From assembly GCF_028583425.1 (NCBI RefSeq), contig NC_072807.1:32927001-32991000 (forward strand): DNA of 64,000 nucleotides. The letters run 5' to 3'. Of the stretch, positions 1 to 64,000 are shown in pieces (position 1 is the first letter of the stretch; every line of letters begins with the position of its first letter). The DNA is from Eublepharis macularius (taxonomy: Eukaryota; Chordata; Lepidosauria; Squamata; Eublepharidae). Position numbers and translations under genes: made by a program. The notes beneath the pieces are model-generated. The model did not search any database. It saw only the letters and a program-made list of their open reading frames with translations, and was not told the origin of the DNA.

Positions 1-1045
1 CAATCTCTGTATTATGAACTTTTAAAGAATGTATTGTCGATGTATTGTCGAAGGCTTTCACGGCCGGAGAATGATGGTTGTTGTGGGTTTTCCGGGCTGT
101 ATTGCCGTGGTCTTGGCATTGTAGTTCCTGACGTTTCGCCAGCAGCTGTGGCTGGCATCTTCAGAGGTGTAGCACCAAAAGACAGAGATCTCTCAGTGTC
201 ACAGTGTAGAAAAGATGTTGGCAGGTCATTTGTATCTACTCAGGAGGGGTGGGGTTGAGCTGAGTCATCCTGTAAGAGTTTCCCAGGGTGTGGAATGCTA
301 ATGGCGGGAGGCTTCACTGTATCCTGAGGAGGTTCTTTTGCATATGGATTGGTACTTGATGTGCTAATCTTCTCTGCAGGGCTATTGTTGAGTATAGAGT
401 GTTTTGTTAGCCTGGTGTTTTTCAGAACTGGAAACCATGCTCTGTTCATTCTTAAGGTTTCTTCTTTCCTGTTGAAATTTTGCTTATGCTTGTGAATTTC
501 AATGGCTTCCCTGTGCAGTCTGACAAAGTAGTTGGAAGTGTTGTCCAGTATTTTGGTGTCCTGGAATAAGATACTGTGCCCTGTTTGAGTTAGGCTATGT
601 TCAGCCACTGCTGATTTTTCAGGTTGTCCAAGTCTGCAGTGTCTTTCATGTTCTTTTATTCTTTTCTGGATGCTACGCTTTGTGGTCCCGATGTAAACTT
701 GTCCACAGCTGCAGGGTATACGGTATACTCCTGCAGAGGTGAGGGGCTCTCTACTGTCTTTTGCTGATCATAGCATCTGTTGTATTTTTCGGGTGGGTCT
801 GAATACTGCTTGAAGGTTATGCTTTTTCATAAGCTTTCCCATCTGATCAGTAATTCCTTTGATATATGGCAAAAACACTTTTCCTGTAGGAGACTGTTTT
901 TCCTTGGTTGTTTGATTCATCCTGGGTTTGATTGCTCTTCGGATTTCATTTCTGGAGTAGCCATTTGCATTTAAGAATGTCAGTAAAGGAATTGGAAAAT
1001 GGGGGGGGGAGGATGAAGCCACTCTAAGGTCCATTCTCAGCATTC
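1..1045 (-). mobile_element. Penelope-like retroelement fragment with GIY-YIG endonuclease
   Basis: Read on the minus strand, the segment around 600-780 encodes a GIY-YIG endonuclease start of the Penelope type (GVYRIPCSCGQVYIG), followed by KRIKEHERHCRLGQ and SAVAEHSLTQTGHSI. Upstream on the same strand (780-880) is LPYIKGITDQMGKLMKKHN, the linker that in Penelope-like elements joins the reverse transcriptase to the endonuclease. The low-coordinate end (about 60-180) has the tail seen in lizard Penelope copies (GACGTTTCGCCAGCAGCTG). The reverse-transcriptase part is absent, so the copy is 5'-truncated near 1045, and its 3' end may continue left of the window. It is a broken fossil copy. The family assignment is from motif memory and is fairly secure. 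Confidence 0.85.
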
Positions 1046-1195
1046 CACATTAAAAAGATCCGGTGGTGGGAAAATCCTCTACCCAAGACCCCAGAGAACT
1101 GCTGCCAGCTATAGTTGACTGTGTAGACCTTGACTGACGCATGCCCTGGTTCTGTATATGGCAACTTCACAAGTTCATGCACGTGTGTTCCTTGC
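1046..1195 (+). repeat. tRNA-derived SINE, 3' body fragment
   Basis: The stretch 'ttaaaaagatccggtggtggg ... ccagagaactgctgccag ... ggcaacttcacaagttcatg' matches the body of a squamate tRNA-derived SINE. A second copy of the same family lies at 1636-1790. The tRNA head is missing here. Confidence 0.55.
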
Positions 1196-1635
1196 ATACC
1201 CCTGCCTCAGCAGCCTACGGTTCCGGAGGTGGTTTCCAGAAAATTAAAATGATCAAGAGCAATGCAGAACAAAGATAATCAGAACAATGCAATCAAAGGG
1301 TACCCCTGACCGATATAATAATGCCCAAGATCCACGCTAAAATTAATTCTAGCAGCAAATGTAGCTTGACAGCAGAAAATGCAAATAATCCAATTACTGC
1401 CTTCAGAAACCAACACATTGGATAAGGAACAGGGCAAAGGAGCTCCATGTGGACAGGCCTGGCTTTACATGAATAAGGTTGCCACAGTTTAATGAAATGA
1501 GAGCACAAGTCACTGGACATTTGGGATCACTGGACTGCTGGGTCAGGGCACCATCTATGTATCTCCTTGGCAATATGGTAAACTTTTCCTCTCCAAGACC
1601 AGGAGGTTTTAGTAGGCAAACCAGATCTCAAAGGA
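1196..1635. other. Unassigned intergenic sequence
   Basis: I see no gene, RNA or recognisable repeat here. The short open frames on the minus strand have no family signature. Confidence 0.5.
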
Positions 1636-1792
1636 GTGTGGCTCAGGGGTAAGGGGCTCGCTTTGCCAGCAAAACACTCTCCATTCAATTTCCCACTTAA
1701 AAGATTTGTGGTGTCAGGTGCTGGGAAAGCCCTCCCTCTGCTGGAGAGCCACTGGCCGTCACAAACAGACAGTGCCAAGCAAGACGGGTCAA
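1636..1792 (+). repeat. tRNA-derived SINE copy
   Basis: The head 'gtgtggctcaggggtaag' resembles a pol III A box, and 'ccattcaatttccc' sits where the B box would be. The body 'ttgtggtgtcaggtgctggg ... ctggagagccactggccgtc' parallels the fragment at 1046-1195. It is diverged. Confidence 0.55.
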
Positions 1793-3116
1793 TGGTGCAA
1801 GGATTGTGTTCTATCTCGCACAGAATTGTTACATCTGCTTTGAAAAGTAAGCTAAGCACATCCAGGGCATGGCCGTTGTGTTTCTTGGGAGCTCACAACA
1901 GAAAAATGGACATAACGGAGAGAGAAAAGATCTGCTGGGCCAGAGTCCCAAATCTGACGGTGTTGAACTTGGATGAGAAACTTAGGATGGGGTACGTGTG
2001 GTAAGTCTCACAAGAGTTTGTGGTGCACCTGGAGAGGAAAAAGAGGTTTGGTGGACCAGGAAGGGATTGCCAGTCCCCCAGTGAGGGTGGGAGATTCCCT
2101 GCCCCTGCCTCTTGTTTTCCACAACCACTTTGAGCAGCGACAGGAAAACTTTTTTCAAAAACTGGCCGTCCTGACATGGAAACTGTGAGCCCTCTTCCTA
2201 TGCGTGTACAGCATAACATGCAGCCTGTTGCATCTGACTGCATTTCAGAGGCCGCGTGACAGCACCTCCAGAGCTTCAATGAGTCAGCAGAGGAAAAAAG
2301 CGCTTTCCAGTTCAGCCAGTTTGTTCCTTTAAGGGACTCTGGAGTGCACTAGGGCAGGATGTCAAGGAGTGCTTTGTTTTGTTTTTAACACGTCCCAAGA
2401 ACCAAACAAGAAATCCACAGACGGGTCTTCCCAGCAATTTTTAAAGGTAAAACCGCAGCAGCGGCAGCAGACCCGATTTGGATAGAATTGCAGCAGGGTT
2501 GGAAAGGGGTGTTTTCAGCCTTCCCTGTGCAATTTTGGTGATCAAAAGTAGCTATTAGCCTCCTGCACATCTCTGACCAAAACTCCAGCTCTCCAGAGGC
2601 AAAATTCCCTTTCCTAGGACCCTCCTCTTTGGAACGAATTTTTCTTGCCAGTGAAATCAGGCCAACCAGCTCTCTCTTTTGTTGTTATTGTTCCTTGGGA
2701 GAGATCCACGCTCCCACCCACCCCTGTCTCTCCATAGCCTGCTTGCTCAGTGGACAACCTTCCCACCCACCCCTAGCAGTCTCCAGATCAACAGCTTGAA
2801 CTCTCTTCCCTTTGTCATATGCAGCTACATCTTGAATCTCTGCTGTTTGGACATAGGAGGAGCCGGGAAGGACGGCCCGGAAATGCTATTAGCACCCTTA
2901 AAAAAAAAAGGGATCGTTTGTCATGACCTAACTCAGCTCACATCCCAAGAGTCCTGAAGCAATGGTGAGTGTGCTGTTTACAAGCCACAAAGGTCCGGTG
3001 ATAATAATCATCAAACTCCAATTTGTTCGCCTGCTTAGGAGTGGATTCCAAGGCCTAATAAGATCAGTCTCTGAGCTCTGCTTCTCTTCCATCCAGGGAC
3101 AAGTTATCTCATGTAA
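1793..3116. other. Unassigned intergenic sequence
   Basis: No coding exon, RNA gene or clear repeat is visible. There are only short A or T runs and short open frames without recognisable motifs. Confidence 0.5.
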
Positions 3117-3122
3117 ACACAG

Positions 3123-3485
3123 AGCTAAACTACAAGAGACAAATTACACGAGGACGCTCACATGAAGGGAGTCGCAATGTTAGCTGGGAAGTCAAGATTG
3201 GAAGGCTTTGTCAATTCCCCTCTCTACAGAGCTGGCAAAGATCACTCCTCAGAGGGTTTGTTTATTTCCTCTTCGCCTCCTAGAAGGGGAGGTGAAACTG
3301 ACCGAGCTTTCCAGGAGGAAAGGAAATTAACAAACCCTCTGAGGAGCCATCTTTGCTGCTCTGTAGAGAGGGGGAATTGACAAAGCCTTCCGATCTGTCC
3401 TTTAAAACTCGGCTTCTCAGCTAACATTGCAACTCCCTTCATGTGAGCGTCCACGTGTAATTTGTCTCTTGTAGTTTAGCTCAAA
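3123..3485. mobile_element. Foldback (long inverted repeat) element, copy 1
   Basis: The two halves are near mirror images. 'gctaaactacaagagaca' and 'aattacacgaggacgctcac' at the left recur as their reverse complements at the right end (3430-3485), and 'tcaattcccctctctacagag' at about 3210 pairs with the segment near 3365. There is no coding capacity. The same element occurs at 47488-47872, and a third copy is split by the large hAT insertion (30030-30074 plus 40998-41160). Confidence 0.8.
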
Positions 3486-3705
3486 GTCTTGGAGCTGGTG
3501 GCTGGGGTAGGTTCACAACTCCAGAGAGAAACATGGGGACCAGAGAATGACCCAGGATTGTCAGTAAACTTATTACATTTTAACATCCTGAGAGAAGATT
3601 ACTTGGTTGATCCCCTGACTAAGCAGTGCAAGAAACACATTTTTGTGTGAAATACAATAAAATAATTTTTTCCCCACTCCACCGTCATTTTTCTTCTCTG
3701 CTTTG

Positions 3706-3922
3706 ACTCTGTAGCGGTTAGAGTGTCGAACTAGGACCTGGGAGACCCCAGTTTGAATCCCCACTCTGCTTGCTGGGTGCCCTTGAGCCCATCACATACA
3801 CTCAGCCGAACCTACCTCACAGGGGTGTTGTGAAGATAAAATGGTAGAGAGAACAATGTAAGCTGCTTTGGGTCTCTTGTGGGGAGAAAAGTAAGGTATA
3901 AATGAAGGAAATAAATAAAAGT
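3706..3922 (+). repeat. tRNA-derived SINE (family with AAATAAATAAA tail)
   Basis: The A-box-like 'tgtagcggttagagtg' and B-box-like 'agtttgaatcccc' form a tRNA-type pol III promoter. The body 'ctgggtgcccttgagccc ... cctacctcacaggggtgttg ... gctgctttgggtctc' ends in 'ggtataaatgaag' and an A/T-rich tail. Other copies lie near 26330, 47918(-), 51085(-), 60268 and 63470(-). Confidence 0.8.
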
Positions 3923-4170
3923 ATAACTCTGTTTAAGATGGCAGAGTAACGCCCTCATGGGCTTCTCATACAAAATTACCTCATAAAGTCAAACCACAAG
4001 CCCATCTCACTCCATATTGTCTCCTCTGACTGGAAGGAGCTGTTTGGGGTTTCAGGCAGAGAAAAGTCTTTCCCAGTACCTGCTACCTGACATCTTTTAA
4101 AACTGGGAGATGGCAAGGGCTGAACCTGAGACCCTATTCACGCTTTGTATACATTAAAAGTCCTTGCCCC
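3923..4170. other. Unassigned sequence
   Basis: Nothing recognisable. Confidence 0.4.
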
Positions 4171-4174
4171 TGCA

Positions 4175-4400
4175 GTGCTTGGTTTGCCAACCTCTAGATT
4201 AGACTACTGCAATGCGCTCTGCATGGGACTGCCACAACTGATGCAGAATGCTGCGGCCAGAATTCAGGCTGGAGTGAGCTGCAGGGACCATATTACTTCA
4301 GTCTTGTTCCCCACGGACACCAGCTCTCAGTTTGCTTCTGGGCCCAATTCAACAATGTTGGTGATTACCTTTAAAGCCCTGTACAGTCGGGGACCAGTTG
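4175..4400 (+). mobile_element. L2/CR1-type LINE reverse-transcriptase fragment
   Basis: The plus-strand translation reads SRLDYCNALCMGLP, then MQNAAARIQAG, RDHIT and ITFKALY. This is the conserved C-terminal part of the reverse transcriptase of L2-like LINEs (LDYCNALY..GLP, QNAAARL, RDHITPVL, FKALH). An internal stretch is lost and the copy is dead. A piece of the TAGGGTTGCCA element follows it. Confidence 0.75.
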
Positions 4401-4446
4401 TAATTCTAGAAGATCTCCAGACCCCACCTGGAGGTTGGCAAACTTA
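4380..4446 (+). mobile_element. TAGGGTTGCCA-type element, 3' fragment
   Basis: 'ccagttgtaattctagaag' followed by 'cacctggaggttggcaaac' matches one end of the short inverted-repeat family that is abundant in this window. Confidence 0.6.
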
Positions 4447-5160
4447 ATCCTGGGCATAAAGTCGCAAGGGGTCTGAACTGGCCCCACTCCAAAAGTCCTC
4501 TGCTTGAATATGTCTGTGGGTTGGGCAGCCCTGTAAAAGTCCTAGCAAGAGAGGTCTAAGAAAAGTCCAATCTGGCTCCACCTTGGACCTTGCAGGGAGG
4601 GGAGATGGTGAACAGAAAGGCTGGGGGGTGGATTGGGGCAGGGGGACTGACTGGAGCCTGTGAGTTTATCCAAGATTTTATTTCTGGCAAGCACTGCCTG
4701 GTTGTGACATCAGCTCTGGTATTTCCAGTCCCTGAGGGAAAGGAGGGGGGAGAGGGAGAGAGAATAAACAGGAAAATAGCACACCATGGTATAAATTTCT
4801 GCAGGGTCCTAAATGTTGAGCCGTTACACAGAAAGATTCTGTTGCCGGCTCAGCTCGGTCTAGGGTGCGGGAAAACTGGCAACCTGGCCGGGCCTGGTTT
4901 GGCCCTGGATTCTCTCCTCTTTGCTGGAGCTGGACCCATTCCCCAGCATGAGAGCCGAGTGCTGGAACGCAGCAGAGGGAAAATAAGTTAAAATGTGGTC
5001 AGAGTTGACAGAGACCAAAAAAAAAAGCCTCTTGCAACTTACTTGCTTGACGCTCTGCCAAGTAAGTGTGGGGACATTCCTATCTCTGTTGCAGAGTGGT
5101 GGATCACAAACGACAGGCTGGCTGGAGGCTTTTATGTGGCCTCTGGAATCGGGTGTCCAC
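4447..5160. other. Unassigned intergenic sequence
   Basis: No gene or confident repeat is seen. The 264-codon plus-strand frame that opens at about 4993 shows no domain signature and runs into a repeat, so it is not called. Confidence 0.45.
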
Positions 5161-5162
5161 AG

Positions 5163-5338
5163 GTTGGGTGCCAACCTCCAGGGCGAACCTGGGGATCTCC
5201 AAGAATTACAGCTGACACCCAGACTACACAGATCAGAGCTTTATGGTATCGTGTTCTTGCTGAAATGCCTCCCTTTCCCCAAACTCTGCCATCTCCGGGC
5301 ATCAGCACCAAACCTCCAGGAATTTCCCAAGCCATACT
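5163..5338. mobile_element. TAGGGTTGCCA-type element, degenerate copy
   Basis: 'ggtgccaacctccagggcg' at the left and 'ctccaggaatttcccaagcc' at the right, with the characteristic 'gatctcc..gaattacagctgac' between, mark a diverged copy. Confidence 0.6.
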
Positions 5339-5848
5339 TAAACAACCTTTTCCCTTTCTATCGCCCTCATTATGGCCACGCAGAAGGATTAGCCCTAACA
5401 GTGCCAGCGTGTCTGAAACAAACTAGAAAGTATCAAGACATCTTTTGCAGCTGCAGACTCCCACCGCCCCCAAGCCTCTGTGATACTGCAAAAGGTGACA
5501 CCCACCCACCCCATTTCCTACTAGGAGGAGTGCTAGGAAATGGCTGTGCATTTGGGACTCACTTGCGCACCTTCTGGCAGATGGCAATTCTCTTATGCTC
5601 TCTTTCCTCCAGCATCACCAGACGACTCCATTACAAAAATAGATGTCGAGGAAAGAAGAGTGCTAAGCTCCCCTTTCTCCCTATGGTGCTACTTTCCGCT
5701 GCTCAAATGCTTTTTTTGTGGAGGAGCTTTCTGCACACCTGCCCCTCCCTCAGCAGTCTGAAATGGTACAGTCTGAGTCCAACTTGACTCCCCTTCATTG
5801 AGAGATAAGCTGAAATGTTCGTGAATTACCTCCAAGTCACCAGCATTC
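5339..5848. other. Unassigned intergenic sequence
   Basis: Nothing recognisable. Confidence 0.4.
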
Positions 5849-6038
5849 TAGGGCTGCCAACTCCGAATCCGGAAATTCCTGGAGATTAGGAGGCAGAGCA
5901 TTGGGAGGGCAGAGTTTGGGGAGGGAAGGGAGCAAAGATGTGGTGCTGCCATATCTTCCAGGAGGATTGATTTCATGGTCTGGAGGTCAGACATAATTCC
6001 AGGTAAACTCCAGCCCCACCTGGAGGTCGGCATTCCTA
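5849..6038. mobile_element. TAGGGTTGCCA-type element copy
   Basis: It begins 'tagggctgccaactccg', contains 'ggaaattcctggagatt', and ends with a decayed 'cacctggaggtcggc..tccta'. This is the same family as 6329-6558. Confidence 0.7.
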
Positions 6039-6328
6039 GGATGGCAGGATTTTTCAGAGTGGGGCATTTGACAGAGAGGGGAATTCTAGCTGAAGATAAA
6101 CTAGTACAACAAAACGAGCAGTTCAGGCCTGCTGGCACACTCATCCACGAAAGGCAGAATTGGTCCCAGACAAGGGGGCCAAATTCACTGCATCTGGCAG
6201 CAAGTAGGCGTTCCTTTCTGGATAGACTAGGGGAAGTCGGTTCAAGCTGCCAACTTCCTTCATGACAGAAGCTCCTAGGACTTCATGATGGGGTCCAGGA
6301 TCCAACAGGTCCAGCCTTCCCTTGCTAT

Positions 6329-6558
6329 TAGGGTTGCCAACTTCAAGTTGGGAAATTCCTGGAGATCTGAGGGGTGAAACCTGGAGAAACCTGGAGAAAG
6401 TGGGGTTTGGGGAGGGAAAGGATCTTGGCATGGCATAATTCCATAGAATTCCACCCCCCAAAGAAGCCATTTTCTCCAGGTGAACTGATCTCTGCGGCCT
6501 GGAGACCAGTTGTAATTCCAGGAGATCTCCAGCCACTACCTGGAGGCTGGCAACCCTA
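6329..6558. mobile_element. TAGGGTTGCCA-type element copy
   Basis: It starts 'tagggttgccaacttcaag' and ends 'ggctggcaaccctac', giving terminal inverted repeats of about 11-12 bp. The flanking 8-mers CTTGCTAT and CTTGCCGC share their first five bases, as expected for a decayed 8-bp target duplication. Confidence 0.8.
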
Positions 6559-7080
6559 CTTGCCGCCCAGATACAGGACCCTGTGGATGCGATAGACTTT
6601 CCCCAGGCCATGTAGGTTATTAAAAACTTGGGTGAGTCTGTCTGCAAAGGAACGGGAAACCTCAGGGATCGGATCTGGGGCTCTACTGACAATGTCTAGG
6701 AACCTCTTGTCGGATGCAAAAACACAGAGAATTTTCCAGAAATAGCCGGTTATGTCAGTTCCTGAAATTCTCCTCAGGGTGCAGTAGCCTGCTGATGAAA
6801 GCTGAATTCATGCATGTTTTTTACCTCCCCCAACCCCCAACGACTAGTTTTCCTGCTTTCCTTGACTCCTGAGGCACAAACTCTGAATTCTCTTCAATAA
6901 ATAAACATGCAGTGCACCTGGTTGCAATATATACGGTGAATCTCAAGTGGCTTCAAAGCAGCGCAACTACCAAGCAGACTACCTTCTAAGCTGGCATGAA
7001 CCCAAGAATGCAGCCTCTCCAGCTGTGAGCACCGTAGAGACATGGCGGCCACACTGGCCTGGAGGTCTTTGCCTAGTGTT
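6559..7080. other. Unassigned intergenic sequence
   Basis: Nothing recognisable. Confidence 0.4.
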
Positions 7081-7081
7081 G

Positions 7082-7280
7082 TGATGCCAACTTCCAGGTG
7101 GGGGCTGGCGATCTCCTGAAATGACTACAGAGATCAGTTCCCCTGAAGAAAACAGCGGCTTTGAAGAGTGGACTCTATGGCATTATACCCGGCTGAGATC
7201 TGTCCCCTTTCCTAACCTTGCCCTCCCCAAGGCTCCACCCCCCTCCCCCAAAATCTCCAGGTATTTCCCAAGTCAGAGCT
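7082..7280. mobile_element. TAGGGTTGCCA-type element copy
   Basis: 'gatgccaacttccaggtggg ... gagatcagttcccctgaag ... tggactctatggcattatac ... cagagctggcaagcc' is a nearly full-length copy. Confidence 0.7.
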
Positions 7281-7574
7281 GGCAAGCCAACAGGATGTGG
7301 ACGTTTGAACCAGTTCCATTGATCTTTTCCTCTCAGCTGTGACACATGAAGCAGCCTTAAACCAACATTTGTCCCCGCGGCTTGAGATTCCTGAGGTCCC
7401 CCACCCTGCAACATATGAAACACAATCCTCACAACGACGCTTTGAGGTAGGTTAGGCCGAGAGAGAGGGAGTGAGTGGCTGGCCCAAGGTCATCCCAAGT
7501 GCTTCATGCCAGGCTTGGGATTTGAACCCTGGTCTGCCAAGTTTCTAGTCTGACACGGAAACGGTACCTCCACA

Positions 7575-8045
7575 CTAGTGTGTGGTGGTGGAGAGGGCAG
7601 TCAAGTCATAGCTGGTACATGAGAGCCAGTTTGGTGTCGTGGTTATTAGGAGCGGCAGGACTCTAATCTGGAGAGCCAGGTTTGATTCCCCACTCTTCTG
7701 CTTGAAGCCAGCTGGGTGACCTTGGGTCACTCACAGCCCTCTCAGAGCTCTCTCAGCCCCACCCATCTCACAGGGTGTTTGATGTTGTGGGGATAATAAT
7801 GACATACTTTGTAAACCGCTCTGAGTGGGTGCTAAGTCATCCTGAAGGGCGGTATATAAATTGAATGTTGTTGTTGTTCATGGTGGCCCCTGCTGGGATT
7901 TTCAAGGCAAGAGACTAACAGAGGTGGTTTGCCATTGTCTTCTTTGGAGGTCTCCCAACCAATTACTAACCAAGGCTAACCCTGCTTGGCTTCCAAGATT
8001 GGATGAGATCGGGTTTGCCTGGGCTATCCAAGTCAAGGCTCCATA
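7575..8045 (-). repeat. 5S rRNA-derived SINE, interrupted by a tRNA SINE
   Basis: The right part (about 7950-8045) read on the minus strand resembles the centre of vertebrate 5S rRNA: 'aagccaagcagggttagcc', then 'ttggttagtaattgg' and 'ttgggagacc'. The remaining end ('tggtggagagggcagtcaag') lies at 7578-7620. Between them, at 7621-7878, sits a whole tRNA-derived SINE, so the 5S SINE is the older of the two. Further copies lie at 13248, 18159 and 53915. Confidence 0.8.
7621..7878 (+). repeat. tRNA-derived SINE (GAGAGCCAGTTTGGTG family)
   Basis: The head 'gagccagtttggtgtcgtgg' and B-box-like 'aggtttgattccccac' precede 'agctgggtgaccttgggtc' and 'ctcacagggtgtt'. It ends 'gaagggcggtatataaattg' with a (GTT)n tail. 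Other copies lie at 22548(-), 23700(-), 50688(-), 56150 and 62857(-). Confidence 0.85.
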
Positions 8046-8154
8046 CTCCTACTGTCCTGATTTATATACCACTGCTACTACCTAGGAGTCCTTTCCACAT
8101 AGTGCGCATACAGCATGAACAGGGTAACACATGTGTTTTCAGATTCAGTACTCT

Positions 8155-8242
8155 CACAATGCAATCCTAAACAGGGTTACTCCAGTCTAAGCCCACTGAT
8201 TTCAATGGGCTTAGACTAGAGTAACTCTACTTAGAACTGTCA
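8155..8242. mobile_element. Small hairpin MITE
   Basis: 'actccagtctaagcccac' followed after a short loop by 'gggcttagactagagtaac' forms an almost perfect hairpin of about 80 bp. A cleaner copy is at 62610-62698, and a decayed relative lies near 44180-44265. Confidence 0.75.
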
Positions 8243-9072
8243 TAGTTGGACCCTCCAAAATCTGGGTTTCTAGTTGCATGTGCCAAAGGTGGAAAAATAT
8301 GTGCAGTGCCCGATTCGCACAAAATGGTGAATGGGTTATTGAGAGGTTCACACACACAATGCACTCTCTCGCTATATACGTGGTAGCTATATCAATCAAA
8401 GCGATTAAAACATGGGAAACCCTTACAAAGACTATCAATGTAGTTCCACTTGCTGGTAAACACAAAGGTATAACAGCTAATATAACACTGAAGTTAAAAA
8501 CATTTTTAAAATGTTTTTAGTTGTCCATGCACAGGAAGGCATTGCTCTAAAAGAATCTACTGGATCCTATTTTCCCAGCTAAAAACAACTGGGAATCTGA
8601 CAGAGTAAAACTGGATGGTTTTTAGGACCCTGAGAAGCAGGCACTCACAAACAGTCCTGAAACTTCCCAACATTTTTTAGAGCCTGTTGCTTATTCATTC
8701 AGATCAGGAGCAAAACCCCGTCCAGCCAACAGGGAAAGAGTGAGCGGGATAAACCAACATCCTTGCAGAGGCACAGCAGCAATGTGAAAAAAGACAAGGG
8801 AAAAAACTTTTCAGACCCTTTTGAGATCTCAAAAACCTCTTTCCTTGCCGTCTCTCCTCCTTCACAAGCTCATCATGAAGCTTGTGGGACACCTCTGCAG
8901 CTTAAAACAAGCCAGGAATGGACAGAGTTGAGATTTATTCACTGAAAAAAGAAGGGGACGCTCTGGAGAGAAAGGACGCAAGAACGACTGCTACTGAGCA
9001 TCCAGGCGACTGGGCTGCACTTTCTTCCCCCAAATCCATCCACCAGGTTCAGCTGCTTTGATCTTGGCCACA
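8243..9072 (+). promoter_or_regulatory. LOXL1: LOXL1 upstream region and probable 5' UTR
   Basis: This is the sequence immediately 5' of the LOXL1 start codon. I see no convincing TATA box or CpG island. The transcription start cannot be placed from sequence alone; the 5' UTR probably covers part of 8940-9072. The bases before the start codon (gccacaATGa) give a good Kozak context with A at -3. Confidence 0.4.
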
Positions 9073-10264
9073 ATGACATCTCCTGGCTTTTGGGACCTGT
9101 GGGCTTTGGCTGGCTGTGGACTTTTCCTGCTTGTCCACGGGCAACATTCCCAGGGAGACAACGGACACTGGAGGCAAATGATTCAGTGGGAAAACAACGG
9201 CAGAGTATACAGCCTCCTGAACACAGGCTCAGAGTACGTGCCTGCAAGTCATGTGCGAGCAGATAGCAGCGCAAGAGTCTTGCTGGCAGACACCGCCGCA
9301 AGCCAAGGGAGAAGGCCACAAGGGAACACCAGGCGACAGGCGCCCAGTTTGCCTGTCAGGTCAAGTTCCGACACCATCCGGGGACACACACGACATCCGT
9401 TTGGCTTTGGACAAGTCCCGGACAACTGGAGGGACGGGCCCACCGGGGATAGCAGTGCCAATTCCCAACGACCCCGCTCACCCACCACTCGACAGCGACA
9501 GGTTGGGGCCGCTTCTTCCTCTTCTGCCTCTTTCTCCTCTTTTGGACAGCTCTACCCCCAGGCCTCCTACCCTCAGCCACCATTTGTCAATCAGTACGAG
9601 ACATACGACCCCCAGGTGCCCCGTACATATGACGAGAGCTACACCTACTATCAGAGCACAGGAGCGGGAGGGGGTGCCGTGGCCGCAGCCGCAGCCAGTG
9701 CAGGAGTTGTATACCCTTTCCAGCCCAGGGTGAGGTATGAGGATTATACAGAGGACCAGAATCCTTATCGGGCCCAAGGGTACTACCCCACCCAGGAGAG
9801 ATCCTACGTGCAGGTACCGCAGCAGCTTCAGCCCTCTGATGGCCTAGACAGAAGGTTCTCCCACAGCCTCTATCACAACACTGGAACTAGCTATGACCAA
9901 AGCGTCCAACAGGACCCTTATTCCTCCACCCAGAACCAACAGGCGGCGGGACAAGGGGTCCCCGTGGCAGATAACTTGCATATCAACTCTGGATCTCCTG
10001 TGAGTACCGGCACTAGATACGGGAATGAGCCGTGGCCAGGGCAATATCCTCCTTTTGGAGAAACGCAAGCGGAGTCCTACATTCCTCCTCGCGTGGAATC
10101 ACAGCCACCTTTCCGGTCCTTAGACTCCAATGGGGTCCCTAGGCCTGAACCCTACCTTCCTATCAGGAATGCTGAACCTCCCCAGCTGATTCCAGACAAC
10201 CAAGGTGTTAACCAAGCACGGGTCAGCGTGGGCAGCATCTACAGACCCAATCAGAATGGACGGG
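9073..10264 (+). CDS. LOXL1: LOXL1 coding exon 1: signal peptide and propeptide
   Basis: It encodes residues 1-397 plus one base. The first ATG in frame is at 9073; the open frame extends upstream only through non-ATG codons. Residues 1-23 ([15 protein letters not shown] core) form a typical signal peptide. The rest is the low-complexity propeptide, rich in Tyr, Gln, Pro and Ser, with a Gly/Ala run ([13 protein letters not shown]) and Tyr-rich patches such as YDESYTYYQ and [17 protein letters not shown]. In this family such regions bind elastin and fibulins and are removed by BMP1-type proteases. It ends CGG G|GTGAGT, a strong donor in phase 1. A near-identical fragment of about 9715-9795 recurs in intron 1 at 11386. 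Confidence 0.97.
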
Positions 10265-13200
10265 GTGAGTCACTGGCGGCTTGTGGGAGGGGCATCGGGG
10301 AGGGGAGGGCACAGTGCATTCTGGGACAGCCCTTTCGCTTAGGTCCCTCGGCAAGGAAGGATGAGGGAAAACTTCCAAGGGTGTTGTAGTACCTAAACAA
10401 TTAAGCAGGTTTCTTGCAGCGCAAACATTCAGGAACGAAACCCCTTTTCATCAGATTCATAGAATCATACCTTCTGTCTGAAGATTATAAATACTTATCA
10501 GGGGTGCTACTGAATTCCATACCCCACCCTCATTTCAACCAAGCTGTCTGACTGAATTTCACAGACCCTATTTCAACCACCGCACACACATACGCTTCTT
10601 TCTTTTTTTGCTTTTTCCTTACACCGATCAAACCCGGGCATCAATTTTCTCGCTATTACCCTGCACCAAAATTTCCCCAGGAAAAGCACTCATTTCTTTC
10701 ATGTTGGCTTTGCCTCAATTGCTTATAACTGGCATTAAAACGCTGTGAACATATCAGAAAAACTGGCCATGAAAATGGGCAAAACGAAACAATGCGTACA
10801 CGGTTGTTGTTCTTAGCGAAAAGCAGTTTTTTCATTTTAGACAAACTTCAGGCTTTGTTGCCCACAATTGTAGGCAACACACCGCCAATTAAGAGAAGTC
10901 TAGAAGGGACCAGCCAGCAATTCTGTTATCATTGTAGCATTAGGACAAGAAAATCTCTGTATGGAATAATTCTTGCTTCTGTACCATATTTAACAGTAAA
11001 GAGACCCTCTCAAGTCCTGGACATGTGAACTGGCAGAAGACTGCAAGGCCCAACAGAAGGCAAATGAAACTTCACAAACTAGGCCTCTGCACACACTCCA
11101 TTCTGCTCTATTTACACAAACCGGGAGCCTGCCAGCTTGTGCTGCCCACCATCAAGTGGGGCCTGGAGATCTCCCAGAATTGCTACTGATCTCCAGACGA
11201 CAGAGATCAGTTCCCCTGGAGAAAACGGCTGCTTTGCAGGGTGGACTCTATGGCATTATACCCTGCGGAAGTCCCTCCCCTTTCCAAACCTTGCCCTCCC
11301 CAGGCCCTCCCCACTTTCTCCAGGTTTCTCCAGGTTTCACCGCCCAGATCTCCAGGAATTTCCCAACTTGGGGCTGGCAACCCTACTTTCCACCCAGGGT
11401 GAGGATTATACAGAGGACCAGAAACCTTATCGGGCCCAAGGGTACTACCCCATCCAGGGTAAAATGCACAATTTTAATTCCCACATTTTTCCAGGTACGG
11501 GTCCCTGGTTTTCTTTGTAAAGTGTAGACACATCGGCTAATGCTTCTTACCCCTAAAAATGTGAGAACCGTGTTCGGCTGGTACTTGGTTCTCTCCCTCT
11601 TCCCTAAAGGCCTCTGATGACAAGTGGACACTTGGAATTGTGAGAAATCCCACCAATCCAAGAAGATCCTAGTAGAAGACACCTGAGTTTGTCCTTGAAA
11701 TTAGGACCCCCCCTTCCAAGTTCCATCCAAGTTCCAGACAAATGGTAAAACAAAACGAGCTCGACTTCATTTCCTTTTGGCCTGTCTCAAGGGTCTCTAG
11801 AGGCCAAAGGGAGTGTGAACCTTCTTGTCACCTTTATCTGACATGCACTAGCTTTCTAGAAACAAAATCGGCTCCCTTTGCTGCGTACCATCAGTTTGCA
11901 GTCTCCTCCCTGTTTTAGCTTAACTCCATTAAGGAGGATACAGAAGTTCTCAAGTTTCAAAGCTTATGAGAGAATCCAGCTGTTCCAAACAATTCAGATT
12001 AAGACAGAAAACCTGAGTCAGTACACAGTTCTTGGACTGGCCCTTGGAACAATTGCTGATTGATCCGGAGAGAGAAACCACCCCCCTCTAGGGTTGCCAA
12101 CTCCAGCCTGGGAAATTTCTGGAGTTTGGGGGGAGATGCTTATTGGAAGGGGGGAATTTGGAGAGAAATTCCCCCTAGAATCTGTGATATACTATAGAGT
12201 TTGCCCTCTAAAGCTGCCATTTTCTCCAGGGGAACTGATCTCTGAAGTCTGGAGATCATTTTTAATTCCAGGCAAACTCCAGGCCTCACCCAGAGGTTGG
12301 CAACCCTACACCTCTCCCTAGCCCTTTAGACAGAAACAAATCAGCTTCTCCCACTTTAAACAGTTTAGAGTGAAGTTCAGAATCGGACAAGCCCAGTTCT
12401 TACATAAGACTTTAGGAGCCACAGAGTAAACAAAGAATGCAACATTTCAGGCAGTGAACTTAGGTGGTTTGTTTTTAAAAAAAAAATCAGGTCGTACAAG
12501 GAAGCTCGTCTCGTTCTTTACTTTCACACTTAAATTGACCCGCAAGGTGAATGTCAAACCAACAGTGGGGAGAGGGTAGATTTGATGCCTTTCCCAGGTT
12601 CTGGCTGGCATTGCAAATATCTGGGAAGAGCTCCTGTATTGAAAGACCCTCAGTGGCACTTTTCTCCTTCGTGTTAGATGATGCAGATGTGTTAGGCTTC
12701 CTGGGTTGGGGAGAAAAGCTACCAGTAACAGGCTTCCTCCAGCTTGGAGGAAAGGTGGATATTCGGTTTAAAGAGTCTGTTAGATCCTTTAAGGTATTGT
12801 TTTTCAAACTTAATTCCTAAGGAATCTAGAATTCCTGGGATGCCCAACTGGAGTCAGTCAGGTACAACGGACAGCAGACATTCCAACATTTTCCACGTAA
12901 ACATGTGTGCATGAACGCTAAGGCACCGTGTAACACGCAGCCTGTTGCTTCGCGCCCTGCTGCTGCAGAAGTATATTTTGAAAAGTTATTTTTTAAAGAG
13001 AACAGTGGGTTAAAAGTACCTCTAATGAACACAGTCCTTTCTGGCTTTTAAGTCAATGAATGACCCAGCTATTGCACAATACATGGATGCACCATACAGG
13101 AGGAAGGCCAGAGCCCTGAGTGCCAGGTTATGGGGGGGGGGGTCAGTGATCCTCAGTAAGTGAACCAATATCCTATATGCATTAAACAAATTCAAACTGG

Positions 13201-16200
13201 AACACGTTGGAGGAGATGAGACCAGCTGCACTGAAGACAAGATTGCCCGTTATTGGCAGTGGTGGTGGAGAGTGCCCTTGAGTCATAGCTAACATATGGC
13301 AACCCCTGGCAGGATTTTCCTGGCAAGAGACTAATGGAGGTGGTTTGCCATCGCCTGCCTCTGCAACCCTGGTCTTCACTGGAGGCCTCCCACCCAACTA
13401 CTAACCAAGGCCAACCCTGCTTAGCTTCTGAGATCTGACGAGATTAGGCTCACCTGGGCTACCCAGGTTATGATCCCCCTTTAAAATGCCACAGCAGACT
13501 GTATAAACTCTGATGGTATCTATTTACAAAAGTCAGTCCTTGTTCTTCTGGTTCACATTTACCCAGTGGTAAATCGCCTTCCTTATTGTCACAGGGAGGG
13601 GGGAGAATGCCTTGCACAAAGTTAATTAGTCTCAGTTTTGCCAATGCAGACGTTCTTCAGTTCCCTCTTCAAGCTCCTCAGAAGTTCCATCTCCCTTCTT
13701 AATATTCCAGTCTACTTTTTAACAACTTCTGTGTAATCAGTATTTGTGCACTGAACGAGAAATAGAATTTTCAAAGGAACTGGCATGCAACTTTTCACAT
13801 GAGCACATATAGATCAGTGTTACAGCATGACCTCTAATGCAACATTTCACATATGGTAGCTGCCGAGGTATCTCTTACAGTTAACCCTGCACAACCGCAT
13901 TTTTTTTCCTGGCATAACATTGACCAAAAGAACCATCACTCTCTCAGCTTTTAAACTAGTGATGACCAGGCCAGTAAGGAATAAACAGCAGACAGAATAA
14001 AACCTTCATCACTGTGTTTACTAAATATTAGAAGGGGCTCAAGCAGAGATCTGGGTATAAAAACTGGGATGTTCCAGCATGCACCTTTGTTCATCTGTGA
14101 AATGCTATGTTTATTTCAGAGCATGCTTGCAATTAATGCAGTGCACGAGGAACAGTTGATAAAAGTTTCAAGACACGTCACTCAGTTTTCAACATCACCA
14201 CAGTGGATTTCAGAGAAGTCCCTTAAATTGTTTCTTTTTTGAAATCTGTCAAAGCAAACTCAGTGTCTTGTCCAAACGTTAATCCTCTTGCGCTCAGAAG
14301 TACTGCAATCGCAGTTTTCAAAGTTAAGAGGAATTCCATGTGACCCCAAAAGCTGAAAATGAGTGCATATGTGGCAAAAGATTTCTACAAAATTTGGAGG
14401 GGGGAAAATAAATCAGGCATCTGGAGATTTGTCTCCAAAACAGAAAGAGCTTAAAGTATGCTCCAAAATCAATGAGATCAACGTTTACTAGAAAGTTGAC
14501 ATTTAGTGCACAAATTGTCCAAGCAGGGCTGTCAGCTTCAGGTTGGGAAACTCCTGGAGATTTGGGAGATGGAGCCTGGAAAGGGCGGGGTTTGGGGAGG
14601 GGACGACCTCCGCAGGGTATAAGGCCATTCAGTCCACCCTCCAAAGCAGTTATTTTCTCCAGGGGAACTGATCTCTATGGCCTGGAGATCAGTTGTAATT
14701 TCGAGAGACCTCCAGCCACCCAGCCCTACATTTATCCAAGACTCCTTAAATTACCACAAAAGTCTGAATGTGGGACATTTCCCCCAAATGGAGCATACCG
14801 AAAAGAAGTTAAGGAACTACCACACTGCAGAGGAATCGGAAACATGCCTTCTCTCAATGGCTATAGCCAAACTTTAAGAAAACTCCCAAAACTCAGAGGG
14901 AAAAAATTCTTTCTGGTCCTATGTTAGGCCATGAACAAGGCCTCCGATTCAAACATTTCATTCCATAGTTATTCCAGTTCTCTTTAACCTGATTTACCTT
15001 GGTGCCAATAAATTATTCTGGGAGGCAATTCAGGAAATGGTTAAAGGCCTTCTGGCACTGAGAATAAATGTATTCTTCATTCATCAAGTTACATCCAATG
15101 TGAATTTTCTGCCAGTGCGATCGTGTTTGGCACTGTAGGGACCTTAGTACAGAATGCGGGCTGGGGAAGATTTTTCTTTGGCTAAAACACAGTTTTGTTG
15201 ACCACAATGAAGAAAAATATATATTGAAAATGTACTGGCAACACTGCTTATAAACGCAGAAACCAAAGGAAGCATGGTTGGGCTCTTTCTTTCCTTCCAC
15301 AGCCAGTGTGGCATAGCTGTCAGCAGGGCTTTTTTTCTGGGAAAAGAGGTGGTGGAACTCAGTGGGTTGCCCTTGGAGAAAATGGTCACATGGCTAGAGG
15401 CCCCGCCCCCTGATCTCCAGACAGAGGGGAGTTTAAATTGCCCTCCGTGCCACTGTGCGGCACGGAAGGCAATCTCAACTCCCCTCTGTCTGGAGATCAA
15501 GGGGCGGGGCCACCAGCCATGTGACCATTTTCAAGAGGTTCCGGAACTCCGTCCCACCGCGTCCCAGCTGAAAAAAAGCCCTGGCTGTCAGTGTGTGGGA
15601 TTAGGATCTGGAAAATGCAACTTCAAATCTACAGTATCCTGAATCTCATGGCTGAGCTGTCCACTCTCTCTCAATTTAACCTACCTCATGGGGTTGGTGT
15701 GGGAATCAAATGGGGAACTAGGGCTGTTTTCACATTGCTTACCGGCCACGGAACATCATCCCGAGGTCCCGGAACGATAGCATCTTCCTGGCGCGATTTC
15801 ACACAAAAACTACCATTCTCGTGTGAAATCGTGCCAGGAAGATGCTGTCGTCCCGGGAGCTCGGCGCAATGTTCCGTGGCCAGTAAGCAGCGTGAAAACA
15901 GCCTAGGAGAACCATGTATACCCCCCTAAGCTCTATGGAGCAACAGCGTGCTAAAAATGATTAGAGAGATAAATATGTTTACATCCACTACGACCATATT
16001 CCTAAAAGCTTACTGATATCAGCAGATAGATCAAAATGGGTAGCCATTAATCTGTCTGTAGCAGTGGAAATGAGCGAGAATCCAGTAGCACCTATAAGAC
16101 TAACAAAATTAGTGGCAGGGTATGAGTTTTCATGAGCCACAGCTCATTTCTTCAGATACAGCTAGAATATGAGTCCGTCTGTCCTTATATCTTGGAGAGT

Positions 16201-16643
16201 GGTATGATTACAGAACCCAAATGATAATATCTGGTGAAGGACAATGGCAGGCATGATTGAATAGGGTAGGGTATACAGAGGGGTAATAGGTGTGGAGAAA
16301 TCAGCTTTGGCAATGAGACAGGAAACCTATGTCTCAATTCAGTCCAGGTGGATGCATTGTCTTGAGCTTCGTTTTCAGTGCAATTCAGCAGTCTCTCTTT
16401 CTAACCTTCCTTTGAAATGCCTCTGCATGCGAACTGCAACTTTTAGGTCAGCAGCTGAATGTCCTGGAAGGTTAAAATATTCCCTCACTGGTTTTTGAAT
16501 GTTAGCAGTATTATGACTGTTCAGCACCAATTGACAGCCCCTTGCTTTGGCTCCACTCTGCTTGTTTATGCCAGACTTGACCTGAAGCTAATAACCGCTG
16601 AGCTCTTGCAAAGATGGATCCAGCAGGTTACCTCTTGCAAAGC

Positions 16644-16690
<47 letters not shown>

Positions 16691-19600
16691 TTCAATTTAT
16701 ATCTGGGCGGTGAACAGTTAAAATCGATAAAAACAAAAACTAAAATCAATATACAATATACTCGCAGTTCCGAACTGACAATTCCACCACCGAAGCTCTG
16801 GACATTTTACATCCTTCGTGAAAACGATCCATGTCAAATGAGATGACGGGATTGTGGGAAAGATTCTATTTAGCAGAGATCCAAACCGGGGCGTTAGGAG
16901 AGTTTCAAAAAGAAAAGGCTTTGCCTGCCCAACTGCCAGCAGAAAGTCTTTCTCTGTGCTGGCTCCCCTCTGTTTTCTCTGCCTCCACATGTCTCTGATT
17001 AGATTTATTTTCATTGTATTTCCGTATATGTACAATGGTCACTTAGCAACAGCTCAGCCGAGCATATTTGTCTTGGATTCCCACCGGGATTTTGATGCAC
17101 TGAGTAGGCGTTGGGACGATCCCCCCCCCCGCCCCACTTTTCCTTTTATAAGATAGTTTGCATCCTAACCACCAGATGCTAACAAAACCCTCTGACCTCC
17201 AGGTCCCTTTCCCTCTGTCCCCTGTCTAAGGAAGGTGCTCACTTATAGTCTTGGAGGGAAGGGGGAGGTAACGCCGGGGTCTTGACCTTGCATGGCCTGA
17301 AAAATTCCTTGACAGTTTTCACAGGAGGAGGAGGCGGGAAACTGTCTCTTGGCTGCTTTCCCATCTGAGTAATTCACTGCTGGCTTATCGGAAATTCCCT
17401 GTGCAGCTTCAATTACTGAAACCCTGCTCCGCCTATAAACAATGTTTGCAGATTGCTGCGAGCAACATTTGTGGTCCCTAACTCCAGAAGGCGCTAACCT
17501 CACCCCTGCCGGCTGTCCCTTTCTTGGTTTCAAATGCAGCGGAGTTAGCCATGTTAGTCTGTAGTAGCAAAATCAAAAAGAGTCCAGTAGCACCTTTAAG
17601 ACTAACCAACTTTATTGTAGCATAAGCTCTTGAGAATCACAGTTCTCTTCGTCAGATGCCTCTGACAAAGAGAGCTGTGTTTCTCGAAAGCTGGCAATAT
17701 AATAAAGTTGGTTAGTCTTAAAGGTACTACTGGACTCTTTTTGATTTTGGTTTCAAATGTTTCTCTGCTCCATTCAAGGTGGTGAACCAGGACTGGAGAT
17801 TTGGGGCAGGGAGAGCTATTCTTCTGTACTTTTGTATCCCAATCTCCTCCAAGGAGCCGGGGCAACATATGTGGCTCTTCCCTCCCTAGTTTATATTCAC
17901 AACACGCCTGTGAGGTGGATGAGGCTGAGGGGCTGATGGGCAACCTTCATGGCAGATGCGACATCTGAAGCCAAATCTTTCAGCCTGACCCAATAAGCAC
18001 TACTATAACCACACATTTGACAGAGGGAGCTCTTACCCTTGAAGGCTCATACCCTGGAAATCTAGTTGATCTTTAAGGTGCTGCTGGACCCAAATCTTGC
18101 TCTTCTGTCTGAAGAAGGGAGCTTTGACCCTTGAAAGCTCCTATACTGGAAATCTGTGTGTGTGTGGTGCCCTCAAGTCATAGCTGATTTACAATGCCCC
18201 CTGCTGGGGGTTTCAAGGCAATAAAAGAGATGGTTTGCCATTGGCTGCCTCTGCAACCCTGGTCTGTGTTGGAAGTCTCCCATCCAATTACTAACCAAGG
18301 CCAACCCTGCTTAGCTTCTGACGAGATCAGGCTCACCTGGGCTATCCAGGTCAGGGCCCCCAGGTCAGGGCCCCCGGAAATTTAGCTGGTCTTTAAGGTG
18401 CTACTGGACGTGAATCTTGCATCTATACCCCATTGGCTCTGCAACCTGAGCAGTATCCAAAAATTATTCCGCAATAGCGATACGAGCATAGCCTGGCACT
18501 CATTTCAAACTACCTGCAGTAAAAGGGGGAAAATTGTGCCAAATTGTGCCAAGGGTTAGCCACACGGCAGGGGAAACCATTCCTGTCTTGATGAAACAGC
18601 AAATTATTATACGCACCGAGGGTTGTTTGCTTCATTTTAATGAACCAGAACAAAATCTCCTTTTTTAAAAAAACGCATGAATCAAACCACTTTGTCATGA
18701 AGAGTTGCTCCCTTAAGACTGTGATGCTGAGACTGGGGGGAACTGGGTGGGAGCTCAGTATGATTTGTTTAAGAGAATCGCTCAGTTAAAGAAAGTTTCC
18801 ACATCCACCCTCCCCCCCAACACACACACACTTCCCATTCCACAAAGATCCCCAGTGGATTACATCATCAAGAGTGACCAAGCATAGAGGCGGGAAAGGA
18901 GAGCCAGCCCGGTGACGTGATTCCCTCCGGGGACAACAGCCCAAGAAACAAGAAGACATTGTTCTGTTTTGTCCTTGGAAACACAAACAAGGGGCCAGGG
19001 GTACTTCCTCTGAAATCTGCAGAAGGCAGGCTCAGTCAAGGGGGCAAGGGGGGTTACGAGGTTTGGTCGTGCAGGGTCTGTGTACTATTTTTACTAGAAT
19101 CCCTGTGGCTTGTCTGTGAGTTTGAAACTCACCAAGTGAGACTAGCATATTCATAACTAATCTGAGCTTAGCAGTCCCCTGGGCCTGCCTTAAGAACATA
19201 TGTTGCTGGGCAAGTCCCCTTATCTCATCATTCTTTGCAACCATTCAAGCAACCAGCGAGAATTAGGCATAAGGTTGCCAACCTCCAGGTGGGACAGGGA
19301 GTTCTCCCAGAATTACGCACACTCTCCAGACTACAGCGATCAGTTCCCATGGAGAAAGTGGCAGTTATGGAGGACACACTTTATGGCACCTAGGGTTGCT
19401 GCCAGTTACCCGGTGGGAACAAAAGATCCCCCAACCTCACATTTCTCATCAATGCTCTAAAATAAAATAAAAAATGCCTGCCGGGCCTAAGGGGTTACAT
19501 CACTTCTGGGCAGAACTTGGAAGGGGCATTAGTCCTCTCTATGAATTGCGAGTTTCTGGCAATTCCTAGAGAGTCATGATGACATCACTTCCAGAGAGTC

Positions 19601-22600
19601 ATGACATCACTTCCAGGATGTTTCTGAAAGTGATTTGGGTCCAGTAGCAGCTTAAATCTCAACTAGATTTCCAGGTTATGAGCTTTCGAGAGTCAGAGCT
19701 TCCTTCGTCGATTCGGATCTGATGAAGGGAGCGCGGACTCTTGAAAGTCCATGGACATCCCTGGACATCTAGTTGGACTTTAAGCTGCTACTGGTCCTGA
19801 ACCTTGCTCTTCTACTGCAGACCAACAGGACTACCCTCCTGAAACTATCTCCCTGGAAGTGATTTCTTCCTGTTGCTGACAGCCACCCCCCTATGTTCTA
19901 GGGTTGCCAGCCTCCAGGTGGTAGCTGGAGATCTCCCAGAATTACAGTTGACCTCCAGGCCTCAGTGACCAGTTCCCCAGGAAAAAATGGCTGCTTTGAA
20001 GGTTGAACTCTATGGCCCGTCCCCTCCCCAAACCCTGCTCTCTCCAGGCTTCACCCCCCAAATCTCCAGGAAATCTCATCCTGGACCTGGCAACCTGACT
20101 CTGTACTCCTCCCAGGCTCCTGCTGGCAACCCTATTAACCGCATCGCAGCCCAGCTGAACTCTGTCTCCTCCCCAAACTCCGCCCTTCCAAGGCTCCACC
20201 CCCAAAGCTCTAGGAATTTCCTTCCCAAGAGTCGCAACCTTAATTTCGCAGGACCCTGGAAATTGCCTGATGTCCCAGCAGTAGTTTACCATTTCTGTTC
20301 TATTTCCACATTTTTCAACAGTATGTTTTATGACAGCTTTTGCAGCCAGATGCACAGGAATAGTTACAGTGAGCTTTCGAGCTGAGAGGGGTTTTGAAGG
20401 AGGGTCTCCCCGATGTGAGACTAACACTCTAACTGCTACACCACACTGCCTGCAAATAGTGGCATGAGGATGGCCCATCCGTGCTGCAGAGGGGGAAGAA
20501 AAGAACCATGTGCACAGTGAACAGGCATCTCAGCTAATGAAATCGCCAATTTAATCCTCTCCAGAACAGGCAGGCAGGCTTGGAAAATATACGAGTTTGT
20601 CTGCTTTGCCCTAAAAGGAATGCCGCACATCAGTCACACAACATTAGCGGTCATAAGCAGCAAAGGAACCCAAGAGGTGCCGTTAAAAGGATTAAAATGC
20701 CATACGTGACACAGCGACCCCGTTTCGCCAGAAGGAGAGGTTGTATCCGGTTGTTTTAAACAAACATTCTCCCCAAAAGAAAAGAGTGCAGTAGCACCTT
20801 CAAGACTAACCAACTTTACTGTAGCATAAGCTTTCGAGAACCACAGCTCTCTTCGTCGGATGCACTGAGAACTGTGGTTCTCGAAAGCTTATGCTACAGT
20901 AAAGTTGGTTAGTCTTAAAGGTGCTACTGGACTCTTTTCTGTTTTGCTACTACAGACTAACACGGCTAACTCCTCTGGATCTATCCCCCCAAAAGAAGAA
21001 TCTCTAAAACACATCAGGTGTGAGGGCAACAACAGCCCTTTCCAGGTGTATCACTTAGCTGCCCCGATTGTCTTGAGGCTTCAATGGCCAAATTTCATTG
21101 GTTGCATTTGCACCCTGTGTTGCAGCATCCCTTGATTACCATGGCACCGTAAATCGTTATCTGGCTTGGGAGTGTGTGGTTGTGTTACGGTTGCCAACCC
21201 TGGGTTGAAGACTTGTGGGTCGGAGGCAGAGTCTGTGGAGAAGAGGGAGTCCCCCAAGGATGTGGTACGATAGAGTCCACCCTCCAGAGTTGCTGTTTCC
21301 TCCAGGAGAACTGATCTCGCTCATCTGGAGATGAATTGTAATTTCGGGAGAACTTCAGGTCTCATGCTTGGATTTGCACCCTCTGTCGGATTGGTAGTGT
21401 TTGCACCTGAGGCTGCTGTTCAGGCTGCCAACTCTAGCTTGGGAGATTCCTGGAGATTTGGGGATGGTGCCAGGGGAGGGAACTCAGTGGAGATGTCCAC
21501 CCTCCAAAGCTACCATTTTCTTCAGGGGAACTGATCGTCTGGAAATCAGTTGCAATTCCAGGAACGCTCCTGGACCCACCTGGAATTTGGCAACCCTAGC
21601 TGCTGTCTCTCCCTTAACACATCCTCACCCCCCTCCTCTCACCAGGCCTGCCTGATCTTGTACCAGATCCAAACTACGTCCAGGCTTCGACTTACGTCCA
21701 GAGAGCTCACCTCTACTCCCTCCGCTGTGCCGCCGAGGAGAAATGCCTCGCAAGGTAGGTCTCCTCTATTTTTGCATCCCAGCTGATTCCTGAAACCTCC
21801 TCCCCCCACACACACTTCATGACAACCCAAAGCAGGTTTCCCCAATATTCTTTCCCCTGGTGGCAAACAAACCGCATGCCTCTAGAACGCTTGCAAGCCC
21901 ACCCATGCCTGCCCTTTTTGGTTTCCCTTCCGCTGCAAGTGGTATTCTCTGTACATGTCTAAGAGTGTTCTTTTCTCTTTAGGTCCCCCGGAGTGCCCAC
22001 TTGCTTCTGCCTCAGATTTCCTTCCATGACAAAGAGGCAGAGGAGTTAGCCGTGTTAGTCTGTAGTAGCAAAATCAAAAAGAGTCCAGTAGCACCTTTAA
22101 GACTAACCAATTTTATTGTAGCATAAGCTTTCGAGAATCAAGTTCTCTTCGTCAGATGCATAGTACAGAAACTGGTCAAATACAGAAGAGGAGGAGGGAG
22201 AGGGGAGAGAAGGGGACATATATCAGAAGGGGACAAGATGCAAAGGAATGTTTTGGTTGCCTCCCCGCTAATTGCATCTTGTCCCCTTCTGATATATGTC
22301 CCCTTCTCTCCCCTCTCCCTCCTCCTCTTCTGTATTTGACCAGTTTGTACCATGCATCTGACGAAGAGAACTTGATTCTCGAAAGCTTATGCTACAATAA
22401 AATTGGTTAGTCTTAAAGGTGCTACTGGACTCTTTATGACAAAGAGGGTAATCAGAGGCTAAAACAAGTGGAAAGTGAGGGAAAGGGACCCCAGATAGTC
22501 GACAGCTCTTGACTTTACGTCCTTTAGTGTGTAACAGACAATATCCATGTATAATAATAATAATAATAATATTTGATTTATATATTCAATATATGTATTC

Positions 22601-25600
22601 AGAACAACTTAATGCCCACTCAGAGCAGTTTACAAAGTATGCTATTATCCCCACAACTCATGGGCACGACAATTCAAACACAACAGTTCTCAGCTCCTCC
22701 TCCCACAGTTGCGGAACTCATAGTGAGTTGAATAAAATAAAATAATAGTCCTTGATCATCACACTGTATCTTGGATGTGGCAATGATGGGAGAAAACAAA
22801 GCTGATTTGTGGGAATTCAACGCAGCCTGGTTGCAAAAATGTGGGCAGACAGGCCAGTTGTTGTAAATATGCCCTCTTCCTCATAGACTCTGCTTTGTGA
22901 CTCTCCCCACCACAAACACACTTTTAGAAGCAGGCAGGCGGCCACAAAGGATAGGGACTACTAAGGGGTGGCTCCGCCCTCCTTGGAATGCTGTTCTCCT
23001 CGTTCTTCTCCTTAATCTGTCACTCACCCTCTTTAGTCATTAGGCTAAGACTATTTTATTTTCAAACACTTTGATTGATGAGCTGGTCCTGCTTTTGATT
23101 GCCTGCCCCTCAGCACTACTGTTTTGCAGGCCAGTCTTTTCTGACTTTTTAAAAAACTTTGCTTCTGTTCTTAATTTTTTTCAATTGGTTTTAGTTATGA
23201 TTTTAATGCTTTTTATTAATGTGCAGGTGTGCTTTTTTGAATATGAACAGAGACAGGCAGCAAATAAATATTCAGCATAGGTAAAGAGTCCCCAAGATGG
23301 CCTCACCGTGCTTAATGTTAGAGTTGCCAACTCCAGCTTGAGAAATTCCTGGAGGTATGGGGGTGGAGCCTGGAGGGGGTGGAGTTGGAGGGCAGATATC
23401 CCACCCCCCGGCACCAACCTTTAGGTGTCCCTTTTTCATGTGTGCTTCCAGCCTGCATAATGATGTCACTTCCGGGAAGTGACATCATCATGCAGGCCAT
23501 GTGCTGCCCTGAGAGCGCTCCCACACTCCATAGGGAGTGGGGGGTCCCCTGCCTCCAGCAGGAGATTTCTTGTGTTTAGTGTCCATCAGGAGATTGGCAA
23601 CCCTAGTGATGCCATAGAGTCCACCCTCCAAAGCTGCCATTTTCTCTCAGGGAACTTACACAAAGATAGTTTTAGTTGAGTAGAAATGTGGTCTGCAGTA
23701 GAATAATAATAATAGAATAATAATAACATTCAATTTATGTACCACCCTTCAAGACAACTTAATGCCCACTCAGAGTGGTTTCCAAAGTATGTTATTATTA
23801 TCCCCACAACAATCACCCTGTGAGGTGGGTGGGGCTGAGAGAGCTGTGACTGACCCAAGGTCACCCAGCTGCCTTCAAGTGGAGGAATGGAGAATCAAAC
23901 CCAGTTCTCCAGATTAGAGTCCCATCGCTCTTAACCACTACACCAAACTGGCTCTCCAGAAGAGCAGGATTCGAATCCAGTAGCACTTTAAAGACCAACA
24001 CAATTTCCAGGGAATAAGCATTTGAGAGTCAAAGCTCCCCTCATCTAACGAAGGGAGCTATGACTCTCGAAACTTATACCCTGAAAATCTTGTTGCTACA
24101 TTCTTTAAGGAACTACTGGCCTCAAATCTTGCTCTCCAGGAGAACTGACCTCGATAGCCGGGAGTTCAGTTGCAATACCAGGTAAATGCCAGACCTCACC
24201 TGGAGGCTGGTGACCCTATTCACTATGAATCCCTCTTTTATTTACTGCTCTCTTCTCCTCTACAGATGTTGAGCAATATAAGATTGATTAACTGATGATT
24301 TATTATGGCAGTTTTATGGCCAATGGCCCCAGGATAAGCAAAGCAGTTATGGTATTAATATATATCTTGCTTCTCAGTATTCTATCCCCCAGCTACAAGG
24401 CCAAGCGCAGGTCATCAAAATACAGGAAATGGTATTTTTAAGAGAAGATGTAGCCCTACGCAGGTACTTCCTCCGATAAGATCGGTTCTAAGCACATAAA
24501 CTAATTTATTCTGTGAGCGCAGGTTTTGCTAGCTTGAGAGAATTGAGTTTTCGGTTTTATTTAAAGGCAAGCTTGCTAGCTTTCGTGGTTAAGGAGAAAC
24601 ACTTGGAAATCTTCGCACCATCTCTCTATATCCACCCACATCCCCATATCTCTATCTTGTCACTGTTTCCTTGCTTTTAAAAAAGAAGAAAATCACCGAT
24701 TTCAAATAATTGTAAATTCAGAGCCATCCATAAAGATGCAATTATGCAAAACTGAGTCAATTATGCAAATACAGGTGAAGTGGCTACATTTATCTTGAGT
24801 GCCATTTGCTTGAATGGAAAGGGGGAGACAGACACCAAAATCTACCATCATGTAATGTTGCATCCAAGCCGCCCCTGCAAAATATTACACAGCGAAACAC
24901 AGAACTTCATAAGAGCACAAGCAATGCTCTTGCACTGCCAGCGTTACCACCCAAAATAAGCCACTCCAGCATCAGTAGCCCAAGATCTTTTAATTGCCCT
25001 GCCAAGGACCCAAATCTTGAGATACCATTCTGTGCCAGTCTACTGTGCCAGTCTTAGATAAGTCTCTCTCATGACCTGGGATCTCTGGGGATGCTGGGAT
25101 TTGAATCTGGGAACTTCAGTATGCAAAACCAGGGCTCATTTCGAGCGGGAACGCACAGGAACACAGTTCCAGCAATTCCCCAAAGAGGTCACATGTAAGG
25201 TGGCCCCACCCACCTGACTCCTGGCCATTTTGGGCCCATTTCGGCCTAGACTGGGGCCGAAATGGCCTGGATCAGGCCTCTGACGGGTGGTGGATCACTC
25301 TCCCGCTCAGCAGCGGCCTGATCCTGACCATTTGGGGCCCCTTTTCAGCCATTTTCAGCCCCTTTTTGCCATTTTGGGCCTAATTTCGGCCCTGAATGGC
25401 CAGGATTGGGTCCAAAACAGCCAGTCAGGGGGTGTGGCATATGCAAATCGGTTATATTAACGACACACTTCCAGTGATGGCAAGAGGTGTGGCATATGCT
25501 AATAAGTTATGCTAATGAGTTCCTCCAGCTCTTTTTCTACGAAATGACCCCTGTGCAAAACCAATCCAAACCGTCACCTCTCCTGCCATTTTCAGTTTAG

Positions 25601-28600
25601 AGCAGAGGTGACAACTTTACCTGTATTCCAAAAGCGCTCTGAATGTCTGTTTCTTCCCTTGGTGGGAGTTCATCCAGGCCACATTCCCTGGCCTCCTAGT
25701 TAAGGTTGCCAACTGCCCTACCCACGCATCCAAAACCCAGCCTGGCTACTTCACTTCCTGTATTGCTGTTATTATTATTAATTGCCCCCTTTCTGCCTCA
25801 ATGGGCACTCAAAGTAAAACAAATACAATATCATCCATTAGAAAGCAACTCAAGACAGGCAGCCGTATTTTCAACACGGGAGCTTAGTTTCCCACAAATT
25901 ATTTCATTTCAAAACCCTAGAAGGCCAAGAGAACTAAAGCAGCAGGAAAAAGAGAGGAGATGAGTCAAATAAACAGAGGGTTGATATTTGTAGGAATCGG
26001 CTGTCGAAGCTTTTTCAGGTGTGGAATAAAAATTGCTTGCAGTTCACTGCTATTGAAAAGCTCCAGGTGCCAGCTCCAAAGTTGCCAGCATTTGCACTCA
26101 GGACTGGTGCATTTCCACAAAGCTCCTCCCTTACTCTTCTCCTGTCTTCCAGCACCGCTTATACCCCTGAAGCTACAGACTATGATGTCCGAGTTCTGCT
26201 GCGCTTCCCCCAGCGAGTGAAGAACCAAGGCACTGCGGATTTCCTGCCCAACCGGGCTCGGCACACCTGGGAGTGGCACAGTTGCCATCAGTGAGTGGGG
26301 GTCCGGGGGAATCTCTGCCTCACAGGGGTTACGGCTGGAAAGGGGCAAGTGCCAGACTAAGATATGGGAGCCCCAGGTTCGAATCCCCACTCTGCCATGA
26401 AAACTTGCTGGATGCCCTTGGGGACAAGCTGTTTACAGCAGTGTTGCTCCCAAAGGAAAATCCCCGAAGCACCATCCACATAATACCTTGATTATGACCG
26501 CTATATATTGCTTCTTGCTTTTATGGCCCCTGCCAGCCAGAATATGAGAGTATCATGAGTAGGAAAGTCTAGCAAAAACAATACCGTGAAACCTAAGACA
26601 GAATTTAAACTATCAAGGTCTATAATAAAGTATATTGAATGCAAGTTTGTGTGTAATAATTCAAAATCGTTCAGATATTACATATAGCAATTCCTATATC
26701 CTATACTTGGAGTGTACATTTGGAGTAGATAAAAAAGGTAAAGGTAGTTCCCTGTGCAAGCACCGAGTCATTACTGACCCATGGGGGGACGTCGCATCAC
26801 AATGTTTTCTTGACAGACTTTTTTTTGTTTGTTTGTTATGGGGTGTTTTACCCTCCCCCCCCCCCGCCCTGAGGAAACTGGGTACTCATTTTACCAACCT
26901 CAGAAAGATGGAAGGCTGAGTCAACCTTGAGCTGGCTACCTGAACCCGGCTTCGGCCAGGATCGAACTCAGGTTGTGAACAGAACTTAGGCTGCAGTACT
27001 GCAGCCTACCACTCTGCACCACTTGGAGTGTATATGGAATATTTAATAGCATTAGCACTTCAGTGCGTTATAGGATTGGTATATGTGAGCTTAAAGCTCT
27101 TTGTAGGTACATGCACTTTATAGACTATAACTGGCTGTAGATGGCTATGCAGTGAAATACCTTTGGAATGATTGCACACAAACTTGTATTAAATATACTT
27201 TATTATAGACCTTGACAGTTTGAATTCTGTCTTAGCTAGGCTTCACGGTATTGTTTTTGCTAGACTTTATGGCCCCTGCCAGCAGCAATTGAAATCCAGT
27301 CTTCTTTGCATGTCACAAGTTTCGGCGTATCCTGACATGAGAGGGATCTTAAAATCACATTGACCTGAAATATCTGTTTTCTTCTCTGTTTTAACGTTTG
27401 TATCAGCTGCCCTTTCTGGAGAATTCAAAAGCCTGCGCACTGTTAAAAAGTCCTTGGGTTAGTCCTAATAAAAGGTGACACGTGGCCGGGGTTTCTGATC
27501 TTGGGGACCGCAAGGGCAGTGATTCTGGGGCCCTGGGAACAAGTCCAGGATGCCCCCCCCCAAAAAAAATCATTGCCAACTCTCACTAGGGCCACTGCCT
27601 GGCCTCCCTACTGGGTCCAAGCCAAGGCAGCCCTCATCCAGTGTGAGCGGTTGTCAGAAGAAGCCAGCTGCCCGAGCCATGGATGGGACGGTGCAAGTGT
27701 AGAAGCAGGGACAGCCTGCTGGTTTTTTTTTCATTTTTAACTCCCTTCATTGGGGGGAACGGATAGCCAACTAGGGATCCCAGGTGCTCGTCACTGGCTA
27801 CCCTGCAATCGCCCACAACTGGCCAGCACCCTGGCAACACATGCTGTGCGCACGCTCCCAGGAGACACAACGACATCCAGAAGTGACATCATCGCACCGG
27901 CCACGGGAGTCTTCCCACACATTTTGCTTGGAGCCAGTTTTGGAAGGCACGATGAGATCACTTCCGGAAATGACGTCGGCACATTTGCACCAGGAGCGCA
28001 AGCACACCATGCACAAGAAGGAGACTCCCGGGTAAGTACCAGGTTCCCCCCATACTGGAAGGCTATGGGACCTAGTAGCCCAAGTTGTCGGGTCTTCACA
28101 CAGCATGAGGCTCGGAGCAGCTGCCCCTGTGGTCCATTGGCTAAGACTGCCCTCCTCTACTCAGGGATGTGTCCGAATGCTCGCAACATCATGTGAATCA
28201 GCCCTACAAATGCCTTATGAAGCTGTCTAGTAGCATCAGAGCACCAGTCTACATACCTATTGCACTCCTTGGCAGCATGTTGGGCTGGCCTTCTTGTTCA
28301 TCCCACCATGCCACCAGAGCAAGCAAGAGTCTCCTGGCACCATAGCGCACATAAGCGCAGCCCAGGCGTCCTTGTGCATTCCTCATGCCCTGCTCTCCCT
28401 CCCACAGGCATTACCACAGCATGGATGAGTTCAGCCACTACGACTTGCTCGATGCCGCCACAGGCAAAAAGGTGGCGGAAGGCCACAAGGCAAGCTTCTG
28501 CCTAGAGGACACTACCTGTGATTTCGGGAACCTCAAACGCTACGCCTGCACGTCGCACACACAGGTGAGGGCCACAAGAGAGCTGGAGGGAAGAATCTAT

Positions 28601-31600
28601 CTAGTTTAAGGACTCAACTCAAAGCAAATAGAATCTTTTTCCCCTGGCAGCTGGTAAACTTCCGGGGAGGAAGTGTGCCACAGACAGGGAGCCACCACCC
28701 AAAAGTCCCTGTTTTCTGGCAACTGATAATCTCAGCTCCACAGATGTGGACACACAGAGCAGACCTTGAGGTGAAGATCTTAACTAGTGGGCAAGCCTTT
28801 CATTCCATGCAAGCTCCTGTATCTCCCCCACCCCAAATTGGAGTTTGATGAGGGAGGCAATTAAGATCAGGAAAAGGGCAAGAGGGAAAGACATCAATGC
28901 TTCTAGCTACTGAGTTGATTTCCTGATCAGATTTAGATTACCCCAACCAGCAAAGTGTGAACCAACAAAAAAAATGATAGGCTGCCTACTCCAGTTTGGG
29001 AAATTCCTGGAAATCTGGGGGTGTGCCTGGAGGGGTGTGCTACCATAGAGTCCGTGCTCTGAAGTTGCCTTTTCTTCCAGGGGAACTGATCTCTGAAGTC
29101 TGGAGATCAGCTGTAATTCCAGGAGAACTCTGGGCCCCACCTGGAAATTGGCAACCTTATCAAGAGATGATCCATCGCTTTGGTCTTGAGAACTAGAGAA
29201 TGACCTAATGCTACCAGCTGTGGCTGAGCCGGGATTTGAACCATGGGCTTAATTTCCCAACTTCCACCTTCTGTTTGGCTGTACAGCCCTAGGTTTTTTC
29301 AGGGATATAGTCTTCTGAGAAGGAACTTTTGGAAAGCAAGCCTGTGTGTGTTTGGGTCCTCTTAGGGTGGTTAAATGGCTGCACTATGCAAACGTCAACC
29401 CTACGCTGGCCAACATGTTTACGAGCATTACAAACACAGTTAGCAGAGTTGCCTGGTATGTAATGAAGCACGTGCAAATGAGCCTGCACTACAGAGAGTG
29501 CGTGCATGGACTGAGAATCAAACTTAAGCTCTGAGCCTTGGTTAAATTTTAGAAAAGAAATATGCGTTCATTTATTGTTGCAACTCCATATAGGATAAGA
29601 AAGGGAAGAGAAAGATATTTTTCAAGCTGTCTAGTCTAAAGATGATGCGGGTGGATATCAGGATGGCACGTTTGGTATCCTTAGTAGCAAGATGGAGAGG
29701 TGTGTGATATGAGCTGTCATGAAAAGGAAGTCCCAGAGAATACAATCTACACTTCAAAGGACGGCAGCGGGATAGTAGAAAGCAAGGAAAAACAAATCCC
29801 TGACCTTTTTATCTCACTGCCTCTTTGATTGTCCCCCTCTGAAACTCGAAAAAGAGACAGCATTACAGTTCTCCTCGTCTTGCCCATGTCTCTTCCTCTC
29901 CCACAATAGCAACAATCAAACAGGGTCACATAAATAAAGGCAGAGAGGTTCAATAGTAACTGGAACCTCCTCAGAGAAGTCCCGTAGGAACACATGAGGC
30001 TTCTTCCTTTGTGCTTTACTCAATGAGTCTCTCTACATGAGACGCCTCAGTGCGTATTCGTCAAGGGTAGGGAGTAGGGGTGTGCAAGGAAAAAACTTTC
30101 GGCTTTCTTGTTTCGGGATTACCCGAAACAAGATTCTCTACCGTCATTAGCCGAAAGCCGAAACAAGAATCTCTTTCGGGATTCGGGATTCGGCATTATT
30201 TCGGCATTCTTTCGGGATTCTTTCGGGTTTTTTTGTTGGGAAAATGCCTCCGTCTTTCAGGACGCCTGGAGGAGGCATTTTCCCACCAAATAAGCCCAAA
30301 ATTGGTGGGGACCTTCCTCTAACCCTTCTCTAACAACTACCCAAGTTTCAGACAGATTGGACTTTGGGGGGCCATGTTATGGCCCCCCAAAGCAGGTCCC
30401 CCCATCCTCCCCATAAGAAAGCAAAGGAGCAGCATATTGTTAGCATGCTGCTGCTGATCTTTCTTCATTATTTCCTATGGGGAAAAAATGAAGAGGCAGG
30501 CTTCCTTTGCCAGGGGTGGCATTTTGCATGCAAAATGCCCCCCAGCCCTCAGGGGCCCTTCTCCCACCCCTCCTCCCACCCCCCACCAAGGCTCAGCCTG
30601 CTCCCACTTGGGGGGGGCATTTCATGGCCTCCCCAAGTAGGTGCTCTAATCTCTACCACTGACAGCTGGGGGAGGCTTGTGTTGCCAGGGGTGGCATTTT
30701 GCATGCAAAATGCCCCCCAACCCTCTGGGGCCCTTCTCCCACCCCTCCTCCCACCCCCCACCAAGGCTCAGCCTGCTCCCACTTGGGGGGGCCGTTTCAT
30801 GGCCTCCCCAAGTAGGTGCTCTCAGCCCCTAAAGTCCACCCCTCACAGCCCCACACAAACCCAATTCCCCCCCAGCTGCCACACACAGACCCAAATCCCC
30901 CCAGTAGCCCCTCACAGACCCAAATCAACCCCCACCTGCCCCACACCCACCATAACCCCAGGAACAGGCTGGCCTGCCCTCCCCTTTTGGGAACCCCTAA
31001 ACTCTCTTTCCCAGGGCAGTTCTGCACAGACAAGGGGTGCCACAATGGTGGCAGTGCCAAATCGTCCCTGGGAAAGAGCACCTGCCCTGGCACACAGACA
31101 ACCACCCCCCTGACCCCCCCACCACCCGCAGAGAAGGCTGGCCAGCCTGCCCCATTGTTCCCTATGCTGGGAACCAACCTCCCATCAAAGAAGGGAACAC
31201 AGACACACAATCATTAAGTTTAAAAAACCTTTATTTTCTCATTTTCAAATTACAAGTGGTCAACAAATCACAACATATTACACTTATTGTCCCTCATAGC
31301 ACAACACAACACAATTAACTACACATCAGAGAATCTTAAACACAATTTTTTTTTTGAAATGGACAAACAGTAAAGTTTTGAACATTACAACAGGTCACAT
31401 AGTGAGCGGGCACAACAGGGCATGGAAACAGAAGATGATCATAATAACTACCAGCCTAATACAACTCTCCCTCCATAACATGACTTAATGGGGGGGAACC
31501 ACTGCAACAAAATCCCCCCCCAACCCTCTGGGGCCCTTCTCCCACCCTTCCTCCCATCCCCCCACCAAGGCTCAGCCTGCTCCCACTTGGGGGGGCCATT

Positions 31601-34600
31601 TCATGGCCTCCCCAAGTGGGTGCTCTGCTCTCATCTCTACCACTGACAGCTGGGAGAGGCTTGTCTTGCCAGGGGTGGCATTTTGCATGCCAAATGCCAC
31701 CCTCACCCTCAGGTGCCCTTCTCCCACCCTTCCCCCCACCCCCCACCACATGCATTCCTTGACAATCAAGAAATCTGGAGTTAAATATGATGTGCATGTA
31801 AGTCCCTCAAAGACAGAAGCAATATGGAGGTAATGACCCATTTGATTTCCACAACCTCAGACACAATTAGGGATCCGTTTCCCCTTGGTGGGGGATCCCC
31901 CACTCTCACCTATCACCCCGAAGGGGGAAAGTCAGTGAATGAGCCTTCAAGGTACGCTCCAGGGGCTGCTGCCGTGATGTCACTGATGTCATCTGGCTGC
32001 CCTGAGAGTATGCCTGTGCTTTGCAGTGGGCTGATTTGGGCCCTACAGGCCAAAGCAGGATCCCTTGTGGCCCAAATCTGCCTGCTGTGAATTGTGCGTG
32101 CTCCCCAGCCTTGTGTGATGATCACATCACTTCCTAGAACAGACATCATCATGCCAGAGCATTGCCATTAAATGATCATGCGTGTGTGAACAGACCCTAA
32201 GTATCCTGTAGGCTTCAGTGATGGTATAGTAATGTTTTCACTCACATTATAGAGAGAGAGAGAGACAGAGAAGGGGGGGAGGCACTGAAACTAGATTATT
32301 TCTTCTATTTTACTGTCCCCTTCCAAAGCCAGGGTGGCATTGGCACAATGCCCCCCTCCCCCCGGCCAGAGCCTTAGTACCAGTATGCATTGACAGGCCC
32401 ATGCATCATAGTCCTTTTTGAGACCCAGCCAAGTTGTGTGCCTTTTGGAGAAAAATGTTCAAGTTGCTGGTGGGGGTATGAACAATTTTTAGATATCCAC
32501 TGTAGTGCAATGGCTAGAGAGTTGGTCTAGAATCTGGCAGACTCTGATTCTGTGCCTTGTAGGCTTGATGGATGTTCTTGGCTCAGCCTAAGTAAACAAT
32601 TGTGTTGTGTTTTCCAGAGGCAGTCTAGGTGATTTTGGGGCCCTGGACAAATGTTCTGGACGGGGCCCCAGAACCAGTGCCGCCCCACCACTGGCTCCTT
32701 GCCAAGGCCAAGCAATTTGGTCACCTAGGCCCCAGATAGAGTGGGCAGGAGTGCGTTGTTTCCTTCCTCCCCCCCCTCCACCCCCTCATACAACTAAGAA
32801 GGCCATCGGTGGAGTCACTCCAATGTGAGGCATGGAGCAGCTGTCTATTGTTAGCCTGGTTGTGATGAGGGTGAAACAAATCAAGGGAGAACAGCAATGT
32901 GTAAACCACTCTAGGTTCCCATGGGGGAGAAAACCGGGGCATAAGATAAACCTTTAATTTGGTGGGGAGGGGGTATATACATTTTATGTGTATGTGTCTG
33001 TATGTTTTATGCATTCAAATCACTTGTGGTGTACTTTAGAATTATATTGAGCTCCACAGTATCCCAAAAACCTTGTCCATGTATTGCAAACCGAAGTCAA
33101 TCTACCACATCTAGGGTATTCTTCTTTTCCCTACTGCCTTCAATTTTTCTTAGCATTATTGTCTTTTCTAGTGAACCTTGTCTTCTCATGATGTGACATA
33201 AGCACTATCATCAATTGATATCTTCAAGGGAGAAAGCAGGCCTGATTTGGTCTGGATGCCACTTACATGTCTTTTTCGGAGTCCATGGTACATGTAAATT
33301 GAAACTTTCTTCCCACTTCACAGTGTGAATGCTTTTTCCTCCTATGAGCTTTGTCTAAATTTTACTGTACTGATACTGCTCATTTGGCCAAAAGGCCTGC
33401 CCTTGATCAATGCCACATTAAATACTTCATAATAAAAATATGTTTTTAGAACCATTTAAAAGTGTCCTTAAGTGCCATACGCTGATTTAAAAAAACATAA
33501 GCTAAATGTTTGGGAACACAACCAGATATGTGAATGACTGAAATGCAGCCCAATCCCACTGCTACTTAAAATCCATTTTTGATGGAGGTCTGGATTGTCT
33601 TACATTGGTGTCATTGGGCTTGGAATCAGGAACCTGGAAGCGTTCCATGGGGGCTACAACTTTCATGCCAAGGCTAAGAGGGTGGGAACGGGATCTCTCT
33701 GGGGTGGCAAACTCTGGCCTTGGAAGTTACTGGCAATTTGGGGGTGGGACTTGTGGAAAGGAAAATCTGAGTAGGGATCTCCCCCAGAATCCATGGTCCG
33801 CATTTGCCCTCTAAAGAGATTGCCCTTGGAAGCAGCCAGTTTCTCTGTAGGGAACTACTCTCTCTAACCTGAACTCAAGCCCAACCAGGAGTTTGGCAGC
33901 CCTAGGAAAATTTCAGAAAAAGATGGCAAAGGAGGGCCAGCAACTGATAGAGGCATGGAAGCCCACACCAGGACAGTAGCAGGGGCCTACTTGGGCACAA
34001 GGGACAACCAGTGCTCTCATCCCCCATAGTCCACTCCTTACAGCCCCACACAAACCCAGTTCCCCCACCCCAGCTGCCACACACAGACCCAAATCCTCCA
34101 CTCAGCCCCTCTCAGAACCAAAACCACCCTCAGCTGCCCCACACCCAGTACCCCAGGAACAGGCTGGCCAGCCTGCCCCATTGTTCCCTATGCTGGGAAC
34201 CAACCTCCCATCAAAGAAGGGAACACAGACACACAATCATTAAGTTTAAAAAACCTTTATTTTCTCATTTTCAAATTACAAGTGGTCAACAAATCACAAC
34301 ATATTACACTTATTGTCCCTCATAGCACAACACAACACAATTAACTACACATCAGAGAATCTTAAACACAATTTTTCTTTTGAAATGGACAAACAGTAAA
34401 GTTTTGAACATTACAGCAGGTTACATAGTGAGCGGGCACAACAGGGCATGGAAACAGAAGATGATCATAACTACCAGCCTAATACAACTCTCCCTCCATA
34501 ACATGACTAAATGGGGGGGAACCACTGCAACAGGGTCCAGCAGAACCTATGTCATTTCCTGTGGCTGTGCTTTCAGTTCAGACACACAAAGCTGAACTGG

Positions 34601-37600
34601 GCACTTCCAAGGCACTGGACAATGGTATTTCTGGAGCAGTTCTGCAGAGGTCTCCCCCCACCCCCACACCAGCCTCAGAATTTACCTGGGAACATCTGTG
34701 AGAGATCATCATTGGCCGGTGCCCATCCACCACTCTACCCGCATCCCCCAACCATGCAAACCCAACATTAACATCAAATTTTTTTTTTTTAAACATGAAC
34801 ATTCAATCAACTTTTAAAAAACATAATCACAACATTTTTTTTTGGTTTTTTTTTTTTTTACATGAACATTCAATCAACTTTTAAAAAACATAATCACAAC
34901 ATTTTTTTTTGGTTTTTTTTCCTTTTTTTTACATGAACGGAACATCAACTTTCAAAAAACAGTACAACAATTCTTCTACAATTTTTTTTACAAGGATTTC
35001 ATCTGATAAAAACACCTAAGCAATCCCTATCTAACCTGTTTCTCCCTCCAGTAGCAATCCATGTTTCTGGGGCATTATTTTTCATAATAAATTTGGTCCC
35101 ACAGGGTATGTCTCAGTGATGGGAGATGTTTTGAATACCCTGGGGGGGGGGGCTTTCAAATTGCTGGGTGTTTTCCCTTTGCCACTGGTTCCTAACCACC
35201 CTCCCTCTACTGGCCGGTTTTAACTGTATATACAGGGTTTTATACAGGGGAGAGCGCGATTCCAAAGGATTGGACTCATAGAGGATGCAGGCCACAAGTT
35301 GGGCTCACCTCAGTCACTCTGGAAGTCCAGTCCTGAGAAATCGAAGAGGCGAGAGTTGACCTTCAGGAAGGTCAACTGCTCGACTCTCCATGGGAGAAGG
35401 CGAGTGCGATGTGGGCCGACAATGTCGCCCGCATGTGAAAAGACGCGCTCGCTCTCCACGCTCGTCGGAGGGCATGAGAGCAGCCGCTGCGCCTCGAGGG
35501 AGAGGTCCGGCCAGACCGACTCCTTCCTGGCCCAGTAGCTGAGCGGATCGGTGGAGAGCGACTCGCAGGGCTCCGCGAGGTAGTCCCTGACCATCGCCTC
35601 CGCCGGATCCTCTCTCACGGTCCTCACGACCCCAGAGGGGACGAGGGCCCACCGGAGCATCTCCATCTCCATCGGCACTCCGGTGGTGGCCTCGGGGGGG
35701 GCCTGCGCAGAGGGGGCGTCAGAGGGACCCGCACGGCAGGGCCCCTCTTGCGTCCCCCCTGTCGACAGGCGTCCCCTCTTGGCCTGCCTGCGCCTCACCC
35801 AAGAGCAGAGCCCGTCTCTGGCTTGGGTGAGGTTCCCGTCCCGCTCGGCGAAAGTGCCCTTTATGCGCGGGTCACACATGGTCGCCAACATGTATGACTC
35901 TTCCTTAGTGAGAGGAGTTAGCCTGGCAGCTATGCCCTGCTGCAGCCTTCTCACTAATGCGCGCACCGCTGGAACAAGGTCAGCACGGGGCGCGACCCGG
36001 TCTGCAAGGGTGGCCAGATTCCTCTGGAGCGTGTGCACCAGGGGAATGACCAGACCGAGGGTCGCCGTGTCTGACGAGACCGCCACAGTGAAGTCCTTGA
36101 AGGGCTTCAGGACCTCCACTGTCTGGGTGATGGTGAGCCAATCCTCCCGGTTGAACTCACCCACCTGACTCGCACCGCGGTGCTCGGAGAGCCACGCGTG
36201 GAGTGCGGCCTGCTGCTCCACCAAGCGCTCAAGCATGGCGCAGGTGGAGTTCCAGCGAGTGCTGACGTCAGTGATCAGAGCGTGCTCTGGCACACCTGTC
36301 CTGACCTGTGTCTGGCGCAGTTCGTGCGTGGCCTTCACGCTGCGCGAGAAGTGACCCGTGAGCCTCCGACATTTCTGGACAAGTAACTGGAGTTCACGGG
36401 TCCGGGTATCCACGGGTTCCTTCGAGGAGCCCAACCCCAGCGCATCTCTCACCACTAGGTGAAGCTTGTGAGCGGCACAGTAGACGCTCTCTCGGCTCAC
36501 TAGATGCGCCGCTGCCCTCATGTTCTTGCCACCGTCCGTCACCATGCATCCCACGGTGGCGGGTCCCTGGCCTATCCACTCGTCCAACTGTCTCCTTAAG
36601 GTGGCAGCGATGTTCTCCGCCGTGTGGGACACGTCGAGCACCTCGGCGTGAAGCAAGGCCTTGCAGTAGCCGGCCTGGCGGTCTCGCATCCTTCCCTGTC
36701 TAGCTGTGCTAGGCACCTCCCCCCGGCCCCCACCCAGAACCGACTCGGGTTCCCACCAGTGAGCAGTAAGCGAGAGGTACGCTTGCTGCACACTTGGGCA
36801 GGTCCAGATGTCCGATGTGAAGTGCACAGTTCTCCCGGCAACCCGGGACAGCTGTGCCTTCACATGATCCCTGGCAGCCCTGTAAAACGAGGGCACCACC
36901 GATCTGCTCAACGACGTGCGAGCAGGGACGGCGTACCAGGGAAAGCAATCTTGGAGCAGCCCTGAGAAGCCGAAGTCTTCCACTACGGAATACGGTTGCC
37001 CATCCACTGCTATCATGTTGACGATGTGGCGCGTGATGCGCCTGCTCGCCCTCCGGATCCCCTCTCTGGGCACACTAGCGCCCTGCATACCAAGCATCTC
37101 CGGGAGAGAGGCTTGGCATCCCTTTCCTGCAGGTACCCTTGGGGGGAGAGCACCAGAGGAGCCTGCCTCCTTCTGGCTAGCTGGCGGCCGTGCGGCGCCA
37201 CTCGAACCCTCCTCCCGAAGAAGCACCGCCTGGTGGTGCCTCTTCATATGGTACCTCATCCCAGACGTGGAGAGATGCCACACATCTTTGCCACGGCTGA
37301 CGCGCTGCCTACAATGCAGGCACAGGGCTGCTCGGGGATCCTCCGTTGCCTGGAAGTGCTTCCAGATTTCGGAGGAAAAGGGCATCCCACGCTTCCCAGG
37401 AGAAGCGCGTTCGGGACCACCCTGTGGCACCTCCTGTGAGGTGCTCTGGCCGGACACACCGTGTCCCACTCTCGGCCGGGCAGGTGGGGATGGACGAGGC
37501 TGAAGGGGCAGAGATGTGGGCTCTTCCACCACAGTCTCTGCCTCTTCCTCCCGCGTCCTCTCCTCCTGCACAGCCGCGAGAGGCCTGCTGCTGGCCTCAG

Positions 37601-40600
37601 AGGAAACTGGGGTGGACCGCCCCAGGGGGGGTCTCACGGGCAGTTCCTCCAACATCCTCCGGGTTCCTGGGGTGAGCGGGAGCGCAGGGAAAGTCATGTG
37701 CTCCGCGCCCATCCCAGGAGACACCACATGCTGCCCCTCCTCCAGCAGCTGGCTCGCAACCACTGGAGGAGGAGGAGCCTCAGCAGCAGGCCCCTGCCCA
37801 GTGCCAGCCCCTGCCTCACGCACCCGGGTTGGGGGTGGCCCTCCAGCAGCTGCCTCAGGAAAGAGAGTCTTGCGAACCCTCTTCCTGTCACCAGAAGCCA
37901 GGCTGGTGAACGGCAGCAGCGCAGGGGAGGGCCTCCTCCGCTCAGATGGAGGGGCTGCCGCAGCAGTCCCCCTCCCCCTCCCCTCCTCCCCTCTAGATTT
38001 CTCCCTAGCCTTTCCCCCGGGGCCCCTCTCTGCTTTCCTCTCCGACATACTTTCCCCTCCCAAATTCAACCCTAACTAATCAGAAAAGATTTAGAAAACA
38101 AAGGTCAACTTTGTTTTCAAGACCTAACTAACCTGCTCTAAATCTGTGCTTCTAGTGGCTCTGTGACTTGGAGATGAACAATCAAGTGCCTTTTTAAGCA
38201 ACCCTATTTATGTCAGGGAACCTGAGCCTGCCAATCAGCTGAATTCCTCTGGAATTGAGCTGGCCCTAAACCCCAATAACAGGTGACAAAGCCTTAAACA
38301 CTCACACACTAGTATGCCCGGGCCGGCCTGGCACCACCACGGGTGCCAGAGATGGGCAGTGGAACCCTAGTTATGGGGGCACTAATGGGAAGCCTATTGA
38401 CAGCTATTACAAATTTTTATATATATATATATATATATAGAATTCAAACCTAACACTCACTCACTAATGCTTTCCCTGCTGAGTCCCTATTTAGTTTTTT
38501 AAAAAAAACTAGGCTCGGTTTCCCTAATAATTATGTTGAGGGCAATTATCCACTGATCACCTACCAACTGGCCTACCTACCTAAGAGACACTATTTAGCG
38601 GGACCGATGTATCTGTGGTATGTCGGTGTGGGGTGTGGATGTGGTGTTTTGAAGATGAGCCTCCCCCCTCCCAAGCTAGCAAGAACCCACCCCCAAGGCC
38701 ACCCAAATGTGAACCCGGACTCGCTCACAGTAACACCAGTCCTGCAGTCCAGCGATGTTCAGGCGGTCTTGCAGCTGGTCCTCCTCTCCTCCACGATGCT
38801 GTCAAGAAAATTGGAAATGTTAGCAGAGTCAACACCACACGCCGCACACGCAACCCCCAAAATTCAAGGCCCCGTTGCACAAGCCAAGTCAGCCCCCCCC
38901 CCTTAAAGGCTAGGGCCAACCAGCAGCAAAACAAAACACATCCACCCAGCAGAGCTTCTGGCCTGTGCAGGCCAAAAGCTGGCACACTCATTTTTTAGTC
39001 CTGTGAAACAGTAGTTCATGCCCACCCCACACTCAAACTTGAAAAATGAAACATGAAAGAAAGCAGGCACTGCGATCAATGCTGGCCCCCCTAACCCCCA
39101 AACAATATCCTCTTGCCCAACCAGAAAATGCCCCCCCCCCCCCGGCCCAAGCCATAAAGACAGAGCCAAAGCATATGCTCGCAGGTAGGCACAGCAGCAG
39201 ACATAAGCTCAAAAACCAAATTTAACAACAACCCTACCAGTCCACCAGTGCAGATGTCCAGCAATGTTGATCCTCCACGCAGAGATCTGCAGGCCGATGT
39301 CCACCAAGTGCAGTCCAGTCCAGAAGAGGTCCACCAACGATAAACAACCTGAATGTGAAGCAAAACAGTGAGTGCCAGGCCAGCAAACGGGAAGGGTTAC
39401 CAAAGCCGGAGCAGCAGGCCTGTGTGTGGGCCGAAGGCTGGCACAGTTGATCAGGACGGAGCCTGTTGGGAATCCTTGCAAGCAGGGGACCAGACACAGA
39501 AACGCAAGCCACACCATTCCAGATTGTGGAGCACAACTGTGAGTGCCAGGCCAGCAACCAAAAAGGGTTACCTTGGCCAAAGCAGCATACCTGTGTGTGG
39601 CCCACAGGCTGGCACAGTTGATCAGGACGGAGCCTGTTGGGAATCCTTGCAAGCAGGGGACCAGACACAGAAAAGCAAGCCACACCATTCCAGATTGTGA
39701 AGCACAACTGTGAGAGCCAGCCAGAAGAAAGGCTTCTGGCCTGTGTAGGCCCAAAGCTGGCACACTCTTGTTTTAATCTTAAAACAGTGGATCAAGCTTA
39801 AAGAAGGCAAGCACAACAACCAATGCTGAACCCCCCCCCCCACCATCAAACATTGTCTGCCCAACCTGTCCCCCAGGCCATACCTGTGTGTGGCCCACAG
39901 GCTGGCACAGTTGATCAGGACGGAGCCTGTTGGGAATCCTTGCAAGCAGGGGACCAGACACAGAAAGGCAAGCCACACCATTCCAGATTGTGAAGCACAA
40001 CTGTGAGAGCCAGCCAGAAGAAAGGCTTCTGGCCTGTGTAGGCCCAAAGCTGGCACACTCTTGTTTTGATCTTAAAACAGTGGATCAAGCTTAAAGAAGG
40101 CAAGCACAACAACCAATGCTGAAACCCCCACCCCACCATCAAACATTGTCTGCCCAACCTGTCCCCCAGGCCATGCCAAGAATAAACTGCAACACCTTTT
40201 TGCAGAGGCAGGCCACAGCAGCACATTGCCCAGCATCAAAAAAATTTACAAAAATTTTAAAAAGGCCTACCAGGTGTCCTCTCAGGATGTCCAGCACAGT
40301 TGATCCTCCAGGCAGATGTCCTCCAGGCTCCAGGTGCAGTCTCTCTTCTTCTCCTCTCTCGGTCACAGCTCAGCAGCAGCAGCAACAGAAGTGTTCCAGA
40401 CAGTCTTGCTCCAAATTTAAATCCCCTGCTGCAGCCTCAGCCAAAGATTTAAATCTATTGGCTGGCATGAGAATGCAGCAGTGGGATTGGTGACTCCTAA
40501 AGTCCCCACTCCCCTGCCTTTCCCCACCCACACTCCAAGAGCCACCCTCCTCCTGCTCCCCCTCCCCTACCTGTTAGTTTTGGCGGGAATCTCTGCTGCT

Positions 40601-43600
40601 TTGCAAATGCAAAGTGCAATGCAATGCTTGCACCTTGCATTTGCAAGGCAAAGCAGGACTCCCTATCCTCCTTTGCAAGAGGGGTGGGGGGTGACAGAAG
40701 GAGTGAGTGATTCACTCCTTCTCCCCCCCTCCCCTCTTCTAAGAGCCTGCAGGAAGCCTTTGCTTCCAGCAGGATTTTGCTAGCCGCTTGCTAAGGCAAA
40801 CGGCTAGCAAAAACAAAATGGCGATTCTCGAATGCCGAAAGAATGCCGAAAGAATCCCGAAACGTTTCGGGTTTTTCTTTCGGCAATCCCGAAACGTTTC
40901 GGCATTCCCCGAAACGTTTCGGGATTCTTGAAGAATGCCGAAACACTTTTGTTTCGGCATTCTTTCGGCATTCTGAATGCCGAAACGCACATCCCTAGTA
41001 GGGAGACACAATGTTAGCCAGGAAGCATAGTTTAAAAAGACATAACCGGCAGTGATGGCTCCTCAGAGAGTTTGTTAATTTCATCTTCGCTTCCCTGAAG
41101 GCTCTGTCAATTTCACCTCTCCAGTCTAAAACTCTGTGAGATTGCAACCAGAGGACAGCAAGGAATGGAAATGGGCTGGAGCTGCCCTCCAAAGTGGGGC
41201 TTGGATCTGGAGGGGTTATATTGGGCTGAAGTTTCCCTGGTGGGCATTTCACAGCCCCTTAACACAGCTCCAGTGTGTAGCAAAGCCTTTTCCCTGCTGC
41301 CAGCTCTGTCTTCTTAAACTACCTTTCCCGGCTACCATTGCATCTCCCGACACGTGTTCTTCATGAGTCAGATGTCTTGTGTAGATGAGCTGTTGCATTG
41401 TGGGATTCACTGCCAGGGTAGGCATTGAGGGTCACTAGCACAGGTCGCTGTAAAAGGGAGTTAGACAGATTCATGGAAGAGAGGTCCATCTGGGGCCATG
41501 ACGAATCACGGGAACGTTCATGTTCAGAAGCAGTAAAACTCTGGAGCTCAGGGCTGGGAAGCAACATCAGGGGAAGGCCTTCCAGAGCAGCAAGCTGGCT
41601 GCTGTATGAAACGTGGTGCTGGACTAGATGGGCCATGGATCTGATCCCAGCAGGGTCCTGCTTAAGTTCTTACATTCTCAGCGGTCCACCTCACCCAATA
41701 CAATCCCCTCCAACTAGCAGGCATTCTCCTGGGTCTCAAGCAGAGGTCTCTTTCATCTCCGCTACCCAAGATCCTTCTAAATAGAGAGGGGCCAGGGACA
41801 TTCTGTGTGTGTCTATGAGGAATCTCCACCCTTCGTGTTCCCTTTCTGTACAGGGTCTGAGTCCAGGATGCTACGACACTTACAACGCGGACATCGACTG
41901 CCAGTGGATTGATATCACAGATGTGCAGCCTGGGAATTATATCCTCAAGGTCGGTGGCTCTTTTTAATGCCCCAGGATGAAAGAAAGATTAGCGCAGGGA
42001 GTGAGCAAAAGCCACTCCTGCTTAAGGGCCAAATTAGACACCATCAGCACATTTTTATCCCCACCTTCTTTCATGAGCCACAGAGTGCAGTATGTGCTTC
42101 CTTCTCCCTTCACCTTTTTGGCACGCCCTTGAGTAAGGTTGTCAGGTCACCTGGGGGTGAAAGTGAGGCACGGTGGTCACAGGGGGGAGTTGTGTGGAGG
42201 AGAACTCCCTTGCAGTGCGCACATGTTCCGGAGCACCCTACGTGGCTCTGGGAATGACGTAGTGCTGTAATGTCTCTTTAAGTAAAGCAGCTTTTTAGCA
42301 CAGCTGAAAGGTATTTAGGGACGAAGCTGAAGTTGGTTCCGGGTTCCCTATTTGCAGTTCCTATTTCTTTATTCATAAAGCAAAACAAAAGTATTGGGGG
42401 AATTTTATTTTGGGGTAGGAGACGTTCTCTGGACTGCTGAGTTGTATGATTTGGGGTGATCTGAAGATTTTTTTTTCCGGGTGCAGCTACCCCCCCTTCT
42501 GCTTATTGATTTGTTCTGGGGGCACCCTACTTTGAAGCTGTTAAGAACCAGACTTTGTAGGAAGACCCAGTATACGTGCACTTAGAGGGCAGAGTCCGCT
42601 GGATATGGAGGTGTATATGTGCTCCTACAGTCTTTATGCTGGGTTACGAAGCTTTTCAATTAACTCCAATATTTGTTTTTTGCTCTGCGAATAAGAAACT
42701 AGGAACTGCGAATAAGGAACTGGGAACTAACTTCAGCTTCGTTATTTGGAGTTTTCGTATTCTCCTGTTAGTTGGAGTCTGGGAGAAGTAGTTTGTTTGG
42801 AACCTTTTGTGGGGTTCCAATAATCTGACTTATCTACTGTGTGGGACGTCTGAGTGACTTCACGAGTGTCTTTTGTGATCTGAGCTTCAGGGCCGGATCT
42901 AGGGTTGCCCGCGCCTGGGTCAACCCAAGCCCCACGATCCCCTGAGCACACTCCCGGCACTGCGTGATGACGTCACTTTCATTACGTCATCACCCGGGGG
43001 CCGCCAGGAAAAGCATGCCACCCCGCTGCCACTGGAGGGAAGGGAGCGCACGGCAAGCCAGCTGCCCCGGAACACGGCGCGCTGCAGAGGTGGTGGCGGC
43101 CGCGCAGGCGGCTGAGTGAAGGGCTGGAAAGCCACCCGCGCCGTTCCCCTTCCCTGGTGATGGGGCGTCAGGCTTGCTATGCACTCCCTTCCCTCCAGCA
43201 GTAGGTAGCGAAGGCAGCACACTTCCAGGGGGCACCCTGCGCTGCTGCCAGCCGCCCGGTCAGCAGGGCAGATGAATGGTGCAGCAGCCTTCCAGCCCTC
43301 CATCCAGCCGCCCGTGCAGCCACTGCCAGCTCCACGGCACGCTGTGTTCCGGGAAGGCCATCTTGCCTCCCCCTTTTTGGCGGTGCCGGGGGCAGGGTAA
43401 CCCCCCTGCCCCCCCTCAATCCGACCCTGCTGAGCTGATACAACGACATTACAGACATCATTCCTGGTGCAATGAGGAAGTAATGGGTTATGCCAGGGGC
43501 TGATTGAGTAAAAATCAGCCCCAAACACTAAATTGGGGGCCAGTTTTTACTCAATCGGCCCTGGGAACAACCCATCACTTTTGCACTGTGTCTGGAATAA

Positions 43601-46600
43601 TGTAATTCCCAGCAGGCACTCTAGAGTGCATAAAGGCATACTCCCCCCCGCTTCTCTCTTACACACACCAGCCAGGTAAGAGGTGGAGGCTGGGAATTCT
43701 CCCCCCCCCCCTCCATGGGATTGGCAAACCTACCTGTCAGATAAGGCAGGCTGAAAAAGAGCAGCTGCCCTATAGTAACTGTGTGAATTTGATGGCCAAG
43801 TGGGGAACTGAACCCTGGTTTCCAAGGCCTAGTCTGACACTTGATCTCCTGGTGGGTGCCCTAGCAAATTTCAACAGGCTGCCTTTCCTCTCCAATCTGG
43901 AGGCTGACTTGCAGTATTTGTTTTCCCAGGTCCAGGTGAACCCCAAATATATCGTGATGGAATCAGACTTCACCAACAACGTAGTGCGATGTAACATCCA
44001 CTACACCGGGCGCTATGTGGCTACCACGAACTGCAAAATCTCCCAGTAAGTCCTTGCGCAAAGATCACTACAGGGTTGCTCATGTACAACCAGGCCTCTG
44101 AGCTTCTTGTCTAGGGTATGAGATGATGTTGTTAGGTTGGAAAGAGGGGGCATTTTAAATGCTGTGTTGCTGTGCAATTCCTAACAGAGTTAGACCCTTC
44201 TAAGCCCTGTGTCTTCAATGGACTTCAAAACATACTACTCTGCTTAGGATGGCGCTAGTCTGTTACGGCAGAAACACAGAAAGAAAAAACATTGTGGTAC
44301 CATCAAGAAAAAGGGCTCAGCTGAGACATAATGCCAGCCCATGGTTCTTTTTAACCATGGTTAGCTTGTGAAACCAGGACTCTACTGGCAGACAATCGTT
44401 CAACCCTTGGTCTGTCTCAATCAACATAGTTTTCGTTGATTTCCCCACCAAGACCAGGCAGGCATATCTGCCTGTTTTGCAGCAAGGGTGGCTCCAGAAA
44501 ACCAGCCAGGATACCTGTGTTCCTACATCTAGGCCTCCCATTTTCCCAATCCAGAGCAGGGAATGTACCCTCTCAGAGGAACTGAGGAACAGGAGGAAAA
44601 ATGGTACCCACATAGCGACGCTCTAGGAATTTCTCCTAGTCTCTATGGTAAAGACCAGAGAGACGAGGGAAGGCAGCCTATAGCATCGCTCAAAAGTAAC
44701 ATCACATCCTCCCCAAACTCCACCCTCCCCAGGCACCATGCCCCAAATCTCCCAGCATTTGCCGAAGCAGCATTGAGAAATCCTATGTGCATCTGAAACT
44801 ATAGCTGAAACTAACCAGAGTTAATCAACCAGCTTCAAACGCATGGCTTCGGATCCTGATTTGACGTACCTTCACCCTGGCATCACCACATTTATAGTGT
44901 GAAGCGCCAATCACGGCTGGCCCCACCCACTATGTCATACTGCTTCCCTCCCCCCACTGCTGCAGGGCCAGCTCCACTAAGCTGGCAGATCAGCCAGAGA
45001 GTAGCATTGCCAGCCTCCAGGTAGTGGCTGGAGATCTCCCGGAATTACAGCTGGTCTCCAGGCCACAGAGATCAGTTCACCTGGAGAAAATGGCTACTTT
45101 TGGGGGTGGACTCTATGGAATTATGCCATGCCAAGGTTCTTTCCCTCCCCAAACCCCCCTTTCTCCAGGTTTCTCCAGGTTTCACCCCCCAGATCTCCAG
45201 GAATTTCCCAACTTGGAGCTGGCAACCCTCCCAGAGAGACATTAATTCCCCAAATCAACATGGAAAAAAAGGGACGTGTTACTCTAGTATTTCCGTCTGC
45301 ATGCTCAGTCCCATACTCTGAATCCAAACTCTGCCCTGAACTTCAATCCCATCTCTCATGGGTGGGGGTAGGTATGGAAAACAGCACCCCCTCCCATGGT
45401 TTTGTGCCCCACACAGAGGAAATTCTCTAGGGGGAGGTGTTGAAACCCTTCTTTGCTTGAGTCCTGGGAAAGTCATTGCCAGTCAGAACTGATTTTTTTT
45501 AAAAAAACAAGCTCTGTGGACCACTGGCTCTGCTCTGCAATGAATGTTCTCGTCCTGTGGTATGCTGCCACAGGTGCTCAGAAGGAGAAAAATCTAACAA
45601 GGATCCGAGGCCACATATTTCACTTACAACCGCAAGTTGGAGCTTTGATGTCCTCAACCCCCACCCCCCCACCCCAGCCCCAGCCCCAGCCTTTTGAGTG
45701 TTTTTGCTTCCTGGGCTGACCATAGCGAGCCTGTGAGTGCTTAACCACATTCAGTGGGCAGCCAGCATAAACACAGGCCTTCCCAGAACTGCACTGCAAC
45801 GCTTGTTGATTTTGACAAAGGAACTGAGAGGGGGGAAGAAAGAGGAAAGGGAGTGTTCTCCCCTAAAATTATATTAGACGTATGGCTGCTCCTTTTAAAA
45901 TCTGTCATTTTTTAAAAAATTGCATTTTTTGCTTCTTGCAAGGGGGGGGAAAAAGAGGTTTTAAACAGAAAAGCAAGATTGCCAAAGGTGGGATCCAGGA
46001 ATATATTGAGACTTCAAGGAAGAAGAGATCAGAGCAGATCTCCTTGGATCAATATGATCCGAAGGGGCAAAGATAAACTCTGACTCCTCCAAATCTTAGG
46101 AATGGATGGACAAGCAGGAACAAAGAGGCCCCATAAACCCAAAAGCAAACATTTCCAAGGTTCAGCATCCAAATCTTAGGGTTTGATTTAGGCAAGAAAT
46201 GCTTTCAGAACCAACTAGAGATGAATATTCAATGCAAATTCCTTTAGGGTTTTAATTTATAATTGGGAAGATGGAATCTCTAGCCAAGTAGTTGCCAACT
46301 CCAGGTTGGGGAATTCCTGGAGATTTATGGTGGAGCCTGGGGGAGACAGGGTATAATGCCATAGAATACACCCTCCAAAGCAGCCATTTTCTCCAAATAG
46401 GGCAACTATCAGCTCCAAAAATCAGGAGGAAAACTTTGCCTTCTTGCATTGGGGAAATTGTATGGGAGCGAGGACAGTTCGATCTTCTTCTCTCCCCATA
46501 TTGGGTCCTCAATTTGATTTCCCTCCTCTTAGCTATATTTTACGAATGAAAATCCACAAGGATAGTGGATCAGAGATCTCCTTGCATTTCATTGAGTTTG

Positions 46601-46691
46601 GTTTTAAATTCAATGGGGTATTAATCCCAAAGAAACATTTGCAAATGAGCATAATATTTCCTTTCCTTTTGTTTTATTTTACAGATCTTGA
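9073..46691 (+). CDS. LOXL1: Lysyl oxidase homolog 1 (LOXL1), complete gene, 7 coding exons
   Basis: LOXL1 is a secreted copper amine oxidase that oxidises lysines in tropoelastin and collagen so that they cross-link. The coding exons are 9073-10264, 21646-21754, 26153-26290, 28408-28564, 41854-41949, 43930-44045 and 46685-46691. Every intron is GT-AG and all phases join, giving 1,815 nt and 604 residues. The lengths of exons 2-6 (109, 138, 157, 96, 116) match those I recall for the lysyl oxidase family. The protein has a signal peptide, a long Tyr/Gln/Pro-rich propeptide, and a catalytic domain from about residue 398. The copper site [13 protein letters not shown] is intact (His479, His481, His483 by alignment to LOX His292/294/296). 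Lys507 in EGHK and Tyr542 in GCYDTY correspond to LOX Lys320 and Tyr355, which form the lysyl tyrosylquinone cofactor. The protein ends ISQS. No defect is visible. The introns are swollen with repeats, and intron 4 holds a 10.9-kb hAT transposon. ZP3 converges from the right. Confidence 0.97.
11133..11385. mobile_element. TAGGGTTGCCA-type element copy
   Basis: The body 'gagatcagttcccctggag ... tggactctatggcattatac ... ccaggaatttcccaacttgg' ends 'ggctggcaacccta' at 11385. The left end is decayed ('ctgcccaccatcaag'). Confidence 0.75.
11386..11458 (+). repeat. Duplicated fragment of LOXL1 exon 1 inside intron 1
   Basis: This segment copies exon 1 sequence at about 9715-9795, with two substitutions and small gaps by my reading. 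It still translates in the same frame as [19 protein letters not shown], against [19 protein letters not shown] in exon 1. It begins at the base after the end of a TAGGGTTGCCA element. Its left edge has a cccag and its right edge a ccagGGTAAA, so it looks superficially like an exon. Splicing it at the cccag after exon 1 would bring in a TGA almost at once, so I do not call it coding. Confidence 0.85.
12089..12308. mobile_element. TAGGGTTGCCA-type element copy
   Basis: It starts 'tagggttgccaactccag' and ends 'gaggttggcaaccctac'. The flanking 8-mers CCCCCCTC and CACCTCTC match at six of eight positions. Confidence 0.8.
13248..13475 (-). repeat. 5S rRNA-derived SINE
   Basis: On the minus strand, 'cagatctcagaagctaagc' and 'agggttggccttggttagt' match the middle of 5S rRNA. 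The other end carries the family's 'gtggtggagagtgcccttg'. Confidence 0.8.
14527..14732. mobile_element. TAGGGTTGCCA-type element copy
   Basis: It starts 'agggctgtcagcttcagg' and ends 'cacccagccctac'. The body has 'ctggagatttgggagatgg' and 'tccaggggaactgatctct'. Confidence 0.7.
15324..15593. mobile_element. hAT-type palindromic MITE with exact target duplication
   Basis: The element begins CAGGGCTTTTTTTC and ends GAAAAAAAGCCCTG. It is a long palindrome ('ggagatcaaggggcggggcc' pairs with the left arm). The flanking 8-mers are both GCTGTCAG (15316-15323 and 15594-15601). CAGGG...CCCTG ends with 8-bp duplications are typical of hAT elements. It has no coding capacity. Confidence 0.92.
15719..15905. 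mobile_element. Palindromic MITE (TAGGGCTGTTTTCAC ends)
   Basis: The termini 'tagggctgttttcacattg' and 'cagcgtgaaaacagccta' are inverted repeats, and the palindrome continues inward ('cttaccggccacggaacat' against 'atgttccgtggccagtaag'). The flanking 8-mers are similar but not identical. The exact boundary is uncertain by one base. Confidence 0.8.
16075..16175. repeat. Relative of the 'pLTR-like' retroelement tail
   Basis: 'gaatccagtagcacctataag' and 'actaacaaaattagtgg' followed by 'gagccacagctcatttcttc' parallel the tail elements at 17536 and elsewhere. It is diverged. Confidence 0.55.
16646..16694. repeat. (TTTA)n microsatellite
   Basis: About a dozen uninterrupted TTTA units, followed by an A/T-rich stretch resembling a LINE or SINE tail. 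Confidence 0.95.
17536..17755. mobile_element. Inverted 'AGTCTTAAAGGTGCTACTGG' retroelement tail, copy
   Basis: The left arm has 'gagttagccatgttagtctg' and 'agtccagtagcaccttta'. The right arm has the reverse complement, 'gttagtcttaaaggtac'. 'cttcgtcagatgcctctga' lies at the centre. Other copies: 20776, 22035, 48894, 51815, 55286, 57338. The truncated copy at 55286 has a 12-bp target duplication, which points to a retroelement (perhaps Penelope-related). Confidence 0.75.
18040..18420. mobile_element. Variant retroelement tail split by a 5S SINE
   Basis: 'ctggaaatctagttgatctt' and 'aaggtgctgctggaccc' belong to a second subfamily of the tail element. A 5S SINE (18159-18375) interrupts it: 'ggaaatct' before and 'ggaaattt' after look like its target duplication. 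Confidence 0.6.
18159..18375 (-). repeat. 5S rRNA-derived SINE
   Basis: It shows the same 5S-like core on the minus strand ('gaagctaagcagggttggc', 'ttggttagtaattgg'). A 14-bp 'aggtcagggccccc' unit is tandemly doubled at its right end. Confidence 0.8.
19268..19400. mobile_element. TAGGGTTGCCA-type element, truncated copy
   Basis: 'aaggttgccaacctccagg ... gatcagttcccatggagaaag ... ttatggcacctagggttg' is the left half of a copy running into the start of another. Confidence 0.65.
19625..19835. repeat. Variant retroelement tail (inverted)
   Basis: 'gggtccagtagcagctta' at the left and 'taagctgctactggtcctg' at the right are inverted. Between them are 'gagctttcgagagtc' and 'gaagggagcgcggac'. Confidence 0.65.
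19899..20098. mobile_element. TAGGGTTGCCA-type element copy
   Basis: It starts 'tagggttgccagcctccag' and ends near 'cctggacctggcaacctgac'. A second truncated copy follows at 20120-20240. Confidence 0.75.
20120..20240. mobile_element. TAGGGTTGCCA-type element, partial copy
   Basis: 'gctcctgctggcaacccta' plus 'ccaaactccgcccttccaag' and 'ctaggaatttccttccc' are family pieces in a rearranged order. Confidence 0.55.
20392..20453 (-). repeat. tRNA-derived SINE head fragment
   Basis: Read on the minus strand, 'cagtgtggtgtagcagttag' and 'agtgttagtctcacatcgg' give the tRNA-like head of the family at 3706. Confidence 0.6.
20776..20985. mobile_element. Inverted retroelement tail, copy
   Basis: The left arm 'gcagtagcaccttcaagac' pairs with the right arm 'agtcttaaaggtgctactgg'. 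The right end runs on into 'cagactaacacggctaactc'. Confidence 0.75.
21187..21360. mobile_element. TAGGGTTGCCA-type element, degenerate copy
   Basis: 'acggttgccaaccctggg ... gatagagtccaccctccag ... ttgtaatttcgggagaac' matches the family. Confidence 0.6.
21420..21599. mobile_element. TAGGGTTGCCA-type element just upstream of LOXL1 exon 2
   Basis: It starts 'caggctgccaactctagc' and ends 'aatttggcaaccctagc'. It lies less than 50 bp from the exon 2 acceptor, so it occupies the usual branch-point neighbourhood. Confidence 0.75.
21646..21754 (+). CDS. LOXL1: LOXL1 coding exon 2
   Basis: It encodes the start of the catalytic domain, [19 protein letters not shown], then [15 protein letters not shown]. 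It is 109 nt, acceptor ccag and donor GTAGGT. The first two bases complete the split glycine codon from exon 1, and the last two (AG) start the serine finished by exon 3. Confidence 0.96.
22035..22440. mobile_element. Long inverted retroelement tail with an inner palindrome
   Basis: The outer arms are 'agtccagtagcacctttaag' and its complement near 22400. Inside, 'acagaagaggaggagggagag' and 'aggggacatatatcagaagg' are mirrored at 22270-22340, making a second inverted repeat of about 90 bp per arm. A shorter relative with the same inner sequence begins at 51815. Confidence 0.75.
22548..22665 (-). repeat. tRNA SINE tail fragment (GAGAGCCAGTTTGGTG family)
   Basis: A (TAA)n run followed by 'acttaatgcccactcagagc' and 'gtttacaaagtatgctatta', the 3' part of the family on the minus strand. 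Confidence 0.75.
23320..23660. mobile_element. TAGGGTTGCCA-type element split by a small palindrome
   Basis: The left part 'agagttgccaactccagc' ends near 23420, and the right part resumes at about 23588 ('agattggcaaccctag'). Between them is 'tgatgtcacttccgggaag' with its inverted half 'tgacatcatcatgcagg'. Confidence 0.6.
23700..23957 (-). repeat. tRNA-derived SINE, full copy
   Basis: On the minus strand it begins 'gagagccagtttggtgtag', has 'ctgggtttgattctccatt' as the B-box region, and ends with an ATTATT-rich tail. Confidence 0.85.
23960..24140. repeat. Variant retroelement tail (inverted)
   Basis: 'atccagtagcactttaaag' and 'ctttaaggaactactggcc' are the two arms, with 'gaagggagctatgactctcg' near the centre. 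Confidence 0.65.
24140..24225. mobile_element. TAGGGTTGCCA-type element fragment
   Basis: 'gagaactgacctcgatagcc ... cacctggaggctggtgaccc' is the right part of a copy. Confidence 0.6.
25130..25553. mobile_element. Non-autonomous hAT element, copy A, exact target duplication
   Basis: It begins CAGGGCTCATTTCGAG and ends CTACGAAATGACCCCTG. The flanking 8-mers are both TGCAAAAC (25122-25129 and 25554-25561). It has no open frame. The interior has 'ttttgggcccatttcggcc' repeats and 'atgctaataagttatgcta'. A sister copy is at 48160-48584. Confidence 0.92.
26153..26290 (+). CDS. LOXL1: LOXL1 coding exon 3: copper-site exon, first half
   Basis: It encodes [19 protein letters not shown], then [17 protein letters not shown] and TWEWHSCH. 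It is 138 nt with donor GTGAGT. The final CA is completed to Gln by exon 4, continuing into HYHSM. His476 and His479 by my numbering lie in this exon. Confidence 0.97.
26330..26432 (+). repeat. tRNA-derived SINE fragment
   Basis: 'taagatatgggagccccag' and 'gttcgaatccccactctgc' with 'gaaaacttgctggatgccc' match the middle of the family at 3706. Confidence 0.65.
26566..27266. mobile_element. Element with inverted repeats of about 93 bp, split by a SINE
   Basis: 'agtctagcaaaaacaatacc' at 26566 is the exact reverse complement of the right end at 27266. The match continues for about 93 bp ('tatcaaggtctataataaag') with few differences. A perfect 17-bp direct repeat, TTATGGCCCCTGCCAGC, lies at 26521-26537 and 27267-27283. 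A SINE sits in its loop. I cannot assign it to a family. Confidence 0.75.
26720..27020 (-). repeat. Sauria-type tRNA SINE with target duplication
   Basis: Read on the minus strand, the tRNA-like head includes 'gttcgatcctggccg', followed by the body 'caaggttgactcagcc' and the tail 'gggaactacctttacc'. It is flanked by ACTTGGAGTGTACAT and ACTTGGAGTGTATAT (14 of 15 matching). The head and BovB-like tail are what I recall of Sauria SINEs. The family name is an inference; the SINE status is secure. Confidence 0.8.
28408..28564 (+). CDS. LOXL1: LOXL1 coding exon 4: copper site and cofactor lysine
   Basis: It encodes [19 protein letters not shown], then [19 protein letters not shown] and [14 protein letters not shown]. 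It holds copper ligands His481 and His483 and the cofactor lysine Lys507 (EGHK). It is 157 nt and ends in phase 0 with donor GTGAGG. Confidence 0.97.
28978..29159. mobile_element. TAGGGTTGCCA-type element copy
   Basis: It starts 'taggctgcctactccag' and ends 'ggaaattggcaacctta'. Confidence 0.75.
30030..30074. mobile_element. Left stub of the foldback element split by the hAT insertion
   Basis: 'tctacatgagacgcctcag' and 'tgcgtattcgtcaaggg' align to the left arm of the foldback element (copy at 3123). The element resumes at 40998 after the transposon with 'acacaatgttagccaggaag'. Confidence 0.65.
30067..30074. repeat. Left 8-bp target duplication of the hAT element
   Basis: GTAGGGAG, identical to 40998-41005. 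Confidence 0.95.
30075..30235. promoter_or_regulatory. Left subterminal motif cluster of the hAT element
   Basis: This block contains repeated TTTCGG, ATTCGG and the inverse CCGAAA/CCCGAAAC. Many hAT transposases bind short subterminal repeats of this kind. The mirrored cluster is at 40815-40997. Confidence 0.75.
30505..30832. repeat. Tandem repeat of about 176 bp inside the hAT element
   Basis: The unit holds 'ccaggggtggcattttgcatg', 'cccttctcccacccctcctc' and 'caaggctcagcctgctccc'. It occurs about twice here with a period near 176 bp, and again, diverged, at 31505-31745. Confidence 0.85.
30818..31508. repeat. Internal duplication of the hAT element, copy 1
   Basis: The right part, from 'ggctggccagcctgccccatt' to 'gaaccactgcaac', is almost identical to 34160-34531. 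The left part aligns more loosely. The offset is 3,026 bp at the shared poly(A) signal. Confidence 0.85.
31840..32165. repeat. Unassigned repeat inside the hAT element
   Basis: 'ccgtgatgtcactgatgtc' and 'gatcacatcacttcctag' resemble stretches near 19500, 23460 and 27870. They may be remnants of one family that I cannot name. Confidence 0.4.
32500..32965. repeat. Decayed tRNA SINE traces inside the hAT element
   Basis: 'ctgtagtgcaatggctagag' and 'gttggtctagaatctggc' look like a SINE head. 'gtaaaccactctaggttccc' with 'gggcataagataaac' looks like a SINE tail. 32965-33700 shows nothing further. Confidence 0.5.
33705..33904. mobile_element. TAGGGTTGCCA-type element nested in the hAT element
   Basis: 'gggtggcaaactctggcc' to 'ggagtttggcagcccta' is a diverged copy. 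It is older than, or independent of, the latest hAT jump. Confidence 0.65.
34012..34531. repeat. Internal duplication of the hAT element, copy 2
   Basis: It pairs with 30818-31508. The rightmost 370 bp are almost identical. This copy is the one next to the transposase gene. Confidence 0.85.
34256..34261 (-). terminator. Candidate poly(A) signal for the transposase transcript
   Basis: AATAAA on the minus strand, about 1.05 kb past the transposase stop. The duplicate copy has the same signal at 31230-31235. Confidence 0.5.
34785..34945. repeat. Tandem repeat of about 69 bp with poly-T runs
   Basis: 'catgaacattcaatcaactt' and 'aaaaaacataatcacaacat' plus T tracts are repeated twice, with a partial third unit. 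Confidence 0.85.
35310..38069 (-). CDS. hAT-family transposase with BED zinc finger, intact frame
   Basis: The 919-residue frame is uninterrupted. Residues 1-225 are a low-complexity, Pro/Arg/Glu-rich N-terminal region. A BED finger at about 231-280 shows IWKHF, CLHC and the MRYHMKRHH histidines. The RNase H-like core has FTSDIWT (Asp420), then VTDGGKN (Asp512) and [10 protein letters not shown]. The C-terminal dimerisation block at about 840-905 reads [18 protein letters not shown] (glutamates near 872-874 where the third catalytic acid is expected), and [11 protein letters not shown]. These are hAT hallmarks. The enzyme would cut at the element's ends and insert it with 8-bp duplications. 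The start may be Met1 or Met8; both lie before any domain. The gene is far richer in CpG than its surroundings, so it has had little time to decay. A domesticated ZBED-type host gene is less likely, because the frame lies within intact inverted repeats. Confidence 0.93.
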   Translation of the reverse strand: MNLGGESMSERKAERGPGGKAREKSRGEEGRGRGTAAAAPPSERRRPSPALLPFTSLASGDRKRVRKTLFPEAAAGGPPPTRVREAGAGTGQGPAAEAPPPPVVASQLLEEGQHVVSPGMGAEHMTFPALPLTPGTRRMLEELPVRPPLGRSTPVSSEASSRPLAAVQEERTREEEAETVVEEPTSLPLQPRPSPPARPRVGHGVSGQSTSQEVPQGGPERASPGKRGMPFSSEIWKHFQATEDPRAALCLHCRQRVSRGKDVWHLSTSGMRYHMKRHHQAVLLREEGSSGAARPPASQKEAGSSGALPPRVPAGKGCQASLPEMLGMQGASVPREGIRRASRRITRHIVNMIAVDGQPYSVVEDFGFSGLLQDCFPWYAVPARTSLSRSVVPSFYRAARDHVKAQLSRVAGRTVHFTSDIWTCPSVQQAYLSLTAHWWEPESVLGGGRGEVPSTARQGRMRDRQAGYCKALLHAEVLDVSHTAENIAATLRRQLDEWIGQGPATVGCMVTDGGKNMRAAAHLVSRESVYCAAHKLHLVVRDALGLGSSKEPVDTRTRELQLLVQKCRRLTGHFSRSVKATHELRQTQVRTGVPEHALITDVSTRWNSTCAMLERLVEQQAALHAWLSEHRGASQVGEFNREDWLTITQTVEVLKPFKDFTVAVSSDTATLGLVIPLVHTLQRNLATLADRVAPRADLVPAVRALVRRLQQGIAARLTPLTKEESYMLATMCDPRIKGTFAERDGNLTQARDGLCSWVRRRQAKRGRLSTGGTQEGPCRAGPSDAPSAQAPPEATTGVPMEMEMLRWALVPSGVVRTVREDPAEAMVRDYLAEPCESLSTDPLSYWARKESVWPDLSLEAQRLLSCPPTSVESERVFSHAGDIVGPHRTRLLPWRVEQLTFLKVNSRLFDFSGLDFQSD
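38070..39350 (-). promoter_or_regulatory. Upstream region of the transposase gene
   Basis: This is non-coding sequence inside the element that should hold the promoter and 5' leader of the minus-strand transposase. It contains an (AT)n run at 38417-38440. No specific promoter motif is certain. Confidence 0.4.
39360..40180. repeat. Irregular tandem repeats (172 and 293 bp) in the hAT element
   Basis: 'ggctggcacagttgatcagg' and 'acggagcctgttgggaatcc' occur three times, starting near 39428, 39607 and 39900. The last two copies lie in near-identical blocks with a period of 293 bp; the first spacing is about 172 bp. Confidence 0.9.
40815..40997. promoter_or_regulatory. Right subterminal motif cluster of the hAT element
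   Basis: This block has three copies of the palindrome CGAAACGTTTCG and many TTTCGGCATTC units, mirroring the left end. Confidence 0.8.
40998..41005. repeat. Right 8-bp target duplication of the hAT element
   Basis: GTAGGGAG, identical to 30067-30074. Confidence 0.95.
40998..41160. mobile_element. Right part of the foldback element split by the hAT insertion
   Basis: 'acacaatgttagccaggaag' and 'cctcagagagtttgttaat' align with the copy at 3160-3260. Traces of the far arm may lie near 41285-41370. Confidence 0.7.
41390..41690 (+). mobile_element. CR1-like LINE 3' region
   Basis: 'gggagttagacagattcatgg', 'gttcatgttcagaagcag' and 'gtgctggactagatgggcc' match the end of a widespread reptile LINE in this orientation. 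The opposite orientation is seen at 49830-50110 and 53840-54180. Confidence 0.65.
41854..41949 (+). CDS. LOXL1: LOXL1 coding exon 5: cofactor tyrosine exon
   Basis: It encodes [18 protein letters not shown], then [14 protein letters not shown]. It is 96 nt, phase 0 on both sides, donor GTCGGT. Tyr542 (GCYDTY) corresponds to LOX Tyr355, the residue that becomes the quinone cofactor. Confidence 0.97.
42312..42752. mobile_element. Inverted-repeat element (GACGAAGCTGAAGTTGG ends)
   Basis: 'cgaagctgaagttggttcc' at the left returns as its complement near 42745 ('aactaacttcagcttcg'). 'gttcctatttctttattc' mirrors 'gaataagaaactaggaac'. The arms are about 75 bp. Confidence 0.75.
42888..43429. mobile_element. 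Non-autonomous hAT-type element with target duplication
   Basis: It begins CAGGGCCGGATCTAGG and ends CTCAATCCGACCCTG, imperfect inverted repeats. The flanks CTGAGCTT and CTGAGCTG match at seven of eight positions. It is very GC-rich with no gene. Confidence 0.88.
43446..43605. mobile_element. Hairpin MITE
   Basis: 'ggctgattgagtaaaaatc' and 'agtttttactcaatcggcc' pair across a short loop, and outer parts ('cattacagacatcattcc', 'gtgtctggaataatgtaat') also pair. Confidence 0.75.
43780..43855 (-). repeat. tRNA-derived SINE fragment
   Basis: The minus strand reads 'gtgtcagactaggccttgg' and 'aaccagggttcagttcccc', a SINE head with B box. Confidence 0.5.
43930..44045 (+). CDS. LOXL1: LOXL1 coding exon 6
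   Basis: It encodes [18 protein letters not shown], then [20 protein letters not shown] and the first two bases of the Gln codon. It is 116 nt with donor GTAAGT. Reading straight through would give an in-frame TAA right at the junction, but the consensus donor and the matching exon 7 show it is spliced out. Confidence 0.97.
44690..44770. mobile_element. TAGGGTTGCCA-type element fragment
   Basis: 'ctccccaaactccaccctcc' and 'gccccaaatctcccagcat' are family pieces. Confidence 0.55.
45002..45230. mobile_element. TAGGGTTGCCA-type element with exact target duplication
   Basis: It starts 'tagcattgccagcctccag' and ends 'gagctggcaaccctc'. Both flanks are CCAGAGAG (44994-45001 and 45231-45238). The exact 8-bp duplication fits a hAT-mobilised family. 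Confidence 0.9.
46287..46400. mobile_element. TAGGGTTGCCA-type element, partial
   Basis: 'tagttgccaactccaggttg' through 'ccaaagcagccattttctcc' is the left half of a copy. Confidence 0.65.
46685..46691 (+). CDS. LOXL1: LOXL1 coding exon 7, terminal 7 nt
   Basis: Acceptor ttttattttacag is followed by A TCT TGA. The A completes CAA (Gln), then Ser and stop, giving ...KISQS. A tiny coding tail in the last exon is also how LOX-family genes end as I recall them. The 3' UTR follows. I find no AATAAA in the next several hundred bases, only weaker variants such as TATAAA near 46890. Confidence 0.92.
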
Positions 46692-47480
46692 TTCCAACTA
46701 GGTTGATATGAGGGCAACCAGCCCCACCAACCCACCCCCCCATCCCGGCCCCACAAATCCCAAACTATTTCAAGCTGGCAGGATATGGAGAAGAAATTAT
46801 TTCCCAGCATCCCACCTCAACAAGAGATGAAAGTCATGACTTCCGTTTGAAAACACAAGTTGAATAAGAGTTGTCACTTTAAATACTTTTATAAATACTT
46901 TGTCTTTAATCTCGCTTTGTCTTTAATCTTGGTTTCCTTCTCAAGTGGAAATTGTGACCAAAAAATTAAGAGCTTCACAAACACAGACATCACAATTCTT
47001 GTTACTCTCAAATACTTTGATGCTGAGATCTAAGACACCAGTTTGCGTTGCTGAGGCGACTCTAAGCAACGTAATCTTCATATTCTATGAAGTTTTCACA
47101 GACATCACAGTTCTAACCACTTCCAAATACTTTTGGAAGTTTTGGAGATCTGCAGAGATCTCGGGTGCCATTTTGGGTTGCCAAGGCAACTCCAAGCAAT
47201 GTTATATTCATAGTCTACCCTTTGGGGTTAGAAGGAAGTTCTCTTTTGAGCAGTGGGGGGCAAGGAGAGAAAGAGCAGAGGGAAGGTCAAGAAGATGGAC
47301 AGCTGGGTGGACACAGAGGAGAAGAGGGGTGGGAGACAGAGTTGAGCTGAGGAAAGGGGGAACAAGAGGCTGATGGGGGAGGGGCTTCCTTACACGTCCC
47401 CCTTGTTCCTTCTAACAGAAAACTGGATGAAGTGGTTATCGGTAGAACAGGACTACTGACAAAGGTGTCTCTGCGAACCC
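46692..47480 (+). other. LOXL1 3' UTR and downstream, with a diverged tandem duplication
   Basis: The 3' UTR end cannot be fixed. At 46982-47215 a unit of about 115 bp starting 'cacagacatcac' is repeated, with 'tttgcgttgctgaggcgact' in one copy and 'tttgggttgccaaggcaact' in the other. Confidence 0.5.
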
Positions 47481-47487
47481 AAGGGAC

Positions 47488-47872
47488 ATACAGCCAAACT
47501 ACAAGAGACAAATTACACGAGGATGAACGCGTGAAGGAAGCCGCAATGTTAGCTGGGAAGCTGAGTTTTAAAAGAGATCGGAAAACTTTGTCAATTTCCC
47601 CTCTCTACAGAGCCAGGGAGATGGCTGCTTAGAGGGTTTGTTACTTTCCTCTACACTTCCCAAAGGCTCTGTCAGTTTCACCTCCCCTTCTAGGAGGTGA
47701 AGAGGAAATTAACAAACCTTCTGAGCAAGGATCTTCCCTGGCTCTGGAGAGAGGGGAAATTGACAAAGCCTTCCGATCTCTTAAAACTCAACTCCCTGGC
47801 TAACATTGCGAGTCCAGTCACATGCTCCTCCTCGTGTCAATCGTCTCTTGTAGCTTGGCTCTAAGTGAATAT
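47488..47872. mobile_element. Foldback element, copy 2
   Basis: The left arm 'aactacaagagacaaattac' mirrors the right arm 'cgtctcttgtagcttgg'. 'tcaatttcccctctctacag' mirrors 'gagaggggaaattgacaaag'. Confidence 0.8.
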
Positions 47873-47917
47873 GCAGGAAAATATCAACTAGAAAATAATG
47901 AAAAAAGTGAGGAAATG

Positions 47918-48140
47918 TAATAATAACTGCACTTATATACCACCCTTCTAGACAGATTAATGCCTCACCCGGAGCAGTGAACAAGTTAGTATCATTAATA
48001 TCCTCATAATACAGCTGGAGCTAAGAGGAGCAGCTGACCCAAGGCCACCTACTGAGCTCATGGCAGGAGTGGGATTCAAACCAGTAGAGTGCTGATTTGT
48101 GGCTGAACTATTTAACTACTGTGCTACAGCAGCTCTCTGT
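47918..48140 (-). repeat. tRNA-derived SINE
   Basis: The minus-strand head 'gctgctgtagcacagtag' and 'tggtttgaatcccactcctg' B-box region are followed by the family tail 'gggtggtatataagtgcag'. Confidence 0.7.
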
Positions 48141-48159
48141 GTGTTCCTTTATTAAGTAG

Positions 48160-48584
48160 CAGGGCTCATTTTGAGGGGGAACGCGCAGGAACGCAGTTCC
48201 GGTAGTTCCCCAAAGAGGTCACATATCAGGTGGCCCCGCCCACCTGACTCTCGGCCGTTTTGGGCCCGTTTTGGCCTGGATTGAGGCCGAAACGGCCCGG
48301 ATCAGGCCTCTGATGGGTGGTGGATCACTCTCCCACTTATCAGTGGCCCAATCCTGACCATTTTCAGCCCCTTTTTGCCATTTTGGGCCTAATTTCAGCC
48401 CTGAATGGCCAGGATTGGGTCCAAAACAGCCAGGATAGGTGATGTCAGGGGGTGTGGCATATGCAAATCAGTCATGCTAATGACATTTCCAGTGATGTCA
48501 AGGGGCGTGGCATATGCTAATGAGATGTGCTAATGAGTTATGCTAATGAGTTCCTCCAGCTCTTTTTCTACGAAATGACCCCTG
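48160..48584. mobile_element. Non-autonomous hAT element, copy B
   Basis: It begins CAGGGCTCATTTTGAGG and ends CTACGAAATGACCCCTG. The flanks TTAAGTAG and TTAAATAG match at seven of eight. It is a sister of 25130-25553 and of almost equal length. Confidence 0.92.
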
Positions 48585-48893
48585 TTAAATAGAAATGCTT
48601 AATTGCTCCTGGAATTGCTCCTGGGTCTTTTTGTGCATGGAGCATGTGCCGTTCTGCTGAGCCACGGCCCCTTCTCAAACAGCAATCCAACAAGGGTGTA
48701 TGCCAAAACTCTATGTCTAATTTTCATGAATCAGTGGTCTATTTTATAAGGAAGAACTGGGTCAGCTTTCACATAACTGGAAATGCTGTAATTTATTTTA
48801 ACTGTAAATGGAAGGTATTTCCCCCCTCAATATTGGGCAGGCAGCAGTAAATAGCTAATCCCCGAGGACTGGCAAAGGAAACCAGCAAACGAC

Positions 48894-49122
48894 GTAGATC
48901 CAGAGAAGTTCGCCATGTTAGTCTGTGGTTGCCAAATAGTAAAGAGTCCAGTAGCACCTTGAAGACTAACCAATTTTATTGTAGCTTAAGCTTTTGAGAA
49001 TCACAGCTCTCTTCATCAGATGCATCAGATGCATCTGATGAAGAGGGCTGTGGTTTTTAAAAGCTTATGCTACAATAAACTTGGTTAGTCTTTAAGGTGC
49101 TACTGGACTCCTTACTATTCAG
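48894..49122. mobile_element. Inverted retroelement tail, copy
   Basis: The arms 'agtccagtagcaccttgaag' and 'gtctttaaggtgctactgg' surround a doubled 'catcagatgcatcagatgc'. Confidence 0.75.
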
Positions 49123-49830
49123 CAAAACACAGAAGGTGAAAAGGATCCATTTTGATTACACTGTTTTGAAGGCTGCTGCCATCCCACCCGTTCTGCCCCA
49201 CCTTGCCCCCTGGTTGTGTAGCAATCCAATAAGAAGAGCAAGGAACACACACTGCTTGCAATGATGTTCCATGCATGAATAAAGAAGCTCATTAGAACCC
49301 AACCAAACAGCATTCATTACACAGGCTTGGACCACATCTGAACTGGATGGACTGACGGCAACTTCACTATCGCTGAAACCAGGCACCCTCTTTTATCAAC
49401 AGAAGGTGTGCTAACTGCAGCGACTGCTTTCCCTGTTTCATAGCCATGAGAGGTCTACAATCGCCACGCTAGGATACCCTTGCTTAACCCAGCCTGGAGA
49501 CAGCATCTTCAAGGCACCTTCTGTTCTGCAAAGACCCCAGACGGAGAAAGGGATCCCAGCCTCACCAGGCCTTGTTCCCAAGATTAGGCAGTAATCCTGA
49601 TGCATCGAGAGCAGCCAAGTTCCCAAGCTTCTGGGCCTGGGAAAGCAGGTCAGGGCAGAGACAGCCAGGAATGAACAGAATGTGGGGGCCAATTCAACAC
49701 ATTCCCTTTGGAGTTAACCCTTCGATAGCCATGGCAAAGGACATCAACCAGACATTTTTTCCCCCCAACAAGGATGCAAGATCAGCCTTGATGGATCATT
49801 AGACCAAGCCAGCATCCCAGTTCCTCAGAT
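49123..49830. other. Unassigned intergenic sequence
   Basis: No gene or clear repeat. Confidence 0.45.
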
Positions 49831-50110
49831 GTTCTAGAAAGGTGCAGGAAGAGGCACAGAAGTCAATGCCTCCCCCCTCAAACTGAACATTCAAGGGTAC
49901 ACTGCCTCCAAACATGGAGGTTCCATTTCACCATTCTTGCTAACAGGCATTGGCCTGTTGTTTAACACCCTGTTAAAGCCAGAAGCTATGAGTTCCATAG
50001 GCTTGTGGAGAAGAAAAACTTTTTGACCATCCTGAATTTACTACCCATTCAGTTCTTTGGCTGCCAGCAAGTTCTAGGATTTTGAAGGGGTTCACTCTCT
50101 CCGAATACAG
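49831..50110 (-). mobile_element. CR1-like LINE 3' region
   Basis: 'acactgcctccaaacatgg', 'aggttccatttcaccattc' and 'gttgtttaacaccctgttaaag' are the reverse complement of the LINE end seen at 41390. Confidence 0.6.
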
Positions 50111-50524
50111 AGGGTGCATTTATTTTATGCTAGAATATAATTTCCCCCATAGCTGGACATGAACATGTAAAGCTTTAAGGAGAACTGAGTAGAGAAAGAC
50201 AGTTCTCTGTTAACTGAACTGCACCTATTTCACCGAATCATTTTTATATCACTTCACAGGTGAGGTTCCTGAAGGAACATATACATGAAAATACATGATA
50301 GCTGTTACAAAAACAGTCAAAATCAAATCCCATAGGAATAATAAACAGCCAGACAATAAAAAGAGTTTGTAAACACAACACAGCCAATAAAATCACTGAT
50401 GTTAAACATAACCAAGCTACAACAAAACACATTGTTCTCAGTCATTCCAAAGGCAATTTCTTCAGACAGATTCCCCACCTAAGTCAAAGGGTAAGCTACA
50501 ATATAGCTTGATTTCATGTTAAAA

Positions 50525-50612
50525 CAAAAGTCCAATGACACCTTAGAGACTAAACATTTATTCCAGTATAAGCTTTCAGGAGTGCAGTCACTTCCTCAGA
50601 CACAAGAAAGGA
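50525..50612. repeat. Retroelement tail relative
   Basis: 'agtccaatgacaccttagag' and 'actaaacatttattccagt' are a diverged half of the inverted tail family. Confidence 0.5.
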
Positions 50613-50687
50613 AAGGAAATCATTTACCTTGTTTTAAGAAAGTTGCAGAAGGGGAAGAAGTTTAGCAAAGAAAGGCCTAGAAATAAA

Positions 50688-50945
50688 AACAACAACTACT
50701 ACAACATTCAATTTATATACTGCCCTTCAGGATGACTTAACACCCACTCTGCGCGGTTTACAAAGTATGCTATTATCCTCACCACAACAAAAGACCCTGT
50801 GAGGTGGGTGGGGCTGAGAGAGCTCTAGAGAGCTGTGATTGACCCAAGGTCACCCAGCTGGCTTCAAGTGGAGGAGTGGGGGATCAAACCCAGTTCCCCA
50901 GATTAGAGTCCTGTGCTCTTAACCACTACACCAAACTGGCTCTCA
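50688..50945 (-). repeat. tRNA-derived SINE, full copy
   Basis: The minus-strand head 'gagagccagtttggtgtag' runs to the 'gggcagtatataaattg' tail, with (TTG)-like units beyond. Confidence 0.85.
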
Positions 50946-51084
50946 AACACAAATCAAGTGTATTCTCTGCTTATACATAAGGTATAACCAGATTCCCCGC
51001 CACCCCCTCTTTTCTGTCCGGTTACCAAATGAGAGGTCTTTATTATACGAAGAAGGGAATGGGTCCATATCCTAATTGTTTAGT

Positions 51085-51297
51085 ATCTATTTATTTAGAT
51101 AGTTCCACCCCTGTTTTTCCCTTTCAGCCTCATCCTCCCTTACTGTATTTTATCTTCATAGCAACCCTGTGAGCTAGATTAGGCTAGAAGAAAAGAGAGA
51201 AGCCCAAAGCTACTGAGCTACTGTAGCAGAGTGGAGTTTCAAATCTGGGTTTCCCAGATAGTTATCAGGTGCTCTACCCACTACATAACACTGGCTT
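51085..51297 (-). repeat. tRNA-derived SINE, diverged
   Basis: The minus strand shows 'gccagtgttatgtagtgg', then 'aacccagatttgaaactcc' and a TAAATA-rich tail. Confidence 0.65.
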
Positions 51298-51812
51298 TTC
51301 TTGTGCTTTTTAAGGCAAAAAATTGGCTGTGCTGTGCCTATGAAACCTTTGGTGGAAAGCTTAGGGTTCCACTTCTACTTGCATTTTCAGCCCAGGTTTT
51401 TTTTTAATGCTTCAACAGCAACTTCCCTAAACCCTGAGCCTGCTTTTTCTGCCTCATTTTAGTAATTTAAATCACCTCTGCCCTTTGATCTCACTGAGCT
51501 CCACCCCTTGACCCTGACTGGCCCTACCCCTGGGTGGGTGGTCCCTGGGCAGGGCTCCACCTCTAAGTGGGACCCACCCCTTGCCTGAAATGTGCCTTCA
51601 GAGGTTGTTGTTACCCCTTCCGCAGTTTACAAGATTCAAGAAACCTGTGCCATACTCCACAGGAGCAGTTTCCAAACTTACTCCAGAACACACTCACCTT
51701 CCTTAGAAGTATATCAGGAGGATGGCAAAGCAGTTTCCCCCAAACATTGATAGGCCATCATGAGCAATCATTCCCCCACCCCATATGCAACTATCAATAA
51801 CTGTTTGGTGTG
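51298..51812. other. Unassigned intergenic sequence
   Basis: No recognisable element. Confidence 0.4.
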
Positions 51813-51814
51813 TC

Positions 51815-52230
51815 AAAATCAAAAAGAGTCCAGTAACACCTTTAAGACTAACCAATTTTATTGTAGCATAAGCTTTCGAGAATCAAGTTCTCTTCGTCAG
51901 ATGCATGGTACAGAAACTGGTCAAATATAGAAGAGGAGCGGGGAGGAGGGGAGGAGAGAGAAGATGCAATTAGGGGGGGAGGGGGAGGGTGCAACCAAAA
52001 CATTCCTTTGCTAGTAAATGTAAACATCTCCTTTTGGTGTGGAGATCAGTTGGCTTGTGTGAGGCTTCAAAGGAGTTTGCCGTGTTAGTTTGTAGCAGCA
52101 AAACTGCTAGACCATCCAATTCCAATGCAGTATAAGCCTTCGATAACCACAGCTCTCCCCATCAGATGCATCTGACAAAGAGAACTGTGGTCCCCGAAAG
52201 CCCATGCCAGGTGCCACTGGGCTCCCCCAG
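51815..52230. mobile_element. Inverted retroelement tail, composite copies
   Basis: 'gagtccagtaacacctttaag' begins one copy, with the inner 'ggtcaaatatagaagaggag' as at 22170. A second diverged piece (52070-52225) carries 'catctgacaaagagaactgtg'. Confidence 0.65.
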
Positions 52231-52275
52231 ACCCCGCCTCTGTAAAGGAAATCTGTTACCTGTGATAATGTGATT

Positions 52276-53835
<1,560 letters not shown>

Positions 53836-53839
53836 CTAT

Positions 53840-54180
53840 AGCATCTCAAGATATACTGCCTCTGAATCTGGAGGCTCCACTAACTAGCTTGGCTAATAGT
53901 CATTGATAGACCTTGTAGTGGTAGAAAGTGCTTTCAAGTCATAGCAGGCTTACGGTGAACCCTGCTAAGGTTTTCCAGGCAAGAGACTAACAGAGGTGGT
54001 TTGCCATTGCCTGCCTCTGCGTAGAAGCCCTGGCCTTCATTGGAGGTCTCCCATCTCGTTCCTAACCAAGGCCGACCCTGCTGAGATCCAACAAGATCAG
54101 GATTACCTATATTATCCAGGTCAGGGCTACATAGACCTACCATCCTGAATTTACCTAATCTTTAAAAGCTAGGATTGCAA
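53840..54180 (-). mobile_element. CR1-like LINE end split by a 5S SINE
   Basis: 'atactgcctctgaatctgg' and 'ggctaatagtcattgatag' belong to the LINE end. It resumes after the SINE at 'gacctaccatcctgaattt'. The repeated 'atagacct' on both sides is the SINE's target duplication. Confidence 0.65.
53915..54130 (-). repeat. 5S rRNA-derived SINE
   Basis: 5S-like core on the minus strand ('cagcagggtcggccttgg', 'gggagacctcc'). The other end is 'gtggtagaaagtgctttc'. Confidence 0.8.
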
Positions 54181-54446
54181 CCATCAATATCTCTCTCAAG
54201 TTATTTAATCTCCAGAGGTTTCATTTGTTTTTTAAAAAAATGCTATAAGATTTGGAAAAGACATCGCAATAGTGGCTTTTACAGGAGCAATTCACTCCCG
54301 GCAAATAATTAGAATCTCTGCTGACACACACACACCCTTCCCAGTGTCTTATTCTCCTGTTGAAAGTAGCACTTTTTAAAAGGAGCATCAATTTTTTAAT
54401 GGTAAACTAATTGCATTTCATTCTGAACTTGTTGAACACATTGTTA

Positions 54447-54462
54447 CCACTAGGCGGCAGTA
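54447..54462 (+). promoter_or_regulatory. CTCF-like motif 1
   Basis: CCACTAGGCGGCAGTA is close to the vertebrate CTCF core (CCASYAGRKGGCRS). Confidence 0.5.
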
Positions 54463-54696
54463 GTGAACAAGCCATCGCAAAGCATCAGTTTTAAGGGAAA
54501 GCGCCTTAATGAAGTTTGACCAGCGATCCTACTCATTCAGTGCAAATAATGAGACTCTGCTAATAGCACCATCCATTTCAAATTATCCTGTCGGAAGCGG
54601 CCTTTTCTTAAAAGAGGCATTCATTTTTAAAGGTAAATTGCCTTTCAGAAATCTGAACTCCTAAACCAGCAGCGAGCCATCTGAAACACATTGTTA

Positions 54697-54712
54697 CCAC
54701 GAGGTGGCAGTA
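54697..54712 (+). promoter_or_regulatory. CTCF-like motif 2
   Basis: CCACGAGGTGGCAGTA fits the CTCF core closely. It has the same orientation as motif 1 and lies 250 bp away in the duplicated unit. Confidence 0.55.
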
Positions 54713-54809
54713 GAGAACAAGCAACCACAAAACATCCGTTTTAAGGAGCTCTGCCAGTGGGAACAATTTTAAGTGGGCAGCTGTGCTGGTTTGCGGAGGA
54801 ACAGCAAAC

Positions 54810-54925
54810 AGGATTTGAGTCCAGTGGTACTTTAGAGACCAACAAGATAATCTGAAGAAGGGAGCTGTGACTCTCGAAAGTTTATTCCTTGAAAATCTTG
54901 TTGGTCTCTTAAGCTGCTTCTTGGC
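54810..54925. repeat. Variant retroelement tail
   Basis: 'gagtccagtggtactttag' and 'gaagggagctgtgactctcg' followed by 'cttgaaaatcttgttggtc'. Confidence 0.6.
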
Positions 54926-55119
54926 TTAAACGCTGCTGGTGGAAATGTTCTCTTCAGCAGTAGATAACAGTACAGAAGAGGACCAAGGACAGCTTAAAGG
55001 GACATCTGGGAGAAGAAACTGGAAACAAAGAAGCCCTGGGCTATCTTAAAGCTTGCATGGACTCGAGCCCCCTTCTATCTGAGCTGCAGTTCACAAAAAC
55101 CAGTGCTAGAATAAAGTGT

Positions 55120-55565
55120 TAGTTTTCACATGGTCTTGTATAAAACGCCATGTGCTAACAGGTTATGCACTTGTGCTCAGCGAGACATAGAAACCCTGGA
55201 ACATGTTTTTTTGTATTGTACTTATACATCCCACACTCATTGACCCGCTGTTGAGAGAGCAAATTGGAAAATCTGATAAATGTAATGCGTCAGAATGCAT
55301 CTGACAAAGAGAACTGTGATTCTCGAAAGCTTATGCTACAATAAAGTTGGTTAGTCTTAAAGGTGCTACTGGACTCTTTTTGATTTTGATAAATGTAAAG
55401 TTCTCTTCCTATTGGCTACTCAGAATCAAAAGTTATCGAAACTGCAGCTAAATTTTTGTATCTTGCATCTATGAGGCGAGTTGTGTATTTGTAGACTGAG
55501 TTCAGGTTGCGTCGAGTGTTTTTGTTAACATGGATGTAATGCCAATAAAGGCTGCTGCTACTGCT
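55120..55565 (+). mobile_element. LINE 3' end with CCHC-like remnant, split by a retroelement tail
   Basis: The plus strand shows the C-terminal cysteine region of a LINE reverse transcriptase ('cttgtgctcagcgagacat', 'ctggaacatgttttttt', 'gtattgtacttatac'). It ends at 'tgccaataaaggctgctg'. A tail element interrupts it at 55286-55387. Confidence 0.6.
55286..55387 (+). mobile_element. 5'-truncated retroelement tail with 12-bp target duplication
   Basis: The insert runs from 'tgcgtcagaatgcatctgac' to 'ggactctttttgatttt'. It is flanked by TGATAAATGTAA on both sides. Truncation plus a 12-bp duplication indicates insertion by reverse transcription. Confidence 0.8.
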
Positions 55566-56149
55566 TCTCTCACATGGTCCTGTTTATTTGCACTGCAACA
55601 GACTAATCGGTCCTCTCCTCCAGTTGCAGGCAGTCACGTTCAGCGGTACAAGAGTCCAGGTAGATGTTAGTGTGTTGGACTTGGAAAGCCTAAGTTCAAA
55701 TCCCTGCACTGCCACAAAACTAATTTCTTATTGACCCTATTTCTTGTCCCCCTACTCCAGTGTAAGCAGGCAGCGTTCCATTAAAAAATGGAATAATAAG
55801 CCCAACATAGATCTACAATCAGTACAAGGATACCTCTGGTGAGACAACTGAATGAACATAGCCGACTAGGCGTGATGCAGTGTGGATATAATGAAGAAAA
55901 ATGGCAGCACGTCAGTCGAAAAGGGTGCATCAACAACAGGCTAACACATACACCAAACGGATGGCATGTCCTAGGTGCAGTGCTATAATCCACAGTCCCT
56001 TTCTTTTTAATCAAGAGTCTTCCTGAACTATTCTTTTACATAGTGCTAGGGCATTGGGAGATCTTATGTCAGAGGAGAACTACATACACTGTTTGAGCAT
56101 CTTGGAGAAGACAAACACCACAGTGTTTATGGGGAACGCTATGCTGTCG
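55566..56149. other. Unassigned intergenic sequence
   Basis: Nothing recognisable. Confidence 0.4.
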
Positions 56150-56636
56150 GTTTGGTGTAGCGGTTAAGAGCGTGGGACTCTAATCTGGAGAACCAGGTTT
56201 CATTCCCTACTCCTCCACTTGAAGTAGGGTTGCCAGCCTCCAGGTAGTGGCTGGAGATCTCCCGGAATTACAACTGGTCTCCAGGCCACAGAGATCAGTT
56301 CACCTGGAGAAAATGGCTACTTTGGGGGGTGGACACTATGGAATTATGCCATTCCAAGGTCCTTTCCCTCCCCAAACCCCACTTTCTCCAGGTTTCACCC
56401 CCCCCCCCCGATCACCAGGAATTTCCCAACTTGGAGCTGGCAACCCTAGCTTGAAGCCACCTTGGATCAGTCACAGCTATCTCAGAGCTCTCTCAGCCCT
56501 ACCCACCTCACAGGGTGTTTTGTTGTGGGGATAATAGTGACATTATATTGTCGACATCCTTTGTAAACAGCTCTGAGTGGGCGTTACATCATCCTGAAGG
56601 GCGGTGTATAGATCAAATGTTGTTGTTGTTGTTGTT
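56150..56636 (+). repeat. tRNA-derived SINE split by a TAGGGTTGCCA element
   Basis: The head 'cggtttggtgtagcggttaag' runs to 'ctcctccacttgaag' (56224). It resumes at 'gcttgaagccaccttgg' and ends 'ggcggtgtatagatc' with (GTT)n. Confidence 0.88.
56225..56448. mobile_element. TAGGGTTGCCA-type element nested in a SINE
   Basis: It starts 'tagggttgccagcctccag' and ends 'gagctggcaacccta'. The flanks ACTTGAAG and GCTTGAAG match at seven of eight. The surrounding SINE shows exactly what was interrupted. Confidence 0.92.
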
Positions 56637-56639
56637 CAT

Positions 56640-57335
56640 TCTTCTCTAATTGTGCAATCCAGTTTATCGGATGTATTCTGCTCTTTTTGTTTGTTTCTTT
56701 TTGCATTGTTCATCGTATGTGCTATCTTGGTCTTTATTACTTTTTTTGCAACCTGCCCTGAGTCCCAAGAAGGGAGATAGATGGCAAAGTAAATAAATTA
56801 AAAATAAGTACAACAATAGGCTCTGGACCGATGTCATCATTTCTCTGTCTATGATGATTCAAAAGTCTCTTTAAAAAGGGGAGAGGTGGAAAGATAAGGA
56901 GGTTAAAAGAAACAGCCCTGCATTTAATGCAAGTGGAGATTTGCAATTCACTTAACAGTATTACCTGGCTTCAGGCCTGTAAAGGCCTCGTTTACCATCT
57001 GAACTGCATATATATGCCAGGGCACAAAGCCCCCCCCCCCATAAAACTCTAGGCCGGCTCATACATTTTGACCCTGCTTTCCAACAGCAAAGGTAGGCTT
57101 CCCCTTCCAACCAACTGCTCCCAGCAATAGCCCAATACAAATTTCACCAGAGTTAAACCATTGTGATGGGTTTGGCCTCAGGGGACAGGAACCAGGCCCC
57201 ATAACAAAAGAAAGATAATATTCCTTAAGTACTGCCAAGGTTTCCTCAATTAGCGAGGCAGGGAGATTCATTAAAAGCCCTCAGAGCTTGGAGATCTCTC
57301 TGGACGTTTGAGGGGGGGGGGAGAAGCAGATCTGC
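56640..57335. other. Unassigned intergenic sequence
   Basis: No gene or certain repeat. 'ctgccctgagtcccaagaag' with 'gcaaagtaaataaatt' near 56750 looks like a SINE or LINE tail. Confidence 0.4.
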
Positions 57336-57337
57336 TA

Positions 57338-57562
57338 TATAGTAAAGAGTCCAGTAGCACCTTTAAGACTAACCAACTTTATTGTAGCATAAGCTTTCGA
57401 GAGCCACAGCACTCTTTGTCAGATGCCTCCACGCATCTGACAAAGAGAGCTGTGGTTCTCGAAGGCTTATGCTACAATAAAGTTGGTTAGTCTTAAAGGT
57501 GCTACTGGACTCTTTACTATTTGGCGACTACAGACTAATACGGCTAACTCCTCTGGATCTAT
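57338..57562. mobile_element. Inverted retroelement tail, complete copy
   Basis: 'agtccagtagcacctttaag' and 'gtcttaaaggtgctactgg' are near-perfect inverted arms around 'gatgcctccacgcatctga'. It ends 'acggctaactcctctggatc'. Confidence 0.8.
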
Positions 57563-58500
57563 AACCATGGAAAGATCTCCTGTAGTGGATCTCTGCCTTT
57601 GATTGTGCTCTTTATTGTTGACAAATTTCCAAGGCAATTTTTTAAACACAAGTTTACAGCATTTTCTCCTTCCTCTAACAGACTGCCCCCAGAACTCTTT
57701 GCTGCTTGGAAGTGGCAAGCCCACCACACTTTTATTTCCACCTGTCTGGGAAGGATGTCCAGCTGCCGCCTTTTCTTCCTCTAGCCTCAGTCAAGGCAGC
57801 AGAAAGGAAGGAAAGCTCTCAACCGTTGGAGCAGCAGCCAGGAAAGATAAAGGGCACTGCCTTATTCTCAGCAGTGGTAAGCTGCCAACTGGAAGCAGTT
57901 CAGCCGCAAGGGAAGAATGCCCAGCTACTGCCCCTGGCGAGGCAGACGCCAATGACCAGACTGGTCCAATCTCAGCAAAAGTCTCAATTTCGGATGGCAA
58001 ACGAAGTCAGGGTCTGAAATCCATTTTGCTCACAGATGGAGGCTGCAACTAGGCCAATCCAGGGCTAAAAATGTACCAGATTAACAGCTCTTACTAACCT
58101 GACCTCGCTTGGGCTAGTTGTCAAGATGAAATTTGAACTAGTGCTCTAATCACCCATTTTTCGCCCTGCTCCCTTTTGCAGAAGATCTTCAGAGCATTAT
58201 CCGATTCTCTGTGCAGGTGTCCCCAAACTAGGTCACTAGGACTAGCAAATGCCTGAAGGCCGGAGCTTCTGCACCATCATAATTAAGAGCTGTCCTGTTC
58301 CTAAAGCCAAAGGAAGATTTGTATTCAGCATTCCCACCCCTCCAGAGGTGGAAACGCCTCGCTGACTGTGTTATAGCAGCCTGAAACCTTTTTGAAGGAA
58401 GTTTTTGCACACGCACAGCGGGCTCTCATATGGTTTACCAACAAGAGGCAGCATCCCACACACTATTACAGGAAGCACAAACACTTAGGGGGAGTTCACC
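57563..58500. other. Region downstream of ZP3
   Basis: I see no recognisable feature. The 149-codon plus-strand frame at 57603 has no family signature. Confidence 0.45.
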
Positions 58501-58502
58501 CA

Positions 58503-58508
58503 TTTATT
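58503..58508 (-). terminator. ZP3: ZP3 poly(A) signal
   Basis: AATAAA on the minus strand, about 33 nt after the stop codon at 58541-58543. Confidence 0.75.
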
Positions 58509-61500
58509 CTCGATTTCTTTTAACCCACGATCAAGGCGTCTCAGGCACTGCAGCGTCTGCTTTTCGTGCAGGCGAGAAGAAACCCCATAACCACCGAGGC
58601 CAAAGCCAGGAGAGCCGTCATGACTGTCAGTCCCATCATGATAAGCACGGACTTCTCATGAATGTCTGAAAGAGAGAGCGTGAGACATTTGCTAATTAAG
58701 TTCTCTCCATCGCTACAAGCCAGGCAGGGCTTCCTCCAAGCAAGCTTGTGTAGCACTAGCAGACAGCAACACCGAAGGTCTCTGTCCGCAAGCCATCCCT
58801 CCTGCTAACCCACAGGGTTCTTCCTCAGTGCCAGATCTCTGCCAGCTCTAAACTCTTGTGCAGAGTTTTGATAGACGACAAAATGGCCCCAGGGGCTCCG
58901 TGGGCCTCTGGACAACAACAATTTGTGGGGCTCAACACCAAAATTAGGACCTCACACGTGCTTGCTGAGAATATTGCTGCTGCTACAATTCCTCCACAAA
59001 AATATCTTGCCTGCCCAACCCTCCCCAAGGAACCTGGCACCAGAATTGTGATCCTTACCCGCCCCCCAACCCATAGCCATGGTGCACCCACCAAGTGGGC
59101 ATTCAGCAAGTCCAGCTTCTCCATTCTGTGACGCTGGCAGTGGTCTCTGAATGTTCTCCTTCCAGGGCCAGCCACACACAAACACAAGACCTTTTTCAGG
59201 TTCCTATTCCATGAAAAGACAACCAGGTCTGGCGGAACATTTTGGTGCTAAGCCAAGGTCTGACACCAAGGGCCCCACACTCTCGCTTCCCAAGATGAGA
59301 AACTGCACCCCTCTCCAATTGGATCTAAAGAGCTCCAGGCTTTCTGCACTACCACCACCTAGAAATGGAAATCATCCCGTGTGGACTTGGTTACGTAAAC
59401 TATCAAAGACTCCACGATTCGGACGGCAGCTACCTTGGGACTTCATCTGTGACTTCCTTTCCTCTTCAACATATGTGGAAGTCTTGAGCGCCTCCAGGAG
59501 AAGGGGCCCCACCGAAACATCAGCCTCTGCTCTGCCCACGAAAGACTTCCCTGTAGAGACAAGCCAAAATTCTTCTTCTGGATCCATTCCAACACTGGTA
59601 ACTCTCTCCCTCCTTGCAACCCATTTTAATCCAGAAACGCACACGACAAAGCACAGAACTCACCATGTGTGGAAGGAGGGTCTCTCCGGAAGCGGCCCCC
59701 TGGCCTTCTCCACCAAGAATTAGTTCTTGGGGACGGGCCAGCGTTTGTCCCACAGTTTTCCGTCTCACAGCAGCGGCAGAGGCCATCAGTGCCTTCAAGT
59801 GCCGACCAACTAGGGCCAAGAAGAAAAGAATGTTGTTTCCGCAGTCTATCCCGAGCTCCGTCCCAACTCTGTCCTCCTGTAGCCTTCTCACGAATGTCAC
59901 TTACCTACTCCGGGCTTTGTCGAAGGAGCATGCCTTGTTCAGTGCATCTGGGGACTGCTCGCTTGCTATAACTTTCAGGTGGCAAGAGATGTAAATCTTG
60001 GAGAGGGAAAGGTAACAAGATGCAACTGGACTGAGAAGCCAGTCTGCTGTCTGGTTTATGCACCAAGCAACTCAACACAGTCACCAAACCTTAAGTAAAC
60101 ATTCAACTCCAACATTTAAAGTTTTATGGATGCTAATCCATTCTCCCCACACACACACACACTCCATCTAAGATCAATTCCACATCTTAAGAGAAATCAC
60201 AGAAGTAGAGCCCTCTTTCCATCGGCCTAGCTGACCCAAACACCATCGACTCCTTCCATTAGGATCTTAGCTGTGGTGTAGTGGTCAATATGTCAGACTA
60301 GAATCTGGGAAAACCAGGTTAAAAAAAAACCCACTTTGCCATGAAAGCTTGCTGGGTAATCTTGGACCACTCACAGACTCTCGGCCTAATCTACCTCACA
60401 AGATGGTTGTGAGGATAAAATAAAGAATGCCATAAGCCACTTTGGGTCCTAACTAGAGGAAGATGGTGCAAAAAGGAAGTAAGTAGTATAAATGTTGGAA
60501 AGTGTGACTTCGTCAATTTAAGCAGAAGAGACTACTGGACAGTGTCTTACCATGTCTTTCTGTTCCTGGGCAAACCTGAAGGCATCAACTGTGAACTGGA
60601 GAGAATCCGGTCTGATCCTTGGAGAGACAAAGGCCGAACTGGAGTCCTCCGATTTCCCATCCACCAGGCACCTGAGCACAAAGCTAGAGTCAGCACAGCA
60701 GCCTGGCATGACATGTCTTTTGTTGCTTAAAGAGGGGACATCTGAAACATCTCTGAAATCACACAGACGTTCTTACCCGTGGAAGTCAATAATTGAATAT
60801 CGGGGAGACGAGTTTCTATCGGGACTCAGGGTGGCCACACAGTTGTCAATGAAGAGCCTCAAAGCCACGTGGTTGACGGCGTTCACATCAGCCTGAATGT
60901 TCATGGCATCTCCTAGTTGGTACCTCTTTGAGGTTCTCTCAGCACTCCAGTCATCTAGAAGGCAAGTTAAGAGAAATTCATCTGAAAGTGGTGGGGGGGG
61001 GAGTCTTAAGAATCACCGGGGAAGGAGATTAACCAAGCACAGGGAGGCAGTTCTTCAACCAGAAGGGTCACCAATGCTTCATAAGGCCCGCCAAAAAGAC
61101 ATAAGGGCCGATTCCAGATGACTAACCTTAAGGCGCTTCATGCCGCCCTCTTCCAGATCGCGACAGGGAAAATGCGAAATATCGCATTTCCTAGCGCGAG
61201 TTTTGCGCGTTGTCGCGCAAAACTCGCGCAAGGAAACGCGATATTTCACATTTTCCCCGTCGCGATCCGGAAGAGGGCGGCATGAAGCGCCTTAAGGTTA
61301 GTCATCTGGAATCGGCCCTTATGTCTTTTCGGCGGGCCTGTAAGACAGAGATGTTTTGCCAGGCGAATGGTTGAGGCCGGTCTTAGGTGTTCTAGAACTG
61401 CCTCTCAACCGGTCTTCTGTGGTGTGGGGGGGGGGCAACATAACATCTGTCCTCCCCTACATGTGAAGTCACAGTGATGACATCAGTTCGTACCCCCCCC

Positions 61501-62497
61501 CCTCCTCTCCTTGCTTATATCATGGCGGGGAAAAGTGGAGAGAGATGCCATCTTGGAATTTTAAATGTATTTATCACTAATTCTGGTTTTAATGTATTTA
61601 TATGGTTTATTTCTGTATTACTACGTTCTTGTAACTTGCCCTGAGCCCACTTGCGGGGAGGGTGGGCTAGAAATCAAATAAATTATTATTCTCCTAGTTC
61701 CCCAACCAGAAGGGCCACCAAGTCTTCTCCTAGCTGAATTCCTGAACTTAGTAATCGCACGACAAAACCCTTCAACTGGGGGTGCTTTCCCTCTCCTCCA
61801 CAGCTATCGGAGTCAAAATATGGGTGCGCAAGGGGCGGGCTGCCCTTCCTCCACCCTGGGCTTCCACTCTATTGAAACTTCTCAACTTCAGTAAAAGACC
61901 TTTGGGTCAAATCCCCTGGAGTAAGAGGGATCCAGCCCTACATGGGATGGAACGGTAGCAATCGGCTCATATATGCCACATGGTAAGTCAGATGTTTGTT
62001 TGCATTGGTGTAAATAGATTCCAACCCATGTTGAACCAGCTTACTGGAGAGAAAGGTTCTTGCTTAGGAAATTCTGATCTTGCAATCCTGTGCCTTGACC
62101 GAAGATGAAGACAAGGATTCCACCGCTCTAAGCAAGAAGAGGTGGGAGTTTTGTCTAACTTGACCCCAGAACCAGTGCAGCCACCCACATACCATTCATC
62201 AGACGCAAGGAGAAGACCAGCTTCGCTTCTGCAGATAGCGTAGAGCTGAAGGGAACCCACGTTGGCTTGATGGCTTTGCTGCTTACATTGTCCTTCCTGA
62301 AAAGGAGAGACCTCCGTTAGTGAGCCAGATCACTGAAAAACAAGCTTAGACACAAGGGCAGAATTCATAGGGTCATACCTTGGATAATGGCACTCAATAG
62401 GGACTTCGACAGGACTGGTTCGGATGATAACCGGGTTGCTTCCAGGGGTGGGTTTATAGTAGAGACGGAGGCTGTAAATCAGGGAGTCTGGAGTCAT
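58503..62497 (-). CDS. ZP3: Zona pellucida sperm-binding protein 3 (ZP3), exons 2-8, partial
   Basis: ZP3 is a secreted, then membrane-released, glycoprotein of the egg coat that polymerises through its ZP domain. Minus-strand coding exons are 62379-62497, 62193-62296, 60777-60954, 60551-60671, 59905-59996, 59664-59809 and 58541-58665. All introns are GT-AG and phases join, giving 294 residues to the stop. Hallmarks include [94 protein letters not shown] and [10 protein letters not shown] furin-type site (GRFRRD), a C-terminal membrane segment and a short basic tail complete it. Exon lengths 119, 104 and 92 match what I recall of mammalian ZP3. Exon 1, with the signal peptide and the start of the ZP-N domain, lies beyond 64000. 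AATAAA (58503-58508) follows the stop by only about 33 nt, as in other ZP3 genes with minimal 3' UTRs. The part seen is intact. Confidence 0.95.
58541..58665 (-). CDS. ZP3: ZP3 exon 8: transmembrane tail
   Basis: It encodes [19 protein letters not shown], then [21 protein letters not shown] and stop. The hydrophobic stretch of about 22 residues is the membrane anchor removed with the propeptide when the furin site is cut. Acceptor tctctctttcag. Confidence 0.94.
59664..59809 (-). CDS. ZP3: ZP3 exon 7: ZP-C end and furin site
   Basis: It encodes [20 protein letters not shown], then [18 protein letters not shown] and [10 protein letters not shown]. It holds the last ZP-C cysteines and a RFRR furin consensus. 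Donor GTGAGT. Confidence 0.95.
59905..59996 (-). CDS. ZP3: ZP3 exon 6
   Basis: It encodes [18 protein letters not shown], then [12 protein letters not shown]. It is 92 nt, donor GTAAGT. The IYI(S/T)CHLKV signature is typical of ZP3. Confidence 0.95.
60268..60496 (+). repeat. tRNA-derived SINE in ZP3 intron 5
   Basis: 'agctgtggtgtagtggtca' and 'gccatgaaagcttgctggg' through 'ccactttgggtcctaactag'. The B box is damaged by an A run. Confidence 0.75.
60551..60671 (-). CDS. ZP3: ZP3 exon 5
   Basis: It encodes (G)[18 protein letters not shown], then [19 protein letters not shown] and KDM. It is 121 nt and ends in phase 0 with donor GTAAGA. Confidence 0.96.
60777..60954 (-). CDS. ZP3: ZP3 exon 4
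   Basis: It encodes [19 protein letters not shown], then [19 protein letters not shown] and [21 protein letters not shown]. It contains an NSS glycosylation sequon and is 178 nt. Acceptor ttctag, donor GTAAGA. Confidence 0.96.
61084..61341. mobile_element. Near-perfect 258-bp palindrome (young MITE) in ZP3 intron 3
   Basis: The two arms of about 127 bp are about 95% complementary around a 4-base loop at about 61212. The outer arm reads 'aagggccgattccagatgac' and its complement. The centre is very CpG-rich ('agcgcgagttttgcgcg'). It has no coding capacity. The symmetry extends past the apparent ends into 'ggcccgccaaaaagacata', so the true boundary and target duplication are unclear. Confidence 0.88.
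62193..62296 (-). CDS. ZP3: ZP3 exon 3
   Basis: It encodes [20 protein letters not shown], then [14 protein letters not shown]. It is 104 nt, with acceptor ctccttttcag and donor GTATGT. It includes an NVS sequon. Confidence 0.96.
62379..62497 (-). CDS. ZP3: ZP3 exon 2 (first exon present in the window)
   Basis: It encodes [19 protein letters not shown], then [20 protein letters not shown]. It is 119 nt, phase 0 at its start. Acceptor ctttcttccag, donor GTATGA. The ATG at its start is an internal methionine, not the initiator. Confidence 0.94.
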
Positions 62498-62609
62498 CTG
62501 GAAGAAAGAGCGCTTGTTACATTAGACACCTTCAAAGAAATGAGTTGACCTCGACCTACAAATAATTCTTCCCAGCCAGAGTGCATAGAGAACTAGCTTA
62601 CTATCGTCT

Positions 62610-62698
62610 AACAGTGAAATCCTAAGCAGAGTTACTTCAGTCTAAGCCCATTGAAATCAATGGGCTTAGACTGGAGTAACTCTGCTTAGGATTTCATT
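62610..62698. mobile_element. Small hairpin MITE in ZP3 intron 1
   Basis: 'cctaagcagagttacttcag' and its complement 'ctggagtaactctgcttagg' form a nearly perfect hairpin. A related copy is at 8155. Confidence 0.85.
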
Positions 62699-62856
62699 TT
62701 CTGTTTGTCCTCTAGACCCTTCTTGTTTAACCCACTTGATGTCCCAGCCAGGACCTCCCCATTGGCCCTGGAACTCAAGGGGTATTAAATGATCTTATAC
62801 TTCTTCAACACCACTCCACTCCACCCCAACTCAGCCATGATCAAACTCACCAAGTT

Positions 62857-63128
62857 ATAATAATAACAACAACAACATTCAATTTATATATCGCCCTTCA
62901 GGACAACTTAATGCCCACTCAGAGCTCTGGAGAGCCGTGACTAGCCCAAGGTCACCCAGCTGGCTTCAAGTGGAGGAGTGGGGAATCAAACCTGGCTCTC
63001 CAGATTAGAATCCTGCCGCTCTTAAGTGACTGACCCAAGGTCACCCAGCTGGCTTCAAACGGAGGAGTGGGGAATCAAACCCGGCTCTCCAGATTAGAGT
63101 CCCGCGCTCTTAACCCCTACACCAAACT
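62857..63128 (-). repeat. tRNA-derived SINE with internal duplication
   Basis: The family tail ('gggcgatatataaattg' on the minus strand) is followed by two head segments in tandem. 'aggtcacccagctggcttc' and 'ccggctctccagattaga'-like words occur twice. Confidence 0.8.
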
Positions 63129-63465
63129 ATGCCTTGATCTCATTTAAACATTTACATGCCACCTTTTCACTCAAAATAGGCTTCCCCAAGGCGGGGAACA
63201 ATAAATATTAAAACATTAAAATAACATTGTATGCATACAAAAACTTGCTGACATACAAAAACATATACACACAAAACAGGGAGGAGGCCAACAGGAGTTT
63301 AAGTATTATACACCCTGTCTTTTTCCAAAGACAGGACTCAGTTGGGTAACAAATTATAAATATTATATATCAATATCTAACCCAATAAAAGTCTGTGAAA
63401 ACATCCATGTTTCCAACAGCCTTTTAGGATCAGTGAAAATAACAGGGTTTCAATATTTAATTTTT
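63129..63465. other. ZP3 intron 1, unassigned A/T-rich sequence
   Basis: 'ttacatgccaccttttcac' and 'ggcttccccaaggcgggg' suggest an old LINE or SINE tail. No exon is seen. Confidence 0.4.
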
Positions 63466-63469
63466 TAGT

Positions 63470-63718
63470 GCATTTATTTTGTTTCATTTATACCCTGTTT
63501 CTCTTGCCAATGGGAACCCAAAGCAGTTTACAAGAGCATTGACTATTTTATCTTTACAACAACCCTCTCTCAGGTGCCACTGGACAACAACTCTGTGAGG
63601 TAAGTTAAGCTGAGTGTGTGTGTGTGACTGGCCCAAGCCCACCTAGCTAATTTCCATGGCAGACTGGGGATTTGAACCCAAGTCTAACATGCTGGCCACA
63701 ACTCCATACTGTCTCACC
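63470..63718 (-). repeat. tRNA-derived SINE
   Basis: The minus-strand 'cttgggttcaaatccccagtc' B-box region runs to a tail at 'gggtataaatgaaac'. A short TG run is embedded. Confidence 0.7.
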
Positions 63719-64000
63719 CGATACCGACATTATTCCTTTTAGCCTCACCAAAATTTGAAGAAGCAGGTTCAAGCTAAATCTTGTTACTCCTAACTGAGTA
63801 TCTGAGAATGCATCCGCTTTATATTAAGTTCTACACGTTTTTATCTCAAAATATATCTTGTCCAAATAAAGATTCAGCAAAGCTGTCAATACACACCAAG
63901 ATACAAGGCTCCGCAAAAGCCCCAAGAGGCAAAGCTTTCGAGTCTGAGAGACCAAGAATCCAATTGCACACTTTGATTTAAAAGTAACTCATATTTAATT
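63719..64000. other. Right edge of the window, ZP3 intron 1
   Basis: Nothing recognisable. ZP3 exon 1 is not found before the window ends. Confidence 0.45.

Follow-up and report, generated by a model that had tools for sequence, protein, structure and literature searches.

A large, apparently recently mobile hAT transposon family with a complete element in the genome of Eublepharis macularius

A complete hAT element of 10,923 bp occupies positions 30075–40997 of the window, the 64,000-nucleotide stretch of Eublepharis macularius DNA analysed here. It is very probably an autonomous DNA transposon whose target site is of Ac type and whose cut-and-paste spread is very recent. The first-pass annotation had proposed a large, complete and recently active autonomous hAT family, and the genome-wide data agree with it: many copies share the same ends, the sampled ones are near identical, and each copy read bears an exact target duplication. 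Judged from sequence, members of the family were still moving in the very recent past and may be doing so today.

The left terminal inverted repeat is TAGGGGTGTGC (30075–30085, plus strand) and the right one TAGGGATGTGC (40987–40997, minus strand); TAGGGGTGTGC agrees with the complement of TAGGGATGTGC at 10 of 11 positions. The element is flanked by GTAGGGAG at 30067–30074 and, as an exact 8-bp match, at 40998–41005; among the lengths of 5 to 14 bp tried, the flanks were identical at exactly 8 bp only. The matching ends and exact target duplication described at first reading are thereby confirmed. A search of the window for the 11-bp end with up to two mismatches returned 11 matches against 18.6 expected, so the ends alone are not beyond chance; one of the matches was exact and three had one mismatch, the opposite end being among these three. 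The element is set above chance by its encoded protein, by its target duplication, which is exact, and by ends that recur exactly in the genome.

On the minus strand, a frame of 919 codons is open at 35310–38069 and begins with TTG. The unbroken 919-codon BED-hAT transposase claimed earlier holds with regard to the open frame and both domains, but the protein itself, read from the ATG at 38048, has 912 residues and not 919 (35310–38048, stop included; based on the frame list, Pfam and reading across copies). In the 912-residue numbering, the BED zinc finger (PF02892, E 8.7e-9) covers residues 226–273 (37230–37373, minus strand; 233–280 in the 919-codon frame), with its CxxC...H...H motif beginning at residue 243. 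The C-terminal hAT dimerisation region (PF05699, Dimer_Tnp_hAT, E 1.3e-15) covers residues 821–896 (35361–35588, minus strand; 828–903 in the longer frame) and includes the glutamate of the SER motif. Both domains exceed their Pfam cut-offs, in keeping with hAT membership. D413, D505, W599 and E867 line up with Hermes residues that we take to be its catalytic positions, which puts the DDE positions of the RNase-H-like core in place by an alignment that is significant overall and weak in both aspartate segments on their own (0.4 bits for the first; 12.7 bits, i-Evalue 0.23, for the second). A search of NCBIfam returned no family, and no transposase relatives were confirmed in collections of viral and prokaryote DNA, a result that carries little weight.

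The 11-bp inverted repeats fall inside the 5–27 bp reported for the short TIRs of the hAT superfamily (PMC3517528, PMC2874221). In length, the copies read (10,923–15,774 bp, n=20) lie outside both the 2.5–5 kb given for hAT elements (PMC2874221) and the alternative description of <4 kb (PMC3517528, PMC2874221). Membership is nevertheless kept, since length is a description in these papers and not a mechanistic criterion. The earlier remark that 10.9 kb is much longer than a usual hAT element is correct in that this is at least twice the review lengths; as a typical size for the family it fails, the window copy being the shortest of the 20.

A search of the assembly for other copies with the same ends, which the first-pass annotation had suggested, returned 891 exact occurrences of the 43-nt left end, 2015 of the 47-nt right end and 647 of a 53-nt transposase segment, with reversed-pattern controls of 0 throughout. 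The left 29 nt with up to three mismatches occurred 3229 times, so older or variant relatives exist beyond the copies read. All 40 left ends scored were identical over 140 bp, a 41st match being a partial end that belongs to a nested pair, and all 40 right ends scored were identical over 168 bp. When the transposase was searched by tblastn, 50 places were scored of 17,308 first-look candidates; all 50 were full length and 49 were stop-free. The places among the matches listed lie on C1–C5 and C18. The transposase segment is kept in 31 of 39 copies bearing this left end, and 78 of 99 right ends on C1:0–109.35 Mb are without it.

The copies read comprise the window copy and 19 others selected for 100% identical ends. 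The exact 8-bp duplication of a hAT insertion was found in all 20, as well as on both members of the nested pair at C2:54.99–55.02 Mb, where one copy lies inside another. As the nested insertion has its own duplication, its intact relatives act as the empty site. An intact frame of 912–913 aa is present in 16 of the 20 copies (15 of 19 independent ones, c11 being a duplicate of c10) and frameshifts occur in the other 4. Together with the 647 exact segments, this gives an estimate of several hundred transposase genes in the family.

The mean pairwise difference among the 20 copies was 0.263% over the frame and the left 4.6 kb (~7.3 kb) and 0.207% over the ORF, where 10 of 190 pairs were identical. 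In the left 300 bp it reached 0.70%, a value inflated by one poorly aligned copy. Selection for perfect ends makes both the 0.26% divergence and the share of intact frames lean towards young copies. Of eight left-end loci compared, on one strand only, three matched the window at 99.1–99.4% identity over 1.64 kb. Copies c10, c12 and c13 carry different duplications within 0.56 Mb and show 0 differences over the ~7.3 kb compared. Coding changes among copies amounted to 28 non-synonymous and 15 synonymous ones against a neutral expectation of 2.17 to 1, and with these assumed mutation weights no clear purifying selection between copies was detected.

The 19 independent duplications share a preference for nTnnnnAn, the pattern of the Ac family, with T2 in 16, A7 in 15 and the two together in 13; given the composition of the flanks, P is about 6e-11. 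The Buster pattern is absent, with T4 in 2 of 19 and A5 in 1 of 19. The families of the superfamily have been split by target choice, with nnnTAnnn as the Buster pattern (PMC3517528), and nTnnnnAn is reported for Hermes targets (PMC10368747). By target site, as far as sequence can tell, the element is of Ac type.

Both ends are rich in TTTCGG/CCGAAA repeats, which are candidate binding sites of the BED finger. Nine occur in the first 200 bp (30097–30226; shuffle mean 0.85, maximum 5) and 13 in the last 200 bp (40835–40985; shuffle mean 0.86, maximum 4; 1000 shuffles each). From hAT biochemistry, the BED finger would bind these repeats clustered inside both ends, and a transposase multimer would pair the ends and then excise the element, which would be joined to a staggered 8-bp nTnnnnAn target. 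Copies could be gained where the sister serves to refill the vacated donor site, or where excision runs ahead of replication. Two copies of a 300-nt internal repeat, 97% identical, are located at 34144–34443, nearer the transposase, and at 31118–31417, farther from it, with minus-strand AATAAA near 34256 and 31230, respectively. The CpG observed/expected ratio is 0.64 in the transposase frame. The end segments have 0.42 and 0.68, while the two remaining stretches of the element average 0.11 and 0.20, under the host flanks (0.32–0.33). CpG richness of the frame had been taken as a sign of recent insertion, an argument that is invalid given these low stretches; the recency of the element follows from copy identity and not from CpG content. 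The pattern fits a methylating genome in which CpGs have been retained at functionally required places.

Upstream of the transposase, repeat analysis identified a tandem array of a 293-bp unit, with 2 units in the window copy (39586–40171). Two 171-bp tandem units, 88% alike, are related to this array and overlap it (39348–39689). Genome-wide, a 48-nt piece of the 293-bp unit was counted 4354 times. Across the 20 copies read the array has 2–18 near-full units, and this variation is the main reason why sampled lengths differ between 10.9 and 15.8 kb.

It is very improbable that the hAT family is old and inactive and that gene conversion, segmental duplication or assembly error, and not recent transposition, made its copies alike. 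This reading draws on c10 and c11, which have the same duplication and 300-bp flanks that are 100% identical, and which lie ~52 kb apart in inverted orientation; duplication, or retention of a second haplotype, thus does occur. Each of the remaining copies read, however, bears its own 8-bp duplication, and besides c10/c11 the flanks match in short repeat-like stretches only (<=93 bp, 80–91% identical). The spread over several chromosomes among the matches listed and the self-nested insertion point the same way, and the distinct exact duplications refute an old family for the copies read. Somewhat less improbable, though still unlikely, is that the extra ~6 kb is captured host DNA or a transported second gene. 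The element does have at least twice the hAT length given in reviews (PMC2874221), and its left 5 kb is long, is without a recognised gene and holds the 300-nt duplication. Against such cargo, a 249-aa plus-strand frame has no Pfam match, and a 184-aa frame in the array matches only Calponin, at 15.8 bits against a cut-off of 21.1. A 48-mer from the interior, at 33.2 kb, was counted 776 times with <=3 mismatches, more often than the transposase segment (647) and less often than the left end (891), and by this count the interior behaves as element sequence. A second, cargo protein family was accordingly rejected, none being above the Pfam cut-off, while the interior may be of old single-copy host origin.

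Within the preferred reading of a recently mobile autonomous hAT, the array would lie in the 5' leader or promoter region of the transposase gene and may tune transposase output. That it instead arises neutrally from slippage or gap repair and has no effect on the transposase is compatible with an autonomous element and appears about as probable as its opposite. Neutrality is favoured by the turnover of the units, which number 12, 12 and 8 in c10, c12 and c13 and 12 and 18 in the duplicates c10 and c11; with little or no difference between these copies over 7.3 kb, the array changes faster than point mutation. Rough splice scoring of the leader likewise gave candidate donors and no acceptor above threshold. 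On the other hand, the array is almost always kept near the 5' end, which may invite a regulatory role: among the matches listed on C1:0–62.2 Mb, of the 19 elements that carry an exact match to the transposase segment, 18 show at least two exact unit matches and one shows none. A bolder and rather doubtful proposal is a giant autonomous hAT that is mobile to this day in a living vertebrate, with intact transposase genes in the hundreds and the fast-changing array as an evolvable dial of transposase expression. Mouse L1, with its tandem promoter monomers, offers a likeness for such a dial.

To our knowledge, few autonomous DNA transposons are naturally active in vertebrates, and a natural hAT family of 11–16 kb whose transposase genes are estimated at several hundred stands out. 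At title and abstract level no prior description of this family was found, and an earlier repeat-library name is possible; with the end 11-mers as the query, no title among the matches listed looked related. The family touches on the question of what has kept internally deleted forms from displacing the autonomous one among copies with this left end, and its arrays, of 2–18 units, form a natural series for asking whether upstream repeats control transposase output. The ends and the protein might serve in gene transfer of large cargo. A capacity of >10 kb is reported for Tol2 vectors (PMC2874221), so movement at the size of this element is not unheard of. Tol1 and Tol2 of medaka have been called the first reported naturally active autonomous DNA transposons of vertebrates (PMC10175614). 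The present element, which may be active as well, differs from them in size (10.9–15.8 kb against 4.4 kb for Tol1 and 4.7 kb for Tol2; PMC10175614) and in its coding frame, a single open stretch where the Tol2 gene has four exons (PMC2874221).

Hermes, the house fly hAT of the Ac family, shares the BED finger, the aligned DDE positions, the C-terminal dimerisation region, subterminal repeats near both ends and 8-bp nTnnnnAn targets (PMC10368747). It is ~3 kb long with a 612-aa transposase and AAGT repeats (PMC10368747), whereas the element measures 10.9–15.8 kb, encodes 912 aa that include a long N-terminal extension, and carries TTTCGG as its repeat. Domesticated ZBED genes, most of them of Ac-family descent (PMC3606216), also combine BED with the hAT transposase core; they are host genes, whereas the element is repetitive and mobile and has its own ends and target duplications.

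Maize Activator (Ac), a plant element of 4.6 kb, presumably has end sequences similar to those found here and, as far as we know, lacks an upstream tandem array of the 293-bp kind. Its transposase is reported to bind subterminal repeats (PMC10368747), as would be expected here, and it shows local hopping (PMC2874221), which for Tol2 is entered as low in a table (PMC2874221). In the present family local hopping on C1 is suggestive only. With one duplicate dropped, the 84 gaps between exact left ends on C1 showed no clear excess below 100 kb or 1 Mb (P 0.14 and 0.53), while 4 were shorter than 50 kb against 1.4 expected (P 0.05) and 16 were shorter than 300 kb against 8.0 expected (P 0.0025).

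The element at positions 30075-40997 of the window is real and complete, which bears out the first-pass annotation's claim of a complete hAT transposon with matching ends and an exact duplication. Its terminal inverted repeats agree at all but one of 11 positions, the adjacent target-site duplication, GTAGGGAG, is exactly 8 bp, and a minus-strand frame codes for a protein in which a BED finger is combined with a hAT dimerisation region. The 11-bp ends by themselves are within chance for the window, a scan of which returned 11 matches with up to two mismatches vs. 18.6 expected by chance. From its start ATG at 38048, the transposase comprises 912 aa, which replaces the earlier figure of 919 codons, a count that starts at a TTG. 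Hermes was found by phmmer against solved structures with a whole-sequence E of 5.7e-9, and D413, D505, W599, and E867 (912-aa numbering) lie inside motifs aligned to it by phmmer, with only 0.4 bits for the first-aspartate stretch and an i-Evalue of 0.23 for the next. The aligned positions are presumably the catalytic positions of Hermes.

The leftmost 200 bp of the element contained 9 occurrences of the motif TTTCGG/CCGAAA and the rightmost 200 bp contained 13, against 2 in the 10.5 kb between these end segments. In 1000 shuffles per end, the mean was 0.85 (maximum 5) on the left and 0.86 (maximum 4) on the right. BED fingers of Hermes are reported to act on subterminal repeats, and cooperative binding of such repeats is reported for the Ac transposase (both PMC10368747). 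By analogy, the transposase described here may bind the TTTCGG/CCGAAA repeats. Two copies of a 300-nt segment, each with AATAAA on the minus strand, lie 3 kb from one another in the element (31118-31417 and 34144-34443, 97% identity), and this region was collinear in six copies compared with the window copy.

The first-pass annotation had proposed a search for other copies sharing the ends, and these proved abundant. Across 72 contigs and 2.24 Gb of host genome, in which the window lies at C18:32927001-32991000, 891 exact matches to the 43-nt left end, 2015 to the 47-nt right end, and 647 to a 53-nt transposase segment were found, along with 3229 to the left 29 nt at up to three mismatches; reversed-pattern controls returned 0 in each case. 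For the full left end, the best 40 of 1043 first-look candidates were scored, and for the right end the best 40 of 687; every one of them was 100% identical to the window copy, these being the top-scoring places by search design. Among the best 50 of 17308 tblastn candidates for the transposase, 50 were full length and 49 lacked a stop, the remaining one carrying a TAG.

Twenty copies were read, consisting of the window copy and 19 with perfect ends (fifteen on contig C1 and four on C2), a selection that skews the sample to young copies. The 8-bp duplication was exact in 20/20, and the frame was intact at 912-913 aa in 16/20, with frameshifts in c03, c07, c09, and c18. Mean pairwise difference was 0.207% in the frame (190 pairs, 10 identical), 0.296% in the left 4.6 kb, and 0.263% for both combined. 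The last 300 bp differed by 0.32% on average and the first 300 bp by 0.70%, a value inflated by one poorly aligned copy. Changes in the frame were 28 non-synonymous, 15 synonymous, and 0 stop, the neutral expectation being 2.17 to 1 with assumed mutation weights. With the neutral rate set at an assumed, unsourced value of roughly 1-2 changes per billion sites each year, the age of the sampled copies would be around a million years or less. The family is an autonomous hAT, Ac-type by target site, giant in size and very young.

CpG richness, previously put forward as an argument for recent insertion, does not date the insertion. While observed/expected CpG was 0.64 for the frame, and the end segments had 0.42 and 0.68, the two other stretches of the element averaged only 0.11 and 0.20, under the 0.32-0.33 of the host flanks; single 500-bp windows vary, with one at 38501 at 0.39. 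This pattern suggests a long stay in a methylating genome, with function kept where needed.

Copy lengths ranged from 10,923 bp in the window copy, the shortest, to 15,774 bp. In six copies compared with the window copy, the length differences came mainly from a tandem array of 293-bp units located between the transposase and the right end (39586-40171 in the window copy), which held 2-18 near-full units among the 20 copies. A 48-nt piece of the unit occurred 4354 times genome-wide, and at all of the first 100 matches listed a transposase segment was no more than 8 kb away; among the matches listed, the unit was seen in 18/19 elements with a transposase segment. Copies c10, c12, and c13 were identical over the 7.3 kb compared and carried 12, 12, and 8 units, and c10 and c11 carried 12 vs. 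18 with one difference in 7339 compared positions. Since unit number differs between copies that are otherwise (nearly) identical, the array changes faster than point mutations accumulate. At C1:175813752-175865989, c10 and c11 are two inverted occurrences of a single insertion whose flanks are identical over 300 bp, reflecting either a palindromic duplication or a second haplotype left unmerged.

At C2:54991734-55019347, one family member sits inside the left end of another, past base 66. The inner element is flanked on both sides by GTAGAGAA and the outer by GCTGCAAC, each exactly 8 bp. The interrupted stretch is present once in the window copy and in the other left ends with 100% identity, which thus serve as the empty site for the nested insertion. 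With c11 left out as a repeat of c10, 16/19 target duplications had T at position 2 and 15/19 had A at position 7, both occurring together in 13/19 (P about 6e-11 vs. flank composition). This preference is the nTnnnnAn pattern given for Hermes (PMC10368747), not the nnnTAnnn given for Buster elements (PMC3517528).

On C1:0-109.35 Mb, 27 of the 39 exact left ends could be paired with exact right ends, leaving 12 unpaired; 19 pairs spanned 10.6-18.0 kb and 8 spanned 2.3-9.7 kb. A transposase segment lay within 12 kb of 31/39 left ends and near 21/99 exact right ends, and the 78 right ends without one may belong to non-autonomous relatives with a different left end.

About 0.8 kb past the element, a plus-strand Lysyl_oxidase match (E 1.7e-16) was located inside 41830-41950. 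The insertion thus falls within or next to a gene of the lysyl-oxidase (LOX) family, probably in an intron. The upstream frame at 9058-10389 had no match in a Pfam search, and we take it to resemble the first exon of LOXL1. Two 89-bp tandem units at 62937-63113 presumably resemble a common reptile short interspersed repeat.
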